From a bacterium (GTDB lineage: Bacteria; Elusimicrobiota; Elusimicrobia; UBA1565; UBA9628): a DNA stretch of 64,000 nucleotides. Both the position numbers and the translations under genes were made by a program. Under the pieces are notes generated by a model. It was not told the origin of the DNA. It saw nothing but the letters and a program-made list of their open reading frames with translations, and searched no databases. Shown piece after piece: positions 1 through 64,000 of the stretch (its first letter is position 1; each line of letters starts with the position of its first letter). The DNA lies in NCBI GenBank assembly GCA_021822495.1, contig JAKAQO010000001.1, forward strand, positions 186,001-250,000, in the 5' to 3' direction.

Positions 1-126
1 ATCAAGGTCTCTTCCGACGATGCGGGGCAAATCCTTTACGAGGATTGCCAGGTCTGTTGCCGGGCCTTGACCCTTCACGTCCACGAGGAAGACGGGGAAT
101 TTGGAATCGAGGTCGAGCGCACCTGA
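1..126 (+). CDS. CPXCG-motif cysteine-rich protein, C-terminal part
   Basis: Frame 1 is open from the left edge to TGA at 124-126 and gives 41 residues. They contain YEDCQVCC followed by an acidic tail (EEDGEFGIEVERT). This matches the end of the small CPXCG-motif family (Pfam Cys_rich_CPXG, from memory), about 60-70 residues long. In that family a CPxCG pair near the N-terminus and a CxxCC pair near the C-terminus probably bind one metal ion. The first pair must lie upstream of the window. Role unknown. Partial because of the window edge, not because of damage. Confidence 0.75.
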   Translation: MKVSSDDAGQILYEDCQVCCRALTLHVHEEDGEFGIEVERT

Positions 127-144
127 TTTCGATTTTTGAAACTC

Positions 145-215
145 AGCGGGCGAAGGGAATCGAACCCTCGTCTGATCCTTGGCAAGGACCCGTTCTACCA
201 TTGAACCACGCCCGC
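145..215 (-). tRNA. tRNA-Gly (anticodon GCC)
   Basis: Read on the minus strand, a 71-nt cloverleaf folds with acceptor arms GCGGGCG/CGCCCGC, anticodon stem GGTCC/GGATC around the loop TTGCCAA (anticodon GCC), and a T-arm containing GGTTCGATTCC. The discriminator base is T. The 3' CCA is not encoded (the next bases are GAG), so it would be added after transcription. A TATAAT-like -10 lies about 35 bases upstream (249-254, minus strand). The fold was judged by eye. Confidence 0.95.
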
Positions 216-386
216 GAAATTGGAGCCCACAACCAAAACGACTCTTTCATTATATAAAATAGAAACGTCGCTTCGCTGTCTTGGAAGCCGCCTAAAATGA
301 AAAATCCGGGACAAAAAATAGGGCTTATGATTGGCGGCGCCGTCTTTGGAACGCGGGAACGAATCAGAAAAATACGGGGGCAAATC

Positions 387-884
387 ATGGGCGAGAAAAC
401 GGCGGAAGCGGGAAAAGTTTATGGTTTTACGGTTGACGCTATTGACGGACAGAAAAAAAGCTTGTCCGATTACAAGGGCCAGGTCCTTCTCATCGTCAAC
501 GTCGCGTCTCTTTGCGGATACACCCCGCAATATGAAGGCCTTGAAAAACTCTACCGCCAATATTCCAGCAGAGGATTTAAAATTTTAGCCTTCCCCGCCA
601 ATGAGTTTGGGAAACAGGAACCTGGAACCAATGCGGAAATCGCAAATTTTTGCCGGACGAAATACTCCGTCAGCTTCGATCTTTTCGCTAAAATCAAGGT
701 GAAAGGGGAAGGCATTTGCCCTCTCTACCATTTCTTAACCACCGAATCGGGCCACAACGGAGACATCCCCTGGAATTTCACGAAATTTTTAATCGATCGC
801 CAAGGAAACGTCGTCGCCCGCTTTGGGCCCCAAGTCGAGCCTCTGTCTAAAGAACTCACTCAGAATATCGAATCTCTTTTATAA
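387..884 (+). CDS. glutathione peroxidase family protein (Cys type)
   Basis: Thioredoxin-fold peroxidase of 165 residues that reduces hydrogen or lipid peroxides, using thioredoxin or glutathione as reductant. The peroxidatic site is Cys43 in VASLCGYTPQY, where animal enzymes carry selenocysteine. The rest of the catalytic set is visible: Gln in FGKQEPGTN, and Trp-Asn in WNFTKFLID. The usual Cys in the FPCNQFG motif is Ala here (FPANEFG). The start at 387 is preferred over an in-frame ATG at 297 because homology begins there and a GGGGG lies just upstream. Monocistronic, convergent with the ClC gene. Confidence 0.92.
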   Translation: MGEKTAEAGKVYGFTVDAIDGQKKSLSDYKGQVLLIVNVASLCGYTPQYEGLEKLYRQYSSRGFKILAFPANEFGKQEPGTNAEIANFCRTKYSVSFDLFAKIKVKGEGICPLYHFLTTESGHNGDIPWNFTKFLIDRQGNVVARFGPQVEPLSKELTQNIESLL

Positions 885-903
885 TTAGGGACAGTCCCTA
901 ATT
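883..903. terminator. perfect GGGAC-A-GTCCC palindrome between convergent genes
   Basis: Ten-base arms (AATTAGGGAC / GTCCCTAATT) around one central A, overlapping the stop codons of the peroxidase and the ClC gene. The position suits a bidirectional terminator, but no long U-tract follows. The same GGGAC(A/T)GTCCC core recurs at 21015-21033 and 44860-44880, so it may instead belong to a dispersed palindromic repeat family. Confidence 0.55.
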
Positions 904-2112
904 CTTGCGTGGGCGCTGACTGTCAATAAGGCCGATCTGGCTGGTTAAAAGCATCGCCACCATGACAGACAAAACCGTTGTCGGAAAAATCCGAAGTCCC
1001 GCCATCTCAGTGACAACCAAGACCGATCCCAAGGGGGTTTTTGTTACGCCTGCGTTTAAAGCCGCCATCAAAGAGGCCACCATTAAAATCTCCTGGCATC
1101 CGGGAAAGATGAGGTGTAAAAAACGCCCCAAAGCCGCGCCCATAAAAAAAAGCGGAATAATAAAGCCGCCTTTCCAGCCGGAGGAAAAAGTCGTCGAAGT
1201 CCCCAAGAACTTGAAGACAAAAGCGAGAAGAAAAAAAGAAGCCACAGGAGCGGCCGCGACCAGAACGTTGACCTGGCTTTCCCCAAAAGTCAGCGCATAG
1301 GGAGAAATAGACGCGAGCAAGGCGAGAATGAGCCCTCCGACAGCGCCGCGCGCAAGTAGCGGAAAAATTTTAAAGGCGCGGCTTAAAAAATGATTAGCGA
1401 AGATAAATGCCGCCGCGACCAGGGCGGCAACTATTCCGCACAAAAAAGAAAACGCAAAGTCCCGCAGATGAAAGCTCAAGACGGGATACGGGAAAGACCA
1501 AATGGGACTTAAGTTGAGATGAGTCAACCCCGCGTAGGCCACATAGCCGCACAAGGAACCCCCAATCGCGGGCAAAAGGGCTTCATAATATTCCATACCG
1601 CGCCGGTGAAGAATTTCAAGCGCAAACAAACTCGCCCCCAGGGGAGCGCCAAACAAAACGGTAAAACCCGCCGCCATTCCGGTAATCGTCAAGGTTCTTT
1701 TTTCCGACACGCTCAAATTCTTCAAGTCAGATACCCAGCTTCCCAAGGAACCGGTCGTTTGAACCAGCGGCGCTTCCGGCCCCATGGCTCCGCCCGAAGC
1801 GATGCAAATCAAGGAGGCGGGGATTAAAGACAAAAGATTCTTTCTTTCCTTATTTCCGCCCATCTCGTGGATATTATCCACAAGCCTCTCCACGTTTCCT
1901 GTTGGGCCAATTCCCCTTTCCAAAAGCGCGACGAGAAACCCCGCCGCAATCAAAACAAATCCATGGGATAACGAGCCGAAGAAAGATTGCGGTCCCAGCC
2001 AGAAAGACAGCCCTTTTAGAATGTAAAGATACGCCGCCCCGCAAAGGGCCGAAGCGATTCCAACCAAAAATATCCAGATTAAAAATCGGCTTGATTTTTC
2101 CATCGCCTTCAT
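898..2112 (-). CDS. ClC-family chloride channel/antiporter
   Basis: Polytopic inner-membrane protein of 404 residues with the ClC signatures: SGGAMGPEAPLVQ (the anion-coordinating GxxGPE region, whose Glu is the usual gating/proton-coupling residue), GAPLGASLFALEI, GWKGGFIIPLFFMGAALG (the GGxFxP motif) and KTPLGSVLVVTEM. No C-terminal CBS domains, so this is the short bacterial type. Either chloride channel or Cl-/H+ exchanger; the preserved Glu fits an exchanger, but this cannot be settled from sequence. Only 44 bases separate its start from the divergent histidine kinase. Met-4 (2103) is an alternative start. Confidence 0.9.
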   Translation of the reverse strand: MKAMEKSSRFLIWIFLVGIASALCGAAYLYILKGLSFWLGPQSFFGSLSHGFVLIAAGFLVALLERGIGPTGNVERLVDNIHEMGGNKERKNLLSLIPASLICIASGGAMGPEAPLVQTTGSLGSWVSDLKNLSVSEKRTLTITGMAAGFTVLFGAPLGASLFALEILHRRGMEYYEALLPAIGGSLCGYVAYAGLTHLNLSPIWSFPYPVLSFHLRDFAFSFLCGIVAALVAAAFIFANHFLSRAFKIFPLLARGAVGGLILALLASISPYALTFGESQVNVLVAAAPVASFFLLAFVFKFLGTSTTFSSGWKGGFIIPLFFMGAALGRFLHLIFPGCQEILMVASLMAALNAGVTKTPLGSVLVVTEMAGLRIFPTTVLSVMVAMLLTSQIGLIDSQRPRKN

Positions 2113-2156
2113 TTTCTCATTTTACTCCGCCCTTGGAAAGTATCATAATACCCTTA

Positions 2157-3734
2157 ATGGAATCCAAAGAGTCCTGGAAAAAGGTCATTGAGGCGGGAAG
2201 GCTTCTATCGTCAAATTTGGACATCGGAAATCTCCTTCGCGCGATCACAAAACTTTCAGCGGAAGTGGCCGAGGCTGAAAGCGCGTCTCTTCTTTTGCTC
2301 GACGCGGAAACCCAGGAACTCTATTTCGACATCGCCTTGGGGATCACGGAAGAGGCCGCAAAAATTCGCCTGAAAACAGGGCAGGGAATCGCGGGCGCGG
2401 TCGCCTTGAATCAAAAACCTCTCCTCATCCCGGATGTTCACGTAGATCCTCGCTGGTCTTCTCGAATGGATCAGATTTCCGGCTTTGCCACTCGCTCAAT
2501 TTTAGCCGTCCCGATGATGCGGCAAGACCGCTTCTTGGGAGTCATTGAAGTTATCAACAAAAAGAAGGGGGTTTTCGGCCAAGACGATTCCGAACTTTTA
2601 GAAGCTCTAGCCTCTCAAGCCGCCATCGCCCTTGAAAACGCGCGGCTTTTCACAAGCCTTGAAGAAGAGCGCCAGAAACTCGATATCGTCTTTCTTGAAA
2701 TGTCTGACGGGGCAGTTTTAGCGGATGAAGCAGGAAACATTCTGATCGCAAACCGCGCCGCCAAAAAAATCCTGGGAGGGCATTCGACTCTCAGCGAGAT
2801 ATTCAGTCAGTGGACAATGCTTCCACCCTGGCCTGAAATCTCAAGGCGCTTGACCGTGGGGACGGTTCACTTTACGGCTGAGCGGAAAGAAGTTAAACCT
2901 TTTATTCTAGGGGGAATCGCGACCCCCATCCGAAATAAAAATTCCGCCGTCAAGGAAAAACCAATTTTTCTTTATGTTTTCCGCGATGAAACCGAGGCCC
3001 GGCGTCAAGAAGCCATCAAGAGAACGTTTCTTTCTTTTATCTCCCACAAGCTCAAAACCCCCTTATCCTCCATCTTGGGCTTTACCGATCTCTTGGCGGA
3101 AGAATTTAAGGAAAGCCCCCGCCCGACGGCGGAGCCGCTCATCAACTCTCTTAGACAACAAGGGCAAAAGCTGGCGAGTTTGGTGGATAAGCTTTTGCGC
3201 TACGTCTCGCTTGAAAGTCCGGAAGACACCGTTCATTTTGAGCCCACGCCTCTAGCGCGAATTCTTGATGACGCTTTAAAAGAGACCGAAGACCTCGCTC
3301 AAAAAAATCATTTTTCCATCTCCGTCAAAAAAGAGTCTTTCTCTCCGGTTTTAGCCAACGCCCTTCAAATCAAAAACGCGATGGTCAACGTCATCGAAAA
3401 CGCCATCAAGTTTTCCGCTCCTACGTCAAAAAAAATCACGGTCGAATTAAAAGAGGACGCGGCTTCCGTTCTTTTTTCCGTCGCCGATGCTGGACCGGGA
3501 ATTCCCCCGGAAGATATTGAGAAGGTCTTTGACCGTTTTCATCAAATCGAAGCCTATTTCACCGGACAAGTCGAAGGGCTGGGCCTGGGGCTTCCCTATG
3601 TCAAGAAGGTGGCTGAAAATCATGGAGGGAAAGTCAGTATTCAAAGCCAAATCGGAAAAGGAACGACGGCGACCCTCTCATTTCCTCTTCTAAAAGAGAA
3701 AGGCGCCTCCGGGGCGGGAGGCGCCAAGATTTAG
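2157..3734 (+). CDS. GAF-domain sensor histidine kinase
   Basis: Soluble kinase of 525 residues. Residues about 15-165 form a GAF domain (GQGIAGAVALNQKPLLIPDV, then FGQDDSELLEALASQAAIALENARLF). About 175-285 is PAS-like. The H-box FISHKLKTPLSS places the phospho-accepting His at 297. The HATPase part has the N-box (NVIENAIKFS), G1 (DAGPGIPP) and G2 (GLGLGLPYV) motifs. No transmembrane segment, so the signal is cytoplasmic. The start at 2157 follows from homology; the frame stays open upstream only through DNA antisense to the ClC gene. No response regulator is adjacent, so its partner is unknown. Confidence 0.92.
   Translation: MESKESWKKVIEAGRLLSSNLDIGNLLRAITKLSAEVAEAESASLLLLDAETQELYFDIALGITEEAAKIRLKTGQGIAGAVALNQKPLLIPDVHVDPRWSSRMDQISGFATRSILAVPMMRQDRFLGVIEVINKKKGVFGQDDSELLEALASQAAIALENARLFTSLEEERQKLDIVFLEMSDGAVLADEAGNILIANRAAKKILGGHSTLSEIFSQWTMLPPWPEISRRLTVGTVHFTAERKEVKPFILGGIATPIRNKNSAVKEKPIFLYVFRDETEARRQEAIKRTFLSFISHKLKTPLSSILGFTDLLAEEFKESPRPTAEPLINSLRQQGQKLASLVDKLLRYVSLESPEDTVHFEPTPLARILDDALKETEDLAQKNHFSISVKKESFSPVLANALQIKNAMVNVIENAIKFSAPTSKKITVELKEDAASVLFSVADAGPGIPPEDIEKVFDRFHQIEAYFTGQVEGLGLGLPYVKKVAENHGGKVSIQSQIGKGTTATLSFPLLKEKGASGAGGAKI
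3702..3725 (+). terminator. GC-rich hairpin at the end of the kinase gene
   Basis: Nine-base perfect arms GGCGCCTCC / GGAGGCGCC around the loop GGGGCG, lying within the last codons of the kinase (encoding a Gly/Ala tail). No U-tract follows, so it would be an atypical or Rho-assisted terminator. It may simply be low-complexity coding sequence. Confidence 0.35.
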
Positions 3735-3830
3735 TGAGCTGTTGTCGTTCGTGGTGTCGTACCGTTGTGTTCCGTCACTATTTAGATTAACAGAAGGGCG
3801 TCACAAAAAGATTTCAAGATTATAAAAAAA

Positions 3831-4931
3831 ATGTTACAGAAAAAATTAACGGTTTTGGGCCTCATGTCGGGAACATCCGCCGACGGAATTACCGCCGCCG
3901 CCGTTTCAATTTCAGGAAAATCCCTCAAGGTTCTGCGTTTTGAAACCTTCCCATTTACGAAACCTGTGCGGGAAAAAATTCTCAACGCCTCAACCTTAAG
4001 ACTCAGCGAAATTTCGCGCCTAAACGCCGAACTGGGAATTCTTTTTGCCCAAGCCGCCCACAAAATATCCCAAGGGCGTAAAATCGATCTCATCGGTTCC
4101 CACGGTCAAACCCTTTGGCACGGACCTGGAGACAATCCCCCCAACACGTTTCAAGTTGGAGAGCCCGCCTTTATCGCCGAAGAAATGAAGTGCCCTGTCG
4201 TCGCCGATTTTAGACCTCAAGACATCGCTTCCGGCGGACAGGGAGCGCCTCTCATCGCGGCCTTCGACCAGTTTCTCCATGGTCAGGGCCCCTTGCGCGC
4301 CGTTCTCAATATCGGCGGCATCGCCAATGTCAGTTTTGTCGGGGAAAACAAGCTCTGGAGTTCTTTTGACACCGGCCCGGGAAACTGCCTGATGGATTTA
4401 GCCGTGAGAATCCTAAGCTCCGGAAAAAAATCCATCGATCTCAACGGACGCTTGGCTTCTCAAGGGAAACCGGACCTAAGCAAGGTCAAGAAGTGGCTAA
4501 ATCTCCCCTATTTCAAGAAGTTTCCGCCCAAATCTCTGGACCGAAACGAATTTGGGGGAAATTTTTTAAGAAATCATTTTGGAAAATTAAGAGCCCAGGA
4601 ACTCCCTGATATTCTTGCGACCCTGGCCGATTTGACGGTTTTGTCCATCGCGCAATCCATCCAAAAATTCGCCCCTAAAAAAGTTTCAGAAGTCATTGTC
4701 AGCGGGGGCGGAGCCTTAAACCCTTTTTTAATGAAAAAATTATCCCGCGCTCTTTCTCCTGTTCCCATCTTAAATTCCGAATCTCTCGGCATGCCGGTCA
4801 TGGCCAAAGAAGCGGCTTGTTTTGCCTGGCTCGCTTACCGAGCTTTCCTGCGCCTTCCCAATAATTGTCCCAAGGCCACCGGCGCGCGAGGCCCCCGGAT
4901 TCTCGGAAAGATTATCCATCCCCCCTTATGA
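3831..4931 (+). CDS. anmK: anhydro-N-acetylmuramic acid kinase
   Basis: Cytoplasmic sugar kinase of the ASKHA fold. It converts 1,6-anhydro-MurNAc, released by lytic transglycosylases, into MurNAc-6-phosphate during cell-wall recycling. 366 residues, the usual length. Diagnostic stretches: LMSGTSADGI (family GLMSGTSxDG), GSHGQTLWHGP, DFRPQDIASGGQGAPL, NIGGIANVSF and FDTGPGNCLMD. The gene overlaps ogt by ATGA, so the two are translationally coupled. No other recycling gene (murQ, nagZ) is in the window. Confidence 0.95.
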   Translation: MLQKKLTVLGLMSGTSADGITAAAVSISGKSLKVLRFETFPFTKPVREKILNASTLRLSEISRLNAELGILFAQAAHKISQGRKIDLIGSHGQTLWHGPGDNPPNTFQVGEPAFIAEEMKCPVVADFRPQDIASGGQGAPLIAAFDQFLHGQGPLRAVLNIGGIANVSFVGENKLWSSFDTGPGNCLMDLAVRILSSGKKSIDLNGRLASQGKPDLSKVKKWLNLPYFKKFPPKSLDRNEFGGNFLRNHFGKLRAQELPDILATLADLTVLSIAQSIQKFAPKKVSEVIVSGGGALNPFLMKKLSRALSPVPILNSESLGMPVMAKEAACFAWLAYRAFLRLPNNCPKATGARGPRILGKIIHPPL

Positions 4932-5242
4932 AAAATAAAATACCGGCGTCCGTTTTTAAAAAAATGAAGAGCTATCCTCCTTTTTACCAGGCCGTCTGGA
5001 GAGCCTGCGCCGAAATTCCAAAAGGAGAAGTTCGCAGCTACGGCTGGGTCGCGGTTAAAATCGGAAAACCGAAAGCCGCGCGGGCGGTCGGGCAAGCCCT
5101 GGCCAAAAACCCATTTTCTCCCATAATTCCCTGCCACCGGGTCGTCTCATCCGCTGGAAAACTGACTGGTTTTTCCGCGCCGGGAGGACTAAAGAAAAAA
5201 GCCGCTTTGCTTAGCGAGGAAGGATGGAACGGAAAAATTTAG
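4928..5242 (+). CDS. ogt: methylated-DNA-protein cysteine methyltransferase
   Basis: Suicide DNA-repair protein that moves the alkyl group from O6-alkylguanine to its own cysteine. 104 residues: only the C-terminal catalytic domain (DNA-binding winged helix plus active site), without the N-terminal domain of long Ada/Ogt proteins. The active site is PCHRV with Cys69. KGEVRSYGWVA and the Arg-containing AARAVGQAL helix are also present. Because the Cys is retained it is a true transferase, not an alkyltransferase-like protein. The start at 4928 gives the ATGA overlap with anmK. Confidence 0.92.
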   Translation: MKNKIPASVFKKMKSYPPFYQAVWRACAEIPKGEVRSYGWVAVKIGKPKAARAVGQALAKNPFSPIIPCHRVVSSAGKLTGFSAPGGLKKKAALLSEEGWNGKI

Positions 5243-5604
5243 GATCCCTCAAAGCCCTGCCGCTACTCTTGGCACTCGCCGGTTCCGGTTGCATCGTCTA
5301 TCCGCGCCTTTATTGGCAAAAAGAAAGCGGACAAGCGACTCTTAAAAATGGAAAACCTCTCACGATCAAGGGCCAAATCATTAAAGAGTGCGACCGTACC
5401 GACCGCATCAGCGAAAAAATCGAGGATGAAAAAACCGTGACGACCGATTCCAAGGGCTTTTATGATTTCACCCTCCGGGCTTTTCTTTGGGAATTCCAGA
5501 ATTTCCTGACTGACGCCGCTTGTTCCTCCCACATTCAGCTTTATACCTGCGAAAAAACCTGCAAACCCGTCGACTCCGTCGATATCAATATTTTGGGAGA
5601 GTAA
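5224..5604 (+). CDS. small exported protein, possible lipoprotein
   Basis: 126 residues. The N-terminus has Lys/Arg residues and then a hydrophobic stretch ending LALAGSGC, a possible but imperfect lipobox because the -3 residue is Gly. The mature part has a KGQIIKECD segment, then TTDSKGFYDFTL, reminiscent of a carboxypeptidase-regulatory/transthyretin-like beta-sandwich, and four Cys near the end that could form disulfides. The start at 5224 has AGGAAGG directly upstream and overlaps ogt by 19 bases. Family not recognised. Confidence 0.7.
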   Translation: MERKNLGSLKALPLLLALAGSGCIVYPRLYWQKESGQATLKNGKPLTIKGQIIKECDRTDRISEKIEDEKTVTTDSKGFYDFTLRAFLWEFQNFLTDAACSSHIQLYTCEKTCKPVDSVDINILGE

Positions 5605-5626
5605 AGGCGAGACCAGAAAACGCCGC

Positions 5627-7726
5627 CTAGCGGTCGCCGGCGAGCAGAAAATAAGGGATGGGGCCCGCTTGCCCGGACGCTCCCAACGGAACGACTCCGT
5701 AAAAAGCGAAATCCCAGTCGTCTCGCGTCGTTTCTCCCGGCTCCACATGGAGCGGCCGGATATGATCTTTCCAAAAGGAACGAAAAACGCGTTTTTCCCC
5801 GGCGGAGAGCTCCAGGGGATCGCGAGTGCGCAAATATTCTTCTTTGCTTAGGATGATGTGCGTGATTTTCTCCGCCAAAAATTTTTGGTAAAGCGCCGCG
5901 CTTGAGGCAGAGGACTGAATCCAAACCTGAAGGGGTTGCCTCGCGTAGAGGCTGGAGGGCAAATAATCCCGATCGAGATAAAACGGCCTCTCGTCTCCCA
6001 TCAGCAAAATTCTCGCGTCGGGAGGCAGATGAAGATTCGCCCATTGAAACGCCGAATAAGGAGGATTCGGGTATCCCGGATGTTCGCCGGCAAGATAATC
6101 CGACGCGGAATCGGAATTTTGGAGAGCCTCCCAATAATCATACATTCCAGATCGTCCATAAGCCGCGAATCCGCCCAACAAGAACGACAAAATTAGGGCT
6201 CCGCGGGCCAGGAAGCGGGCCCGCGTCGGCAAGGACAACGCCGTCAAACCGGCGACGAGACTTAACGGGACCAAAGCGGCGGTATTAAACCGGGCCAAGC
6301 CGCTCATCACGTTCATGGGTAGTATCATCGCCGCCGCGAAAAGAAGAAGGGATAAGGCGAACCCGGAAAGGGGGACCATCAACAGGAACGGCAAAATCAT
6401 CAAATAAGCCGGGGACATTTGATTATCAATTTCATCCGAGCCGGAGTAAAACCAAGGACGCCGAGCGAAATCCAAGAATCCGGGCCAACTCCCGAAAGTC
6501 GAGGCGAACCCGCGCCCGTGGGCCGCCGAGGCCAGATGGCCGGGCTCAACGACGCTCGCGGAGGAAAAAAAACTTTCCTTAAAAGGATAGATGGGATTTT
6601 TATAAAACGCGATGTTCTTGGCCCCCCATGGCAAGGCTATCGCCAAAGCCGTCAGCCCCACCCAAAGAAAAGCTCTCGCTCCTCTTGAAAGCCCTTGCCG
6701 ATAAATCAGCCAAAGCGCGGCGGCGGGCATAATCAAGACCATCTGATATTTAGTCCCCATCGCCAACCCCGAGAAGATTCCCGCCAAGACAAGCGCGGAC
6801 TTGTTTGGTCTCGAGGAATACGCGAAAAGGGCTGACAGCGTCAAGGCCAAATAGAAGCTGGAGCCGAGCTCGACGCCAGCCTCGCGCCCCAGTATAAGAA
6901 CCATTGGATTGGAATAAAAAATAGCCGCCGCCCATACGCCCGCGGTCAAGTGGCCCATCCTTTTTCCAAGCGCGGCTATCGCGAGCGCGGTAAAAACCCC
7001 CAAACTCCAATGAAGCATTTGACACAAGGAGCCGCCTGGGTCGAGAGGAAGAATCCATAGATATAGCATCTCGACGCCGGAAGGAATTCCGGAATAGATA
7101 TTGAAGGGAGTCGGAAAAATGCGGGCATGATTAAGGAAGAGTTCCGGAAGAGCCGTGTGATAGACCAGGCTGTCATAAAAAATGTTGGGACCCAGGGCGA
7201 GTAAAAAATCGTAAACCCCGTAGACGATTAAAACCAGAAGAGGCGCCGCGATGGAAAGAGAAAAACGGGTTTTCCAAGGCTTGGGGCGCGCGTTCCATTC
7301 TCCGACGGCAAAAGCCGCCGCTTTTGCCGCCATCGGCGTTCCACTCAAGGCAAGCGCGACGATCAGGACAAACATCCAAGCGGGCCGCGCCCAACCGCAT
7401 AAACCGAGCCCAAGACCGATGAGTCCAAGAAATCCCATCCCCAAACCTACGGACAACAAAAACCTTTCCAGGCGCGGCGCGCTTTCAAGCGCAAAAAGTT
7501 TTAAGCCCCAGGCGCCGGCGCTCCAGGCGGCCGCGATAAAAAGAGCCAACGACGATGAGAGGCTCAAGGTTCGTCCCGCCATGTCCCAGGTCAAAACATC
7601 TGGTTGGGGAAACCAGGAAAAAATGGACATGAAATGGAGAACGCAAATCAAGGCCCACGCGAAAAAACCCGAAACAACGACGGGCGAGACGCTTAAGTTC
7701 GAGAGCCGCCCCCAAAAAATTCTCAA
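5627..7726 (-). CDS. GT-C fold membrane glycosyltransferase-like protein (GT39/ArnT-like)
   Basis: 699 residues with about a dozen hydrophobic segments and a soluble C-terminal part. After the second membrane region comes GPNIFYDSLVYHTALPELFL, whose Asp lies where GT-C enzymes carry their catalytic acidic loop (compare DxxxY in PMT/ArnT enzymes). It then has typical GT39-like helices (LGKRMGHLTAGVWAA, LAMGTKY). The likely role is transfer of a sugar from a polyprenyl-phosphate donor on the outer face of the inner membrane; the substrate cannot be read. The start is TTG at 7726, preceded by an 8-G run (7731-7738 complement) that would act as its ribosome-binding site. Convergent with the 5224 gene. 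Confidence 0.75.
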   Translation of the reverse strand: MRIFWGRLSNLSVSPVVVSGFFAWALICVLHFMSIFSWFPQPDVLTWDMAGRTLSLSSSLALFIAAAWSAGAWGLKLFALESAPRLERFLLSVGLGMGFLGLIGLGLGLCGWARPAWMFVLIVALALSGTPMAAKAAAFAVGEWNARPKPWKTRFSLSIAAPLLVLIVYGVYDFLLALGPNIFYDSLVYHTALPELFLNHARIFPTPFNIYSGIPSGVEMLYLWILPLDPGGSLCQMLHWSLGVFTALAIAALGKRMGHLTAGVWAAAIFYSNPMVLILGREAGVELGSSFYLALTLSALFAYSSRPNKSALVLAGIFSGLAMGTKYQMVLIMPAAALWLIYRQGLSRGARAFLWVGLTALAIALPWGAKNIAFYKNPIYPFKESFFSSASVVEPGHLASAAHGRGFASTFGSWPGFLDFARRPWFYSGSDEIDNQMSPAYLMILPFLLMVPLSGFALSLLLFAAAMILPMNVMSGLARFNTAALVPLSLVAGLTALSLPTRARFLARGALILSFLLGGFAAYGRSGMYDYWEALQNSDSASDYLAGEHPGYPNPPYSAFQWANLHLPPDARILLMGDERPFYLDRDYLPSSLYARQPLQVWIQSSASSAALYQKFLAEKITHIILSKEEYLRTRDPLELSAGEKRVFRSFWKDHIRPLHVEPGETTRDDWDFAFYGVVPLGASGQAGPIPYFLLAGDR

Positions 7727-7826
7727 AACACCCCCCCCTTTTTTCTACCGTTATTTTACGACTTTAATGCCGTGTCCAACAAACGAACAAGGAAAGTAAA
7801 AAATTGGTAAAAAACCTAAAGGGCCC

Positions 7827-7860
7827 TTGACAAAACGCGGGGGGGGGGGGGGTATATATT
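7827..7860 (+). promoter_or_regulatory. promoter with 14-G spacer tract
   Basis: TTGACA at 7827-7832 and TATATATT at 7853-7860 are separated by a spacer containing an unbroken run of 14 G (7839-7852). The distance to TATATA at 7853 is 20 bases, longer than the optimal 17. A related promoter at 9346-9376 lacks the long run. Length changes in the G-tract would move the -10 relative to the -35, a known phase-variation design in other bacteria. It could also be a homopolymer assembly error. Confidence 0.65.
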
Positions 7861-7894
7861 TAGGAATGGGAATGCCGCAAGCAGGAGGAGTTAA

Positions 7895-8638
7895 ATGAAA
7901 ATACGAGAAGCGGTTTATGCGTTGTTTGTCTTTGCGTTGCTAGCGCCCGCGCGCGCTTCTGCCGTCGCCATCGCCGAGCCTCTGCCGGAAAACGGGACTA
8001 TTAATGTTGATTTCCCTCCCAATGCTAACGGCGATGGACCACAGTTTAATTCGGTTCCATTTGAAATCAATCCTGAAAATGACAGCGTGAGCGGCCCCGT
8101 CAGCGGCCTTATTGGAACCTCATATCTTGGAGACACCGCGATATGGACGCATGTCGCTCCAGAGGATGCCTCGCGCGAATCATCCAATCCCAACTATAAC
8201 TGGTATCATGATCCGCATTATGCGGCTCTAAAAAAACTACTCCAGGAAGAAATTCATCTCTCCGTCATACGCGTGGATGAGAACAGAAAAACAGTGAAGG
8301 TGGACTTGACGCAAGCCCCCATTCTCTCAATGCCGGTATTGGATCAATTCGGGGGCCGATGGATGGTCATGAAAATAGTCGAAATGCCTGGAGATAACTG
8401 GAAAAAGGGTTTGTCTAAAGCTGTCCGACTCCATACGGGGCAGTCAATGCCCTTTGTGGATCCAACGACCCATTCCGCTCAAGACTTTACAAGGAACGTG
8501 GTCGTCGCCTACCCTATGTTTCACGGATATTCCGTTCAATTCAAAAACGGACATATTGTGAAGGTTACGCCTAGGAAAATCGGCGACGCCGGTATAATGG
8601 CAAAGATTAAAGAAGAAGTTAGAGGATTGTTTAAATAA
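7895..8638 (+). CDS. secreted protein of unknown function
   Basis: 247 residues with a clear signal peptide (MKIREAVYALFVFALLAPAR, predicted cleavage after ASA). The mature part is rich in Asn/Pro/Gly at the start, followed by a mixed alpha/beta region (YNWYHDPHYAALKKLLQEE, then VIRVDENRKTVKVDLTQAP). No catalytic motif, metal site or anchor is visible. Start at ATG 7895 with AGGAGGAG upstream. Its promoter and leader are shared with the otherwise unrelated secreted gene at 9424. Family not recognised. Confidence 0.75.
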   Translation: MKIREAVYALFVFALLAPARASAVAIAEPLPENGTINVDFPPNANGDGPQFNSVPFEINPENDSVSGPVSGLIGTSYLGDTAIWTHVAPEDASRESSNPNYNWYHDPHYAALKKLLQEEIHLSVIRVDENRKTVKVDLTQAPILSMPVLDQFGGRWMVMKIVEMPGDNWKKGLSKAVRLHTGQSMPFVDPTTHSAQDFTRNVVVAYPMFHGYSVQFKNGHIVKVTPRKIGDAGIMAKIKEEVRGLFK

Positions 8639-8711
8639 TCGGAGAATTTTATTGCCGCATCCCGCCTCAACCTAAAATCGCCGATTAGCCGTTTCCAGAT
8701 TCCGACCGCGA

Positions 8712-8735
8712 CGAGAATTTTTTTCAAGCTTCTTC
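8712..8735. repeat. 24-bp exact repeat, copy 1
   Basis: Identical over 24 bases to 12480-12503, which spans the 3' end of the E1 beta gene and the start of the Dabb gene. On the minus strand the local sequence reads SEEA-stop and then TTG-Lys-Lys-Ile-Leu, exactly as at the 12.49 kb junction, and then diverges. No full gene follows, so it looks like a decayed remnant of a duplication. Confidence 0.7.
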
Positions 8736-8753
8736 AGAGAAAAGGAATCCTAA

Positions 8754-8966
8754 TCAAAGGCTGTGAAAAACCGTTTCCGCCGTAAAGGCCTGGGTGTTGC
8801 GGGAAATTTTAGAGGATGCGGTCAATCCCGCGCCAAACGGAAGAATTTTCACTTCCGAACCGCTCCTGAGTTTTTTCAGCATCTTGGGATTTTTTACAAG
8901 GAAGCGCGCGAAAGCGAAGGCCTCGGCGATGTCGATTCTCATCTGATCTCTTTCACGATTTTTCAT
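8754..8966 (-). CDS. small protein coupled to the 8963-9289 gene (DUF5647-like?)
   Basis: 70 residues: a charged N-terminus, a helix (MRIDIAEAFAFARFLVKN), then PKMLKKLRSGSEVKILP and a polar tail. The helix followed by a 'pxGaxVvxLP' strand resembles the small DUF5647 family as I remember it; I could not check this. The start at 8966 gives an ATGA overlap with the upstream gene, so the two are translationally coupled. The longer in-frame start at 9005 would overlap it further and is less likely. It could be the antitoxin-like half of a two-gene module. Confidence 0.6.
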   Translation of the reverse strand: MKNRERDQMRIDIAEAFAFARFLVKNPKMLKKLRSGSEVKILPFGAGLTASSKISRNTQAFTAETVFHSL

Positions 8967-9289
8967 TGCGTTTTTCTCGTTTTTATGAATTTCTCCGCGT
9001 ACCAATCCGCGCGGTCCGTCAAATCTTGCTCGGCATATTCCATGATCTCTTCCAATGTCCCCAGCTTCAACGGCGTTTTTGCGATTTCGCCGCCAGCGAA
9101 ATCAAGAACATCGCGATGTGGGAAATCATGAGCGTTGTCGTAACGGACCGCGGCCTTCCACGAGTTCTCAACATGCAACTCGAGCTGAACCATAAACCCC
9201 GATACTTTCCCCCTTGATGTCCGAATACGAAAACGCAACCGCATATCCCCGGATGTTCCGATTAGCTTGAAGAAAAACTTTTCTCCCAT
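8963..9289 (-). CDS. DUF7718-like protein, first gene of a coupled pair
   Basis: 108 residues, mostly beta-strand with a C-terminal helix. The core is MRLRFRIRTSRGKVSGF, then WKAAVRYDNAHDFPHRDVLD, then LGTLEEIMEYAEQDLTDRA. The 'RYDxAHxFPHRD' signature with a trailing helical segment fits DUF7718 from memory, and distantly recalls TumE-type toxins; neither link is proven. ATG 9289 is preferred. TTG 9295 and ATG 9244 are alternatives; the latter has its GGGGA too close for a good ribosome site. Followed by an ATGA-coupled 70-residue partner. Confidence 0.65.
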   Translation of the reverse strand: MGEKFFFKLIGTSGDMRLRFRIRTSRGKVSGFMVQLELHVENSWKAAVRYDNAHDFPHRDVLDFAGGEIAKTPLKLGTLEEIMEYAEQDLTDRADWYAEKFIKTRKTQ

Positions 9290-9345
9290 ACCCAAGAATA
9301 TAATATTTCAAATCGTGGGATAAAAATTTTAGACAGGGCAGGCCC

Positions 9346-9376
9346 TTGACATAACGCGAGGGCGGGTATATATATT
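9346..9376 (+). promoter_or_regulatory. promoter, second copy of the 7827 type
   Basis: TTGACA at 9346-9351 and TATATATATTT at 9367-9377; TATATA at 9369 gives a 17-base spacer. The sequence from the -35 through the leader (AGGAATGGGAATGCCGCAA) matches 7827-7880 closely, but the spacer reads GCGAGGGCGGG instead of a pure G-run. It drives the gene at 9424. Confidence 0.7.
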
Positions 9377-9423
9377 TAGGAATGGGAATGCCGCAAATCG
9401 AAAATTCGCAAATGGAGGTTTTT

Positions 9424-10200
9424 ATGAGACAGTCAACATCTTTACTCGCCGCCGCCCTAGCGACAGTTGGATTATTTTTCGCCACTGCTACAAGTTCGTA
9501 TGCCACTGGCGCCGGTGAGCTTGGACCTCATTCGCCTGGAGTTGTCAAGTATCTCATCGATCAGAGCCCACGCGAGCCCGCTTGCGCAAATATCGTGTCC
9601 GTCATCCCAAGCGCGCTTCGCCGAGGAGAAAAGGTCTGCATCGCAAAGAACGAAGGGAAGGTGAACATCCGCGTCAAAAGAGGCAATTTACCCACCGGCT
9701 CCGATAAAGCAATCCTTATCAAGAGAGAAGCTCTTATGCGTAATCCTAGCGCTTACTATAAAAAGGTGTACGCTGGGGGATGCCCGGCAGGTGATTTTCA
9801 CACCGACCCCGCAAAGCTTATTTGTTACGCGCCTACTCTCGATGATTATTTAGCGGGGAAAGGTTTTCATGGCTCTCGCGAACCCGTGAATTCCGTTACG
9901 GAATACGTTAAGAGGGAGAAAGAGTTTCTCAATAGACAGATTGACGACATTCGTGCGCGCATGAACACGAATTATTATGTCACCGTGATTTCTGCGGCCG
10001 CTCCTCCCGTGGATGGGTATTTTGCGCGGTCTAAGGTTCTTTACTTGACCTTAAACAAGAATAACTTTCCGATTAAGCGCCTGAACAACTGGCCTCACGT
10101 GTTTCCGAAAGTCCCGGAGGCCAAAAGCCGCATGGACAGTCGCAAAGCGGCGGGAACGCTCAAGACGGCAAAATCCTTGTCCTCCTCGCTTCAGCAATGA
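9424..10200 (+). CDS. secreted protein of unknown function
   Basis: 258 residues with a signal peptide (MRQSTSLLAAALATVGLFF, Ala-rich cleavage region ATSSYA). The mature part has four Cys, about a third to halfway along the protein (ACANIV, EKVCIAK, GGCPAGDF, LICYAP), likely two disulfides. A basic region is followed by a helical YVKREKEFLNRQIDDIRARM segment. The start at 9424 has ATGGAGG upstream; an earlier in-frame ATG at 9382 lies inside the conserved promoter leader. It shares promoter and leader with the 7895 gene but shows no clear protein similarity. Family not recognised. Confidence 0.75.
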   Translation: MRQSTSLLAAALATVGLFFATATSSYATGAGELGPHSPGVVKYLIDQSPREPACANIVSVIPSALRRGEKVCIAKNEGKVNIRVKRGNLPTGSDKAILIKREALMRNPSAYYKKVYAGGCPAGDFHTDPAKLICYAPTLDDYLAGKGFHGSREPVNSVTEYVKREKEFLNRQIDDIRARMNTNYYVTVISAAAPPVDGYFARSKVLYLTLNKNNFPIKRLNNWPHVFPKVPEAKSRMDSRKAAGTLKTAKSLSSSLQQ

Positions 10201-10230
10201 GGTTGGATTTTACGGGCGTCCCCTTGAATC

Positions 10231-10278
10231 GATTATCAATACTTGACAGTTATTGATAATCAGGCTATACTGTTAATA
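10231..10278 (+). promoter_or_regulatory. parDE promoter with palindromic operator, near-leaderless
   Basis: Consensus sigma70 promoter: TTGACA 10243-10248, 17-base spacer, TATACT 10266-10271. A perfect 11-base inverted repeat GATTATCAATA / TATTGATAATC (10231-10241 and 10251-10261) straddles the -35 and is the obvious site for autorepression by ParD. Transcription should begin at about 10278, exactly at the parD ATG, so the mRNA is probably leaderless. Confidence 0.8.
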
Positions 10279-10544
10279 TGAACGTTAACCTCGGTCCCAC
10301 CTTCGACAAGTTCGTAGGCAAGCTGTTGTCGTCCGGACTCTACCAGTCCCAAAGCGAGATCGTTCGAGAGGGCCTTCGCCTTCTTAAGGAACAAAAGGAC
10401 GCCAAACAAGCGCGCGTGCGGCAGTTCAAGCGGGAATTGGCCGTCGGAATCGAACAAGCCGATCAAGGCCGCCTCGTCGATGGTGAAAAGGTCTTTCAAA
10501 GGCTCCGGAAGCGGGGCTCCGAGAGGCAAAGCCAAGCGGCATGA
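10278..10544 (+). CDS. parD: ParD-type ribbon-helix-helix antitoxin
   Basis: 88 residues. The N-terminal strand-helix-helix (MNVNLGPTFDKFVGKLLSSG, then YQSQSEIVREGLRLLKEQ) is the MetJ/Arc/CopG-type DNA-binding fold of the ParD family. The C-terminal charged tail (FQRLRKRGSERQSQAA) is where ParD proteins wrap ParE. It would neutralise the toxin and repress its own promoter through the palindrome at 10231-10261. It overlaps parE by ATGA. Since parE is broken, this is now an orphan antitoxin. Confidence 0.9.
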   Translation: MNVNLGPTFDKFVGKLLSSGLYQSQSEIVREGLRLLKEQKDAKQARVRQFKRELAVGIEQADQGRLVDGEKVFQRLRKRGSERQSQAA

Positions 10545-10751
10545 GCCGCTTCGTCTTAACGCCTCAAGCCGAGCTTGATCTCGCGGCAATCTGGGATTTC
10601 GTCGCCCGTGACAGCCCGTCTCGAGCAAACCGCGTCATCAGCAGGATCGAGAGCGCGCTTCGAACTCTGGCAAAACACCCGGAAATGGGACATCTACGGG
10701 AAAGAATGGGCCGACCAACGCCATCGATTCTGGCCTGTTTACGACTACCTA
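10541..10751 (+). pseudogene. parE: parE toxin, 5' part (frameshifted and split by IS)
   Basis: The RelE/ParE-fold toxin begins MSRFVLTPQAELDLAAIWDF and reads through IESALRTLAKHPEMGHLRE. The family pattern then continues in another frame (EWADQRHRFWPVYDYL). Removing one A from the AAA at 10701-10703 restores one frame, so there is a +1 frameshift. At 10750-10751 the gene is cut by an IS630-type insertion; the remainder is at 11886-11980. ParE normally poisons DNA gyrase. Two independent lesions make it inactive. Confidence 0.88.
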
Positions 10752-11840
10752 GTGTGGTGATTCCAACACTTCTTTATTTATTCGGATTTTGCGCATAATT
10801 GATTCCACGTCAGCCGTCCAGACAAATGCTTTGGGATTCTGGTTGTGATTTTTGATGTAGGCCATGATGGCCCTGATCAAGGCGCGTTCGCTTTCAAAAG
10901 TTCCACGACGTAGCCGCTTGTCGGTGATTTCGCGAAACCAGCGCTCCACCATGTTCAGCCAAGAACTGGAGGTCGGGATAAAGTGCAGGTGAAAGCGCGG
11001 ATGCCGTCCCAGCCACGACGCAACACGAGGATGTTTATGGGTGCCATAGTTGTCAACGATCAAATGTATATCCAGCCGCGCCGGAGTATCCGCATCGATG
11101 CGCTTAAGGAAACGGATAAATTCCTGATGCCGATGGCGTGGCATGCAATCGCCGATCACTTTGCCATCGAGCATGCTCAGCGCGGCGAATAATGTTGTCG
11201 TCCCGTTGCGCTTATAGTCATGGGTCTGGCGGGCGGGAATTCCAGGACGCAGGGGAAATAAAGGCTGCGTTCGATCCAACGCCTGGATCTGGCTCTTTTC
11301 ATCAACGCACAACACCAATGCCTTGTCCGGAGGATTCAAATACAACCCCACGACATCGTGAAGCTTCTCGACGAAATGCTTGTCCCGGCTGAGCTTAAAG
11401 GTTTCCATCCGGTGCGGTTGTAGCCGATGCTGTTTCCAGATGCGATGAATTGTCGGCTGGCTTAAACCTTGAGCTTTTGCCATGGTTCGCGTGCTCCAGT
11501 GTGTCGCAGCCGGCGGAGTTGTGTGCAGGGTCGCTTCCACAACGGCTCGCACCTTGCGCGCGGAAATACGCGGGATTCTCCCCGGCCTAGGAGCATCTTT
11601 TTCCAGCCCGGGGAGGCGTAGCGCCAGAAACCGCTGTCGCCACAGGTGTACGGTCGGACATGAAACGCCGACTTCTTGCGCCACATCCTCATTGCGCATC
11701 CCTTCGGCGGCCAGCCGGATAATCCGGGCTCTTTGCACGACACGCAACGGCAAGCTCCGACCACGCTCCCAGCTTGCCAACGTCGATTGCTCTTCAGGCG
11801 ACAGCATAATTCGCTCGGCAATTCTTATGAGTATTATCAT
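10749..11840 (-). CDS. IS630-family transposase
   Basis: 363 residues. The N-terminal helix-turn-helix region (RIIRLAAEGMRNEDVAQEVG, then PTVHLWRQRF) is followed by a second HTH and the DDE catalytic domain: LCVDEKSQ, HLIVDNYGTHKH, and SSWLNMVERWF with the glutamate. These are the three IS630/Tc1-mariner acidic residues. The frame is intact, so the element may be active. The stop codon TAG uses the duplicated target TA, so the stop is completed by host sequence. ATG 11807 is an alternative start. Confidence 0.93.
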   Translation of the reverse strand: MIILIRIAERIMLSPEEQSTLASWERGRSLPLRVVQRARIIRLAAEGMRNEDVAQEVGVSCPTVHLWRQRFLALRLPGLEKDAPRPGRIPRISARKVRAVVEATLHTTPPAATHWSTRTMAKAQGLSQPTIHRIWKQHRLQPHRMETFKLSRDKHFVEKLHDVVGLYLNPPDKALVLCVDEKSQIQALDRTQPLFPLRPGIPARQTHDYKRNGTTTLFAALSMLDGKVIGDCMPRHRHQEFIRFLKRIDADTPARLDIHLIVDNYGTHKHPRVASWLGRHPRFHLHFIPTSSSWLNMVERWFREITDKRLRRGTFESERALIRAIMAYIKNHNQNPKAFVWTADVESIMRKIRINKEVLESPH

Positions 11841-11887
11841 ACAAATCCCATGCTAATAAATAAAGAGATTTATGAATCACTACACTA
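10750..11887. mobile_element. IS630-type insertion sequence with 31-bp inverted repeats and TA target duplication
   Basis: The element proper is 10752-11885 (1134 bp). Terminal inverted repeats 10752-10782 and 11855-11885 match at 25 of 31 positions by my count, beginning GTGTrGTGATTC and ending TCTTTATTTATT-like. The flanking TA at 10750-10751 and 11886-11887 is the expected duplication. Joining the flanks restores the parE reading frame across the junction (YDYL-VMYRPETRPLQVLRV), which independently confirms both ends. Confidence 0.95.
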
Positions 11888-11980
11888 GTGATGTATCGAC
11901 CGGAAACACGACCACTGCAAGTTCTTCGGGTCATCAGCGGCTATCGCGATCTTGCCCGACTGTTGTCAGAACAGCCCTGA
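11886..11980 (+). pseudogene. parE: parE toxin, 3' part after IS
   Basis: Directly right of the IS, the frame starting GTG at 11888 reads VMYRPETRPLQVLRVISGYR, then DLARLLSEQP-stop. This is the typical ParE C-terminus (YRPxTRPLQIxRVLHGxRD). It continues the 5' part at 10541-10751 once the IS and one copy of the TA are removed. The last 40 bases overlap the convergent Dabb gene. Confidence 0.88.
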
Positions 11981-12495
11981 CCACGGCAAAACGCGCCGTC
12001 CGACAGGTCGAAGACCAAAACCCCGAAAGGGACCGCCGGGCGGCGAAGAAGCGGGCCGACGAAATTTTTGAACGCCTCATGCGCGGGATCGAAAAATCCA
12101 GGGTTCGTCACGACGGGTTTCCCGACATAATAGTTGGCGTCGCCTTGGGACTTAAATGTCAACACGAAACCGTCCTCAAAACCGCCGCCGGCCTCTTCGC
12201 CGCTGATTTGGGAGCCTGCTTCGATGGACAAGATGTAGGGTTTGCCGTCGCGAACGCAAAGTTTTTTCAAGGCTAAAAACCGCCGACGAACCTCGGCCTT
12301 TTGCGCGTTCGTCACCGAGGCGCCGTAGCGAAACAAGACGATGTGGCGGACCAGTCCCGGCTTATAATTCGGGGCTGTAAACATTTTCACCCCGACCTCG
12401 CCAAGTTCCGCTTTCTTTGCCGCGACATAAGGGTTCGCCGCAGCGGCTACGGCGGACAAGAAGATCACGAGGACCGTAGCGAGAATTTTTTTCAA
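11941..12495 (-). CDS. exported Dabb (stress-responsive A/B barrel) domain protein
   Basis: 184 residues with an N-terminal signal peptide (KKILATVLVIFLSAVAAAAN). The domain opens with VRHIVLFRYGASVTNAQKAE, the classic Dabb start, and continues through GGGFEDGFVLTFKSQGDANYY and HEAFKNFVGPLL, the dimeric alpha/beta-barrel signature. Dabb proteins include stress proteins and some cyclases; no enzyme activity can be assigned. The start is TTG at 12495 overlapping the E1 beta stop (TTGA), so it is coupled to the dehydrogenase genes. Confidence 0.82.
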   Translation of the reverse strand: MKKILATVLVIFLSAVAAAANPYVAAKKAELGEVGVKMFTAPNYKPGLVRHIVLFRYGASVTNAQKAEVRRRFLALKKLCVRDGKPYILSIEAGSQISGEEAGGGFEDGFVLTFKSQGDANYYVGKPVVTNPGFFDPAHEAFKNFVGPLLRRPAVPFGVLVFDLSDGAFCRGQGCSDNSRARSR

Positions 12496-12503
12496 GCTTC
12501 TTC
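12480..12503. repeat. 24-bp exact repeat, copy 2
   Basis: Identical to 8712-8735. Here it lies in functional context: the last codons of E1 beta (SEEA-stop) and the first codons of the Dabb gene. This is therefore the probable source copy. Confidence 0.7.
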
Positions 12504-13550
12504 GGAAAGGACTTCTTTGACGGCGCGCAAAACGTCCGCTTTTTGGGGAACCGTGAAATATTCGAGATTGGGAGACAAGCTGATTCCGGGGGTGGCTTTC
12601 CCGCAGAGAAGACGCGGGCGGGTCTTAAGTTCGTAGAACAATTCGTCAACCGTTCGCCGGAAAAGATGCTCCCCAAAATTTGAGATTTCGGTATCCTCGT
12701 TTAAAAACAAAACCCGTCCGGTTTTTCGAATCGAATCCTTGAGCGCGGCCCAATCATAAGGGATGAGACTCCGCATATCCATGACTTCGACATCTCCTTC
12801 TCCGGAAGCGGCGAGTTCCTTGGCGACTTCAAGAGCAATCGGCGCCATCCGGCCATGGGTCACGATGGTTGCGTCTTTTCCAGGTTTTGAAATCTTGGCT
12901 TTCCCGATAGGAACCAAATATTCTTTTAAAGCCGGCCACTTGGGAGACCATTGGCTACGATCTCCGATGGGAGCGTCGATAGCGACCTTGAGCTCCTTTT
13001 CATCGGCGGGCTCGCCGGGAATAAGTTCCTCGCCTTTAGTCCTCAACAAGGCCTTGGGTTTTAGAAACAAAACTGGATTGTCGTCTTTAATTGAAGCGAG
13101 CATCAACCCATAGGCGTCAAGAGGAGTCGAGGGACAAACGACCTTCATGCCGTGAATTTTAGACGCGATGGAATCAAAGGAATGGGAATGATAGACCGAA
13201 CCGTGAATGCCGGACCCGGTCGGCGTCATCAAGACCATGGGCGTTTTATATTTTCCGCCGGAAGTCCAGCAGGAGTTTCCGCACAACTTGAGAAGATCGA
13301 TGACGTTAAAAATATAGTCCACAAACTGAACTTCGGCGACGGGGCGAGACCCTGCCCAGGCGAGTCCCAAGGCCGCGCCGACAATGCCGCGCTCATCCAA
13401 AGGAGAATTCCAGGCGGTTTTAAGTCCTTGGGTCGCGGTGAACACCCCTCCCAAGGGCGCGCCGACGTCTTCCCCAAAAATCTCCTTGACCCCCAAATTT
13501 TCCTCGCCGTAGTGAAGGGCCATGCGAATGGCCTGCGCCATATTCGCCAT
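12492..13550 (-). CDS. 2-oxoacid dehydrogenase E1 component, beta subunit
   Basis: 352 residues, transketolase-like pyrimidine-binding plus C-terminal domain. It forms the alpha2beta2 thiamine-diphosphate E1 that decarboxylates pyruvate or a branched-chain 2-oxoacid and acylates the lipoyl domain of E2. Seen: AEVQFVDYIF, TPTGSGIHGSVYHSHSFDSI, KVVCPSTPLDAYGLM, ATIVTHGRMAPIALEVAKEL and RSLIPYDWAALKDSIRKTGR. The start at ATG 13550 overlaps the alpha-subunit stop (TGATG) and has GGGGGGAAG upstream. Substrate (pyruvate versus branched-chain) is undecided because no E2 or E3 gene is nearby. Confidence 0.92.
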   Translation of the reverse strand: MANMAQAIRMALHYGEENLGVKEIFGEDVGAPLGGVFTATQGLKTAWNSPLDERGIVGAALGLAWAGSRPVAEVQFVDYIFNVIDLLKLCGNSCWTSGGKYKTPMVLMTPTGSGIHGSVYHSHSFDSIASKIHGMKVVCPSTPLDAYGLMLASIKDDNPVLFLKPKALLRTKGEELIPGEPADEKELKVAIDAPIGDRSQWSPKWPALKEYLVPIGKAKISKPGKDATIVTHGRMAPIALEVAKELAASGEGDVEVMDMRSLIPYDWAALKDSIRKTGRVLFLNEDTEISNFGEHLFRRTVDELFYELKTRPRLLCGKATPGISLSPNLEYFTVPQKADVLRAVKEVLSEEA

Positions 13551-14581
13551 CAGCTTCCCCCCTTGGTCGGATAAGACTCGGGCAAGCCCTCCGCGAAAAC
13601 GTCTTCCCAAATTGTCTCCGGCTTCGGAAACGGCTCGGTCTTCACCTGCTGTTGATCGTGATCGATGGCCTTAACGGCCTCATCCCACACGCGGGTTATT
13701 TCATCCTGGGTCATCAAGCCGCGTTTTTTAAGTTCGGCCTCGAAAAGAGCGATGCAATCCGGCTCTTGAACGCGATTGGCGCCGGAAGAAGAGGAATGAC
13801 CGTTTAAGCGGCTGGCCATCACTTCCAATAAATAAGGTTTTCGCTCCTTGCGGCAATAAGCCATCGCTTCTTTAATCGCAAGATAGGATTCAACGGGATC
13901 GTTTCCGTTTATGGTTTTAGACGGCATATTAAAAACCCGGCCCCAGTCCGCGATATGGCGCTCGCCGTGCTGGGTCGGCTCCTCGGTCGAAATCGCATAG
14001 CCGTTGTTGACAACGATCATCAAGACGGGCAAGGGAAGCGCCGGGCGGTTGGCCCAAACCAAGCAAGAGTGAAAATCGCCTTCCGCCGTCCCTCCGTCTC
14101 CGCCATTGACGATGGAAATCGCGTCGGTTTTAACCCGCGCCTGGGCGATGCCCGTTCCAATCACGGTGGAATACTGGGTCTCAATCGTCGGCGACATAGG
14201 CACGACATTCCATTCGGGGAATACGGCATGATTGACGAAATTGCGGCCTTTGGAATAGGGATCGGTCGCCACTGAGCGCATCTGGCGAATCGAATCAATA
14301 GGACTTGCTCCCATCGCCAGTAAAATCGCGCTTGAGCGGTAATGAAGGTGAAGATAATCATGCTCAAGACCGCTTCCTTTCTTAACTTGAAGGCCAAGGG
14401 AGACGTTAAAAGCTTCTTCCCCAGGCCCCCCAATCCAAAAAAACCCGTCTCCGCTCTTGGACATTTTAATGAGACGCTCTTCTAAAACCCGAGCTCCCAC
14501 CATCAGGGAATGAATGCGGCGCAGCAGTTCCTTTCCAAGAACATCATAACCTTCCTTAACCGCCAAAGCGTCCTGCGCCAT
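13550..14581 (-). CDS. 2-oxoacid dehydrogenase E1 component, alpha subunit
   Basis: 343 residues. The thiamine-diphosphate motif is visible as GDGGTAEGDFHSCLVW, about 30 residues in all, ending VNNGYAIST. Other conserved parts are GPGEEAFNVSLGL, HYRSSAILLAMG and the regulatory-loop region RLNGHSSSSGANR. It works with the overlapping beta gene. ATG at 14581 is chosen; TTG at 14611 would add ten residues. The gene order alpha-beta-Dabb is tightly coupled. E2, E3 and lipoate genes must be elsewhere. Confidence 0.92.
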   Translation of the reverse strand: MAQDALAVKEGYDVLGKELLRRIHSLMVGARVLEERLIKMSKSGDGFFWIGGPGEEAFNVSLGLQVKKGSGLEHDYLHLHYRSSAILLAMGASPIDSIRQMRSVATDPYSKGRNFVNHAVFPEWNVVPMSPTIETQYSTVIGTGIAQARVKTDAISIVNGGDGGTAEGDFHSCLVWANRPALPLPVLMIVVNNGYAISTEEPTQHGERHIADWGRVFNMPSKTINGNDPVESYLAIKEAMAYCRKERKPYLLEVMASRLNGHSSSSGANRVQEPDCIALFEAELKKRGLMTQDEITRVWDEAVKAIDHDQQQVKTEPFPKPETIWEDVFAEGLPESYPTKGGS

Positions 14582-14665
14582 ATCTACCCATAAATTAGCA
14601 AAAGCCGGCAACTCCCGGCAACTCTTTTTTTAAAAATCCTAAAATTTCCGCAACAACCGCAAGCC

Positions 14666-14694
14666 TTGACAGTTTGCTTGATTCCTGTTATTAA
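14666..14694 (+). promoter_or_regulatory. candidate promoter of the pil/polysaccharide operon
   Basis: TTGACA 14666-14671, 17-base spacer, TATTAA 14689-14694, in the gap between the E1 alpha gene and pilM. The rest of the gap to about 14790 is AT-rich and holds only a weak inverted repeat (TATTGAG ... CTCAATA). I see no riboswitch or second gene there. Confidence 0.6.
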
Positions 14695-14879
14695 TTATCT
14701 AGTGTTGTGTCCCAATCTTAAAACTATTGAGCAAAGGGACTAATTTTATTAGACTCAATAAGGGCTTTTTATTTTCATTTGGTTTTTACTAGGGAGAGCG
14801 CGCTATAAAACAGACGATTAAAGAAAAATTTTCAAGGATTGCGACGACTGCATCCGCCAAGATCAAATACGTAAAGTCC

Positions 14880-15965
14880 TTGATTGAAGCGCGGAGAAGT
14901 CTTCTGGCCATTGATTTAGGAAGTTACGCAATCAAGGTCGCCCTTTTATCTCCAGGGAAAACAGGGCTTTCCCTACGCTCCTGGGGATATTTACCCCTTG
15001 AAAACAAGCCGGAAGAATCTCCTGAAGAAAAGAAACTGAGTGTTCTCAATACCCTGCGCGCTTTTCTTATCCGAAGCGGAATAAAAAATAAGTATACCGC
15101 GGCTTCCATCTCCGGAAATTCCATGATTGTCCGCTACGTTAAATTTCCGCTCCTGACCAAAGCGGAGCTTTCCGCGACGATCGCCACTGAGGCGGAGCCC
15201 TTTATTCCCTTTGACGTCAACGACGTCCAATTCGGCTTTCATATCCTGGGTGAAATCGTTGACGAAGGCCAAAAAAAAATGGAAACGGTCTTGGTCGCGG
15301 CAAAAAAAGAAGCCATCGCTTTCCGCGTTGAAATTCTTGAAGGAGTTGGGCTTACCCCCAGCATCATTGATGTTGATTCTTTCGCCCTGGAAAATCTTTT
15401 TACCCAATTCGACGCTGCCGCAATGGAACCCGGAGGAACCCTTTACCTCAACATCGGGCACTCCGTCACCAATCTTTCCATTATTGACCAAGGAAACACG
15501 CGCGTCGTGCGCGATATATTTACCTCAGGACAAATATTCACGCGCGCAATCATGAAAGCCCTCAACTGCGATATAGCCAAAGCGGAATCGGTCAAGAGAG
15601 CCCATGCCCTTCTTTTTGACTCCGCGCAAAAAGACGCGGCCATCGCCGAAGGACGGAAAGAAGACATTGAGGTCTCTGACGCCCTCATAGGCGTTCTGAA
15701 GGATTTAACGACAGAAGTTCACCGCTCGGTTGATTTTTTTCTCTCTCAAGGCTCGGAGCGCGTCATCAACCGCCTCGTTCTCATGGGCGGATCTGCGGCT
15801 CTAAAAAACTTGGACCGCTACTTGAACCTGGAGTTTAAAACTCCGGTTTCAGTGTTAAACCCGCTGGCCAATATAGAAAACTCCCAGGCTATTCCCGCGG
15901 AAATAGCCCCGGCGTTTGCCGTGGCGCTCGGGCTTGCCTTGCGCAAACGGAACGATTGGATATGA
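14880..15965 (+). CDS. pilM: type IV pilus assembly protein PilM
   Basis: Actin/FtsA-like cytoplasmic ATPase-fold protein of 361 residues that docks on the PilN tail beneath the pilus alignment complex. Seen: LLAIDLGSYAIKVALL (phosphate-1 loop), IVRYVKFPLLTKAELSATIA, LYLNIGHSVTNLSIID (phosphate-2) and RLVLMGGSAALKNLDRYL (adenosine loop). TTG at 14880 is the first conventional start but has no ribosome site. The frame stays open back to 14793, where AGGGAGAG (14791-14798) precedes ATA at 14805, a possible non-standard start adding 25 residues. First gene of pilMNOPQ. Confidence 0.92.
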   Translation: MIEARRSLLAIDLGSYAIKVALLSPGKTGLSLRSWGYLPLENKPEESPEEKKLSVLNTLRAFLIRSGIKNKYTAASISGNSMIVRYVKFPLLTKAELSATIATEAEPFIPFDVNDVQFGFHILGEIVDEGQKKMETVLVAAKKEAIAFRVEILEGVGLTPSIIDVDSFALENLFTQFDAAAMEPGGTLYLNIGHSVTNLSIIDQGNTRVVRDIFTSGQIFTRAIMKALNCDIAKAESVKRAHALLFDSAQKDAAIAEGRKEDIEVSDALIGVLKDLTTEVHRSVDFFLSQGSERVINRLVLMGGSAALKNLDRYLNLEFKTPVSVLNPLANIENSQAIPAEIAPAFAVALGLALRKRNDWI

Positions 15966-15980
15966 GAAAGATCCAACCCC

Positions 15981-16547
15981 ATGATTAGAATTAACCTCGT
16001 TCCGGCGGAAATACTGGCGAAAACAAGAGAAAAAGAGCTTCTTTTTCGCGCGGCCATTGCCGGGGCCTTTATGGTTCTTGTGCTCATCTTTATTTCCTGG
16101 CTCCACTATTACCGGATGACCAAGGAAGGAAGCAACCTTTCCCAAGCCCAGGAAAAATTAAAAAAACTTGAGGTCATTGTCAACGAAGTCAATCAGCTTG
16201 AATCGGAATCCAAAGCCATCCGCTCTCGCCTTGGCGTCATCTCAACGCTCATTAAAGGAAGAACCTACTACCCCTATTTCATGTCTGATTTTGTTAGAAG
16301 CGTTCCCTTTGACATTCAAGTTAAGAGCCTAACCACAACTGGAGGCGGAAGCCAGGCCTCTCCGCTTAAACTCAATATTTCGGCTGGAGCCTCGAACCAA
16401 GACAACATCGCGGAATGGATGAGCCGTCTTAAAACCTCGGGCCGATTTTCAAACATCAATCTTGGAACTGTGACACAAACAGGCGCGGAAGAAAAAACCT
16501 ATAATTTTACATTGACCTCGGTTTACACCAATAATAATATCCGATGA
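15981..16547 (+). CDS. pilN: type IV pilus assembly protein PilN
   Basis: 188 residues. The short cytoplasmic tail MIRINLVPAEI is the conserved PilM-binding motif (INLLP-type). One transmembrane helix (about 24-43) follows, then a coiled coil (LSQAQEKLKKLEVIVNEVNQ) and a periplasmic ferredoxin-like domain. Forms the inner-membrane alignment subcomplex with PilO. Overlaps pilO by ATGA. Confidence 0.9.
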   Translation: MIRINLVPAEILAKTREKELLFRAAIAGAFMVLVLIFISWLHYYRMTKEGSNLSQAQEKLKKLEVIVNEVNQLESESKAIRSRLGVISTLIKGRTYYPYFMSDFVRSVPFDIQVKSLTTTGGGSQASPLKLNISAGASNQDNIAEWMSRLKTSGRFSNINLGTVTQTGAEEKTYNFTLTSVYTNNNIR

Positions 16548-17098
16548 ATCTAAATATCAAATTATCGCCAACCCAACAAAAAATGCTTCTGGCATCCGCG
16601 CTTTCCATCGGCTCGGTAGGGTATCTCTACATCGCTTTTTTCTGGCTCCCTATTTCAAAAAAAGAAGCCGCTATTCAAAAACAGCTTAAAGAAACCAATT
16701 CAAAAATAGAAACCGCGACCCGGCAATCAATGATGGTGTCTCATTTAAAACTTGAAATAGCCCAGCTCAACAAGCAGGCGACCGAAATTTCAAAACAAAT
16801 CCCCAACACAAAAGAGGTGGGAAACACTCTGGTTACAATCAGCCAATTGGCTCAGCAGTATAATGTTTCCATCCTCAGCTTTTCTCCGGGGAAGCAGGTG
16901 CCAAACCCTTATTTTTTCGAGCTTCAATATCCCTTGACCATCGAAGGCCGCTTCCATGACATCGGCAAATTTTTTGCGGCTTTGGCTCTTAAAAAAAGAA
17001 TTTTTAATCTCCAAGACGTCTCCTTTGGCTCCGCAAACGCCGAAACCGGGCTCATTCACGTGAATTTGATTTTATTGGCTTATCAATACAAAACATGA
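16544..17098 (+). CDS. pilO: type IV pilus assembly protein PilO
   Basis: 184 residues. One N-terminal transmembrane helix, a coiled coil (AIQKQLKETNSKIETATRQS), and a periplasmic domain ending QDVSFGSANAETGLIHVNL, where PilO proteins have the 'f..LTLGqgl' type strand pair. Pairs with PilN and links to PilP. Both borders overlap its neighbours by ATGA, typical of a stoichiometric operon. Confidence 0.88.
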   Translation: MNLNIKLSPTQQKMLLASALSIGSVGYLYIAFFWLPISKKEAAIQKQLKETNSKIETATRQSMMVSHLKLEIAQLNKQATEISKQIPNTKEVGNTLVTISQLAQQYNVSILSFSPGKQVPNPYFFELQYPLTIEGRFHDIGKFFAALALKKRIFNLQDVSFGSANAETGLIHVNLILLAYQYKT

Positions 17099-17583
17099 AA
17101 AATCTATTCCTCATTGTTTTGTCCCTTCTTTGCGCCGGAGATGCGCAAAGTTCGATTATTCCCGCTCAAACCAAGCAACCCCCTGTTTCAAAAACTCTTC
17201 CCGCTTCCCAAGCGCCAGCCGCCGCCGCGCCTCAAGCGCTCACCCCCACCATGATTTACACCGCATCCAATCTGCGAGATCCTTTCAGGAAAGCCTCCGC
17301 GGGAAGTTCTTCTGCGCCGCAGAAACCCTTTAAGCTCTCCGATTTCAACATTCACAATCTTATTCTCCATGGGCTAATGATCGGTAGAAAATCCAGTTTC
17401 GCTCTCCTGACAGACGCAAATTATGGGACCAGATTTATTTTCAAAGGAAACCGAATTTACAATTCAAAATGGAAAATAATCCCCGGCGTCACCGGCCATT
17501 TGGATTCACGGCGAAAAACCATCTATCTCAAAGCCCGCGATGGAGATGTCCAAGTCCTTCGCATGAAGGGAGAAAAACGCTAA
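17095..17583 (+). CDS. pilP: type IV pilus assembly protein PilP
   Basis: 162 residues. A signal-like N-terminus (MKNLFLIVLSLLCAGDAQSS) has a Cys at position 13 but no good lipobox. A Pro/Ala-rich linker (about 25-55) is followed by the NLRDPFRKA motif that opens PilP domains, then LSDFNIHNLILHGLMIG (compare 'LxxLxlvGxl') and SFALLTDANYGTRFIFKGNRI. Bridges the PilNO complex to secretin PilQ. Confidence 0.85.
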   Translation: MKNLFLIVLSLLCAGDAQSSIIPAQTKQPPVSKTLPASQAPAAAAPQALTPTMIYTASNLRDPFRKASAGSSSAPQKPFKLSDFNIHNLILHGLMIGRKSSFALLTDANYGTRFIFKGNRIYNSKWKIIPGVTGHLDSRRKTIYLKARDGDVQVLRMKGEKR

Positions 17584-17584
17584 A

Positions 17585-19522
17585 ATGAATAGAGAAAAAA
17601 TGATGCCTAAAATAAAACGCGTTTTAATGGCCGCGCTGATGATTTTCCAAATTATTTCTCCGACCCTCATCATGGCCGCCGAAACTGCAACCGTTCAATC
17701 AGTTCAAGTTTCTCCGGATGAGGTGCAAATTAAACTCAATCGCCAGGAAACCTACGACAGTTTTCTGCTCAAAAGTCCTCCCCGGCTTGTGCTTGAAATT
17801 CACAACTCTCGTTATCCCGCTCCGAAAAAGCAATTGCGGGGCAAGGGCCGCTATCTCAAAAGCGTAAGAGTCGCCCAATTTAAAGATCACCCAACTCCCA
17901 TGGCCAGAGTAGTCTTTGATCTTAAAGGTCTACAGCCCTACCGGATCACCAACCAAGGTTCAGAACTCGTGGTCTTGATCGGAGAAAATAAGGCGCAAGA
18001 CGCAAGCGTCAGCATATCGTTAGCGACCGGAACGGTAGCTCAACCAACTCCAGCCATTGCCCAGCCCCAGCCAAGCGCCCCTGCTTCTCTTCCCAAGCTT
18101 GCGGTGTCAGAACCCGCCCTTAAAAGTATCCAGAAGAAACATTCTCGCCGTCCGCCAGAAGATGGAATCGATATTCTCAGTCACCTATCAAGAGAGCCTA
18201 TTTCCCTTGATTTTGAAAATACCGATATCAGGGACGTTTTAAGACTCTTGGCCGCAAAATCGAAAATCAACATCGTCTACGGTTCCGATGTCAGCGGAAA
18301 CCTCACCCTCCATCTTTCCCATGTTCCATTTGACGAGGCCTTTAGGACTGTTCTTGCCATGATGAATCTCTCGACCATGCAAGTCGGAAACGATATATTG
18401 CGGATACTCACTCCTTCCGCCTTGGCAAAATCTCAAGCAACCGCCGCGACCGTCACCAAGGTCTTAACCCTAAACTACACAAAAGCCGCCGACATTCTTC
18501 CGGAAATCAATGCCGTCAACAAAGCCCAGGGAATCAAGGGAACGACCTTGGCTGACGCAAAAACCAATTCGCTAATTGTCACTGCGCCTCTTGAGGCCGT
18601 TGCCGCAACCGAAAGGCTGGTCAAGGAATTGGATGTCCGCCCCAAACAAGTGCTCATTGAAGCCAAGCTCGTCGAAGTCAGTCTCAACAACAATTTGAAC
18701 CTTGGCGTTCAATGGGACTACCAAGGCGTCAATAATAGCAACATCGGCGGAGCCAATGGACAAAACTTAATCGGAACGATCACCCCTCCCAATTCTCTTG
18801 ACTCGCCCACCCAAACTCCGTTTATCACGAACCCAAATCTTACCAACGGCGCGGGGGCGACCGGAGTTCAGCCGATGCCGACCTCTGGGGCGCTGACCAC
18901 TGTCGCCAATGCCGTTGCTAGAGGAACGGGAGTCAATCTTCCAGCATCCACTATTTTCGGCGAATTGACCCTGGGACGCATCACCAACAGCATGTTTCTG
19001 AGCGCGACGCTTTCAGCCGCCGCCGCAGAAGGAAAACTCAAGGTTCTCTCCGACCCTAAAATCGCGACTTTAAACAACCAAGCCGCCAACATCAATGTAA
19101 CGACCCAAATCCCTTATGTCACCTCCAACGTCATCGCAGGAGGCCTGGGAACGCAAAGTCAAACCGTAACCTATGTCACAACTGGAATTCAGCTCTCCGT
19201 TACTCCCACCATCAACGCGGACGGGCGAATCACGCTGATCATTAACCCGAACGTCAGCCAACCTTCCGTCACGGTCGCTGGAAACGCGGCCACCGGTGCC
19301 CCGGCCATTGATTCCCGCATCGCGCAAACCACTGTTTTAGTCCGTGATGGAGAAACGATCGTGATCGGCGGCCTCATTCACGATTCCGTGACCGATCAAA
19401 TCGCCAAGGTTCCGATTTTGGGAGATATCCCGATTCTAGGATGGCTGTTTAAAAGTAAAAGCGTCGTTCGCACTCGAAACGAGCTTTTAATCTTCGTTAC
19501 CCCCAAAATTTTGGCTGATTAA
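17585..19522 (+). CDS. pilQ: type IV pilus secretin PilQ
   Basis: Outer-membrane pore for the pilus, 645 residues. Signal peptide to about 29; AMIN domain about 35-130 (peptidoglycan anchoring); N0/STN about 195-280 (PISLDFENTDIRDVLRLLAA); NolW/N1 about 295-375 (VLTLNYTKAADILPEIN); secretin core about 375-645 (VLIEAKLVEVSLNNNLNLGV, then IVIGGLIHDSVTDQIAKVP, ending RNELLIFVTPKILAD). Only one AMIN and one NolW module, so it is on the short side. It starts one base after pilP ends. No pilotin gene is adjacent. Confidence 0.95.
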   Translation: MNREKMMPKIKRVLMAALMIFQIISPTLIMAAETATVQSVQVSPDEVQIKLNRQETYDSFLLKSPPRLVLEIHNSRYPAPKKQLRGKGRYLKSVRVAQFKDHPTPMARVVFDLKGLQPYRITNQGSELVVLIGENKAQDASVSISLATGTVAQPTPAIAQPQPSAPASLPKLAVSEPALKSIQKKHSRRPPEDGIDILSHLSREPISLDFENTDIRDVLRLLAAKSKINIVYGSDVSGNLTLHLSHVPFDEAFRTVLAMMNLSTMQVGNDILRILTPSALAKSQATAATVTKVLTLNYTKAADILPEINAVNKAQGIKGTTLADAKTNSLIVTAPLEAVAATERLVKELDVRPKQVLIEAKLVEVSLNNNLNLGVQWDYQGVNNSNIGGANGQNLIGTITPPNSLDSPTQTPFITNPNLTNGAGATGVQPMPTSGALTTVANAVARGTGVNLPASTIFGELTLGRITNSMFLSATLSAAAAEGKLKVLSDPKIATLNNQAANINVTTQIPYVTSNVIAGGLGTQSQTVTYVTTGIQLSVTPTINADGRITLIINPNVSQPSVTVAGNAATGAPAIDSRIAQTTVLVRDGETIVIGGLIHDSVTDQIAKVPILGDIPILGWLFKSKSVVRTRNELLIFVTPKILAD

Positions 19523-19525
19523 GCA

Positions 19526-20938
19526 GTGCTTGTCTTGTGGATTTCCGGCATTCTTTCTCTTGGCCCGGTCTTTGGCGGGCTGATCAATCCCCAAGATGCG
19601 TCCCTGTTCTTTGCCTGGGCAGTCCTGGTCTGGGGAATCGGAAGCGCTTGGACTATTTGGAATAAGGATTTTCATATCCCCAACGCCCGACTCCTAGGAT
19701 GGGCGTCCATTTTAGTCTTCTTATCTTTTATCTCCGCCTATTTTTCGCCAATCCCTACCCAATCCTTTATTGCCTGGAGATCCCTGTTTTTGGGATTATG
19801 GATTATTCCCATGACGGCGCTCATTCCCGTAATATCCCGCGCGCGAATTAATCAAACGATTTTTTTCAGCGCTTATCTTCTCTGCGCCTATGCCATCCTT
19901 CAAATTTTTATCTTCGGGCATTTTGAAGTTTCATCCTTTTTTCCCAATCCCAATATTCTCGCGAGCTTTATTGTTCTTGTCCTGCCCTTGGCCTGGGAGG
20001 AAAAAAAGATATTTTTAACGGCTCTTTTAACGCTCATTCTTCTCGCAACCAAAAGCGTCGGAGCCTGGATGAGCCTGGCGATTGCGGCTTTAATCTTGGA
20101 AAGACAAATGTCCAAGAAAATTAAAATGACGGCTTTGTTTGTTTTTTTTGTCTGCGGAGTTCTAATTTTTAGAAAGCCTCAATTTGACTTCCAAAACCGT
20201 TGGGTTTGGTGGCAAGCGGCGTTGCGCGTAATTTTTAAAAGGCCTTGGCTCGGAGTCGGCCCCGGAGTTTTGACCTATCTCATTCCAACCGAAGTTTCTC
20301 CTCATCTATTGAGATCCCTCTACGCCCATGAATTTTATCTTGAAACTGCGGCGGGGTGCGGGATTAATTATCTCCTGATTTTCCTAGCGGGGCTGTTTTT
20401 CTTTTTCCCAAAGTCTCCCCTGAGACGATTAGCCATTCTCGCCTCTTTAATCCTTGGGTTTTGGGATTACTCTCTTTCTGTCCCAGCCATTTTTTTTATC
20501 TTCTGTTACTTGGCCGCTTCGGAAATTCCGCGAACCGCGGATGTCTTGTCGCTGGGAGACTTAAGATTTCCGCTCGCTCTCCTGGTTTTAGTTTCCACTT
20601 TCGCCTTGTCGCGCCCCGCCTGGGCGCGTTGGCAGGAAGAAAGGCTCAAATCCCAGGGCATTTCTCTTTTTAACCGCAATGCTCCGATAGATCAAGTTCA
20701 TGAGGAATTTCTTAAAGCCCTTTCCTGGGCTCCGGATGCCGATGTCGAAAGGCTTTTAGCCGAGATCGATTTTCAGCAAGGAAAACTTTTAAGCTCGGCC
20801 AAGCGCTGGGAAAAAGCCGCCCAAGAAAATCCCTGCCGCCCTTCAACCTGGAAAGCTCTGGAAAACGCCTATAATTTACTTGGAGAAAAAGAAAAAGCGC
20901 AAGGAATCGCCCGCGAAAGCGTAAACGCCTGTTTATGA
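19526..20938 (+). CDS. O-antigen ligase/polymerase-like membrane protein with TPR tail
   Basis: 470 residues; start is GTG, three bases after pilQ. About ten to twelve hydrophobic helices, a large periplasmic loop containing KRPWLGVGPGVLTYLIP (the R..xxGxGxG pattern of Wzy/WaaL/PglL-like enzymes), then a soluble C-terminal part with TPR-like repeats (RLLAEIDFQQGKLLSSAKRW and ALENAYNLLGEKEKAQGIAR). The family joins or polymerises lipid-linked glycans at the periplasmic face. Its place directly behind the secretin raises the possibility of a pilin oligosaccharyltransferase. Overlaps the next gene by ATGA. Confidence 0.8.
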   Translation: MLVLWISGILSLGPVFGGLINPQDASLFFAWAVLVWGIGSAWTIWNKDFHIPNARLLGWASILVFLSFISAYFSPIPTQSFIAWRSLFLGLWIIPMTALIPVISRARINQTIFFSAYLLCAYAILQIFIFGHFEVSSFFPNPNILASFIVLVLPLAWEEKKIFLTALLTLILLATKSVGAWMSLAIAALILERQMSKKIKMTALFVFFVCGVLIFRKPQFDFQNRWVWWQAALRVIFKRPWLGVGPGVLTYLIPTEVSPHLLRSLYAHEFYLETAAGCGINYLLIFLAGLFFFFPKSPLRRLAILASLILGFWDYSLSVPAIFFIFCYLAASEIPRTADVLSLGDLRFPLALLVLVSTFALSRPAWARWQEERLKSQGISLFNRNAPIDQVHEEFLKALSWAPDADVERLLAEIDFQQGKLLSSAKRWEKAAQENPCRPSTWKALENAYNLLGEKEKAQGIARESVNACL

Positions 20939-22905
20939 TCCGGATCAATTCGACAAGCCGCGCCGCGATTTTTTTCGCCGCCGTTTGTCTGATTCCATTT
21001 CTCTTTCCTTTTGTAAAGGGACTGTCCCCTTTTTGGGGCGATCTCACCTACCTCCAGCATCCCTGGAGAGTTTTTGATAGTCAAAGATTAATGACCGGAA
21101 GGGCTCCCCTTTGGAACCCTTATCTTTATTTTGGAATGCCGCAAATGGCCGCGATGCAAGACGGCCTCTTTTATCCCGCCTCCATTCTTTTTGACTTATT
21201 TCAATTTCCCACTGGGCTTTTTTTCTTTCATGTCTTCCATTATTGGCTGGCCTGTTTTTTGGCCTATCTATGGGTTCGGAAACTCGGATTTTCCCATGAA
21301 TCTGGACTTGGCGCCGGGATACTCTTTGGGCTCAACGGAATATTGATCAGCCGGGAAATATTCACAAATAATCTCCCCATCTTAGCTCTTCTGCCCGCCT
21401 TGTGCCTCTTCGCTTTAAGTCCGCCGCTTTTGGCCGTCACCATTACCTGCGCTTTTTTCTCCGGTCATCCGGAATTCATCATCGGCGGAATCCTGTCCGC
21501 GGGTCTCATCTCTCTCATCAATCAGCCGAAAAAAAGCCGTTTTGCCCTGGTCTTTGTCATGGGATGTATTCTATCCATTCCTCTATCGGGAGCTTTATTA
21601 TGCCCAGCCGCCCAATTATTTTTCCATTCCATTAGATACGCGGGAATCCCTCAAAGTGAAGCCTGGCAATTTCGATTCCAATTCTCCGATTTGAGATTTT
21701 GGATCAGCCCTCTTTTCGCTCTCAACCATCATTTTAGCCCTGCCGTCGATTGGTGGAAATGCGTCTATCTGGGGATCATAGGAAGCATGACTGTCCTAGC
21801 CGGACTGTTCTTTTTGCCGCGCAATAAAAGCGTTTTTTTGACGCTCTGGATATTTCTTGTTATCCTGCTAACCCTCGCCGGTTCCAACCCTTTTTCTTCC
21901 TGGCTGTGGACGCATTTTATCCCATTGCGATTTATTCGCTTTCCCGGAAACCTCACCTATCTCATCCTGATTCCCGCGACCCTCGCCGCCGCCCAGGGAA
22001 TGGAGAGACTGCCAAGGCTGTTAAGAATTCCCTCCTGGCTACCGGCAATTCTAATTGCGACCGAGCTTTCCTTCTACGCCTTTAACGCATTTCCGCTTCT
22101 CCCACGTTTCTTTTTCGCATTTAAAGGCCCCTTGGTGGAATTTTTCCAAAACGATATCGGCAATAACCGCTATCTTCTTTCTCCTTTGGCTCTTGAAAAA
22201 TCCTCCGGCCAAGGATTTTGGGATTGGAAAAGCCGCTTATATGGCCTCACCAATTCCCCTTTTCAAATACCCGCCGCCGGAAATTTTGGTCAGCCCTTGG
22301 TTCCGAAAAACAATTACGCCCTCATGGATTTCCTCTACGGCCCCCAAGGGCTCAAAAACGTGACAAGAATCATGCCCTGGGCCGATATTCAATACCTCCT
22401 CACTCCGTCGAAAATACCGCACCCCTCAAGATTAGATTATCGGGGCCAAATCATCTGGAATCTTTATGAAACTTCTCTCTCTAAAAATTTAAGCCGCGCT
22501 TATTTTCTGTCGCCTCAGGAAGGCGCACGCTTTCCCGCAGGCCTTGTTTCTCCGGGTTCAAATATCGCGCTCAACCCCCTCGCCGTTCATGCCCTCAAAG
22601 AGGTTGACGGTTACCGCATTTCTGGAAATAGGCGTTCCGGCTGGGTTTTTATTTCCGAGCCGAAGTATCCGGGATGGGAAATAGGGCTTAAGACCGACGG
22701 GAAGACAAAGACCATCCAAAGCTCGCCCGCCCTGACCGCTTTTCAAAAAGTTCAAGTTCCCCAAGGGTGGTCCGACTTATTTCTCATTTATAATTCCGCC
22801 ACCGTTGACGGGGGAATCTTCGTCACTACTTTGTCTTTTATATTTTTATTTCTCTACGCCGTTTTTAAAATGGGACAATGGACTCATGAGAATTCTCCTC
22901 ATTAA
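20935..22905 (+). CDS. YfhO-family membrane protein, copy 1
   Basis: 656 residues, many transmembrane helices, and a C-terminal extracytoplasmic beta domain. Typical YfhO signs: WGDLTYLQHPWRVFDSQRL followed by WNPYLYFGMP, and near the end VFISEPKYPGWEI. YfhO-type proteins are GT-C-like and are linked to glycosylation of surface polymers. A paralogue lies at 24582-26414, separated by two glycosyltransferases. The N-terminal codons run through a GGGAC-palindrome repeat (21015-21033). Confidence 0.8.
   Translation: MIRINSTSRAAIFFAAVCLIPFLFPFVKGLSPFWGDLTYLQHPWRVFDSQRLMTGRAPLWNPYLYFGMPQMAAMQDGLFYPASILFDLFQFPTGLFFFHVFHYWLACFLAYLWVRKLGFSHESGLGAGILFGLNGILISREIFTNNLPILALLPALCLFALSPPLLAVTITCAFFSGHPEFIIGGILSAGLISLINQPKKSRFALVFVMGCILSIPLSGALLCPAAQLFFHSIRYAGIPQSEAWQFRFQFSDLRFWISPLFALNHHFSPAVDWWKCVYLGIIGSMTVLAGLFFLPRNKSVFLTLWIFLVILLTLAGSNPFSSWLWTHFIPLRFIRFPGNLTYLILIPATLAAAQGMERLPRLLRIPSWLPAILIATELSFYAFNAFPLLPRFFFAFKGPLVEFFQNDIGNNRYLLSPLALEKSSGQGFWDWKSRLYGLTNSPFQIPAAGNFGQPLVPKNNYALMDFLYGPQGLKNVTRIMPWADIQYLLTPSKIPHPSRLDYRGQIIWNLYETSLSKNLSRAYFLSPQEGARFPAGLVSPGSNIALNPLAVHALKEVDGYRISGNRRSGWVFISEPKYPGWEIGLKTDGKTKTIQSSPALTAFQKVQVPQGWSDLFLIYNSATVDGGIFVTTLSFIFLFLYAVFKMGQWTHENSPH
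21015..21033. repeat. GGGAC(T)GTCCC palindrome inside a coding region
   Basis: AAAGGGAC-T-GTCCCCTTT type imperfect palindrome encoding part of the first membrane segment of the YfhO-like protein (VKGLSPF). It has the same core as the palindromes at 883-903 and 44860-44880. Being inside a gene, it is unlikely to be a terminator here. Confidence 0.5.
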
Positions 22906-23878
22906 AACGGGAGCCTTGGGCGATGTGCTGAGAACGACCGCCCTTCTCCCGCCATTACACCACTTCTACGAAGCGAAAATTGATTGGTTGACATTGAATG
23001 AGGCCAAACCGCTTTTAGAAGGAAACCCCGCTATCAGAAAGATTTTTACCGACCCCAAAGAAATCAATCAAAAATTTGACTGGGTTTTAAGTCTCGAGGA
23101 AAACCAAAACCTGGCTAAGCTTGCCTCAAAAATCGCTTCTCAAAAAATCACCGGAGTGATCTATAAAGAAAAACGCCTATCTTACACCCAAGACAGCGCG
23201 CCTTATTATCAAATGAGCCTTTTAAATCCCGACAAAAAGAAAGCGGATAGGCTTAAATCTCTAAATCAAAAAACTTTTTTAGACCTGTGGCTTTCTCTCC
23301 TGGGCCTTTCGCGATTTAAAAAAAGCGCGCTCGCGCGTCCTCAAATTTTCTTAACAAACTCTGACCGCAAATCCGCCCTCAATTTTGCCAAGCAACACGG
23401 TCTCTCCGGCCACGTCATCGGGTTTAATCCCGGAGCGGGAAGCCGCTGGCCTTCCAAAGAACTCTCCATCCAAAAGTCGCGAGAGATTCTAAAGAAATTA
23501 TCCGCGCTTAAAAAGCCGATTCTTCTCTTGGGCGGGCAAGAAGAGAAAGCGCGAAACCGGGAAATTGCCAAAGACCTGCCTCACGTCTTTTTGCCTCCCG
23601 TTTTGCCGCTCAAACCCTTTGCCGCGCTGATCGATCTTTGTCAGCTTGTGATTACCACCGACAGCCTCGCCTTTCATCTCGCCACTGCGCTCAAAAAAAA
23701 TATTTTGGTTCTCATCGGCCCGACTTCTCAATCGGAACTCGATGTTTTTGGAAGAGGGGAAAAAATCGCCGCTCCCTCTTGCTCCTGCTTTTACCGGCCT
23801 TCCTGTTCAAGAAAAATAAGTTGCCTTAACGCGATTCCGTCCACCCAAATTCTCTTAGCCGCTCGGAAGAATCTATGA
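22886..23878 (+). CDS. glycosyltransferase family 9 (heptosyltransferase-like)
   Basis: 330 residues, GT-B fold. N-terminus MRILLIKTGALGDVLRTTAL is the classic WaaC/WaaF/RfaQ opening; the donor domain shows IGFNPGAGSRWPSKEL and TTDSLAFHLATALKKNILVL with GPTSQSELDVFG. It would transfer a heptose or similar sugar to lipopolysaccharide core or a related glycan in the cytoplasm. The start at 22886 overlaps the YfhO gene by 20 bases; an earlier in-frame start (22805) lacks homology. A CSCFYRPSC segment near the end is Cys-rich and unusual in position. Confidence 0.88.
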   Translation: MRILLIKTGALGDVLRTTALLPPLHHFYEAKIDWLTLNEAKPLLEGNPAIRKIFTDPKEINQKFDWVLSLEENQNLAKLASKIASQKITGVIYKEKRLSYTQDSAPYYQMSLLNPDKKKADRLKSLNQKTFLDLWLSLLGLSRFKKSALARPQIFLTNSDRKSALNFAKQHGLSGHVIGFNPGAGSRWPSKELSIQKSREILKKLSALKKPILLLGGQEEKARNREIAKDLPHVFLPPVLPLKPFAALIDLCQLVITTDSLAFHLATALKKNILVLIGPTSQSELDVFGRGEKIAAPSCSCFYRPSCSRKISCLNAIPSTQILLAARKNL

Positions 23879-24585
23879 ACGCCAAAATTATGGTCTGCGT
23901 TCCCACTTATTGCGAAGCGGAAAACATTTCGCGCCTCATAGAAGAAATATTTTCACTCAAAATTCCTGGTCTTGAAGTCCTCATCGCAGATGACGCGAGC
24001 CCGGATAAAACCGCAGACATCGCCGAAAGCCTTACAACTCGCTATCCAGGCATTCGCGTTTTAAGGCGAACGCCGCCTTATGGACGGGGAGCCGCCGGAC
24101 GGGAAGCCTTTCTCCATGCTCTTCAGGAAAATTTCGATATCGCCGTTGAAATGGACGCCGATTTTTCCCATGACCCCAGGGCCATTCCTTTTCTTTTAGA
24201 CGCTCTTAAAGATTCGGATGTCGTCATTGGCTCTCGTTTCATTGAAGGAGGCTCTGACAGCGAACGCCCGAAAGGGCGCCAAGTTTTGACCCAATGCGCC
24301 AATCTCTATGCGCGCGCTCTCTTAAGGCTTCCAGTTCTGGACGCAAACTCCGGGTACCGCGTCTGGAGCCGCAGGGCTCTTCAAGCCATTCATCCGGAAA
24401 CCCTGCGCGCGCGCGGCCCCGCCATCGTCCATGAAACTCTTTTTAGAGCCGCGAGCGCAAAAATGAGGATACGGGAGATTCCCATTCATTTTGTGGACAG
24501 GAAAGAAGGATATTCAAAGCTCAATTGGGCGAAACTAATTCATGGATACCTTTGGATTTTACGTTTAGCCGTTTTAGGAAAATGA
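23875..24585 (+). CDS. family 2 glycosyltransferase, dolichol/polyprenyl-phosphate mannosyltransferase-like
   Basis: 236 residues, GT-A fold. Seen: VCVPTYCEAENISRLIEEI, the nucleotide-binding IADDASPDKTADIAE, EMDADFSHDPRAIPFLLDAL (the DxD region) and VVIGSRFIEGG. It lacks the C-terminal membrane helices of larger DPM/GtrB proteins. It probably loads a sugar onto polyprenyl phosphate, producing the donor used by the GT-C-like membrane proteins around it. ATGA overlaps at both ends. Confidence 0.9.
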   Translation: MNAKIMVCVPTYCEAENISRLIEEIFSLKIPGLEVLIADDASPDKTADIAESLTTRYPGIRVLRRTPPYGRGAAGREAFLHALQENFDIAVEMDADFSHDPRAIPFLLDALKDSDVVIGSRFIEGGSDSERPKGRQVLTQCANLYARALLRLPVLDANSGYRVWSRRALQAIHPETLRARGPAIVHETLFRAASAKMRIREIPIHFVDRKEGYSKLNWAKLIHGYLWILRLAVLGK

Positions 24586-26414
24586 AAAGAAAAGATTTAA
24601 TCTTTTTATCCTTCTGGTCTCTTCTGGTTTTAGGGCTTACAGGAATTGATTGGGTTTTCCCTCACATGGGACTGTTTAACTTTGGAGACCTGTATTTTTA
24701 TCACTATCCTCTCCGCGAAACTGCTCTCAATTTTCTGGAAAAAGGACAATTTCCATTTTGGAACCCCTATATTTTTGGAGGAGTCCCGCTGGCCGCAAAC
24801 TCACAAGCCGCTCTTTTTTATACCGTCGCCATAGTCGGCAAAATTTTTCCGCTTCTCTTCTCTTTTTCCATGGAAAATCTTTTTCATTTATGGTGGGCAG
24901 GCCTCGGCATGGCCCTTTTAATGAAGTCGCAAGGGCTTAAATCCGAGGCGGCCTGGATATTGGGAATTTCCTACGGGCTTTGCCCCTTTTTGACCGGGCG
25001 AATCGCCGAAGGCGTTCCGACCATTCTCGCTTCTCTCGCCTGGGCGCCGTGGGCTTGGACGGCTTTCTGCGCCCAAAATCAATTTTTACTATCGGCGGTT
25101 TGGGCCCTTCAATTTCTCTCCGGCCATCCCCAGTTCATGCTTATCAACGCCGGGGCGATGCTTGTATGGACGCTTCTTTTCCCGCCAAGGTTTAAAAATC
25201 TTAAAATCTTAACTCTCTCCACATTGGGCGCGGCTCTTTTGGCTTGCGTTCAATGGGTTATGACCGCTCAATTCCTGCTTCATTCCATCCGGCAGAATTG
25301 GTCGCTTCTTTATTCCTTGGGATATTCGCTCACTCCCCATGAATTGTGGTCCTGGTTATGGCCGGGATCTGGGTTGGCGGCTTTGGGCCATTCATCCATT
25401 CCCATTTCTGTTATTCTGGAGAATTCCTTGGCTTTTCCCGGTTTATTTGTCCTTGTTCTTGGCGGCCTCGGAATTCTAAAGAAACCGTTTAGCTTTTATG
25501 CTCTTCTTATGATCCTGGGGATTTTTTTTGCTTTTGGACGGCATAACCCCGCCTATTTATGGCTTTTATCGCATACGCCGCTTCATTTCTTAAGGACTCC
25601 CTCTCGATTCGCTTTTCTCTGCCTTTGGGGATTTTTCCTGGCCGCCGGAGCGGCTTTAAAATCCCTAAAACAACCGCTCCGAGTTCCGCTTGCGGTTTTG
25701 GCCGTCTTGTCTCTTTTTCAACTCTTAATTCTCAATCGCAATTTAGTGAGGACTCAAGACTCCAGCCCCTATCTCAGACCTCACCGCTTTTTCGCGCGCG
25801 CCCTGGCGGGCAAACCCGGTCGAGTTTTGATCTCCCCTGCCATCGGCAATCCCGACAAGGCGATGATGTATCATGTAATGAATGTCAATGGTTACGACGC
25901 CTTTTATCTCAAAGGGTTTCCAAACTATGCTTTCAAGAGCGAAGGGCGTCCCGCCGTGGACGCCAGCCGAAGCTATCTGCAAAAATGGGACACGCCCCAG
26001 ATGAAAGATTTGGGAGTCCAGTGGACTTTTATTAAACCCCATTTTCTCATCTCCGCGCCGCCGCCCCATTCTCTTGTGTACTTTGTAAATCAAGAAGGCG
26101 GCCGCCTTCCCGAAACCCCAGAACTCAAAATCCTCAATGAAAACCATTGGCGGATTTCCGGGCTCTGGGAAAACCCCGCGACCCAATTGATTATTTCCAA
26201 ACCGTTTTATCCTGGCTGGACGGCCTATTGGAACGGGCAGAAAACGCCCATTCGCCTATGGAACGGGTTTCTCTCCTCTATCTCAAAAACATCGGGCGCT
26301 TCCAACTCCTTTACCATAGACTTTATTTTCCAGCCTGACTATTGGGGCATTCTCGTCTTAACATCCATTTTCTCATGGCTCTTTTGGTTTTTCGAAATAT
26401 TTAAATGCTTATGA
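24582..26414 (+). CDS. YfhO-family membrane protein, copy 2
   Basis: 610 residues with the same plan as the 20935 gene: FNFGDLYFYHYPLRETALNF followed by FPFWNPYIFGGVPLAANSQA, a string of transmembrane helices, and a C-terminal domain with IISKPFYPGWTAYW. The start at 24582 (MKRKD) gives the ATGA overlap with the GT2 gene. Similarity to copy 1 is clear in the motifs but modest overall, so the duplication is old or they were acquired separately. Confidence 0.8.
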   Translation: MKRKDLIFLSFWSLLVLGLTGIDWVFPHMGLFNFGDLYFYHYPLRETALNFLEKGQFPFWNPYIFGGVPLAANSQAALFYTVAIVGKIFPLLFSFSMENLFHLWWAGLGMALLMKSQGLKSEAAWILGISYGLCPFLTGRIAEGVPTILASLAWAPWAWTAFCAQNQFLLSAVWALQFLSGHPQFMLINAGAMLVWTLLFPPRFKNLKILTLSTLGAALLACVQWVMTAQFLLHSIRQNWSLLYSLGYSLTPHELWSWLWPGSGLAALGHSSIPISVILENSLAFPGLFVLVLGGLGILKKPFSFYALLMILGIFFAFGRHNPAYLWLLSHTPLHFLRTPSRFAFLCLWGFFLAAGAALKSLKQPLRVPLAVLAVLSLFQLLILNRNLVRTQDSSPYLRPHRFFARALAGKPGRVLISPAIGNPDKAMMYHVMNVNGYDAFYLKGFPNYAFKSEGRPAVDASRSYLQKWDTPQMKDLGVQWTFIKPHFLISAPPPHSLVYFVNQEGGRLPETPELKILNENHWRISGLWENPATQLIISKPFYPGWTAYWNGQKTPIRLWNGFLSSISKTSGASNSFTIDFIFQPDYWGILVLTSIFSWLFWFFEIFKCL

Positions 26415-27403
26415 GCCGACGAACTCTTTTTATTTCACTATCGATTCTCCTCAGCGGAACATTAATTTGGCTGGCGTTTCGTCGCGTGCCTTTACCCTCT
26501 CTTTTAATGATTCTCGCCCAAACCCGGTTTCGATGGATATTCGCAATGCTGGCCGTTATTTTTCTCGATCTCCTCATCCGCGCGTTTCGCTGGAAAGCCC
26601 TTCTTTCCTTTGTTTCTCCGGGCGCGCCGGCGAAAAATCTTTTAGAACTAGAAGCCGCGGGTCTTGCCGTCAACAATATCCTCTTTATGCGCCTTGGAGA
26701 ACTAACCCGCGCCGTTTTAGCCTCCCGGGAATTAGAAATTCCCCTCAGCGCAAGTCTTTCTAGCGTCGCCATCGAACGCGCTCTCGATCTCGCTTCCCTT
26801 CTTTTTCTCTTTACGGTTGTCGCGCCCTTTTACCCGCAACTCGTTCCTCTCGCCTTGCGCCGCTCCATCTTGTTTTTTCTCTTATTGACCTGCGGCGGAC
26901 TCGTCTTCCTAATTTTCGCCGAGGAAAAAAAGAGCTTTTTGCTCGGGCTCGTCAACCGCGCCTTTAAACGCTGGCCCAAGGTCTCCGAAATATTTGAAGG
27001 ACTCTTTAACGGAGCCGCGGCCCTTAAAAATCCAAAAACCGCCTTTCTCTGCATCGCTTTAAGCCTTTTCCTTTGGTGCGCCGACGCTTTGACCTATTGG
27101 ACCGGAGCCAAGGCTTTGGGAATTTCCCTTGGATATCCTGGTTCGATCTTGGTTTTGGCCTGGGCCGCCGCCGCGTCCGCTCTTCCCACCGCGCCAGGAG
27201 GTTTTGGGGCTTTTGAAATTTTGGTCGAAAGCATCATGGTCAAACTGGGAACTCCCATTTATTTTTCCCTGGCTTTCGCGCTCCTGACCCACGCCGCGAT
27301 GTATTTAACAGTGACTATTTTTGGATTTTTTTGCCTTTCAAAAATAGGCTTTTCGCTCGCCGACATCTCCGCTCAAACTCGCCAAGCAAAGGAGGCCTCT
27401 TAA
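26411..27403 (+). CDS. UPF0104/lysylphosphatidylglycerol-synthase-TM family protein
   Basis: 330 residues, about eight transmembrane helices. Family signs: LDLLIRAFRWKALLSF (the RxxRW segment), EAAGLAVNNILFMRLGELTRAVLAS and ALPTAPGGFGAFEILV (the PGGxGxxE motif). Such YbhN-like proteins sit in polysaccharide clusters and are thought to move lipid-linked substrates or lipids; the exact role is not known. The start at 26411 overlaps the previous stop (ATGA); ATG 26405 adds two residues. Confidence 0.82.
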   Translation: MSRRTLFISLSILLSGTLIWLAFRRVPLPSLLMILAQTRFRWIFAMLAVIFLDLLIRAFRWKALLSFVSPGAPAKNLLELEAAGLAVNNILFMRLGELTRAVLASRELEIPLSASLSSVAIERALDLASLLFLFTVVAPFYPQLVPLALRRSILFFLLLTCGGLVFLIFAEEKKSFLLGLVNRAFKRWPKVSEIFEGLFNGAAALKNPKTAFLCIALSLFLWCADALTYWTGAKALGISLGYPGSILVLAWAAAASALPTAPGGFGAFEILVESIMVKLGTPIYFSLAFALLTHAAMYLTVTIFGFFCLSKIGFSLADISAQTRQAKEAS

Positions 27404-28557
27404 TGGCGGAAAAGCCTCTCTCGGTTTTGATGATCAGCGCGAACTTCTATCCGCATCTTGGCGGAGCGGAAAGACAAGCCATGACCTTGGCCGCTTCTCT
27501 TAGAAACCGCGGACTCAACGTCTTTGTCGTCACGCGCCAAAAAAAAGATTTGAAAAAGACGGAAACCCTGCACGGAATTGTAATTAAACGGCTGTGGTGT
27601 TTTGGGCCGGGAATTTTCAATACCGCAAGCTTTATGATTTCGCTATCCGCCCATCTGGTTTTCAACGCCCGCTCTTACGATATTGTTCATGTTCACTTAG
27701 CCAGCTCGCCCGCCCTTGTCGCTTCTTTTTTTGGAAAAATTTTTCGCAAACCAGTTTTCGTCAAACTGGGAGCCTCTGGAGATTTCGGAGAACTCAAAAT
27801 GTCCGCCCAAACGGTTTTAGGGAGAGTTAAAATACTCTTCTTAAAAATGCTGAGGCCTTCTTTCATCGCCTTGACCCTCGATCAAGAATTGGAAGCGAGA
27901 AAATTTTTAGACGGAATCCCTCTCCATAAAATTCCCAATGGAGTCAATTTAAGGAAATTTCGCCCTTCTTCAACCGCAAAAAAAATTCTGCGCCTTAAAT
28001 GGGGCCTCCCAGAGGGATTGGTCTTTCTCTATACGGGCAGATTTGCCCCGCAAAAGCACCTCCCCTTTTTTATGGATGCCTGGGCCGATGTCGCTAAAAA
28101 AGCCAAAATTCCGGTTTCACTCGCCCTTTTTGGGGAAGGATTCGAGGAAAGCGCGATACGGAAAACGGCCGAACAAGCCGGGGTCCTTGAAAACGTCTAC
28201 TTTTATCCTCCGCAAAACGATCTCGCCGTTGTTTACCCCGCCGCCGATGTTTTTGTTTTGCCCTCCCTAGCGGAAGGCCTATCGAATTCTCTTCTTGAGG
28301 CGATGGCCTGCGGCTTGGCGGTATTAGCGAGCAAGGTCGGAGGAAACACGGAAGCCGTCACTGACGGGGTGGATGGATTTTTATTTTCACCCGACAACGC
28401 GGATGAAATTCAAGCTCAAACGCTTAAATTTATTTCCCATCCTGAACTAGCCGATGAAATGGGCCGAGCGGCCCATAAAAAAGTCGAGGATTTTTATTCC
28501 ATCGACAAAATCGCCGAACGTTATGAGACAATATATAGACTCTCTTTGACGAGTTAG
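27403..28557 (+). CDS. family 4 glycosyltransferase
   Basis: 384 residues, GT-B retaining enzyme. N-terminal acceptor domain: ISANFYPHLGGAERQAMTLA with the glycine-rich loop. C-terminal donor domain: LYTGRFAPQKHLPFFMDAW and the E-x7-E region LAEGLSNSLLEAMACGLAV, then VGGNTEAVTDG. TAATG overlap with the preceding gene and a strong AGGAGG upstream. Adds a hexose to a growing lipid-linked glycan; sugar unknown. Confidence 0.92.
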   Translation: MAEKPLSVLMISANFYPHLGGAERQAMTLAASLRNRGLNVFVVTRQKKDLKKTETLHGIVIKRLWCFGPGIFNTASFMISLSAHLVFNARSYDIVHVHLASSPALVASFFGKIFRKPVFVKLGASGDFGELKMSAQTVLGRVKILFLKMLRPSFIALTLDQELEARKFLDGIPLHKIPNGVNLRKFRPSSTAKKILRLKWGLPEGLVFLYTGRFAPQKHLPFFMDAWADVAKKAKIPVSLALFGEGFEESAIRKTAEQAGVLENVYFYPPQNDLAVVYPAADVFVLPSLAEGLSNSLLEAMACGLAVLASKVGGNTEAVTDGVDGFLFSPDNADEIQAQTLKFISHPELADEMGRAAHKKVEDFYSIDKIAERYETIYRLSLTS

Positions 28558-28566
28558 GGCAAAACC

Positions 28567-30456
28567 ATGTGCGGAATTTGCGGAATCTACTATCCCGACG
28601 GGCGCTCGGTTGATTTAAAACGCCTAAAAGCCGCTAACGATCTCATCATTCACCGGGGGCCGGATGACGAAGGGTTTCATGCCGAAGACGGGCTGGGGCT
28701 TGCCATGCGCCGCCTTTCGGTCATCGATCTCAACACCGGACATCAACCCCTGTCTTACGCCGATAATTCTCTCTGGATTGTTTTTAACGGCGAGATCTAT
28801 AATTTCCAGGAACTCAAAAAAGAACTCGAAGCCGAGGGATTTAAATTTAAAACCCACTCCGACACGGAGGTGATCCTCGCCCTTTATCAAAAAATGGGAG
28901 ATCAGTGTCTCTCCCGCTTAAGGGGAATGTTCGCTTTCGCCCTTTGGGATAAATCAAAAAAACGCCTTCTCCTCGCCAGGGACCGCATCGGAAAAAAGCC
29001 GCTGGTCTATCATCAAAACGCAAACTTCATCGCTTTTGCCTCGGAGATGCGGTGTCTGTTTGCGCTTGAAAACATCTCGCGCGAAGTCAACCCCGAGGCC
29101 ATTGACCTTTTTTTGTCCCTGCAATACATCCCGTCTCCCCAAAGCATTTATGCGGAAGTTAAAAAACTACCTCCCGGTCACAAACTCATCTATCAAAACG
29201 GCCAAACAACCATTGAGCCCTATTGGGAACTGCCGCTGGGACAATCTCCGCTTCAAATCAGCGTTGAGGAAGCCAAGAGCCGGATTCGAGAAAAACTCAA
29301 GGAATCGGTCAAACTTCGGATGATCTCGGATGTCCCCATCGGCGCTTTTTTGTCCGGGGGCATTGATTCTTCGATTATCGTCGCCCTCATGAGCGAATTG
29401 TCTTCTCGACCGGTTAAGACATTCTCCATCGGGTTTGACGAGAAGGAATTTTCCGAGCTTCCCTTCGCAAGACAAGTGGCCAAAAAATACGGTTGCGAAC
29501 ACACGGAATTTATCGTGAGTCCAAAAATGGCGGAAATTCTGCCGAAACTGGCCTGGCATTACGGCGAGCCCTACGCCGATCCCTCGGCCCTTCCTTCTTA
29601 TTACGTTTCCCGGGAAACCAGAAAGCACGTCACCGTCGCCTTAAACGGAGACGGCGGGGACGAAAATTTCGCTGGATATGTGCGCTATTTCGCGATGAAA
29701 CTGGGGAGAACTTTCGATCATCTACCGCGCCCCGCTCTTGGCGCGCTTAAGATGGCGGCTGAGAATCTTCCGGAATATGACGCCCCCTACGGCTTTTTCT
29801 GGAGGCTTAAAAGGTTTTTCCGCTCAGCGGTCTTTAGCGATTTGCCTAATCGACACCTCAAAATGGCGGGATTTTTTTCCGAGGAAGATAAAGAGGGCCT
29901 TTATCAATCCGATTTTCTCAAACGCCTTGGTCAAAGCCAGGGAGAAGCCGCGCGCTATTTCGCCAATTTTTTTAGCCGGGCGCAAAAAGAAGATTTCCTC
30001 AATAAACTTCTCTATGTCGATTTTAAAACCTATTTGCCGGAATGTCTGATGACAAAAATGGATATCGCCTCCATGGCCAATTCTTTAGAGGCGAGATCCC
30101 CTTTTCTCGATCACGAGTTCGTGGAACTCGTCTTTCGCCTGCCTGGTTCCTTGAAACTTAAAGGGCTTCGCGGACACAAATGGATTCTGAAAGAGGCCTT
30201 TAAAGACAAACTTCCTCCGGAAATCCTAAACCGCAAAAAAATGGGTTTTGGAATTCCCCTGGGAGCTTGGTTTCGCGGCCCGCTGAAAGATTTTTGGCGC
30301 GCCCATGTTCTTAGCCCCGAAGCCCTTAAGCGCGGATACTTCGAGGAAAAAACCCTCCGGCGAATCTGGGAAGAACATCAAAGCGGCCGGCGTGATCACG
30401 GCTATCGCCTTTGGGCTCTTTTGATGCTGGAATTGTGGCATTCGACCATTCCCTAA
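28567..30456 (+). CDS. asnB: asparagine synthetase (glutamine-hydrolysing)
   Basis: 629 residues. Cys2 of MCGICGIY is the glutaminase nucleophile; FNGEIYNF and HSDTEVILALY complete the Ntn glutamine site. The synthetase domain has the SGGxDS PPi loop (LSGGIDSSIIVAL) and LNGDGGDENFAGY. It makes Asn from Asp and Gln with ATP. In polysaccharide clusters AsnB-like enzymes often amidate sugars or uronic acids instead of making free Asn, and the position at the end of this glycan operon fits that. Last gene of the chain starting at pilM. Confidence 0.93.
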   Translation: MCGICGIYYPDGRSVDLKRLKAANDLIIHRGPDDEGFHAEDGLGLAMRRLSVIDLNTGHQPLSYADNSLWIVFNGEIYNFQELKKELEAEGFKFKTHSDTEVILALYQKMGDQCLSRLRGMFAFALWDKSKKRLLLARDRIGKKPLVYHQNANFIAFASEMRCLFALENISREVNPEAIDLFLSLQYIPSPQSIYAEVKKLPPGHKLIYQNGQTTIEPYWELPLGQSPLQISVEEAKSRIREKLKESVKLRMISDVPIGAFLSGGIDSSIIVALMSELSSRPVKTFSIGFDEKEFSELPFARQVAKKYGCEHTEFIVSPKMAEILPKLAWHYGEPYADPSALPSYYVSRETRKHVTVALNGDGGDENFAGYVRYFAMKLGRTFDHLPRPALGALKMAAENLPEYDAPYGFFWRLKRFFRSAVFSDLPNRHLKMAGFFSEEDKEGLYQSDFLKRLGQSQGEAARYFANFFSRAQKEDFLNKLLYVDFKTYLPECLMTKMDIASMANSLEARSPFLDHEFVELVFRLPGSLKLKGLRGHKWILKEAFKDKLPPEILNRKKMGFGIPLGAWFRGPLKDFWRAHVLSPEALKRGYFEEKTLRRIWEEHQSGRRDHGYRLWALLMLELWHSTIP

Positions 30457-30495
30457 ACGAGTCGAATATTGGCCGGGAGCCACGCCTTTTAAATC

Positions 30496-32391
30496 TCAAA
30501 GTTCTTTCCATTTGATATTCTCGGCTTTTCCATCCCAAGTCTTTTTCTCCGCGTCATTGAGCAGGCTTTTATGGATGATGACTTGGTAGACGTTTTGGTT
30601 GAACCACTCGAGATACATGTGATAAATGCCTTTGCTCCCGACTTGATCTCCCCAGGAGTTTTCCACGCGGAATTTGACGATCGGATTTTTTGGATCGGGC
30701 CGGTCGTAGCCCGTAATCGCCATCGCGTGGTTAAGCTGGCGAACCAACAAATATGTCGCGTCGTCTTTTGAGAGATTTTCCGTCTTTTCTTCCTTGGAAA
30801 ACCCGTAAAGCGACTGGGGATCATAAATGTCGGGATGCATGATGCCGGTCGTATTGTCGGTTTGTCGCCCCATTTCCGAGCCGAACCAAACCGGACGCCC
30901 AGCGTCAATGGAGGCGGCGACTAGCTCCGCCATCCGTTCGGAACTGGTCTGGACAAAGCGAAGGGGAAATTGAGCGCCCGGGCTAAGCGCGGAATCTTTA
31001 AGCTCATAAACGACGCCGTCTTTTTTCCTCGAAAAGTTTCCCAGAGTGACGTAATCACTCGGATTAAACTTGATGTAGTCTTTCGCAAATTCTTGCGGGG
31101 AATATTGGCGAATCGCCGCCGGGGTTATCTGGGTTTTTTGGAGGCCGGGTTGACCGAGGCGCTGTCCCAAAATATCGAGAACTTTGCGGGCATCCGGAGT
31201 CAGGGCCGGAGCGTTTTCTCGGTAATTAAAACGAGTCGGTGGCGTTCCCAAATGGGTCGAAAGAATCTTCCAGACTCTCGATAAGGCGCGGGCTTTCGCT
31301 TCGAACGCCTCTTGAAGCGCCGCTTTCGAGGGACGTTTCTTCATGAGTTTCAACATTTCGCTGGTATAAATCGCGACCGCGGACTTAAGCTCTGAATTCA
31401 TGAGGGCGGAGGATTTGGAACTCGCGGTTTCGGCCATCGCGCTCTTTGGAGCGAGCCCGTATTTAGAAACCAAGAACTGAAACCAATTGAACCAGCCGCC
31501 GTCCCCCGTGTCTGGAAATATCTTCCTCCGGAATTTCATGGATGATGTTCCCGCGCTACCCATTTTCGAAAAAACGGCCTTCATCACGTCTTCAAAATAG
31601 CTGTTCGCTTTTTCCAGTTTGCTGAAAAAAAAGATATAGTTCTCAGAGAATTCGAAATCGTTGGGGAGGCGCTTTTCGGCCAGAAGAGTCGAACGGATCA
31701 TATTGCAACCCGCGAAAATCCAGCATCGGCCGGAGCTCGCTTGGTTGGTAATCGTTCCGTCCGGGATGGCGTTGGTATAAGAAGGATCATGCTGCGCTAA
31801 AATCGAGCGGTTCAAGGCGACGTTGGAAAACCCCAGATTCTCGACGGCGTCCCGGAGTCTTTTCGTCTCGGGCGAAGCTTTCGCGTTTTCCTCGGTCATG
31901 TTTTCGACCCAGTCACCGGAGACCTCGGGTTTAGCGCCGAGTTCTTTCGCCCATTGTTTTAGTTGGCGCAGAGCGGCTTTCTTTTTATTTTTTCGGTTTT
32001 GGGTTTGGTCCGGGGAAACGGGCCGCGCTTTTTCAGGCGACCGCGACTGTTTACCCGCCAAGCGCTTGGCGGCGGAAACTTTTTTATTTTGAGAAGCATT
32101 TGTATTCGAAGGACGCTTGGCGGAAACCGTATCGGGGGTTTTATCCTCGATAAGCGAGCGGGACTCCTCCGGGGAAGCGAGCGCGGAATCCCCCAAACTC
32201 TCTTGTCCTATGTTGATTGAGGAGATGGATTCTCCGGCATGGAATGCGGCGCCCACGGGCGCGGCGTCGGGGGCTACCTGCTTGTCCGCGAAATCAAAAG
32301 CGAAAGCGGAGGTTGAAATCTGGGCGAGAACGAGCGCGAGACTCAGGGCCGTTTTCGGCCATCGGCTGTCGCGAAACGAGGCGTTTGTCAT
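30496..32391 (-). CDS. exported C1B papain-fold peptidase (PepC/bleomycin hydrolase-like) with long N-terminal extension
   Basis: 631 residues. Signal peptide (ending STSAFAFD) and a Lys/Ser/Pro-rich low-complexity region to about 160. The C1B fold begins around 190. The catalytic Cys is in NQASSGRCWIFAGCNMIRST (family QxxSGRCWxFA), the His in LNHAMAITGYD, and the Asn in VENSWGDQVGSKG. Cytoplasmic PepC enzymes are about 450 residues and lack a signal, so this is an exported, extended version. The C-terminus continues well beyond the YHMYLEWF strand. It may be a secreted protease or cell-wall-associated aminopeptidase. Confidence 0.85.
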   Translation of the reverse strand: MTNASFRDSRWPKTALSLALVLAQISTSAFAFDFADKQVAPDAAPVGAAFHAGESISSINIGQESLGDSALASPEESRSLIEDKTPDTVSAKRPSNTNASQNKKVSAAKRLAGKQSRSPEKARPVSPDQTQNRKNKKKAALRQLKQWAKELGAKPEVSGDWVENMTEENAKASPETKRLRDAVENLGFSNVALNRSILAQHDPSYTNAIPDGTITNQASSGRCWIFAGCNMIRSTLLAEKRLPNDFEFSENYIFFFSKLEKANSYFEDVMKAVFSKMGSAGTSSMKFRRKIFPDTGDGGWFNWFQFLVSKYGLAPKSAMAETASSKSSALMNSELKSAVAIYTSEMLKLMKKRPSKAALQEAFEAKARALSRVWKILSTHLGTPPTRFNYRENAPALTPDARKVLDILGQRLGQPGLQKTQITPAAIRQYSPQEFAKDYIKFNPSDYVTLGNFSRKKDGVVYELKDSALSPGAQFPLRFVQTSSERMAELVAASIDAGRPVWFGSEMGRQTDNTTGIMHPDIYDPQSLYGFSKEEKTENLSKDDATYLLVRQLNHAMAITGYDRPDPKNPIVKFRVENSWGDQVGSKGIYHMYLEWFNQNVYQVIIHKSLLNDAEKKTWDGKAENIKWKEL

Positions 32392-32603
32392 AAAATCTCC
32401 CTTGAGCGTTTTTGATGCTCCTTTATTATAGCGGCGGACGCTTTCGCCGAAAAGGGTCTAAAGTCCCAACTGCCGTCTAGGCCTTTAGGAACTCTTAACG
32501 CAGAAATTATGCCTGAACTTTGGCGTGAAGAATATTTTGGACAAAACCGCTGGCGAATTTACTTTCTACGCTCAACAATCCCTGTAAATCTTATTTGAAA
32601 GCA

Positions 32604-32646
32604 TTGACGCGGTTCATCAATATATTCTATCTTGATTATATAATCA
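32604..32646 (+). promoter_or_regulatory. arsR1 promoter with AT-rich operator candidates
   Basis: TTGACG 32604-32609 and TATCTT 32628-32633 (18-base spacer). ATATTCTATC at 32622-32631 covers the -10 and is repeated exactly at 44658-44667 over the -10 of the hyf operon. The palindrome GATTATATAATC (32634-32645, then A) matches 44703-44715 at 12 of 13 positions. Both are good candidates for the ArsR operator. The rest of 32392-32600 holds nothing I recognise. Confidence 0.55.
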
Positions 32647-32665
32647 ATAATTAATTATCGGCGCC

Positions 32666-33001
32666 ATGTCAAACAATCAGGAACTCATCTTCAAGATCAA
32701 AGCGGATTTCCTTAAGTCGCTCGCGCACCCCATCCGACTCGAGATCATCGAATATCTGAAGAACAAGGAAGCCTCCGTCGGCGCGATGGTCAAGGGGCTG
32801 GGCGTCGAACAGTCGGGGCTTTCGAAGCATCTGGCCGTCCTGCGCCAAGCCGGCATCCTGATTTCTCGCCAGGAAAAGGCGACCGTCTATTATTCGGTTC
32901 GGGACAAGGACATTTTCCATATCCTCCGGCCGATCGCGGAGATACTGCGAAAGAAGCTCAGCGAGACAAATGAGATGCTCGCGCATCTGGGAAAGCCGTG
33001 A
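32666..33001 (+). CDS. ArsR-family winged-helix regulator, copy 1
   Basis: 111 residues. ADFLKSLAHPIRLEIIEYLK is the ArsR/SmtB opening, VEQSGLSKHLAVLRQAGIL the recognition helix region, and SRQEKATVYYSVRD the wing. There is no cysteine in the protein and no ELCVCDL metal site, so it is not a thiol or classic metal sensor. By eye it is identical to the regulator at 46748-47083 at 82 of 111 positions, with the same recognition helix. It probably controls the small-gene cassette downstream and the facing hyf operon. Confidence 0.9.
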   Translation: MSNNQELIFKIKADFLKSLAHPIRLEIIEYLKNKEASVGAMVKGLGVEQSGLSKHLAVLRQAGILISRQEKATVYYSVRDKDIFHILRPIAEILRKKLSETNEMLAHLGKP

Positions 33002-33016
33002 ATATTTTTTTGTCTA

Positions 33017-33040
33017 ATATATGAACTATTCATCCTATAA
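33017..33040. promoter_or_regulatory. 24-nt operator candidate, copy A
   Basis: On the minus strand it reads TTATAGGAT, seven bases, TCATATAT. The same two half-sites with identical spacing lie at 44697-44720 upstream of the hyf operon, the only other copy I found. It sits between arsR1 and the 33074 gene, overlapping the probable promoter. Confidence 0.6.
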
Positions 33041-33073
33041 GAATATAGTTTCGGTGGCATACCGGAGGGCGCC

Positions 33074-33361
33074 ATGAGCTCCCCTGATCAAGGCCGCGCG
33101 AACGACAGTCTCAAATTCGGCCCGGGCATCGTGGAGTTGCGGCACATCGCGTCCAAGATATACGGAATCCGCGTTCGGCGCTATCTCGTCGCCAAGCTCA
33201 AGAACGTGCGGGAGTTGAGCCAGGCCAATCCACGGAGCGACCTATTCTGCGTACAGGTGGACGCCATGAACAACTCGCCGGAGGGAGCCTTGAAGCGTTT
33301 CAAGGAAATCGTCGCCAAGGCCGGATTGGGATCGTTTTTCGGGGTCGGCGGTGACCGGTAG
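33074..33361 (+). CDS. small protein of unknown function
   Basis: 95 residues, soluble, mixed charge: VELRHIASKIYGIRVRRYLV is followed by a single Cys (DLFCVQVDA) and SPEGALKRFKEIVAKAGLG. No signal peptide or membrane segment. Good ribosome site (CCGGAGGG) before ATG 33074. It opens a cassette of five small genes (33074-34366) between arsR1 and the facing hyf operon. Family not recognised. Confidence 0.65.
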   Translation: MSSPDQGRANDSLKFGPGIVELRHIASKIYGIRVRRYLVAKLKNVRELSQANPRSDLFCVQVDAMNNSPEGALKRFKEIVAKAGLGSFFGVGGDR

Positions 33362-33367
33362 ATTTCC

Positions 33368-33610
33368 ATGAATCAACCTTGCTGGCTCAAACTGACTCCT
33401 GAAGAATGCCGGCAGAGGATACTGGCCGACCCCAAGGACCTGGAGGCCCGGCTGGTAATGGGTATGACCTACCGTCTCTGCGGCGATCATCGAGCCGCAA
33501 TCGAGATGTGGATGTCGATCTTGGAGATCAATCCCTCCCACGACCCGGCCAAGCAGCTTCTCCGTTCCCTGGAGAAGGAGCTCGACAAGGGCTTAATCCA
33601 TCTCCAATGA
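33368..33610 (+). CDS. small TPR-like protein
   Basis: 80 residues: LTPEECRQRILADPKDLEAR, then LVMGMTYRLCGDHRAAIEMW and MSILEINPSHDPAKQLLRSL. The pattern of two helix pairs with 'LxxNPxxxxA' spacing is one to two tetratricopeptide-like repeats, usually a protein-protein contact module. It overlaps the next gene by ATGA. A helper or assembly role for the neighbouring complex is inference. Confidence 0.65.
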   Translation: MNQPCWLKLTPEECRQRILADPKDLEARLVMGMTYRLCGDHRAAIEMWMSILEINPSHDPAKQLLRSLEKELDKGLIHLQ

Positions 33611-33924
33611 ACACGAACGCCGAGCCGCAGCTGGAAGTCCCAGGGGAAAGCCGGAGGAAGCGCATCGCGAAACTGCTGGTCTGTTGCGATGAAAGACTCC
33701 AGACACATCCCGACGACATGGCAAGTCTGATGGAAATCAGCGAGGCAATGTGGGATATGGGACGGCGCGTCGAAGCGCTCGAATTTTCCCGGAAGGTCTT
33801 GGCGCGTCACCCGGGCCACGCTGGGATGAGGGAAGTCATCCAACGTTATATGAGCAAGTTGGGCGGCGCCAGCTCGAGAGGATTTCCGCCGCAGAGAGAC
33901 GGAAAAGGAGAAGAAACAAAATGA
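33607..33924 (+). CDS. small TPR-like protein
   Basis: 105 residues. Basic N-terminal part, then CCDERLQTHPDDMASLMEIS, EAMWDMGRRVEALEFSRKVL and ARHPGHAGMREVIQRYMSKL, again one to two TPR-like units, and a polar tail. The start at 33607 gives an ATGA overlap with the 33368 gene, and its own end overlaps the 33921 gene. Possibly a diverged relative of the preceding TPR-like protein. Confidence 0.62.
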   Translation: MNTNAEPQLEVPGESRRKRIAKLLVCCDERLQTHPDDMASLMEISEAMWDMGRRVEALEFSRKVLARHPGHAGMREVIQRYMSKLGGASSRGFPPQRDGKGEETK

Positions 33925-34127
33925 CTGACATAGTTTATGAATGCGCCGTGAACAATACGCATCCGCAAAAGAAATTCGCGGTAACGCAGACGCAGCCGCC
34001 GGTCTGTTGCCAGAGGCCGATGATCCTGCTTAAGGCCGCCGCGCCGAGCCTGGCCTCGCAGACAGCCCCAATGATGGGCAAGTCGAAGCACGCGTCCGCC
34101 AAGGCGACGCCGGCGCAGAAGAAATAG
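33921..34127 (+). CDS. small Cys/His protein, possible zinc ribbon
   Basis: 68 residues. VYECAVNNTHPQKKF followed by QPPVCCQRPMILL places Cys8, His14, Cys29 and Cys30 as possible metal ligands; the CC-x-x-PM end resembles rubredoxin/desulfoferrodoxin-like knuckles. The tail is Lys/Ala/Ser-rich. The start at 33921 has GGAG upstream and a four-base overlap with the 33607 gene. Could be a small redox or metal-carrier protein for the adjacent iron-sulfur complex (inference). Confidence 0.55.
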   Translation: MTDIVYECAVNNTHPQKKFAVTQTQPPVCCQRPMILLKAAAPSLASQTAPMMGKSKHASAKATPAQKK

Positions 34128-34186
34128 TTGGGGAGGAGCGTCTCAAAGCGAAGGTCCCGGCTTAAAGGGACGAGGAGATAAAGCGA

Positions 34187-34366
34187 ATGAAAACAGTAAA
34201 GAGAGTTAGTTTGGAATTGTTTGCGGCGGTCTTTGCCGTTGGACTGCTGGGATGCCAGAAGGCTCCGGCGCCAACGGATCAGCCGGCATCGCCCGCCGCG
34301 CTCACCCCGGCGACCACGGGGCAGGCCGCCGCGCCCGTCGTTCCCGCCCAGCCTCCGAGGTCGTAA
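34187..34366 (+). CDS. short lipoprotein
   Basis: 59 residues. Lys-rich start, hydrophobic helix, and a textbook lipobox LLGC at Cys23, followed by an Ala/Pro/Thr-rich tail (KAPAPTDQPASPAALTPAT). GAGGAG sits upstream of ATG 34187. The mature part is a flexible, low-complexity linker without a fold, so it might tether the outer membrane or act as a small pilot-like protein. Last gene of the small cassette; convergent with the DUF167 gene. Confidence 0.6.
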   Translation: MKTVKRVSLELFAAVFAVGLLGCQKAPAPTDQPASPAALTPATTGQAAAPVVPAQPPRS

Positions 34367-34390
34367 TCAAAGAGGCGGTTTAAGACTATC

Positions 34391-34627
34391 TCAGGCGCCG
34401 CCCAAAAGCGTAACGATCTTGCTCGGCGCGTTCGAGCCTTTGATGATGCGCAGGCGCTTGGGATCGACGCCGAGGCGCCTGCCGAGCAGGGCGAGGACGG
34501 ATTGATTGGCACGGCCCTGCTCCGGCTTGGCGCGCACCCAGACCGCGAAGGCGTTAGGCCCGGTAGAGACGATCAGGTCGCGCTTGTCTCCGGCGCGCAC
34601 CTTAACGCGGAACAGCGTCGCGGTCAT
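34391..34627 (-). CDS. DUF167 (YggU-family) protein
   Basis: 78 residues: FRVKVRAGDKRDLIV, then AFAVWVRAKPEQGRANQSVL, ALLGRRLGVDPKRLRIIKGS and SKIVTLL. These are the conserved DUF167 features (VKVxPxAxxxxV, then PxxGxANxxLxxxLAxxLxV, then GxxSRxK). Function unknown across the family. It starts inside the hyfI gene (26-base overlap) and ends the hyf operon. Confidence 0.85.
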   Translation of the reverse strand: MTATLFRVKVRAGDKRDLIVSTGPNAFAVWVRAKPEQGRANQSVLALLGRRLGVDPKRLRIIKGSNAPSKIVTLLGGA

Positions 34628-35447
34628 TCTTCGTTTCCCCGCCCCGTTCTCTCGATGCCTCTCGGACGCGGTTTTCCTTGAGCCTTCCGAGAAGCCTCAG
34701 CATCCCATCCAAGATGGTGACGGGATGCGGCGGGCAACCCGGAATAAAGAGATCGACGGGCACCACTGAAGCGGCGCCGCCCAACTGCTCATTCGAGCCG
34801 ATGAACGGCCCGCCGCTGATGCCGCAGGCGCCCACGGCGATGACGATGCGCGGAGGCGGGACGGCTTCGTAGGCGATGCGGAGGGCCTCGCTCATGTTTC
34901 GCGTCACCGGGCCGGTAACCACAAGGCCGTCCGCGTGGCGTGGCGAAGCCACGAACTGAACGCCGAAACGCCCCAGGTCGAAGACGACGTTGCCGAGCGC
35001 CGTCAGTTCCGCCTCGCAGGCGCTGCAACCGCCCGCGCTCACCTGGCGCAGCTTGAGGGAGCGTCCGAAGATGCGACGCATCTCCTGTCCCAAAGACTCG
35101 GCCAGCCTGGCCTCCTCTGAGGTCACCAGTAAATCCCCGCGTCGGCTGGCCGCCAAGCGGTGGTCTTTGGTGAAAGTGACGGCGCCCTCGGGACAGGCCG
35201 CCGTGCACTCGGCGCAAAAGAGGCAACGCCCCAGATCGAGGGCGAGCAAACCCTTCTCGTCGCCGGGTTGTCGCTGTTCGAGCGCCCGCGTGGGACAAGC
35301 GTCGACGCAGGCCGCGCAGCCCGCGACGCAAAGCTCCGGCCTGAGGACGGGCCGCCCCCGGAAGCGCTCCGGAAGGCCAGGGTCCTCGCCGGGAAACTTC
35401 GAGGTCCGATAGCCTTGCTTGATTCGGTTTTTTAGGATGTCGATCAT
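34602..35447 (-). CDS. hyfI: HyfI/NuoB-like small subunit fused to an 8Fe ferredoxin domain
   Basis: 281 residues. N-terminal ferredoxin-like domain with two cluster motifs, Cys40/44/47/51 and Cys75/78/81/85 (like HycF/HyfH/NuoI). The NuoB/hydrogenase-small-subunit domain binds the N2-type cluster with Cys141, Cys144, Cys208 and Cys238 (GGCSACEAE, VGACGISGG, IPGCPPHP). All twelve ligands are intact. In most Hyf systems these are two proteins; here they are fused. It passes electrons to the large-subunit interface. 12 bases after hyfG. Confidence 0.88.
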   Translation of the reverse strand: MIDILKNRIKQGYRTSKFPGEDPGLPERFRGRPVLRPELCVAGCAACVDACPTRALEQRQPGDEKGLLALDLGRCLFCAECTAACPEGAVTFTKDHRLAASRRGDLLVTSEEARLAESLGQEMRRIFGRSLKLRQVSAGGCSACEAELTALGNVVFDLGRFGVQFVASPRHADGLVVTGPVTRNMSEALRIAYEAVPPPRIVIAVGACGISGGPFIGSNEQLGGAASVVPVDLFIPGCPPHPVTILDGMLRLLGRLKENRVREASRERGGETKNDRDAVPR

Positions 35448-35459
35448 GAAAGGTCCATG

Positions 35460-36935
35460 CTACAAGTCATGCCCGGCATAAGAGAGATTGAAGCTCTTGT
35501 TGCACAGCGGAAAATCCGATATCTCGCCTCCGCGCAGAGCCATGGCGACGCCGATCCAGTTGTGAAACGACGGATCGAAAACCTGGTACCACTCGTATTT
35601 CCCGTCGCGGCCGGTCTTGGCGATATGGCAGACCTCGCCGCGCCACCCCTCGATGAGCGAGACCGCAATCTGATTAGCCGCGGGCGCGCCGCAAGGGACA
35701 GCGCTTTTTCCCTCCGGAAGATGCCCCAGCAGACCTCGCAAGAATTCGAGGGACCGCTGCGCTTCCAGGAATCTCACCATCGCTCGAGCGAACACATCGC
35801 CGGAATCCAGTCTCATGACGGGGATATACCGGAAGCGGTAGAGCCCGAAAGGATGATCCTGCCGAACGTCCCGGTCGACTCCGGCCGCCCTGGCGCAGAC
35901 TCCGACCAATCCCAAGTCGTCGCAGACCTTCGAGGAAATGACGCCGACGCCCTCCAAGCGAGAGATCACGGAGGGCTCGCCGAAAAACATATTTCCGACC
36001 TCCCGAACCTGAACGATGGAGCGCTTGACGGTCTCGATCATCTGGGCCCGCATCTCATCGGGCAGGTCGAAAGCCGCGCCGCCCGGCTTGAGGATGCCCT
36101 TGCCGTAGCGGTTTCCGGAGACGAGCATCAGCATATTGAGGAAATCGCCGCGCATGCGCCCAAAATACGCCGCCGCGGGGAGATAGCCGACGTCGTTACT
36201 GATCGCGCCGAGATCCCCGATGTGATTGGCGAGACGCTCCGCCTCCAGGAGAACGGCGCGAATCGCTTCGGCCCTCAGGCTAGGGGCGCATCCTGACAGA
36301 GCCTCCCAGACCGCGCAATAGGCCCAGGCGTGCGCGACGGCGGTATCGCCGCAGATCGACTCGGCCACGGCCAAGCTCCGTCGATCCAGGCCGGCGCTCA
36401 GCAGGCGCCGCGCGCCGCGATGCTGGTAGCCGAGCTGTATCTCCAGGTGGTGCACCGTCTCGCCGTGACATTGAAAACGGAAATGCCCTGGTTCGATGAT
36501 GCCGGCGTGAATTGGGCCCACCGCCACCTCGTGAATCTCGGCGCCCTCCTCCTTAAAAAACGCGACCTTGTCGGGCGGAACAAGGCGCACGGGCTTAAGC
36601 CAGGGATGCCCTTCCGGCACAATGCCGCAGTCCTCGTGAATCTCGCGCTCGAAAAGATGCGCCTGGGGAAGGTCGGGCGTCAGAGAAGGGTAGCGCGCCA
36701 TGGGCTGGGACGCCGCCAAAAACAGCTTGCCGCCAGCGTCGTCGGCCAGCACGGCGAGAAGGCCGCCCGCCGTCCGATCCTTCTTGGCGTCGCGAACCAA
36801 GGCGCAAAGACGGTGACCCGTTGCGGCCATTTTAAGGATGGAGGAGCGGAATTCCTCGACCGACACGACCGGGACCTTGGAAAAGTCGACGGCCTCCCCA
36901 TTTCGGATCGAGGCGAAGCGCGAGGTCGGGCTCAT
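35460..36935 (-). CDS. hyfG: HyfG/HycE-like large subunit without intact nickel site
   Basis: 491 residues: a NuoC-like N-terminal domain (about 1-125) fused to a 49-kDa/[NiFe] large-subunit domain (HFRFQCHGETVHHLEIQLGY onwards). Hydrogenases bind Ni-Fe by two CxxC pairs. Here the first reads SICGDTAVAH (Cys195, Thr198) and the last PLCNKSFNLSYAGHDL (Cys478, Ser481), so one Cys of each pair is gone. This matches the 'energy-converting hydrogenase-related' (Ehr) type as I know it, and argues against hydrogenase activity. The C-terminus lacks the usual His cleavage site. Start by ATGA overlap with hyfF. Confidence 0.88.
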   Translation of the reverse strand: MSPTSRFASIRNGEAVDFSKVPVVSVEEFRSSILKMAATGHRLCALVRDAKKDRTAGGLLAVLADDAGGKLFLAASQPMARYPSLTPDLPQAHLFEREIHEDCGIVPEGHPWLKPVRLVPPDKVAFFKEEGAEIHEVAVGPIHAGIIEPGHFRFQCHGETVHHLEIQLGYQHRGARRLLSAGLDRRSLAVAESICGDTAVAHAWAYCAVWEALSGCAPSLRAEAIRAVLLEAERLANHIGDLGAISNDVGYLPAAAYFGRMRGDFLNMLMLVSGNRYGKGILKPGGAAFDLPDEMRAQMIETVKRSIVQVREVGNMFFGEPSVISRLEGVGVISSKVCDDLGLVGVCARAAGVDRDVRQDHPFGLYRFRYIPVMRLDSGDVFARAMVRFLEAQRSLEFLRGLLGHLPEGKSAVPCGAPAANQIAVSLIEGWRGEVCHIAKTGRDGKYEWYQVFDPSFHNWIGVAMALRGGEISDFPLCNKSFNLSYAGHDL

Positions 36936-38377
36936 GACGCGCCTCCGTTGAGCAACCTCGCCGCGCCGCTCAAAACTGCGGTCAGTCGGCCCGGCAGCCA
37001 CAAGCCGAGGAAAACGACGAGCGCCATGAAGACCATCGGGGCCGCGATCATGAGCGGAGAATCCCCCTGCGCGGAAAGTTCAGAATCGCTGTTCGGCGGG
37101 ATCCCATAGACCACGGACAGGACGGTCGTGGCCATGCCGATAAAGATGACGGCGAGCAAACCGACAAATCCGAGGGCGACTCCGAACCGGTGGCCGTCAA
37201 CAGCCGCGCGCAGGATGGAGAACTCACTGACAAACGGGGCGAACGGAGGCGAGCCCGTGATGGCCACAAATCCAAGCAGAAAAAGCGTCGCCGAGATCGG
37301 CGCTCGGCGCAACGCTCCTCGAACATGATCCATGGTCTTGCCTCCGAAGGCGCGGTGAATATTTCCCGCCGAGAGAAACAAGACGCCCTTGGTCAGGCCA
37401 TTGTTGATGAGATGCAACAGCGCCGCGAAGCTCCCCGCCGGGCCAAGTCCCACGCCTAAGGCGAGGATGCCCATGTGCTCCACGCTAGAGTAGGCCAGCA
37501 TCCTTTTAAAGTCGCGCTGGCCAATGATAAAGACGGCGGCGGTCGCCATGGAGAGAAGCCCTATCATGACGAGCAAGCCCTGGGCGAACTCGGAAAGCCC
37601 GGCGGCGGCGCAGATTTGGAACGCTCGAAGTATGCCCAGAAAAGGGCAGGCCGTGATGACGCCGGCCAGAATCGCTCCGGCCACGCCTGGAGACTCGCCA
37701 TAGGCATCCGGCTTCCAGGAGTGAAGCGGGGCCAAGCCCATCTTCGTCCCGTAGCCGACCAACAGAAATATGAAGGCTCCTTTGAGCCACGGCAACGATA
37801 GCGTCCCCGCTCGGGAGAGGAGGGTATCGATGAGCAGGGGATCGCCGCGCCCCTCGAAGGGGATCGCGGCGAGAGCGAGGAAAAAGGTTCCCAGTAGCGC
37901 CAATCCGATGCCGAGAGAACCCATCATCAAGTATTTCCAGGTCGCCTCCAGGGATTTTTCGTTATGGTTGAAATACACGAGGGGCGCCGTCGCCAGCGTG
38001 GCCGCCTCCATGCCGACCCACAGAATTCCCATGTGCCGGCTCACGGCTACCAGGCTCACGGAAGCCAGAATGAAGGAGAGACAAGCCGTGAAGAGACGGT
38101 TGCGCCTTTCCTTGCGCAAGCGCAAGTATTCCAGGCAGTAGACGGAGCAGACGAGAAACATCACGCTCGCCAGGCTCAGGACGATCAAGCCCAGATCGTC
38201 GATCCGGAACCAGCCGTTCATGGCGGGCCCCGGCAACGTCTTCCAGCACGCCGCCACGATCGAGGCGTGGATCGTACAGCCGAAAGGAAGAAGCCACGGC
38301 CGCCGCTCGTCGCTATCCACGACGAGGGCCAACAACCCGACGAGGAGAGGCGCGCCGACCAGGAGAAGGTAGATCAT
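36932..38377 (-). CDS. hyfF: HyfF-like proton/cation-pumping membrane subunit (NuoN/MrpD family)
   Basis: 481 residues, about 13-14 transmembrane helices of the Proton_antipo_M family. Key stretches: GMEAATLATAPLVYFNHN (the TM5 Glu region), LVGYGTKMGLAPLHSWKPDA (TM7 Lys, then the broken helix), DFKRMLAYSSVEHMGILALG and GLTKGVLFLSAGNIHRAFG. Charged residues needed for proton transfer are present. With hyfB1 and hyfB2 it gives three antiporter-like subunits in the complex. Confidence 0.88.
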   Translation of the reverse strand: MIYLLLVGAPLLVGLLALVVDSDERRPWLLPFGCTIHASIVAACWKTLPGPAMNGWFRIDDLGLIVLSLASVMFLVCSVYCLEYLRLRKERRNRLFTACLSFILASVSLVAVSRHMGILWVGMEAATLATAPLVYFNHNEKSLEATWKYLMMGSLGIGLALLGTFFLALAAIPFEGRGDPLLIDTLLSRAGTLSLPWLKGAFIFLLVGYGTKMGLAPLHSWKPDAYGESPGVAGAILAGVITACPFLGILRAFQICAAAGLSEFAQGLLVMIGLLSMATAAVFIIGQRDFKRMLAYSSVEHMGILALGVGLGPAGSFAALLHLINNGLTKGVLFLSAGNIHRAFGGKTMDHVRGALRRAPISATLFLLGFVAITGSPPFAPFVSEFSILRAAVDGHRFGVALGFVGLLAVIFIGMATTVLSVVYGIPPNSDSELSAQGDSPLMIAAPMVFMALVVFLGLWLPGRLTAVLSGAARLLNGGAS

Positions 38378-38435
38378 GCTAGGCCTCGACCCTTCGGGCT
38401 CGGCACAGACGCGCAGAGGAAAGGTTCATAGCGTT

Positions 38436-39080
38436 CTAGTCGCTCAAGCGCGTCAGCTTTTCCGTGCTGATGGAGTCGAAGGCGCGCGCGATGTGATTGA
38501 TGATGATTCCCATGACGAACACGGCGACGAAGACGTCAAGCAACACGCCCATCTCGATGATCCACGGAACCTGGTAGGCGATGGCCAGGCCGAAGAGGTA
38601 AACGCCGTTCTCGAAGACGAGGTAGCCGATGACCTGGGAAACCGCCTTGAATCGACTGATCATCATGAGCATCCCCATCATGACCGTCGCCAAAGACACC
38701 GGAATCAGCAGACTCGTCCTAAGTCCCGCGGGCACCGGAAGCCGTTCGGCGAGCGCGAAGGACACGCCGATGAGCGCCGCGCCGATCAAAAGCGACGGGA
38801 TATAGCCGATCATCGGTTCCATCTCGCGCCGGATCTTCACTTCGCGGATGGCATAGAGCAGCACCCACGGGATTGCGAAGCCCTTGAGGATGAACATGCC
38901 GGCCGCCAGTAGGAGACCCTGGGGATGAAAGCCCTCCGCGCGGACGGTCAGGGGCAACACGCCCAGGCACATCCCTTGCAAGGCCACGATCTTGATGCAT
39001 CCCGTCAAGGAAGACGACCCGAGCAGGTAGAGGCTCAGGAAGACGATGAAGGCGAGCAGCAGTTGCGAGAGTTGTCCCAT
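38436..39080 (-). CDS. hyfE: HyfE-like membrane subunit
   Basis: 214 residues, about seven transmembrane helices (LLLAFIVFLSLYLLGSSSL, then IGYIPSLLIGAALIGVSFAL). It resembles NuoK with additional helices, as in HyfE/MrpC-type proteins. FENGVYLFGLAIAYQVPWIIE contains the conserved Glu pair position of this family. Sits in the standard hyf order between hyfC and hyfF, with four bases from hyfC. Confidence 0.82.
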   Translation of the reverse strand: MGQLSQLLLAFIVFLSLYLLGSSSLTGCIKIVALQGMCLGVLPLTVRAEGFHPQGLLLAAGMFILKGFAIPWVLLYAIREVKIRREMEPMIGYIPSLLIGAALIGVSFALAERLPVPAGLRTSLLIPVSLATVMMGMLMMISRFKAVSQVIGYLVFENGVYLFGLAIAYQVPWIIEMGVLLDVFVAVFVMGIIINHIARAFDSISTEKLTRLSD

Positions 39081-39084
39081 TGTC

Positions 39085-39984
39085 TTATCTCAAGGTGAGA
39101 ATGAGCCCGAAGGTCGCCGCGCAAATTGCGGCGACCAGGAGTTGGGGCACCCGGATCAGCCGCAAGCGCGCCATGCTCGACTCGACCAAACCAATGACGA
39201 CCGCCGTCGCGGCCAGCCCCAGGACCAGCGATCCGACGCGCCCCGCAACGGGCATCTCGGGCAGGACCAGCCACACCAACAGGCTGGCCATGAGCACGAG
39301 TTTTAAGCCCGCCCCATGAAGGATGAAGGCAAGGTCGGGCCCGCCGTGATCCAGGACCATCACCTCGTGAATCATGGTAAGCTCAAGGTGCGTGTTCGGG
39401 TCGTCGACCGGTATCCGGGAGTTCTCCGCCAAGAGCACGACGAAGAGGCTGCCCAAGGCCAGGACGGCGCTGGCCGCAGAGCCTGGGCCGCCGTGGGGAG
39501 CGAACATCCGCGCCAAGGAGAGTTCACCGGACCGGTAGGCCAAGCTCGCGAAGGCCAGGATCAGCGCCGGCTCGGCGAGGCTCGAGAAAGCCACTTCACG
39601 GCTGGCGCCCATGCCCTCAAAGCTCGAACCCGTGTCCAGAGCCGCGGTGACCGTGACGAAACGGCCGAGCGCGAGCAAGTAAACGAAGAGAATCGCGTCC
39701 CCGTTAAAGGAGATGAGCGGCGTTCCGCTCAGGGGAACGAGGGACGAGGCGGCGAGGACGGCGGCCAGCGATACGACGGGACCGAGCCGGAACATCCAGG
39801 TCGTGGTCGTGCTGTAGACGGCTCCCTTGCGCAAGAGCTTAAGCGTATCGTAGAGCGGCTGCAGGACCGGCGGGCCCTTGCGGCCGGCGACGACGGCTTT
39901 CGTCTTGGTGATAATTCCCAGCATGACAGGCGGCGCGAAGACGAGCATCACGAGGTAGGACGCCACGAGTTTTAAAGTTTCCAT
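39085..39984 (-). CDS. hyfC: HyfC/NuoH-like membrane anchor subunit
   Basis: 299 residues, about eight transmembrane helices. Complex-I subunit-1 family signs: VAGRKGPPVLQPLYDTLKLL (quinone-channel loop of NuoH) and LAENSRIPVDDPNTHLELTM (ExxRxPxDxPxxHxELT), which in NuoH/HycD connects the soluble arm to the pumping arm. Start at 39984 (METLKLV) overlaps hyfB2 by 13 bases; a longer in-frame start at 40104 has no homology. Confidence 0.88.
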   Translation of the reverse strand: METLKLVASYLVMLVFAPPVMLGIITKTKAVVAGRKGPPVLQPLYDTLKLLRKGAVYSTTTTWMFRLGPVVSLAAVLAASSLVPLSGTPLISFNGDAILFVYLLALGRFVTVTAALDTGSSFEGMGASREVAFSSLAEPALILAFASLAYRSGELSLARMFAPHGGPGSAASAVLALGSLFVVLLAENSRIPVDDPNTHLELTMIHEVMVLDHGGPDLAFILHGAGLKLVLMASLLVWLVLPEMPVAGRVGSLVLGLAATAVVIGLVESSMARLRLIRVPQLLVAAICAATFGLILTLR

Positions 39985-41948
39985 AGAAGGATGATCACGA
40001 GGAAGGCCGAGACGTAAAGGAGATAGAGCTGGAGCCGTCCGTGTTGGAGCCGACGCGGCAGCGAAAGCCACTCCTCGAATTTCGTCGTCAGGACCGGGAG
40101 CCAACGTTCCAGCGCCGGGTCGGGCGTCCTGCTTTCAAAAGCGGCCTTGCCCGGCCAATAGCCGAGCGGCGGATGGACCTCCTCCCGAGTCGCCAGCGCC
40201 GCCGCGAAGACCCTCGTCAGCGGCATGGAATAAGACGAGCCCGTGTATTGCATCCGAGTCGTAGGCGCGGTAAAGCCGCAGCCCCAGGTAGGCCCCAACT
40301 CGACCTCGCGCCGCCGCAGGAGCGCGCTCCGAAACAGCCACAAAAGCGCGCTTAAGGCGCAGACCCCGGCGCCGAACAACCCGATGACTTCGAGAAGGCA
40401 TGACCACTCCTCAAGGCTTGCCGAGACGGTAAGCCTCGCTTGCCCAACCACGTCGCTGGCGGCCGCGAAGGCCACATGAAGCGCCAAAGACGGAAACAAA
40501 CCGATTGCGACGCAAAGCGCGGCCAGAAGCGCCATCGGGCCGAGCATGATCCAGAAAGGATCGCGCGCATCCCGCGCTCCCTCGGAACGCGGCTGGCCGA
40601 GGCAGGTCAAACCGTAGCACTTGGAAAACGCCGCCACGGCGAAAGCCCCGATGACGGACAGGGCCGCGGCGGCCAGGGCGGCGAAGAAAATCCCATGACC
40701 GATACCCGGCCGCAACAGCCAGCTGTAGATCAGCCATTCTCCCATAAAACCGTTGAGCGGGGGCAGGCCGCAGATGGCCGCGGCTCCGACCGCCATAAGA
40801 CCGCAAGTCCACGGCATGCGCTTCTGCAGCCCGCCGCAGGCCTCGATGTCCCTCGTGCCAACCGCTTGGTAGACGGCGCCAGCCGAAAGGAATAGAAGCG
40901 ATTTGAACAGTCCGTGGTTAAGCGTATGAAGGATCGCTCCGGCAAAGCCGAGCAAAGCCAGGAAGAAATTATGCTTGGCTAAGCCATAACACCCAAGACC
41001 GGCTCCGGTGAGGATGATGCCGATATTTTCGATGCTGCTGTAGGCGAGCAGTCGCTTGAAGTCGCGTTGCGCCATCGCAAAGGTAATGCCGAAAACGGCG
41101 GTGACGAGGCCCAGGGCGACGAGGAAGAACGCCGCCTCAAGTGAGACCGGACCCAAGAGGGAGAGTAGCCGGAGCAGGCCGTAGAGGCCCATCTCGATCA
41201 TCACGCCCGACATGGCCGCTGAGGCGTGGCTCGGCGCGGCGGGGTGGGCCTCCTGGAGCCAGATATGCAGCGGCATGAAGCCCGCCTTCATGCCGAAGCC
41301 AACCAACGCAAGCAGAAAGACCGCCGCGCGTTCGGCGGCGGGTAGAGCCGGGGCCGCCGCGAAAGAGCTGAACTCCAGCGAACCCGCATTGCTCCCCAGG
41401 AGCGCGAATAACGCGAGCAAGCAAAGAGAGCCGACATGCGTGCATAGAAGATACAGCAACCCCGCCTTGCGGACCTCGGGTTTGCCGTGCTCGCAGGAGA
41501 CCAGTCCGAAAGCGGCCAAAGCCATCGTCTCCCAGGCGATCATGAACAGAAGAGCATTACGGGCGGCGACGAGGAGGGCCATCGCGCCCACCAAGACAAG
41601 GAAGAAAAAACGGGCGGGAGTCGCGGGAATGTGGCCGTGCGAACCCGCGATATAGCCCTCGCCGTAGAGGCCGGCGCAGCAACCGACGACTAGGACGAGT
41701 AGAAGAAAACAGGCGGACAAGGAATCCATTCCGATATGGAATACGGCGCCGGGCACAAGCCAAGGCCAAAGAAGGTCGGACGCCCCTTGCCCCGCGAGCG
41801 TCCGCCAAACAAGCGTCCCTCCGGCGATGGCCGCCCCCGCCAGACCGGCGATCACGATGTTCCTCGCCCAACGATCATGCCGCGACATGAGGCCAGACAG
41901 GAGAGCCGCGACGCCGAGCGCGAGAACGGCGACCAAGAGTAGCATCAT
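39972..41948 (-). CDS. hyfB: HyfB-like antiporter subunit, copy 2
   Basis: 658 residues, Proton_antipo_M family (NuoL/MrpA-like) with about 16 helices. Conserved stretches: FMIAWETMALAAFGLVSCEH, LVGFGMKAGFMPLHIWLQEA, FKRLLAYSSIENIGIILTGA, and a C-terminal extension ATRMQYTGSSYSMPLTRVFA shared with HyfB1. The two proteins are close paralogues of near-equal length. ATGA overlap with the upstream EIIA gene. Confidence 0.88.
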   Translation of the reverse strand: MMLLLVAVLALGVAALLSGLMSRHDRWARNIVIAGLAGAAIAGGTLVWRTLAGQGASDLLWPWLVPGAVFHIGMDSLSACFLLLVLVVGCCAGLYGEGYIAGSHGHIPATPARFFFLVLVGAMALLVAARNALLFMIAWETMALAAFGLVSCEHGKPEVRKAGLLYLLCTHVGSLCLLALFALLGSNAGSLEFSSFAAAPALPAAERAAVFLLALVGFGMKAGFMPLHIWLQEAHPAAPSHASAAMSGVMIEMGLYGLLRLLSLLGPVSLEAAFFLVALGLVTAVFGITFAMAQRDFKRLLAYSSIENIGIILTGAGLGCYGLAKHNFFLALLGFAGAILHTLNHGLFKSLLFLSAGAVYQAVGTRDIEACGGLQKRMPWTCGLMAVGAAAICGLPPLNGFMGEWLIYSWLLRPGIGHGIFFAALAAAALSVIGAFAVAAFSKCYGLTCLGQPRSEGARDARDPFWIMLGPMALLAALCVAIGLFPSLALHVAFAAASDVVGQARLTVSASLEEWSCLLEVIGLFGAGVCALSALLWLFRSALLRRREVELGPTWGCGFTAPTTRMQYTGSSYSMPLTRVFAAALATREEVHPPLGYWPGKAAFESRTPDPALERWLPVLTTKFEEWLSLPRRLQHGRLQLYLLYVSAFLVIILLWKL

Positions 41949-42595
41949 CCGAGTTGCCTCAAGCGAGCGAGCAGTTCAAGCGCCGGCGCGGGCTTGCCGA
42001 GCAACCGCCGAAAGTCGGCGTCGTGGAGGGCGGCGGCGACCTTCTCCAGGAGGGCCAGATGGGCGCGGACCGTGGGGCTGACCAAGGTCCAGACGATCTG
42101 GACGGGAGGATCATCGGCTTCCTTGAAGGATACCGCGTTCCTCAAGAAACACAGAGTCACGATCGGAAAATCAACGCCGAAGATCAGTGGGCTGCGCGCG
42201 TGAGGGATGGCGATGCCGTCGATGACGGTCGCGCCCCTGGCCTCACGGTCCCAAAGCGCCTGCGCCGCCAGAGCCTTGTCTCGGGGACTCGCCAACGGCA
42301 GGCGCTCCGCCACGGCCGCCAGCACGTCCTTCTTATCGGCGCCGGGGACATCGTAGTGGATGTTGCCCTCCAACAGAGAATCAAGCCGGTAGGAGGCTCC
42401 CCTGCCCTCCGGGAACTGATAAAGCGCGGCCGCCGGAATCCTGCGGTGATTGGCCCATTCCAGAAGGTCCACCCGGTTGAACCGGTAGCGACCGTTGATC
42501 ATGAACGCCGGAAGACCCTCATCCTTGATCCACCGCGAGATCCTCGATTCGGGAACCCCAAGAATCTTCGCCGCGTCGCGCAGACTTAAATCCAT
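41945..42595 (-). CDS. HTH-PTS EIIA fusion protein (IIA-Ntr type)
   Basis: 216 residues. About 1-55 is an excisionase/MerR-like helix-turn-helix (LSLRDAAKILGVPESRISRW, then RYRFNRVDLLEWA). About 70-216 is a PTS EIIA type-2 domain with the phosphorylatable His132 in GIAIPHARSP and the trailing VRAHLALLEKVAAALHD. It is embedded between the two hyfB genes with coupled spacing (13 bases, then ATGA). It would sense PTS phosphorylation state (PEP/pyruvate ratio or nitrogen) and either bind DNA or bind the membrane complex. The start at 42595 is set by the HTH homology. Confidence 0.88.
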   Translation of the reverse strand: MDLSLRDAAKILGVPESRISRWIKDEGLPAFMINGRYRFNRVDLLEWANHRRIPAAALYQFPEGRGASYRLDSLLEGNIHYDVPGADKKDVLAAVAERLPLASPRDKALAAQALWDREARGATVIDGIAIPHARSPLIFGVDFPIVTLCFLRNAVSFKEADDPPVQIVWTLVSPTVRAHLALLEKVAAALHDADFRRLLGKPAPALELLARLRQLG

Positions 42596-42608
42596 AGCCT
42601 CCCCTGTC

Positions 42609-44576
42609 CTAGAGTTTCCATGCCAGCAGAACCAGCAAGAACAACGCAACGGCCAACAGATAATATTGGAGCCGGCTTCTTTGCCGGCGCTTGATCCACG
42701 CCAACAGGCCCACCGTGGCGGAGCCGGCGGGGATCAACAATCCGTCCAGAACTCGGTCGTCGGCGTGGCTTGAAAATCGGGATTCCGTCGGCCAGTAGCC
42801 CGCCGGAGCGTGGAAATGCGCGCGGATGGCCAGCACGGGCGCGAAGGCGCGCGTAAGCGGCTGGGCGTAAGACGAGGCGGTATATTGCATCCGCGCCGTC
42901 GGCGCGGTGAAACCGCAGCCCCAGGTCGGACCCAAGGCGATTCGTCGGTCAAGCAGGAGAAACCGCGCGAAGGCCAATAAGCCTCCGATAACAATGACGC
43001 AGGCGCCGATGAGCCCGATCAAGCGGGCGCCGTCTAAGAAGCCGGCCAACGCGGGATGAACGGAACCCGGCGACATACCGCAGACGGTGGCGGCCGCCTG
43101 TTGCGCAAGGGAGAGCGCGGGACCCGGCCAGACGCCGATGAAAACACAGAGCGCGGCCAGCGCGGCCATCGGGAAGGTCATGACGAGTCCGGGGTCTTTC
43201 GCGGACTTGGCGGCTTCCGTTCGGGGAATGCCCAGGCAAAGGACCCCATAGGCTTTCGTAAAACAGGCCAGCGCAAGACCGCCGATAAGCGCCAGTCCGC
43301 CGATGGAAACGGCGGCCAGCCGCGCTTCGCCGGCCGTCACGGCGGAACTCGACGCCATGTACACCAGCCACTCGCTGACGAAACCGTTGAACGGCGGTAT
43401 TCCCGATATCGCCGCGGCGCCGATCAAGGAGAGCGCCGAGGTCCAGGGCATCAACCTCAAAAGCCCGCCGCCGGCCTCGATCTCCCGCGTTCCCAGCGCT
43501 TGGTGAAAAGCCCCGCTGCCAAGGAAGAGGAGCGATTTGAACAGGGCGTGATTGAGAGTATGAAGGATCGCGCCCGCGAAACCGAGGAGCGCCAACTCGG
43601 GCCTGTGATGCGAAAGCCCCAGACAACCCAATCCAAGCCCCAGCGTGATGATCCCGATGTTCTCGACGCTGTGATAGGCGAGCAAGCGCTTCAAATCGTG
43701 CTGCGCGAGAGCGAAAAGGACGCCGCCGACGCCGGACACCGCTCCCGCAAGGACCAAGACGATAGCCCATACGTCCGAGACGGAATGGAGAATCCAGATC
43801 AATCGAAGAAAACCGTAGATGCCGACCTTGATGACGGCGCCCGACATAACGGCCGACACGTGGCTCGGAGAGGCAGGATGCGCCTCCTGCAGCCAGATAT
43901 GAAACGGAGCGATGCCCGCCTTCATGCCGAAGCCGACCAACGCGAGCAAGAGTAGCAGTGTGGATTGCCCCGCGCTGGGGGGCATGACCGCCCGGATTCC
44001 CTCGAAATCCAGAGTCCCCGCCGCGCGGCCCAGGATCGCGAAAAGGACGAAAAGGGCCAGGGTGGCGGTGTGCGTGCAGATGAAGTAAAGGAGGCCCGCG
44101 CGCCGCGCCTCGGGATGTTCGTCCTCGATGATGACGAGAAAGAAGCTACTCAGCGCCATCAATTCCCAGGCGAACAGGAAGAGAATCGCGTTTTGCGCGC
44201 AGACGACCACGACGAGGGACGCCGTCAATATAAGGAACAACGGCCTCACCGACTTGCTCTTAGAGAGCCCTTCGGAACGTCGGATGTAGGCCTCGCCATA
44301 GATGCCGGACAAGAGGCTTACGATGAGCACCGTGAACAGGAAAAACGTCGAGAGGCCGTCCAGGGATACGGAAAGACGCGCCCAGGGCAGGGACCATCCC
44401 GCCGTGATTCCCGACGATCCGCTAAAAGCCGCGCTCCCAACGGCCGCCACGAGCCCGGTCAGGCAGCCCATGACCAGAAACAACAAGGACATCGCGGCGG
44501 CGATCTTGGGATATTGAGCCGTCAAGGCCGAAACGAGGGCGCCGACAAGCAATATGGAAATGGACGCGATCAGCAT
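42609..44576 (-). CDS. hyfB: HyfB-like antiporter subunit, copy 1
   Basis: 655 residues, NuoL/MrpA-like antiporter subunit; first gene of the hyf operon. Seen: FLFAWELMALSSFFLVIIED, LVGFGMKAGIAPFHIWLQEA (TM7 Lys region), LKRLLAYHSVENIGIITLGL and TARMQYTASSYAQPLTRAF at the end. Closely related to hyfB2. ATG 44576 follows a 300-base AT-rich control region. Two such subunits plus HyfF suggest multiple ion channels per complex. Confidence 0.88.
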   Translation of the reverse strand: MLIASISILLVGALVSALTAQYPKIAAAMSLLFLVMGCLTGLVAAVGSAAFSGSSGITAGWSLPWARLSVSLDGLSTFFLFTVLIVSLLSGIYGEAYIRRSEGLSKSKSVRPLFLILTASLVVVVCAQNAILFLFAWELMALSSFFLVIIEDEHPEARRAGLLYFICTHTATLALFVLFAILGRAAGTLDFEGIRAVMPPSAGQSTLLLLLALVGFGMKAGIAPFHIWLQEAHPASPSHVSAVMSGAVIKVGIYGFLRLIWILHSVSDVWAIVLVLAGAVSGVGGVLFALAQHDLKRLLAYHSVENIGIITLGLGLGCLGLSHHRPELALLGFAGAILHTLNHALFKSLLFLGSGAFHQALGTREIEAGGGLLRLMPWTSALSLIGAAAISGIPPFNGFVSEWLVYMASSSAVTAGEARLAAVSIGGLALIGGLALACFTKAYGVLCLGIPRTEAAKSAKDPGLVMTFPMAALAALCVFIGVWPGPALSLAQQAAATVCGMSPGSVHPALAGFLDGARLIGLIGACVIVIGGLLAFARFLLLDRRIALGPTWGCGFTAPTARMQYTASSYAQPLTRAFAPVLAIRAHFHAPAGYWPTESRFSSHADDRVLDGLLIPAGSATVGLLAWIKRRQRSRLQYYLLAVALFLLVLLAWKL

Positions 44577-44657
44577 GCCACGCCCGACTCCATAACGCGA
44601 TAGCCTTTCATAGTCAAATCAGCGCGGAGATTTCGACAAAATCCCGTCGCTCCAAAG

Positions 44658-44720
44658 ATATTCTATCGTAGCATTTGCGAAAAAAGGAATCAATAGTTAT
44701 AGGATAATATAATCATATAT
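44658..44720 (-). promoter_or_regulatory. hyf operon promoter and operator candidates
   Basis: Minus strand: -35 TTGATT (44693-44688), 17-base spacer, -10 TACGAT (44670-44665). ATATTCTATC (44658-44667, plus strand) overlaps the -10 and is identical to 32622-32631. Directly upstream of the -35, 44697-44720 carries TTATAGGAT-N7-TCATATAT, the same dyad with the same spacing as at 33017-33040. The remaining sequence of 44577-44859 is AT-rich with a GGGG..CCCC hairpin near 44745 and no gene. Confidence 0.6.
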
Positions 44721-44859
44721 AAAGAAAAAAATTTCGCATTGTTAGGGGCGCGAAAACCCCCAATAAGTTCATCGCCTGGCTGGAAAGCTAAAAAAAGGGG
44801 CTATGCCGTTTCTCCATAATTCTTAGGGACGGCTCTGTCCCGACCTTAAGATGATGAGG

Positions 44860-44880
44860 AAAAGGGGACAGTCCCCTTTT
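44860..44880 (-). terminator. terminator of pckA (GGGGAC palindrome)
   Basis: AAAAGGGGAC-A-GTCCCCTTTT, perfect 10-base arms. In the minus direction the stem is followed by TTTT, and it overlaps the pckA stop codon, so it suits a Rho-independent terminator. It shares the GGGAC/GTCCC core with 883-903 and 21015-21033; a weaker GGGAC..GTCCC pair sits at about 44826-44841. Confidence 0.6.
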
Positions 44881-46670
44881 TACGCCGCGACCTTGGTTTT
44901 GAGGCGATTTTTGAGAGACTCAAACTGATCCCAAAGCTCCTTGGGAAGGGTCTTGCCGAATTTTTCGAAAAAGGCCTTGACCCCGTCGAGTTCCGCCGTC
45001 CAATCCTCGGACTTAACCTCAAGAAGCTTTTCAAGAGTCTGTCCGGAAATATTGAGCCCGGACAAGTCCAAGGCGTCTTTAGTCGGCACAAAACCAATGG
45101 GAGTTTTTTCGGCTTTCCCTTCTCCATGACAGCGGGATAAAATCCATTCCAAAACTCTTAGATTTTCGCCGTAACCGGGCCAGAGAAATTTCCGGTTCTC
45201 ATCTTTTCTAAACCAATTGACGTGAAAGATTTTCGGCGGCTTTGAAACCTCGCTTCCCATTTCAAGCCAATGGGCGAAATAATCTCCCATGTTGTATCCG
45301 CAGAAAGGAATCATCGCCATCGGGTCTCGGCGGACTTCGCCGATTTTGCCGTCCGCAGCCGCAGTTCTTTCGGAAGCCATCGTAGATCCGACATAGACCC
45401 CGTGAGACCAATCAAAAGACTCAAAAACTAACGGCGCCAAACGCTCCCGGCGGCCGCCGAAAATAATCGCGGAAATGGGCACGCCTTCGGGGTCTTCCCA
45501 GTTGGGAGCGATGGACGGACATTGATTGGCCGGCGAGGTAAAGCGGCTGTTGGGGTGAGCGCCTAAAACGGGCTTTCCCGCCGCGTCTTTCATTCCCGGT
45601 TTCCAGGGCTTGCCGTCCCAGGCAACGCCGGAAGCCGGCGGCTGGCCTTCCCCGTCTTCCCACCAGACGCTCAAATCATCTCCTAAAAGAACGTTGGTGT
45701 AAATGGTATTTCTGGCCATCGTCTTCATCGCGTTGGGATTGGTCTTTGAATTCGTTCCCGGCGCGACGCCAAAAAAGCCTGATTCCGGGTTTAAAGCCCA
45801 CAACCGTCCGTCTTTTCCTTTTCTCAGCCAGGCGATATCGTCTCCCAATGTCCAGATTTTGTAACCCTTGCCCTTAAGACCTTCCGGCGGAATCAACATC
45901 GCGAGATTAGTCTTTCCGCACGCGGACGGAAAAGCCGCGACGATATAATCGGTTTTGCCGTTTTTCTCGATTCCTAAAATCAACATGTGTTCGGCCAGCC
46001 ATTTTTCCTGCCGAGCCTGCCAGGACGCGATGCGCAAAGCCAGGCATTTTTTTCCCAAAAGTGCGTTTCCGCCATAAGCCGAACCGGTTGAGACAATCGT
46101 GTTGTCTTCCGGAAAATGAAGGATAAAGCGGTGCTGAACGTCCAAATCCGCGCGGGTATGGAGACACTTGGTATAGGCGCCATTAGTCCCTAATTGCTCC
46201 AAGACCTTGTCTCCCACGCGAGTCATGATCAGCATGTTTAAAACAACATAAAGGGAATCGGTAATCTCAACTCCAATTTTGGAAAAGGGGGAACCAATCG
46301 GCCCCATCGAAAAGGGGATGACATACATCGTTCTGCCGTGCATTGAGCCTTTCAAGATTTCAGCGGATTTTGCGTAACCTTCTTCCGGAGACATCCAGTT
46401 ATTAGTCGGCCCCGCGTCTTCTTTATTCTTAGAGCAGATGTAGGTTAAATGCTCGGTGCGCGCGACATCGCTGGAGTGGGAACGGCTGTAATAGCAACCG
46501 GGATATTTTTCTTGATCCAAGGGAATAATAAAACCGCGGGCAATAGCCCTTTTAGTCAGGCGATCTTTTTCGCCGGGAGTTCCGTCCACCCAATAAATTT
46601 GATCCGGTTCGCCCACTTTTGCCGTCTCGTTGACCCAATTTCCCAGTTCCTTATGTTTGATTGTTTTCAT
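44880..46670 (-). CDS. pckA: phosphoenolpyruvate carboxykinase (GTP)
   Basis: 596 residues, the GTP-type length. Converts oxaloacetate plus GTP to PEP and CO2 (gluconeogenesis, or the reverse for anaplerosis and ATP/GTP yield). Seen: the kinase P-loop AFPSACGKTNLAMLIPPEG, the substrate region YYSRSHSSDVARTEHL, WTLGDDIAWLRKGKDG and the GTP-binding FHVNWFRKDENRKFLWPGYG. GGAGGA is upstream of ATG 46670. It follows arsR2 in the same direction after 77 bases containing ATATTC/TCATAT-like half sites. Confidence 0.96.
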   Translation of the reverse strand: MKTIKHKELGNWVNETAKVGEPDQIYWVDGTPGEKDRLTKRAIARGFIIPLDQEKYPGCYYSRSHSSDVARTEHLTYICSKNKEDAGPTNNWMSPEEGYAKSAEILKGSMHGRTMYVIPFSMGPIGSPFSKIGVEITDSLYVVLNMLIMTRVGDKVLEQLGTNGAYTKCLHTRADLDVQHRFILHFPEDNTIVSTGSAYGGNALLGKKCLALRIASWQARQEKWLAEHMLILGIEKNGKTDYIVAAFPSACGKTNLAMLIPPEGLKGKGYKIWTLGDDIAWLRKGKDGRLWALNPESGFFGVAPGTNSKTNPNAMKTMARNTIYTNVLLGDDLSVWWEDGEGQPPASGVAWDGKPWKPGMKDAAGKPVLGAHPNSRFTSPANQCPSIAPNWEDPEGVPISAIIFGGRRERLAPLVFESFDWSHGVYVGSTMASERTAAADGKIGEVRRDPMAMIPFCGYNMGDYFAHWLEMGSEVSKPPKIFHVNWFRKDENRKFLWPGYGENLRVLEWILSRCHGEGKAEKTPIGFVPTKDALDLSGLNISGQTLEKLLEVKSEDWTAELDGVKAFFEKFGKTLPKELWDQFESLKNRLKTKVAA

Positions 46671-46747
46671 GGCATCCTCCGTTCAAAAATCCAATTTCAA
46701 CCTTAAATATGAATATATTCCCAATTTAGCATATAAACTGAGAATGT

Positions 46748-47083
46748 TCAAGAAACTCCCAAGTGCGAAAGAATTTCCTGGCCTTCCTTGAGTCTCTTGG
46801 CCAAAATCTCGGCAATGGGCCGCAAAATTCTGAAAATATCACGATCCCGAATGGAGTAATAGACCGTCACCTTCTCTTGCCTTGAACTCACAATGCCTGA
46901 TTGTCGCAAAATCGCCAAATGCTTGGAAAGACCGGACTGTTCCACGCTTAAATTTTTTACCATCTCGCCAACGGAAGATTCCTTGTCTTTCAGGTATTCA
47001 ATAATCTGAAGCCTGACCGGATGCGCCAAGGACTTAAGGAAATCCGCCTTGATCTTAAACACCATCTCCTCGTTTTTTTGCAT
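46748..47083 (-). CDS. ArsR-family winged-helix regulator, copy 2
   Basis: 111 residues, the same length as arsR1 (32666-33001) and identical at 82 of 111 positions by eye, including VEQSGLSKHLA in the recognition helix. It also lacks cysteine, so it is not an As/Cd/Zn thiol sensor. It lies 17 bases after kdpE and directly before pckA. ATATTCT at 47082-47088 overlaps its own start codon, and TCATATAC is adjacent (47091-47098 complement), suggesting autoregulation at sites like those of the hyf promoter. Confidence 0.9.
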   Translation of the reverse strand: MQKNEEMVFKIKADFLKSLAHPVRLQIIEYLKDKESSVGEMVKNLSVEQSGLSKHLAILRQSGIVSSRQEKVTVYYSIRDRDIFRILRPIAEILAKRLKEGQEILSHLGVS

Positions 47084-47100
47084 ATTCTGAGTATATGATA

Positions 47101-47796
47101 TTAAATCCGGTCTTCATCCGTAATCATCCGATATCCCACTCCTAGTTCGGTTTTAAGATACTGAGGCCGCAAGGGGTTTTTTTCTATTTTTCCGCGCAAT
47201 TGATGCATATAGATGCGCACTGAATCTAATCCAGCGTCCTTATCCGGGCCCCAGGCCTCCTCAAGTATTTGCTCTCTAGTTACCACCCGCCCCGCATGAA
47301 GAACCAAAATAGCGAGAATCCGGTATTGAATCGGAGACAGATGGATTTCATGCCCCCCGAGCCGGACATGACGCTTGGATAAATCAACTTCCAGGCTCCC
47401 AGTCTTAAAAATGGGAGAATCCTTGTCTTTGGTCCCAAGTCTTCGCAAAGACGCCCGGATGCGCGCCAATAATTCCGAACTCCCAAAAGGCTTGGTCAAG
47501 TAGTCATCCGCTCCGGCGTCCAAACCCGCCACTTTATCCCCCTCTTGTCCCCGCGCGGAAATAATAATGACGGGCACCTTTGACCACTCCCGAATTCGCT
47601 TAACAACCTCGATTCCATCGGTATCCGGAAGCCCTAAATCCAAAAGAACGACCGCCGGATGATGAGAGCGCAAATACTCAAGCCCGGTTTTTCCGGTGAC
47701 CGCTTCCAGAGCCTTAAAGCCATGCCCGGACAAGGAAGCCGCTATAAATCTCCGAATGGAAGAGTCATCTTCAATGAGCAAAATAGTTTTAGACAT
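47101..47796 (-). CDS. kdpE: KdpE response regulator
   Basis: 231 residues, OmpR/PhoB type. Receiver domain with the acidic pair (IEDDSS), phospho-acceptor Asp in VVLLDLGLPDTDGIEV, and Lys in DDYLTKPFG. The C-terminal winged helix has LSPIQYRILAILVLHAGRVV and the loop SVRIYMHQLRGKIE. Start at 47796 overlaps kdpD by 8 bases. Activated by KdpD under potassium limitation to induce kdpFABC, which in this window lies 10 kb away. Confidence 0.93.
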   Translation of the reverse strand: MSKTILLIEDDSSIRRFIAASLSGHGFKALEAVTGKTGLEYLRSHHPAVVLLDLGLPDTDGIEVVKRIREWSKVPVIIISARGQEGDKVAGLDAGADDYLTKPFGSSELLARIRASLRRLGTKDKDSPIFKTGSLEVDLSKRHVRLGGHEIHLSPIQYRILAILVLHAGRVVTREQILEEAWGPDKDAGLDSVRIYMHQLRGKIEKNPLRPQYLKTELGVGYRMITDEDRI

Positions 47797-50458
47797 GGAA
47801 AACGTCCAGGGGAATGAGGATTTTAAACACCGCCCCGCCGCCCGCACGATTTTCGACCCAAATTTTTCCGCCGTGGGCTTTAATAATCGCGCGACAAATG
47901 GTCAGCCCCAAACCGGTCCCCATTTTTTGCTGGGCCTGGGCGCCGCGATAAAACTTATCAAAAATTTGTTCCGCATCCGCTGGATCAAGACCGGGACCGC
48001 GATCGGAGATTTGAATCAAACACTCCCCGCCCTCAATGGAAGCGCTGATATCGAGAGGAGAATCCGCGGGAGAATATTTCGTCGCATTGTCAAACAGATT
48101 AATGAAGACCTGCTCAAAAAGAACGTCGTCAACCTCGATTAAGGGAAAATTTTCCGGGATATTAATATTTAAGACCTTTCCCGAAAAAGCCGCTCCTAAT
48201 TTATGAATTGACGATTCTAAAATCTCTTCCAAGGACGCTTTTTTACGGTTGAGCAAAATCCCACCCGCCTCAAGCTGGGTCGCATGCAGAAGATTGGCGA
48301 CTAAACGGCTGAGGCCAAGACTGGAATCATGGATATTTTTAATCAACTCCTTGACCTCCTCCACATCCGCGAAGGAATTTCGCTCAAGCAGGGTCGAAGC
48401 GGAACCGATAATCGCAGCCAAGGGCGTTCTGAGATCGTGAGAAACCGAACTCAGGAGAGAATTTCTCATTTTTTCGGACTCAATCTCAAGCTGGGACTGG
48501 CGAGTCGTCTCCTGAAGCCGGTAGACCTCCAACGCCAAAGCGATTTGATTACTGAAAGCCTCCGCGAGGTACAATTGCTCCGGAATCAAAAGCCGGTTTT
48601 TATCCTTGGGTTTGAGTCTTAAAGTTCCCACCGAGGCATTGGCCCCCTTCAAGGGCAGATAAATGGCGTCCAAAAACGGAAGGGTTTGGGTGCCGAATCC
48701 CGCGGCTTGTCCAATATCGTAGACCCATTGCGCAATGGTCAATTCCTTAGCGTCAATGGACTCTTCTTTGGGAACCCATTCACTTAAAGTCACATTTCCC
48801 TTTTTATCCGGCAAGAATACGGCAACTAAGCCGTCAAAAACCTCCGCCAAATGTGGGATGGCCACGGCAAGAATGCCTTCCGTTCCAATGGCGACCGCCA
48901 AGCGGCGGCTGAGGCCGTGAAGGGCCGCGCTTCGCCGCTCGTTAATCTGGGCAATTTCCGCTTGGCGCCGAATCGCGACCGACAAATGGCTGATGAGAAG
49001 CGAAACCGCGAGGAAAATAATAAAAGTCAAAACGTACTGGCTATCAGATATGGCAAAATTAAACCGCGGCGCGACAAAAAAGAAATCGAAAGCTAAAACG
49101 CTTAAAACTGACATCCACGCCGAAACCCAGCGGTCTCCCCGGGAAGCGACGAGAACCGTTCCTAAAAGATAAATCATAATGATATTAATCAAGGACAAAT
49201 GCGAATACACTAAAAAAGAAATCAACGTACACAAAAGAAAAGTCCCAAAAGCCAGGGCGTAGTTTAAAGAGGAAGATGAATTGTCCCGCGGAGCCTCCGG
49301 CTCGGGCTGAGCGCTTCCGCCTAAACTTCCCATGACCGCGCAGACCTCAATTTCCCCGCTTTTTCGAATCACTTCCTCTAAAAGATTTTCCCCTCTCCAA
49401 TAATCCTTAAAACTTCTTTTGGGGGATTTTCCCATTATGATTTTAGTGATGTTCTTGGAACGGGCAAAACTGACAATCTCTTCCGCCACGTTCATGCCAG
49501 TCAGGGTGATCGTCTCAGCTCCCAACTGTTCGGCGAGCCTTAAATTATCAATGGCCGCGTCGCGGGCGGAAGAGGAAGAAATTCGCCCGGCTGAATCGAC
49601 AAAAACCGCCGTCCATTCCGCCTGTAAAGCCGACGCCATTCTTTTGGCGGCTCGAACGAGTTTCGCCGACCCCGGCCCCGGGCCCACGCAGACAAGAATC
49701 TTTTCAGCCGTCGGCCAGGTTTTTTCATCCGGTTCCTTGCCGCGTCGGGCCTGCACCTGGGCGTTCACCCTTTCGGCCGTCATCCGCAACGCCAACTCCC
49801 GAAGCGCCGTCAAATTTCCAATCTTAAAGAAATTTTTCTCCGCGATGCGGGCCTGCTCGCTTAAATAGACCTTCCCGTCTTTTAAGCGCTCGATGAGTTC
49901 CTCGGGCGGCAAATCCACCAGCTCAACCGAAGATGCGTTTTCGATAATAAAATCGGGAATGGTTTCCCGAATCGTCACTCCCGTAATCTGGGACACGACG
50001 TCGTTTAAACTCTCTAAATGACCGATATTGACGGTCGTATAAACGTCGATTCCGCACGCCAAAAGTTCCTGAACGTCTTGCCAGCGTTTGACATGCCGGG
50101 AACCCGCGGCGTTGGTATGGGCGAGCTCATCAACTAAAATTAAGGCCGGCGCGCGCAGAATGGCCGCGTCCAAATCAAATTCCTGAAGTTCGACGTTGTG
50201 ATAGAGGATTTTCTTTCTGGGTAAGACTTCAAGGCCGGCTAATCTCTCTTGAGTTTCTTCCCGCCCGTGGGTTTCAACTACGCCAACGAGGACATCCAAC
50301 CCTTCTTCTTGCCTTAGGCGCGCGGCCTCCAGCATTGAAAACGTCTTTCCCACGCCAGGCGCCGCGCCCAAAAAGACCTTGAGTTTTCCAGAAAGCTCAG
50401 CGTGTTCTTCCTTTTGAACCTGGGAGAGAATTTCTTCGGGACTCGGGCGTTCGGCCAT
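47789..50458 (-). CDS. kdpD: KdpD potassium-sensing histidine kinase
   Basis: 889 residues, full length. N-terminal KdpD domain with Walker A GAAPGVGKTFSMLEA and the Walker-B-like ALILVDELAHTNA; a UspA-like domain (ILVCVGPGPGSAKLVRAAKR); four transmembrane helices (DUF4118); a GAF domain; HisKA with SSVSHDLRTPLAAIIGSA; and HATPase with NLFDNATKYSPAD and GTGLGLTICRAI. Phosphorylates KdpE in response to K+ and ionic strength. Operon order kdpD-kdpE-arsR2-pckA. Confidence 0.95.
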   Translation of the reverse strand: MAERPSPEEILSQVQKEEHAELSGKLKVFLGAAPGVGKTFSMLEAARLRQEEGLDVLVGVVETHGREETQERLAGLEVLPRKKILYHNVELQEFDLDAAILRAPALILVDELAHTNAAGSRHVKRWQDVQELLACGIDVYTTVNIGHLESLNDVVSQITGVTIRETIPDFIIENASSVELVDLPPEELIERLKDGKVYLSEQARIAEKNFFKIGNLTALRELALRMTAERVNAQVQARRGKEPDEKTWPTAEKILVCVGPGPGSAKLVRAAKRMASALQAEWTAVFVDSAGRISSSSARDAAIDNLRLAEQLGAETITLTGMNVAEEIVSFARSKNITKIIMGKSPKRSFKDYWRGENLLEEVIRKSGEIEVCAVMGSLGGSAQPEPEAPRDNSSSSLNYALAFGTFLLCTLISFLVYSHLSLINIIMIYLLGTVLVASRGDRWVSAWMSVLSVLAFDFFFVAPRFNFAISDSQYVLTFIIFLAVSLLISHLSVAIRRQAEIAQINERRSAALHGLSRRLAVAIGTEGILAVAIPHLAEVFDGLVAVFLPDKKGNVTLSEWVPKEESIDAKELTIAQWVYDIGQAAGFGTQTLPFLDAIYLPLKGANASVGTLRLKPKDKNRLLIPEQLYLAEAFSNQIALALEVYRLQETTRQSQLEIESEKMRNSLLSSVSHDLRTPLAAIIGSASTLLERNSFADVEEVKELIKNIHDSSLGLSRLVANLLHATQLEAGGILLNRKKASLEEILESSIHKLGAAFSGKVLNINIPENFPLIEVDDVLFEQVFINLFDNATKYSPADSPLDISASIEGGECLIQISDRGPGLDPADAEQIFDKFYRGAQAQQKMGTGLGLTICRAIIKAHGGKIWVENRAGGGAVFKILIPLDVFHV

Positions 50459-50522
50459 TGTTTTACTTCATTGTAGCGATTCGGCCCCATTCAATCAAGG
50501 AGCATATAGTCTGTAAACAACT

Positions 50523-50936
50523 CTATTTTGGCGCGGAGGCTAATTTTACTTTGACCCAGACATTGATCCGCTCAAAAGACTCGGATTCGTTTGAAGGAGA
50601 TCTGCGTCCTCCCATTCCCCCGCGACGACCGCCCATCCTTATGGAAAAATCTTGTCCATACTTTCCAGCCATTTGAGCTTTGGTTGAGCGAGTGTGCGGC
50701 ACAACCAAGACATAAAGATTTTTTGCGTCATTGGCGAAAGCAAACTGAATTCCGCCTGAATCATCCGAGTCTTCCTGCTCCTGTTTAAGCCAATCTTTAT
50801 CATTACCATCGACAGTAATTTTTCTGTCGCGCCAAAGGCTCGTATCGCTGGGCCCCCACCAAAAAGCGCGAACCTCTGGGGCAATCAAACAAAACACCAC
50901 CGTGAACACAAGAATTAAATTAAACCGCCGCATCAT
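50523..50936 (-). CDS. small exported protein, CBM9-like fragment?
   Basis: 137 residues with a signal peptide (MMRRFNLILVFTVVFCLIAP). The mature part starts FWWGPSDTSLWRDRKITVDG followed by KDW, and continues IQFAFANDAKNLYVLVV. The 'xIxvDGxxxDW ... aNDxxxLYvlv' pattern is that of CBM9-like/DOMON-type domains. It then breaks into a Gly/Arg-rich run (RMGGRRGGMGGRR) and a short strand. Shorter than a full domain of that type. Met-2 (50933) is an equal start. It faces away from the Spy-like gene. Confidence 0.6.
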   Translation of the reverse strand: MMRRFNLILVFTVVFCLIAPEVRAFWWGPSDTSLWRDRKITVDGNDKDWLKQEQEDSDDSGGIQFAFANDAKNLYVLVVPHTRSTKAQMAGKYGQDFSIRMGGRRGGMGGRRSPSNESESFERINVWVKVKLASAPK

Positions 50937-51060
50937 TTATTAGACGTCTCCGAAGCCCAAGAAGTGTCAGGACCTAAAATGAACGCGACACTTTGCGGCT
51001 CACCCAAACGTCCAACTATAAGAACGGCCTCGCCACATAAGGGCCGCCAAGGGAGGAATT

Positions 51061-51621
51061 ATGGAAATGAACATCCGCACCATCAGTCGAATTATGTTGG
51101 TCATGATGCTGGTCTCAACTCTGGGAATAGTTTCAGGCCTTGCTCCAGCCTACGGTCATGGGGATTCCGGTGGACAGTCGTGCCATCGGCATGGAAAGTG
51201 GGGTTCAGGCGGGCCCTTGATGCTGACAAAAGGACAACAAAAGAAAATGAAAGCCGCCTTTCAAGCTGAGCGCCCTATCATCACGCCTCTGCGCCGAGCC
51301 TTGCGCGACGCGATGATTAAACTCAAAGACAAGGTTGAGGATAAAGCGTCTGACTCTGACATTCAGATTGCCTTGAAAAATGTCAAGGCGGCCAAGAAGG
51401 CCTTAAGAGCGGAGAAGCGGAATTTTCGGGCTAAGATTGCCGCTATTCTGACGCCCACTCAACGAGCCCAGGCCCTCATCTTCCGTATGCGGCGGAAAAT
51501 GGCTTTTAAGCGCCGCTATATGGGACGTTTCGGCAAACACGGTCGCGGCTATTGGATGAGAAGAGGCCACGGACAGGGAGAAGGAAACTCTGAAGACGCT
51601 CCCGCGTCCCAAGGACAATAA
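51061..51621 (+). CDS. Spy/CpxP-like periplasmic protein (LTxxQ)
   Basis: 186 residues. Signal peptide ending around AYG, then His/Gly-rich HGDSGGQSCHRHGKWGSGG. The helical core has two LTxxQ motifs (LTKGQQKKM and LTPTQRAQ) of the Spy/CpxP/CnrX family, and the tail is rich in Arg/Gly/His. These proteins act as periplasmic chaperones or metal/envelope-stress sensors. GGGAGGA before ATG 51061. It faces the RND efflux operon across a shared terminator, consistent with an envelope-stress role. Confidence 0.82.
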   Translation: MEMNIRTISRIMLVMMLVSTLGIVSGLAPAYGHGDSGGQSCHRHGKWGSGGPLMLTKGQQKKMKAAFQAERPIITPLRRALRDAMIKLKDKVEDKASDSDIQIALKNVKAAKKALRAEKRNFRAKIAAILTPTQRAQALIFRMRRKMAFKRRYMGRFGKHGRGYWMRRGHGQGEGNSEDAPASQGQ

Positions 51622-51643
51622 GGGCCGTTAACCTGCTTAAAAA

Positions 51644-51679
51644 TTCGGCCGGGAAGGTTTAGGAACCTCCCCGGCCGAA
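51644..51679. terminator. bidirectional terminator between convergent genes
   Basis: TTCGGCCGGG (51644-51653) pairs with CCCGGCCGAA (51670-51679), with inner pairing GGTT/AACC. A-rich bases precede it and AATAA follows, giving short U-tracts in both directions. It lies between the Spy-like gene and the RND operon end. Confidence 0.85.
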
Positions 51680-51728
51680 ATAATCCAATCCCAAATCTAC
51701 TTAAAAAGAAATTAAGCAATTAATCTCT

Positions 51729-53186
51729 TCATTTCCTCTTTTCCTTACGAGAGAGATACGGCAAATCCGAGCGAGTCCAACCGCCTCCCAAAGCGGCGAT
51801 TAAAGTGACGGTTTGTTGCAGGCGATTTCCCAAATCCACCATGGACGCGATTTTATCTTGAAGCATGATGGTTTGGACCTGAATCACGTTCAGATAATCG
51901 ACAGTCCCGCCTTTATACATGGCCAGTTCCAAATCCACGGACTTTTCAGCGTCTTGAGTCGCCGCGTCTTGTTGAGACTCCTCTTGAGATAAGAACTCCA
52001 AAGAAGACAGGGCGTCCTCGACCGATTGAAACGCGGATAAAACCGTTTGCCGATATGCCGCGACCGAAGCCTCATAGGCCGCATGGGCTTGCCTGATTTC
52101 CGCCCGGCGCACTCCGAATTCAAATATATTTCCGCTCGCGTTAACCCCCAAAGACCAAAACTCGCTGGGAAGGGTAAAGAGATTGGCCCAGGTCACATTT
52201 TTATTTCCACCTTGTGCCGAGAGAGACAAACTTGGGAAATAGGCCGCGCGCGCAAGGCCGATATTTTCATTGGCAACCAGCATTTGCCGTTCGGCTTGGG
52301 CAATATCAGGACGTCTTTGTAAAAGAGTGCTGGGAATGGTGACTGGAACTGGCGGCACAAGGCCGCTAATAGAAGAAGAACTGAGCAAAAAACTGGAAGG
52401 CGATTTTCCAATCAAAACCGCAATGGCATGTTCATATTGTGCCCGCGAAATCTTAAGAGCGCTTTCTTGCGCTTCGGCCGCCTCAAGTTGCGCTTTAGCC
52501 TGGACAATATCGGCGTCAGAGGCCACCCCCCCTTGATGGCGATTTTCCGTTAACTCTAGAGCTTGAGAGTAGTCGCCAATGGACTCCTCCATAACGGCAA
52601 TCTGCATATCCGCTGACTCAATCGCAAAATAGTCATTCGCGAGAGTTTCTTCCATAGTCAAAATCGTATTTTGATAGGCCGCAGCGCTCGCCTGAGCCGA
52701 GGCTTTGGCTCCCGCAAAGGCGTCATAAGCGGAAAAGGGATTAATAATCCAAGCGGGTCTTCCGTAAAGCTCGAAATTGTCGTAATAAACGCTTTGGACG
52801 GAAGTGAAGTTTTGGGAGGCATAGGAACGCTGAACGATAGCCGAAGCCGGCAAGGTTGGGAAAAAACTGTCCCAATCAATATTGACTTCTTCGACCGCCT
52901 CTTTAAGCTGGGCCCTTGCTTCTAAAAGATTTTGGTTGGAAGAAGACAAAACCACCTCAAGATTATCTAAACGCGAATCATTAAAAATTTCCCACCAGGA
53001 CCTTTTTAAAACCTGATCTCCCGGAGTCGCCACCACCCATGTCCCGGAAGAAGCCCGCGGAAGCTCTTTAAATTCCTTAGCCGCTTCCACCTTGGGCGGG
53101 TGATAAGCCGGGGCGCAAGAAATAAAGAGAAATCCGAAAATCATGATGAGTAACGCCCAAAGCATCCCCGAGGTCTTAAATTCCAT
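51729..53186 (-). CDS. NodT-type outer-membrane efflux lipoprotein
   Basis: 485 residues, TolC superfamily. Lipoprotein signal ends FISC (Cys24). Two OEP repeats: about 65-265 (ARAQLKEAVEEVNIDWDSFF onwards) and about 280-470 (LLQRRPDIAQAERQMLVANE, then RAAYFPSLSLSAQGG). Outer-membrane duct for the RND pump encoded just upstream. Start overlaps the preceding RND gene by 11 bases. Confidence 0.93.
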   Translation of the reverse strand: MEFKTSGMLWALLIMIFGFLFISCAPAYHPPKVEAAKEFKELPRASSGTWVVATPGDQVLKRSWWEIFNDSRLDNLEVVLSSSNQNLLEARAQLKEAVEEVNIDWDSFFPTLPASAIVQRSYASQNFTSVQSVYYDNFELYGRPAWIINPFSAYDAFAGAKASAQASAAAYQNTILTMEETLANDYFAIESADMQIAVMEESIGDYSQALELTENRHQGGVASDADIVQAKAQLEAAEAQESALKISRAQYEHAIAVLIGKSPSSFLLSSSSISGLVPPVPVTIPSTLLQRRPDIAQAERQMLVANENIGLARAAYFPSLSLSAQGGNKNVTWANLFTLPSEFWSLGVNASGNIFEFGVRRAEIRQAHAAYEASVAAYRQTVLSAFQSVEDALSSLEFLSQEESQQDAATQDAEKSVDLELAMYKGGTVDYLNVIQVQTIMLQDKIASMVDLGNRLQQTVTLIAALGGGWTRSDLPYLSRKEKRK

Positions 53187-56100
53187 TTCGCATTATTCTC
53201 CCAAAAAACTTTGAAAAAGAAAATCTGGCGAACTCCATTCTTAAATCTTCCATATACAAATAAATCACGGGAGTCGTAAATAAGGTCAGCATTTGACTCA
53301 CCACAAGTCCCCCGATAATCGCAATGCCCAAGGGCCTGCGAAATTCAGATCCGGTCCCGCTTCCCAAAGCCAGGGGAAGAGCGCCAAAAAGCGCGGCCAA
53401 GGTCGTCATCGTAATAGGCCTAAAGCGCAAGAGAGCCGCTTCTTTAATCGCCTCCAATGGATTCTTTTTTTCTTTGCGTTGCGCCTCGATGGCAAAGTCA
53501 ATCATTAAAATCGCGTTTTTCTTCACAATTCCAATCAGCAAAATGATTCCAATCAAGGCAATGAGGCTTAAATCGGTATGCGTCATCAAAAGAGCGATCA
53601 AAGCTCCAGTGCCAGCCGAAGGCAGAGTTGAGATAATCGTTAATGGATGAATATAACTTTCATACAAAATTCCAAGGACAATATAAACCGCTAGGAGAGC
53701 GGTCATCACCAGGGAAAATTCATTTGCCAATGAGGCTTTGAAGGCCTGCGCGGTTCCAGAGAATTGTCCAATAATGGAAGAAGGAAGATGCATCCGAGAT
53801 TCCACTTGTTCGACCGCGTCCACCGCTTGCCCTAAGGCGAAGCCTTTACGCAAATTAAAAGAAATCGTGACCGATGGAAACAACCCGCTATGATTGACCA
53901 CCAAGGCCGCATGAGTTTCTGAAATTCGCGCGAAAGCGGAAAGAGGAATCTCATTTCCTGAGGGAGTTTGTATGTAAATTTCTTTTAAGGTCTCTGGTGA
54001 ATACCAATACTGGGGAGCTACTTCCATCACTACATAATACTGGTTCATTTGCGTATACATCGTGGATACCGGTCGTTGTCCAAACGCGTCATAAAGTTGA
54101 TTATCAATGCCCGCGGCCGTGAGTCCAAAACGCGAGGCTTGATCTCTGTCGATTTGTATCCACTCCTCAAGACCGCTGTTTTGCTGGTCGGTGTTGACAT
54201 CCGCAAGCTCAGGCAGTTTTCTCATTGCCGATAATAATTTAGGCGCCCACCCATTGAGCAGTTTTAAGTTCGCGCTCCGAAGGGTGTATTGATATTGGGA
54301 ATTAGTTAACCTTCCGCCCACCCGAATATCTTGAACCGGCTGAAGAAAAAGCCGCGCTCCAGAAATAGCCGCCGTTTTTTTTCTAATTTGAGACATCACT
54401 TCTTGGATTGGCGGGCGCTCGCCGTTTGGTTTTAGGGCCACAAACATCCTTGCCGTATTCATACCGCCGGAACTTCCGGTAAAAGCGGCCAGGTCAACGA
54501 CGGCAGGGTTAGACAAAACAATTCCAATAAATTGTTTGAGTTTTTTTTGCATATCGGTAAAGGAAATATCCTGATCCGCTTGAATACCGCCCATAAATCT
54601 TCCCGTGTCTTCTTCCGGAAAAAAACCTTTTGGAATGTAGGCAAAGAGAGCCGCGCTCGTGAGGACCGCGGCAATAACGCTGAAAAGAACCTTTCTTTTG
54701 TGCCTTAAGCTCCAGTCTAAACCCAGCGCATACATTTTTATTATTTTGTGAAGAATTTCATCGCTTTTTTTATGAAAAGAACTTTCCTCAAATTGCGCAT
54801 TCGATTTTAAGAGTTTCGCGCACATCATAGGGGTCGTCGTCAAAGAAATCACCATGGAAATAATAATCGCCAAAGATAAAGTCATGGCAAATTCCCTGAG
54901 CAGTCTGCCCACAATTCCGCCCATCATAAGAATGGGAATAAAAACGGCGATCAAAGAAACGCTGATTGAAAGAACCGTAAACCCTACCTCTGCGGCGCCC
55001 TGAAGAGCGGCCTCCATGGGGGAATCGCCTTTTTCAATATAGCGCATGATATTTTCAATCACGACCACGGCGTCATCTACGACAAAGCCTGTGCAAATAG
55101 TCAAGGCCATTAATGAAAGGTTATCAATAGAGTAGTGCAACAAATACATCGCGCCAAAGGTTCCCAAAAGAGACAAGGGAACCACCACCGCGGGAATTAA
55201 GGTCGCCGAAAGATTGCGGAGAAATAAAAAAACCACAAACACAACCAGAAGAATCGAAATGAGCAACGTTTGCTCCACATCCACGACCGAAGCGCGCACA
55301 GTGGTCGAGCGGTCAATAATGACGGAAAGTTTAATTGCTGCCGGAATGGAAGCCTGGAGTCTTGAAAGGAGACGCTTAACGCGGTCCACGGTATTAATCA
55401 TGTTTGCGCCGGGTTGGCTAAAAAGCACCAGAAGAACTGCCGGTTTTCCGCTTGAAAAACCCGCGTTTCTTAAATCTTGAACGGAATCAACCACATCTCC
55501 CAAATTGGAAAGCCGAACAGCGCTTCCATTTTTATAAGCCACAATCAGTTTCTTATAATCACCCGATTTAAAGAGCTGATCCGTAGCCTCAAATTCCCAG
55601 GTCTTATCGCCTTTGGAAACGCTTCCCTTGGGCTCATTAGAATTCGCATTGTATAATACAGCGCGAATATTTTCGAGGCTGAGCCCTAAGTGGCTCACCG
55701 CTTGGGGATTAAGCTCAACTCGAACCGCCGGAAGAGAACTGCCGCCAACGAAAACCTGGCCGATGCCGCGAACCTGTGAAAGTTTTTGCTGTAAAATCGT
55801 CGAAGCCGCGTCATACATTTGAGCCTTGGTGGCCACATCCGAAGTTAAAGACAAGATTAAAATCGGCGCGTCCGCCGGATTGACTTCCCGCCAGGTTGGA
55901 TTATTGGGAAGGTTCGCAGGCAAGTTCGCGCGCGCGGCGTTAATAGCGGCCTGAACATCACGGGCAGCAGCGTCAATATTTCTTGAAAGATCGAATTGCA
56001 ATACAATACTGGTCGAACCCTCATAACTTGTCGAGGTCATCTCGGTTACGCTCGCAATGGTTCCCAACTGCCGCTCTAACGGAGTCGCAACCGAGGAAGC

Positions 56101-56277
56101 CATAATATCCGGGCTGGCGCCTGGAAGAGACGCCGAAACTTGAATGGTGGGAAAATCAACTTGGGGAAGCGGAGAAACGGGAAGAAGGAAAAAAGCGGCG
56201 ATCCCCAAAAGCGCCAAGGCTGCGGTCAAAAGAGCCGTTCCCACGGGCCGACGAATAAAAATCTCAGAGATATTCAA
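53176..56277 (-). CDS. RND multidrug efflux transporter, MdtC-like
   Basis: 1033 residues, HAE1 family. N-terminus ISEIFIRRPVGTALLTAALA, first periplasmic loop FPTIQVSASLPGASPDIMAS, TM4 proton-relay Asp pair in CTGFVVDDAVVVIENIMRY, and a C-terminal half repeating the fold (IGIVKKNAILMIDFAIEA). The start is TTG at 56277, with GGAG five bases upstream and a TTGA overlap with the preceding gene. ATG 56322 would lie inside that gene. With the 56274 gene it forms an MdtBC-like heteromer. Confidence 0.93.
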   Translation of the reverse strand: MNISEIFIRRPVGTALLTAALALLGIAAFFLLPVSPLPQVDFPTIQVSASLPGASPDIMASSVATPLERQLGTIASVTEMTSTSYEGSTSIVLQFDLSRNIDAAARDVQAAINAARANLPANLPNNPTWREVNPADAPILILSLTSDVATKAQMYDAASTILQQKLSQVRGIGQVFVGGSSLPAVRVELNPQAVSHLGLSLENIRAVLYNANSNEPKGSVSKGDKTWEFEATDQLFKSGDYKKLIVAYKNGSAVRLSNLGDVVDSVQDLRNAGFSSGKPAVLLVLFSQPGANMINTVDRVKRLLSRLQASIPAAIKLSVIIDRSTTVRASVVDVEQTLLISILLVVFVVFLFLRNLSATLIPAVVVPLSLLGTFGAMYLLHYSIDNLSLMALTICTGFVVDDAVVVIENIMRYIEKGDSPMEAALQGAAEVGFTVLSISVSLIAVFIPILMMGGIVGRLLREFAMTLSLAIIISMVISLTTTPMMCAKLLKSNAQFEESSFHKKSDEILHKIIKMYALGLDWSLRHKRKVLFSVIAAVLTSAALFAYIPKGFFPEEDTGRFMGGIQADQDISFTDMQKKLKQFIGIVLSNPAVVDLAAFTGSSGGMNTARMFVALKPNGERPPIQEVMSQIRKKTAAISGARLFLQPVQDIRVGGRLTNSQYQYTLRSANLKLLNGWAPKLLSAMRKLPELADVNTDQQNSGLEEWIQIDRDQASRFGLTAAGIDNQLYDAFGQRPVSTMYTQMNQYYVVMEVAPQYWYSPETLKEIYIQTPSGNEIPLSAFARISETHAALVVNHSGLFPSVTISFNLRKGFALGQAVDAVEQVESRMHLPSSIIGQFSGTAQAFKASLANEFSLVMTALLAVYIVLGILYESYIHPLTIISTLPSAGTGALIALLMTHTDLSLIALIGIILLIGIVKKNAILMIDFAIEAQRKEKKNPLEAIKEAALLRFRPITMTTLAALFGALPLALGSGTGSEFRRPLGIAIIGGLVVSQMLTLFTTPVIYLYMEDLRMEFARFSFSKFFGRIMRNGI

Positions 56278-59200
56278 ACAGACTCCGTAATTTGAGGGAA
56301 GTCTCTTTTGCGGACAATCCAATTCTTGAGTCGATCAAACTGAAGATAGATGACCGGCGTCATTAAAAGCGTCATGGGCTGACTAATCAATAGTCCGCCG
56401 ATAATGGAAATCCCCAAGGGCCTTCTGAGTTCCGCTCCCATTCCAAAACCAAATGCCAGGGGAACCGCGCCTAAAAGGGCGGCCATGGTCGTCATCATAA
56501 TGGGACGAAACCTCAAAAGACAAGCTTGATAAATGGCCTCTCGTGGAGACTTTCCCTCCACTCTTTCCGCTTCCAGAGCAAAGTCAATCATCATAATGGC
56601 GTTTTTCTTAACAATTCCAATAAGCAAAATAATTCCGATCAGAGAAATAATGTCGAGATCCTGCCGCGTGAGTATTAAGGCCGCCAAAGCGCCCACTCCT
56701 GCCGATGGCAAGGTCGAGATAATCGTTAAAGGATGAATGTAGCTTTCATAAAGAACTCCCAAAACGATGTAGACAGCCACCAGGGCCGCGATAATAAGAA
56801 TCCACTCATTCGAAAGAGAATCTTCAAAAGACTGGGCCGTTCCGACAAAGCCAATGGATAAACTTTCTGGAGCCGCTATTTTTTTCACCGCCTGGTTAAT
56901 CTCAGACACCGCCGCCCCAAGAGAAGTTCTTGGGGCTAAATTAAAAGACAAGGTAACCACTGGAAATTGGCCCTGATGATTAATGACTAAGGGAGCTGAA
57001 ACTTCTTCCGCGCTCACAATGCTTTTAATGGGCGTTGGGATACCTCCGGTGGAAAAACTTTGTGAATTTCCCATGGCCATTCCACCCGGGGTTCCGGCAT
57101 TGGCGGAGGTGGGGACATAGATGCGTTCTAAAGAATTAACGCCTTCTTTCCATTGCGGCAAACTCTCCATCACAACATGGTACTGATTAGAATCGGTAAA
57201 AATAGTTGAGACTTGGCGCTGCCCAAAAGCGTCATAGAGAATATTGTCAATCGTCTGCGGCAAAATTCCAAGCCGAGAAGCATTATCGCGATCGATGTTT
57301 AGCTTGAGTCCCAATCCTCCATTTTGCTGATCCGTGGCGACATCAGTCAGACCCGGCAGGGTTTCAAACAGAGAAACCAGTTTCGTGGCCCACTCGTTTA
57401 CGATATCCATATTGGGCCCCTCAACCGTATATTGATATTGAGTTCGGCTCACCTGATCGGCAACAGTGAGTTCCTGAACCGGCTGCAGATAAAGCCGTAT
57501 TCCAGGAACAACGCTCAATTCTTTATTTAATCTTCGAATCACTTGCGCCGCGGAAGGCCTTTGGGAAATCGGTTTAAGATTAATTTGAACGCGCCCGCTA
57601 TTCTGGGTGATGTTGGTGCCGTCTATGCCAATAAACGAGGTCAGACTTTGAACCGCCGGATCTTGCAAGATAACATGACACAAACTTTGCTGGCGACGAG
57701 CCATTTCCATAAAAGAAATAGTTTGCGGGGCTTCTGAAATTCCTAGTAAAGCCCCCGTGTCTTGATTGGGCAAGAACCCTTTTGGAACCATCCAAAAAAG
57801 AAGACCTGTTAAAATTAAAGTCGCTCCAAAAGCCCACATCGTTTCTTTTTGGCGCGCTAAAACCAGCTTCAAATAATATTCATAAATCGAAAAACTTCGG
57901 TTATAGATATCCTCAAACCAACTCAAAAAAGAGCGCGTCTCTTCTTTTTTGTGATGGCGCAAAATTTTAGAAGCCATCATCGGCGTAGAACTCAATGAAA
58001 CCAGGGCAGAAATGAGAATCGTTACCGCCAAAGTGACGGCAAATTCCTTAAATAATCTCCCAATGATATCGCCCATAAAAAGAAGTGGAATTAAAACCGC
58101 AATGAGGGAAATCGTCAAAGACACGATGGTAAAAGCGATTTCTTTTGATCCCTTTAAAGCCGCCTCGAGCGGAGAATCCCCTGCCTCAATATACCTTTCA
58201 ATATTTTCAACCATCACAATGGCGTCATCGACAACAAAACCAGTGGAGATGGTTAAAGCCATCAGGGATAAATTGTCCAAACTATAGTGAAAGAGATACA
58301 TCACGCCAAAAGTTCCGACAATGGACAAAGGAACCGCCACGCCTGGAATTGCCGCCGCGGAAGCGCTTCTCAGAAAAAAATAGATGACTAAAATAACGAG
58401 AAAGACCGCCAAAACCAGTTCAAATTCCACATCATCCACGGAAGCGCGAATGGTCACCGTGGAATCAGCAACCGAACGAACGTTGATTCCCGCCGGCAAG
58501 GATAATTTAAGCTGCGGAAGAGTTTTTTTAATGCGATCAACCAAGGAAATGATGTTGGCGCTGGGCTGACGCTGAATATTCAGCAAAATCGCGGGAGTCT
58601 GATTAAACCAAGCGGCTTCTTTTACGTTTTCCGCGCCGTCAATCACCGTGGCAACATCTCCCAAGCGAATTGGCGCGCCATTGCGATACGCGATAATAAT
58701 AGGGCGATAATCATCCGCTGAAAATAACTGATCGTTATCCTCAATTGTCCAATCTTGTTTGGGGCCGTCAAAATTTCCTTTGGCCATATCCACATTGGCC
58801 TGGCTTAAAGCGGAACGTAAATCCTCAAGACTCAACCCATAGGAAGCCAGGGCCACTGGATTAGCCTGAATGCGAACGGCCGGGCGCTCTCCGCCGCTCA
58901 TGCTGACGAGTCCCACTCCCGGAAGCTGTGAAATTTTCATGGCCAGTCTTGTTTCCGCCATTTTCTCAACCTCTGTGAGAGGCAGGGTCTTTGAAGTCAA
59001 GGCCAGGGTCAGAACCGGCATATCCGCGGGATTGACCTTGTTATAAATCGGCGGGTTAGGGAGATCCGCGGGCAAATAAGTTCCCGCGGCATTAATGGCG
59101 GCCTGAACATCTTGTTCAGCGACATCAATATTGATGGAGAGATCAAATTGAAGGGCGATGATGGAACTTCCAAAAGAGCTGTTTGAAGTCATCCGGTTTA

Positions 59201-59429
59201 AACCGGGAATTTGGCCAAATTGTTTTTCCAAGGGAGCTGTCACCGCATCCGCCATCACTTCAGGGCTCGCGCCGGGATAAAAGGTTTGAACTTGGATCGT
59301 GGGATAATCCACTTCCGGCAAGGCCGAAATAGAAAGCTGTTTAAAGGCAAGCATTCCCACGAGAAGAACAGCCCCCATGAGAAGGGAAGTGGCGACCGGC
59401 CGTTCAATAAAGAGCCGCGACGGGTTCAC
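56274..59429 (-). CDS. RND multidrug efflux transporter, MdtB-like
   Basis: 1051 residues, HAE1 family, paralogous to the next gene. MNPSRLFIERPVATSLLMGA, then YPTIQVQTFYPGASPEVMAD, TM4 ISTGFVVDDAIVMVENIERY with both Asp, and IGIVKKNAIMMIDFALEAER near the end. Uses the proton gradient to export bile-salt/antibiotic-type compounds in the known systems. Coupled to the adaptor gene by ATGA. Two different RND subunits in one operon is the MdtABC/MuxABC arrangement. Confidence 0.93.
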   Translation of the reverse strand: MNPSRLFIERPVATSLLMGAVLLVGMLAFKQLSISALPEVDYPTIQVQTFYPGASPEVMADAVTAPLEKQFGQIPGLNRMTSNSSFGSSIIALQFDLSINIDVAEQDVQAAINAAGTYLPADLPNPPIYNKVNPADMPVLTLALTSKTLPLTEVEKMAETRLAMKISQLPGVGLVSMSGGERPAVRIQANPVALASYGLSLEDLRSALSQANVDMAKGNFDGPKQDWTIEDNDQLFSADDYRPIIIAYRNGAPIRLGDVATVIDGAENVKEAAWFNQTPAILLNIQRQPSANIISLVDRIKKTLPQLKLSLPAGINVRSVADSTVTIRASVDDVEFELVLAVFLVILVIYFFLRSASAAAIPGVAVPLSIVGTFGVMYLFHYSLDNLSLMALTISTGFVVDDAIVMVENIERYIEAGDSPLEAALKGSKEIAFTIVSLTISLIAVLIPLLFMGDIIGRLFKEFAVTLAVTILISALVSLSSTPMMASKILRHHKKEETRSFLSWFEDIYNRSFSIYEYYLKLVLARQKETMWAFGATLILTGLLFWMVPKGFLPNQDTGALLGISEAPQTISFMEMARRQQSLCHVILQDPAVQSLTSFIGIDGTNITQNSGRVQINLKPISQRPSAAQVIRRLNKELSVVPGIRLYLQPVQELTVADQVSRTQYQYTVEGPNMDIVNEWATKLVSLFETLPGLTDVATDQQNGGLGLKLNIDRDNASRLGILPQTIDNILYDAFGQRQVSTIFTDSNQYHVVMESLPQWKEGVNSLERIYVPTSANAGTPGGMAMGNSQSFSTGGIPTPIKSIVSAEEVSAPLVINHQGQFPVVTLSFNLAPRTSLGAAVSEINQAVKKIAAPESLSIGFVGTAQSFEDSLSNEWILIIAALVAVYIVLGVLYESYIHPLTIISTLPSAGVGALAALILTRQDLDIISLIGIILLIGIVKKNAIMMIDFALEAERVEGKSPREAIYQACLLRFRPIMMTTMAALLGAVPLAFGFGMGAELRRPLGISIIGGLLISQPMTLLMTPVIYLQFDRLKNWIVRKRDFPQITESV

Positions 59430-60709
59430 TCGGATTGAGTTCTCTTGAACTTGGAAGAAGCGCTTTGTTTATTTTTTTGAGGCATGGAAAAATGAACCTT
59501 ACTTCCAGGACGAATAAAATCCATCCCATCAGTCACAACCATTTCTCCGGTTTTTAGTCCTTGATTTACAGAAACATTGTCGCCATTGGTTACTCCCACC
59601 TCAATGGTTCGGACTTCGACAGTCTGATCAGGTTTAACCACGTAAACAAATGATCCTTGCGGTCCGGTCTGAACTGCCACTCTTGGAATCAAAATCTGAT
59701 TTTTCTTTTGTTCTAAATAGAGACGCGCATTGATAAACTCGTTGGGGTATAGCATTCGCTTCTTATTGGTGAATTTAGCCTTTAAATTAAGAGTTCCCGT
59801 ATTGACTTGAATTTGACTATCAAGAGCCAGAAGAACGCCCGTCGCCAATTTGATTTTTCCATCCCGGCTATAGGCATCAACCCGCAATTTTTGGCCTTTC
59901 TTGAGTTGATTGAGCCTCTCCATTAAACGTGGGATGTCTTCCTCGGGAAGCGTAAAAACCACGGTAATCGGTTGCAAGGTAGTGACTACAAAAATCCCAT
60001 TAGCCCCATTTGCCGTAGTCGTGTAAGCAACGTTTCCCGGATCTACTAACCTCAACCCCACGCGGCCTTCAATGGGTGAAGTCACATGGGCATATTCCAA
60101 ATTTAACTGAGCCGTTTCGATGGCCGCCTGATCGCTCTCCACTATTCCCTCATATTGTCCGACCGTCGCTTTTTGAGTGTCGTATTGTTGGGAAGGAATG
60201 GCGTCTTGGGCTAAGAGTTTTTGGTAACGGTTTAAATCTAATTTCGCATCGGCTAAAAGCGCTTGATCTCGCGCTAAAGCGCCTTTGGCCTGGTCCAAAG
60301 CGGCCTGATACGGACGCGGATCAATGAGAGCGAGCAACTGGCCCGGGTGAACCTCTTGTCCCTCTTTAACATAAACAGCCATGATCTGCCCGCTCACGCG
60401 CGGCTGAATGGTGACAGTATAATAGGCCGTAACCGTCCCTAGTTCATCTAAATAAACCGAAACATCCCCAAGCCAAGCGGATTGAACCCCAACAATCACT
60501 CCGTTATTTCGTTTGGGCGGTTTTCTAAAATGCTTCAAAAGAAAAGAGCCCGCCAAAAAAATAAAAAATCCGCCGAGCGCCAAAACGACGAGTTTTTTTC
60601 TGGAAGACCAGCTTGAAAATTTTTGCCGGTGTTGATTCAAAGCTCCGCCCAAGGACTCTTTTAACTTTTTAGTTGGAAGAGCGTATTCTTCTAAATTAAA
60701 GGGAGACAT
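59426..60709 (-). CDS. RND periplasmic adaptor, MdtA-like
   Basis: 427 residues. N-terminal transmembrane helix (LVVLALGGFFIFLAGSFLL), biotinyl-lipoyl halves GQIMAVYVKEGQEVHPGQLL and HVTSPIEGRVGLRLVDPGNV, coiled-coil hairpin with ALARDQALLADAKLDLNRYQ, and a beta-barrel with ITVVFTLPEEDIPRLMERLN. Fits MdtA/HlyD-type membrane-fusion proteins. First gene of a four-gene operon (adaptor, two RND subunits, channel). Long cytoplasmic N-terminal part of about 40 residues. Confidence 0.93.
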   Translation of the reverse strand: MSPFNLEEYALPTKKLKESLGGALNQHRQKFSSWSSRKKLVVLALGGFFIFLAGSFLLKHFRKPPKRNNGVIVGVQSAWLGDVSVYLDELGTVTAYYTVTIQPRVSGQIMAVYVKEGQEVHPGQLLALIDPRPYQAALDQAKGALARDQALLADAKLDLNRYQKLLAQDAIPSQQYDTQKATVGQYEGIVESDQAAIETAQLNLEYAHVTSPIEGRVGLRLVDPGNVAYTTTANGANGIFVVTTLQPITVVFTLPEEDIPRLMERLNQLKKGQKLRVDAYSRDGKIKLATGVLLALDSQIQVNTGTLNLKAKFTNKKRMLYPNEFINARLYLEQKKNQILIPRVAVQTGPQGSFVYVVKPDQTVEVRTIEVGVTNGDNVSVNQGLKTGEMVVTDGMDFIRPGSKVHFSMPQKNKQSASSKFKRTQSE

Positions 60710-60795
60710 ATCAAAATCAACTTATCTTTAGAATATCAATGATTAGACGCTTAAAACAACGGATAAGTGTCGCGGCCGATGGATATATCCGAACC

Positions 60796-61383
60796 CTAAT
60801 TCCAGGCCATCCGGTCCAAGGCTAAGTTCAGAGAGAAAACATTGACCCGCGGTTCTCCCAAAAATCCCCATTGCCTTTTCTGAATATGTTCCATAACCAG
60901 TTTTTTGATGGCGGACTCAGAGATGCCTCTTGCGCGGGCAACTCGTTTAACTTGAGAAAAAGCGGCTTCGGGACTAATGTCAGGGTCAAGACCGCTTCCA
61001 GAGGTTGTAACCAAATCAATAGGAATTTTTTCAGGCGAGGGATTATTTTTTTGATAGAAAGAAACCCGGTCTTTAACCGCCGCCCAAAGGGCGGGGTTAT
61101 TGGGGCCCAAATTTGAGCCTGAAGAGGAAGCCGCGTTATAGGGATTGGGAGTTGTAGCGGAGGGTCTTCCCCAGAAATATTTTGACTTAGAGAAAAATTG
61201 CCCAATTAATTCCGAGCCTCTGGCTTTCCCATCCACAAAGATCAAACTTCCTTGGGCTTGTCTCGGAAAAAGAAGATAACTTGTAACCGTGACCAACAAG
61301 GGATAAAAAAGTCCCAAAAGCGCCGTAAAAACGCAGACGGCTTTAAAAGCGATCAGGCTTTGTTTTTTAAATTCATCTCGCAT
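60796..61383 (-). CDS. kdpC: K+-transporting ATPase subunit KdpC
   Basis: 195 residues, one N-terminal transmembrane helix. Conserved: LGLFYPLLVTVTSYLLFP, GSELIGQFFSKSKYFWGRPS, NLGPNNPALWAAVKDRV, PIDLVTTSGSGLDPDISPEA and AFSQVKRVARARGIS. Stabilises the KdpB-KdpA complex. Two bases after kdpB. The usual distal kdpD does not follow; the RND operon does. Confidence 0.95.
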   Translation of the reverse strand: MRDEFKKQSLIAFKAVCVFTALLGLFYPLLVTVTSYLLFPRQAQGSLIFVDGKARGSELIGQFFSKSKYFWGRPSATTPNPYNAASSSGSNLGPNNPALWAAVKDRVSFYQKNNPSPEKIPIDLVTTSGSGLDPDISPEAAFSQVKRVARARGISESAIKKLVMEHIQKRQWGFLGEPRVNVFSLNLALDRMAWN

Positions 61384-61385
61384 GA

Positions 61386-63449
61386 TTAAATCCTTTGAAG
61401 AATCAAATCAATGAGCTTAATTCCAATAAAGGGAACGATGAGGCCTCCTAATCCATAAATCAAAACATGGCGGCGTAAAAGTTCTTCCGCCGAAACGTGG
61501 CGATAACGAACGCCTCTTAAGGCCAGGGGAATCAAGAAAACAATGATGAGGGCGTTAAAAATCACCGCCGAGAGAATGGCGTTTTGGGGACTTGAAAGAC
61601 GCATCACATTCAGCGCGTTTAAAGCGGGATAAACGCCCACAAAAGCCGCCGGGATAATGGCGAAATATTTCGAGATATCGTTGGCGATGCTAAAAGTCGT
61701 CAAGGCGCCGCGCGTCATTAAGAGCTGTTTTCCGATTTCAACAATTTCGATAAGCTTCGTCGGATTGGAGTCCAAATCCACCATATTCCCCGCCTCTTTC
61801 GCCGCCTGAGTGCCGGTGTTCATCGCGACCGCCACATCCGCCTGGGCCAGGGCCGGAGCGTCATTGGTCCCATCTCCAGTCATCGCGATCAAGCGCCCTT
61901 CTTTTTGAAGCCCTTGGATGTAGCGAAGCTTTGTCTCTGGAGAAGCTTGGGCGAGAAAATCATCCACTCCCGCTTCGGCCGCGATAGCGGCGGCCGTCAG
62001 GGAATTATCTCCGGTTACCATGATGGTCTTAATTCCCATTTTTCTTAAATCGGCAAAACGCGCGCGAATGCCGCCTTTGACGATATCTTTTAAACGGACC
62101 ACTCCCAAGACCTTGGGGCCATCGGCGAAAACAAGCGGAGTTTCTCCCTGCCTTGAGATTTTCTCAACGAGCTGCTCAATCTCTGCCGGATAAACTCCAT
62201 TTTGAGATTGCACAAAGGTTTTGATTGCTTCCGCCGCGCCTTTGCGAATGACGCGATCTTTGACATTGACGCCGCTCATCCGGGTGCGCGCGCTAAAGGG
62301 AATAAAACTCGCTCCTAAGTCCCGCAAATCCCGACTCTTAATTCCGTAACGTTCCTTTGTCAAAACAACAATACTTCTCCCCTCGGGGGTTTCATCCGCC
62401 AGGGAAGACAACTGGGCCGCCTCCGCGAGTTCTTGTTCCTTAATCCCCGGAGCCGCGATGAGTTCGGCCGCCTGGCGGTTGCCCAAGGTAATCGTCCCCG
62501 TTTTATCTAACAGAAGAATGTCCACATCTCCGGCCGCTTCAACCGCGCGGCCCGAAGTCGCAATGACATTGGCTTGAATCATCCGGTCCATACCCGCGAC
62601 CCCAATGGCTGATAACAAACCGCCAATCGTAGTCGGCGCCAAGCAAACAAATAGAGCGATGAGAACCGTAATCGTAACGGGCGCCCCGTGACCGGCCGCG
62701 GTCGCGCTGTAAATGGAAAAAGGAAGAAGGGTCGCGCAAACCAGCAGAAAAATAATCGTCAAGGCCGCCAAGAGAATATTGAGAGCGATCTCATTGGGAG
62801 TTTTCTGACGCTTGGCGCCTTCGACGAGCGAAATCATCTTGTCTAGGAAGGCTTCGCCCGGGTTAGCGGTAATTTTAATGACGATCCAGTCCGACAAAAC
62901 CAAGGTCCCGCCAGTCACCGCGCTCCGGTCGCCTCCGCTTTCCCGGATGACGGGCGCGCTTTCCCCGGTAATCGCGCTCTCATTAACCGAAGCGATTCCC
63001 TCGATCACTTCCCCATCTCCCGGAATAAAATCTCCGGCCTCGGCCAGGACAATATCTCCGGCTCTAAGATCTGACGAAGAAACCATGTTAAAGCCCGAAT
63101 CTTTTTTAGGGGAATTTAATTTCTTTGCCTTCACATCTTTGCGGGTCTTTCTTAAACTCTCAGCCTGAGCCTTTCCGCGACCCTCGGCCATGGCTTCCGC
63201 GAAATTAGCGAACAAAAGCGTAAACCAAAGCCACAAGGAAATTTGAAGAATGAAACCTGAAGGAGCTTCCCCTTTTCCAAAAAGACTTTGAAAAAATAGT
63301 CCAGAGCTCAAGAGAGCGCCCGCAAGAACGCAAAACATAACCGGGTTTCGCATCTGGTTTCTGGGCGATAATTTGAGAAAGGAATCAAGAACAGCCCTTT
63401 TTACCAAGGGCGGATCAAACAAAGGCCTTCCCTGGGATTTCTTTCTCAT
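61386..63449 (-). CDS. kdpB: K+-transporting ATPase subunit KdpB
   Basis: 687 residues, P-type ATPase. Phosphorylated Asp in [20 protein letters not shown]-domain [15 protein letters not shown], nucleotide-binding [14 protein letters not shown], hinge [18 protein letters not shown] and [20 protein letters not shown]. Start at 63449 ([11 protein letters not shown]) by ATGA overlap with kdpA; the longer in-frame start at 63674 lies inside kdpA. Powers high-affinity K+ uptake through KdpA. Confidence 0.96.
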
Positions 63450-64000
63450 ATTCGAACCATTTCTAAATGCTCCGCGAGAGGGCCGAGGGCCAAGGCAGGC
63501 ACAAACGACAAGACTCCAACGATGAGAATTACGGCAATCAAAAGACCCACAAAAAGAGCAGAGGACGTCGACAAGGTTCCCGCGCTGGGAGGAATGACTT
63601 TTTTGCGCGCGAGCGACCCGGCTAAAGCCAAAATGGGAATTTTCATCCAAAACCGGCTTAAAAGCATGACCCATCCGCCCAAAATGTTATAAAAAGGAAC
63701 GTTGGCATTAAGACCCGCAAAAGCGCTTCCGTTATTATTTCCCATCGAGGTGAAAGCGTAGAGAATTTGGCTAAACCCATGCGGCCCGGGGTTAGAGACG
63801 GCGGAAGTCCCGGATGAGAAACTCACCGCAAGCGCGGTTGAGCCCAAGACAATAGCGGGCATGACCAAAATCACGACGGAAGCCATTTGCATTTCAAAAC
63901 TCTCTATTTTTTTCCCCAGATACTCGGGAGTGCGCCCCACCATGAGCCCGGCGACAAAAACCGCGACCAAGACAAAGGCAATCATCCCGTAAAGACCGCA
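63446..64000 (-). CDS. kdpA: K+-transporting ATPase subunit KdpA, C-terminal part
   Basis: The frame runs from the right edge (residues [15 protein letters not shown]) to TGA at 63446-63448, about 184 residues, a third of the usual 557. Conserved [20 protein letters not shown] and the selectivity-filter region [20 protein letters not shown] are present. Truncated only by the window edge; kdpF and the promoter must lie beyond 64000. Confidence 0.95.

Follow-up and report, generated by a model that had tools for sequence, protein, structure and literature searches.

What does a hydrogenase-like membrane complex do once its large subunit has lost the cysteines that hold nickel? The question is raised by an intact minus-strand operon (34602-44576), with all its genes present, in a 64,000-nucleotide stretch of an Elusimicrobiota genome, hereafter the window. 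An earlier note on this DNA listed hyfB, hyfB, hyfC, hyfE, hyfF, hyfG and hyfI at these positions; the coordinates, the strand and the seven genes all stand, and what the inventory overlooked is a gene for an HTH-EIIA protein, an ArsR partner and the horizontal transfer of the locus. The features are given below, with HyfG residues counted from the GTG at 37001, where the frame opens.

42609-44576, minus strand: hyfB1, antiporter-like membrane subunit (EhrA/NuoL-like), 655 aa; PF00361 6.7e-53
41945-42595, minus strand: HTH-EIIA gene, 216 aa; excisionase-type helix-turn-helix (PF12728 7.9e-13) and PTS EIIA-2 domain (PF00359 1.3e-18)
42200-42202 and 42059-42061, minus strand: HTH-EIIA codons of the phospho-acceptor His132 and its partner His179
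39972-41948, minus strand: hyfB2, second antiporter-like subunit, 658 aa; PF00361 1.5e-53, NF005086 1.8e-166
39085-39984, minus strand: hyfC, NuoH-like membrane anchor, 299 aa; PF00146 4.3e-33
38436-39080, minus strand: hyfE, 214 aa, C-terminal half NuoK-like; NF008556 (hydrogenase 4 membrane subunit) 4.1e-27
36932-38377, minus strand: hyfF, antiporter-like subunit, 481 aa; PF00361 1.5e-45, NF005044 (hydrogenase 4 subunit F) 2.1e-89
35460-36935, minus strand: hyfG (EhrL), large subunit; ATG at 36935, overlapping the hyfF stop by 4 bp
36351-36353, 36342-36344, 35481-35483, 35472-35474, 36492-36494 and 35502-35504, minus strand: HyfG codons C217, T220, S507, G510, Glu170 and C500
34602-35447, minus strand: hyfHI, small subunit, 281 aa; PF12838 3e-9, PF01058 1.2e-28
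32666-33001, plus strand: ArsR-a, ArsR-family regulator; PF01022 6.4e-10
32666-44576, no single strand: ArsR-a plus operon, a cassette read as horizontally acquired, its exact ends not fixed

Ehr (energy-converting hydrogenase-related) complexes have been described as a missing link that connects hydrogenases with complex I. The window's complex is almost certainly one of them and not a hydrogenase, as the earlier note had proposed. In our tree, which left out G. sulfurreducens GSU0739-0745, 41 Ehr rows including Geomonas and Rhodococcus loci lie on one side of a branch with 100/100 support, and complex I and the hydrogenases lie on the opposite side. HyfG thus falls outside the group of HycE, E. 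coli HyfG and MbhL, and the phylogeny for which the note had called did not place it inside the proven [NiFe] hydrogenases. The large subunit lacks the full set of nickel cysteines, and the ehrABCDLS-type subunits (NuoL-like, NuoH-like, HyfE-like, large and small) are all encoded in the window and its relatives. The match of hyfB1 to hydrogenase 4 subunit B (NF005086, 3.7e-166) lies under the curated cut-off. Ehr complexes as such are already known: those of Geobacter and others (ehrABCDLS) go back to Coppi 2005 and Marreiros 2013, named in PMC6688271, and also figure in PMC10284858 and PMC8691401. The window shares with the Geobacter type the gene set, the loss of CxxC nickel ligands and a resemblance both to complex I and to group 4 hydrogenases. 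Its clade includes a Geomonas locus, and the same operon is found at a locus of Geobacter argillaceus. Two features set it apart: the HTH-EIIA gene lies between two hyfB genes, and the first ligand position is a Cys, whereas most relatives have Ala or Ser there.

We then asked how much of the nickel site is left. When HyfG is aligned to HycE of E. coli and to 119 Ehr-type proteins, HycE C241, C244, C531 and C534 correspond to C217, T220, S507 and G510 of HyfG, so that one of the four nickel cysteines is kept. The earlier note had correctly read the first CxxC as C..T (its residues 195/198 are C217/T220), but its second motif, Cys478/Ser481 (C500/S503, in DFPLCNKS), falls upstream of DPCYSC when set against HycE. 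Comparison with HycE, HyfG and a true hydrogenase from this class (DPCYCC) rules it out as a nickel motif. The number of nickel cysteines retained is therefore one and not two, and both distal cysteines are gone. Among the 119 Ehr-type proteins, the C241 position holds Ala in 87, Ser in 17 and Cys in 13; the C244 position is Thr or Ser in 111, the C531 position Ser in 118 and the C534 position Gly in all. Parsimony on a quick tree gives the Ehr ancestor a Ser at position 217 with Cys gained twice, at a low Ehr-root support of 0.495. Together with the residue counts, this makes the single remaining Cys look like a secondary gain, at odds with the proposal that one Cys of each pair had been lost; C217 as a hydrogenase relic is ruled out by the parsimony, at the strength that this root support allows. 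Sequencing error at the nickel codons can be dismissed, as the same motifs occur in independent genomes. Residue counts across the family thus describe a nickel site that is gone rather than half kept, with a fixed new motif in its place, which indicates a distinct chemistry.

The fold is that of a hydrogenase large subunit. The AlphaFold2 model of HyfG (pLDDT 88.6) finds HycE as its best PDB match (7z0s_E, Z 46.6 over 474 residues), and E. coli formate hydrogenlyase and hydrogenase 4 (HycE, HyfG) also resemble the window in subunit types. The last aligned pair is model residue 511 with HycE 537; a slip of about 2 residues is possible and would still put no Cys at the ligand position. MBS/Mbx chains are absent among the 50 structural matches listed for the model, which has no bearing on the fold. 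Equivalents of HycE E193 (Glu170 in HyfG) and R478, the proton-transfer Glu and the canopy Arg (PMC9474812), are invariant in 119 of 119 Ehr-type proteins, and HyfG also keeps an NKSFNLSY motif. This HycE-like fold is what a working [NiFe] hydrogenase with unusual ligands would offer in its favor, yet such an enzyme has practically no chance of being the answer. HyfG retains one ligand in four, and that one is not conserved in relatives, so neither of the two nickel-binding CxxC motifs of group 4 is complete; the protein stops where HycE has R537, so there is no C-terminal maturation peptide to remove; and HypD was not found in the window's genome (estimated 94.7% complete) or in four congeners. 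The same search did pick up HypD above cut-off in 15 of 57 relatives, as well as in controls that included the E. coli genome.

Where could electrons enter? The gene first called hyfI encodes a HyfH-HyfI fusion, with an N-terminal 2x[4Fe-4S] ferredoxin-like (HyfH) domain followed by a NuoB/HyfI-like domain, and all twelve Fe-S cysteines that the earlier note had counted are indeed kept. Its proximal-cluster motif is the hydrogenase-type GGCSACE, as opposed to the tandem CC of complex I (cluster N2). A resemblance to archaeal MBS, a sulfane-sulfur (polysulfide) reductase whose proximal [4Fe-4S] cluster is under-coordinated and catalytic, is suggested by the hydrogenase-like cavity of HyfG and by what the window shares with Pyrococcus MBS/Mbx, namely the lack of nickel, a ferredoxin-type input and antiporter modules (PMC7684303). 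We consider that activity improbable here. The hallmark of MBS, a proximal motif 3 residues shorter with three Cys ligands, is missing, as HyfHI aligns gap-free to HycG/HyfI with its CxxC; the counterpart of MbhL E21, a Glu missing from MBS, is retained as the Glu170 equivalent throughout the family; and HyfG scores 72 bits against MBS, below MBH (140) and FHL (164).

HyfHI also lacks the C-terminal four-Cys metal extension of HycF, which touches HycB of the formate dehydrogenase arm (PMC9474812), and this leaves a ferredoxin-type input. A formate-linked complex (FDH-Ehr) has been suggested for Riflemargulisbacteria and proposed for related complexes (PMC6349859), but is very improbable in this genome: besides the missing docking extension, no formate dehydrogenase was found genome-wide, the sole molybdopterin-family match being NuoG of complex I. 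Relative to the E. coli HycE/HyfG systems, the window is thus without nickel ligands, HycB/HyfA, formate dehydrogenase and HypD, which, for HypD and formate dehydrogenase, extends to the whole genome the correct remark that no hyp or formate dehydrogenase genes lie nearby. Ferredoxin could also deliver electrons to NAD(P)+, as the older literature once proposed for Pyrococcus Mbx (PMC6349859) and as the ferredoxin-type domain would allow. This we judge quite improbable, since no subunit binding flavin or NAD(P) is encoded in the operon or recurs beside it. In contrast to respiratory complex I, the operon has no NuoEFG NADH module, and the complex I genes are separate, elsewhere in the genome.

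On the membrane side, HyfB1 keeps its pump residues (Glu in TM5, Lys in TM7, Lys in TM8, Glu in TM12), HyfC partly keeps GASRE and the acidic loop, and most pump residues are intact across the three antiporter-like subunits. Given these subunits and the KdpDE genes near the locus, in congeners as well, the complex might be a regulated ion antiporter whose hydrogenase-like module serves solely as a redox sensor, without net turnover. That is improbable too, because the conserved twelve Fe-S ligands, proton-path Glu and Arg, and NKSFNLSY motif suggest catalysis.

The genome narrows the choice of donor and acceptor, which the earlier note had rightly left open. KorAB, a 2-oxoacid oxidoreductase and source of reduced ferredoxin, adjoins sucCD; Rnf was not found in this genome or in any searched genome of its family; and a quinone pool is implied by genes for complex I, for two heme-copper oxidases (COX1) and for two UbiA-type proteins. 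On this basis we favor, at close to an even chance, a nickel-free Ehr acting as a ferredoxin-fed, ion-pumping oxidoreductase that probably reduces quinone and is probably regulated by HTH-EIIA and ArsR. Reduced ferredoxin, for example from KorAB, is the likely donor; it would bind HyfHI at the HyfH domain, whose two [4Fe-4S] clusters would relay the electrons to the proximal cluster in HyfI. From there they would reduce an acceptor lodged between HyfG, HyfI and HyfC, in the cavity that houses the nickel of hydrogenases; membrane quinone is the likeliest acceptor, a prediction made with some reserve. The reaction would drive HyfB1, HyfB2 and HyfF to move protons or sodium ions across the membrane. 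Transcription would probably be set by an ArsR-type repressor and by HTH-EIIA, phosphorylated by an EI-HPr phosphorelay that tracks phosphoenolpyruvate state. We infer both the pumping and the regulatory direction.

Members of this superfamily can run in both directions. An ion gradient could instead push quinol electrons uphill onto ferredoxin, and a respiring cell without Rnf might need such low-potential electrons; this reverse operation is unlikely, as KorAB already supplies reduced ferredoxin.

Some observations run against a quinone and ferredoxin pairing. Complex I is proposed to hold the headgroup of quinone with Nqo4 H38 and Y87 (PMC7684303); HyfG lacks both and has I169/E170 and G218 in their place. 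No redox partner or dedicated ferredoxin gene recurs beside the operon, where clustering of neighboring ORFs gave ArsR, signaling proteins and antisense artefacts. MqnA/D, enzymes of the futalosine route to menaquinone, did not turn up in the genome, and this pathway thus failed as direct proof of quinone.

We further investigated the HTH-EIIA gene, which begins 13 bp past hyfB1 and overlaps hyfB2 by 4 bp. It is present in 43 of 60 informative Ehr operons from about ten phyla, and both catalytic histidines (equivalents of H132 and H179) are kept in all 64 copies. Cultured bacteria in which the gene adjoins the operon include Geomonas limicola and Geobacter argillaceus. Like PtsN and fructose-type EIIA, the protein belongs to the EIIA-2 family and has two active-site histidines, but it differs from PtsN in its fused excisionase-type DNA-binding domain and its place within an Ehr operon. 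The EI and HPr that go with an EIIA-2 domain are encoded in the window's genome as an EI-HPr-HprK cluster. HTH-EIIA is probably a regulator of the Ehr operon, a target taken from gene position. We found no description of an EIIA gene linked to Ehr in the literature searched, whose scope left out most subscription journals.

The window and 14 other loci have ArsR homologues close to the operon. The hyc-like EHR of M. tuberculosis (Rv0081-Rv0087; PMC6728331) is likewise a hydrogenase-like complex without hyp genes, with the ArsR-family Rv0081 adjoining; in the Rhodococcus homologue examined, HTH-EIIA was not found and the small subunit gene comes first. ArsR-a is 89% identical to the ArsR adjoining the closest operon in another genus and 76-78% identical to the ArsR of congeners; judged by these identities, it travels with the operon. 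The operon proteins themselves are 81-92% identical to those of another genus and 46-74% to those of congeners, to which the flanking proteins are 77-93% identical. Each operon gene has a GC content of 60-66% (63% overall) and a GC3 of 76-85%, against 45-51% GC for the PEPCK, ArsR-b and Kdp genes. Composition, and a similarity that is greater to other genera than to congeners, clearly indicate that ArsR-a and the operon were acquired horizontally.

With KorAB, no Rnf, no formate dehydrogenase and a quinone-linked respiration, a ferredoxin-quinone role becomes testable. It is conceivable, though we advance it more cautiously than the reading of the window, that a widespread Ehr lineage pumps ions at the expense of ferredoxin, without nickel and with an active-site signature of its own (GDT + DFPLCNKSFNLSY-A/C-GHDL), and that in about ten phyla the HTH-EIIA encoded in its operon holds it under direct phosphoenolpyruvate-phosphorelay control; its making or working would then follow phosphoenolpyruvate state. 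If HTH-EIIA is confirmed as the regulator, an energy-conserving Ehr would be tied to phosphoenolpyruvate signaling, and this would offer an inducing condition under which Ehr activity might be seen in cultured species, such as those of Geobacter or Geomonas.

The operon under study comprises eight close-packed genes and is flanked by two ArsR-family regulators, one on each side:

34602-44576, minus strand: Ehr operon, with hyfB1, an HTH-EIIA gene, hyfB2, hyfC, hyfE, hyfF, hyfG and a fused hyfH-hyfI
41945-42595, between the two hyfB genes: HTH-EIIA gene, 216 aa, excisionase-type helix-turn-helix and PTS EIIA-2 domain
32666-33001, plus strand: ArsR-family regulator ArsR-a
46748-47083: ArsR-family regulator ArsR-b

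Neighbouring genes in the operon overlap by 4-13 bp or lie no more than 58 bp apart, and a single transcript is likely given this tight packing. The hyfG start is most likely the ATG at 36935, which overlaps the hyfF stop by 4 bp; HyfG residues are numbered here on the longer GTG frame from 37001, 22 above the numbers of the earlier note.

Among solved structures, HyfG best matches formate hydrogenlyase HycE (phmmer, 6e-47), followed by Pyrococcus MBH and complex I. We aligned the nickel site across 119 Ehr-type proteins with E. coli HycE, HyfG and NuoCD. HycE C241 corresponds to C217 in the window (Ala in 87 Ehr-type proteins, Ser in 17, Cys in 13, others in 2), C244 to T220 (Thr in 94, Ser in 17), C531 to S507 (Ser in 118/119) and C534 to G510 (Gly in all 119). 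By these correspondences, the window HyfG keeps one of the four ligand positions, C217, and this position varies across the family. At the same positions, a true group 4 hydrogenase of the same class (L061) carries CGIC and DPCYCC. An AlphaFold2 model of HyfG (pLDDT 88.6) also has HycE as its best structural match (Z 46.6, rmsd 2.3, 474 residues aligned); this alignment ends with model residue 511 on HycE 537, and a two-residue slip would still place no cysteine at a ligand position. The earlier note's reading of one cysteine kept per nickel pair thus stands for the first pair (C217/T220) and fails for the second (S507/G510): its Cys478/Ser481 is C500/S503 in DFPLCNKSF, which the 119-protein alignment places upstream of the real motif. 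Parsimony on a quick tree puts Ser at 217 in the Ehr ancestor, with Cys gained twice, so C217 is unlikely to be a hydrogenase relic; because the Ehr root is weakly supported in that tree, we can only infer this history.

In an IQ-TREE phylogeny of 50 rows, a 100/100 branch of length 1.21 separates 41 Ehr rows from E. coli HycE and HyfG, MbhL, L061 and complex I. The tree does not place the window protein among proven hydrogenases, the outcome that would have counted against the earlier note, which rightly recognised the complex as Ehr-type, an already known kind. Glu170 and Arg454 are invariant in the Ehr-type alignment; their HycE counterparts are Glu193, proposed to exchange protons with the terminal nickel cysteine, and the canopy Arg478 (PMC9474812). 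The small subunit shares the CxxC-type proximal motif of hydrogenases, in contrast to complex I with its CC pair and without the shortening seen in MBS (PMC7684303). HyfB1 has all four NuoM pump residues, and HyfB2 and HyfF have three each, the TM8 Lys being replaced by Glu and Ala, respectively.

The earlier gene list had overlooked the HTH-EIIA gene. Homologues, full-length or contig-cut, occur in 24 of 57 genomes searched, all of them within an Ehr operon or at the edge of a contig that bears part of one, and none of the 57 has a full-length homologue without an Ehr operon. In a named genome collection, the gene is present in 43/60 Ehr operons with sufficient upstream sequence, across about ten phyla (Planctomycetota, Verrucomicrobiota, Lentisphaerota, Thermodesulfobacteriota, Myxococcota, Gemmatimonadota, Omnitrophota, Zixibacteria, Fibrobacteres and Spirochaetota). 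All 64 copies examined retain the two active-site histidines. An EI-HPr-RapZ-HprK-HPF cluster (RapZ and HPF named by eye) lies ~26 kb from the operon. We found no report of an EIIA-Ehr link in the literature searched, which takes in few subscription journals.

Several arrangements vary between loci. Two HTH-EIIA genes stand in tandem ahead of the operon in a Planctomycetales locus (L106:518-2001), and a Verrucomicrobiia locus (L153) likewise has two matches. In a Planctomycetaceae locus (L104), HTH-EIIA directly precedes hyfG and hyfHI, and membrane subunits were not found upstream. A Paraburkholderia locus has an HPr-family gene <3 kb from its Ehr operon (L072:3751-4014), and spermidine synthase-like genes recur beside betaproteobacterial Ehr operons (L070, L072). 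A GTP-type PEP carboxykinase gene (PEPCK, 44880-46670), whose product PEP is the donor of the EI-HPr-EIIA relay, adjoins the operon in the window and in congeners, and lies near it in other genera (L034, L037 and L039).

The operon has 62-64% GC, against 45-54% elsewhere in the window (2-kb windows). At the protein level, identity is 81-92% to another genus (G018), mostly 70-90% to additional genera and to a second family, and only 46-74% to four congeners, whose own Ehr operon lies near PEPCK or asnB. For the flanking PEPCK, ArsR-b, KdpE and KdpD, identity to congeners is 77-93%. No second Ehr copy remains. It looks as though a foreign operon, ArsR gene included (32666-44576), replaced the native one. 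By identity, ArsR-a groups with foreign loci and the other regulator matches congeners, so one was probably imported and the other is probably native. ArsR homologues lie near the Ehr operon in the window and at 14 other loci, recalling Rv0081 of M. tuberculosis (PMC6728331). Elsewhere, in G043 and G026 (L039, L044), a divergent second Ehr operon (42-46% identity) lies beside the first and has no HTH-EIIA gene of its own. Two operons also occur in Variovorax (L070) and in a Verrucomicrobia locus (L114).

The earlier note had proposed searching the genome for hyp genes. Judged by HypD alone, they were found neither in the window's genome nor in the four congeners, with HypD above cut-off in 15/57 genomes searched; all absences are bounded by 94.7% assembly completeness. 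NuoG is the only molybdopterin-family protein in the window's genome, so no formate dehydrogenase was found; MqnA/D were not found there either, and Rnf is absent from it and from every searched genome of its family. Reduced ferredoxin can be made by KorAB, whose genes adjoin sucCD (named by eye). Complex I genes, two COX1 genes and two UbiA-family genes imply quinone-linked aerobic respiration.

Operon anatomy, nickel-ligand loss, genome content and conservation are observed directly. For the working of the complex, we propose that electrons would pass from ferredoxin through the HyfH clusters and then the cluster of HyfI, reaching an acceptor in the former nickel cavity, most likely a quinone, and that this transfer would be coupled to ion pumping. 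Of these steps, the identity of the acceptor is the least secure, since the window complex lacks the quinone residues of complex I. HTH-EIIA may be phosphorylated in a PEP-dependent manner and so set expression. The recurrent EIIA link provides a new handle on the reaction of Ehr complexes.
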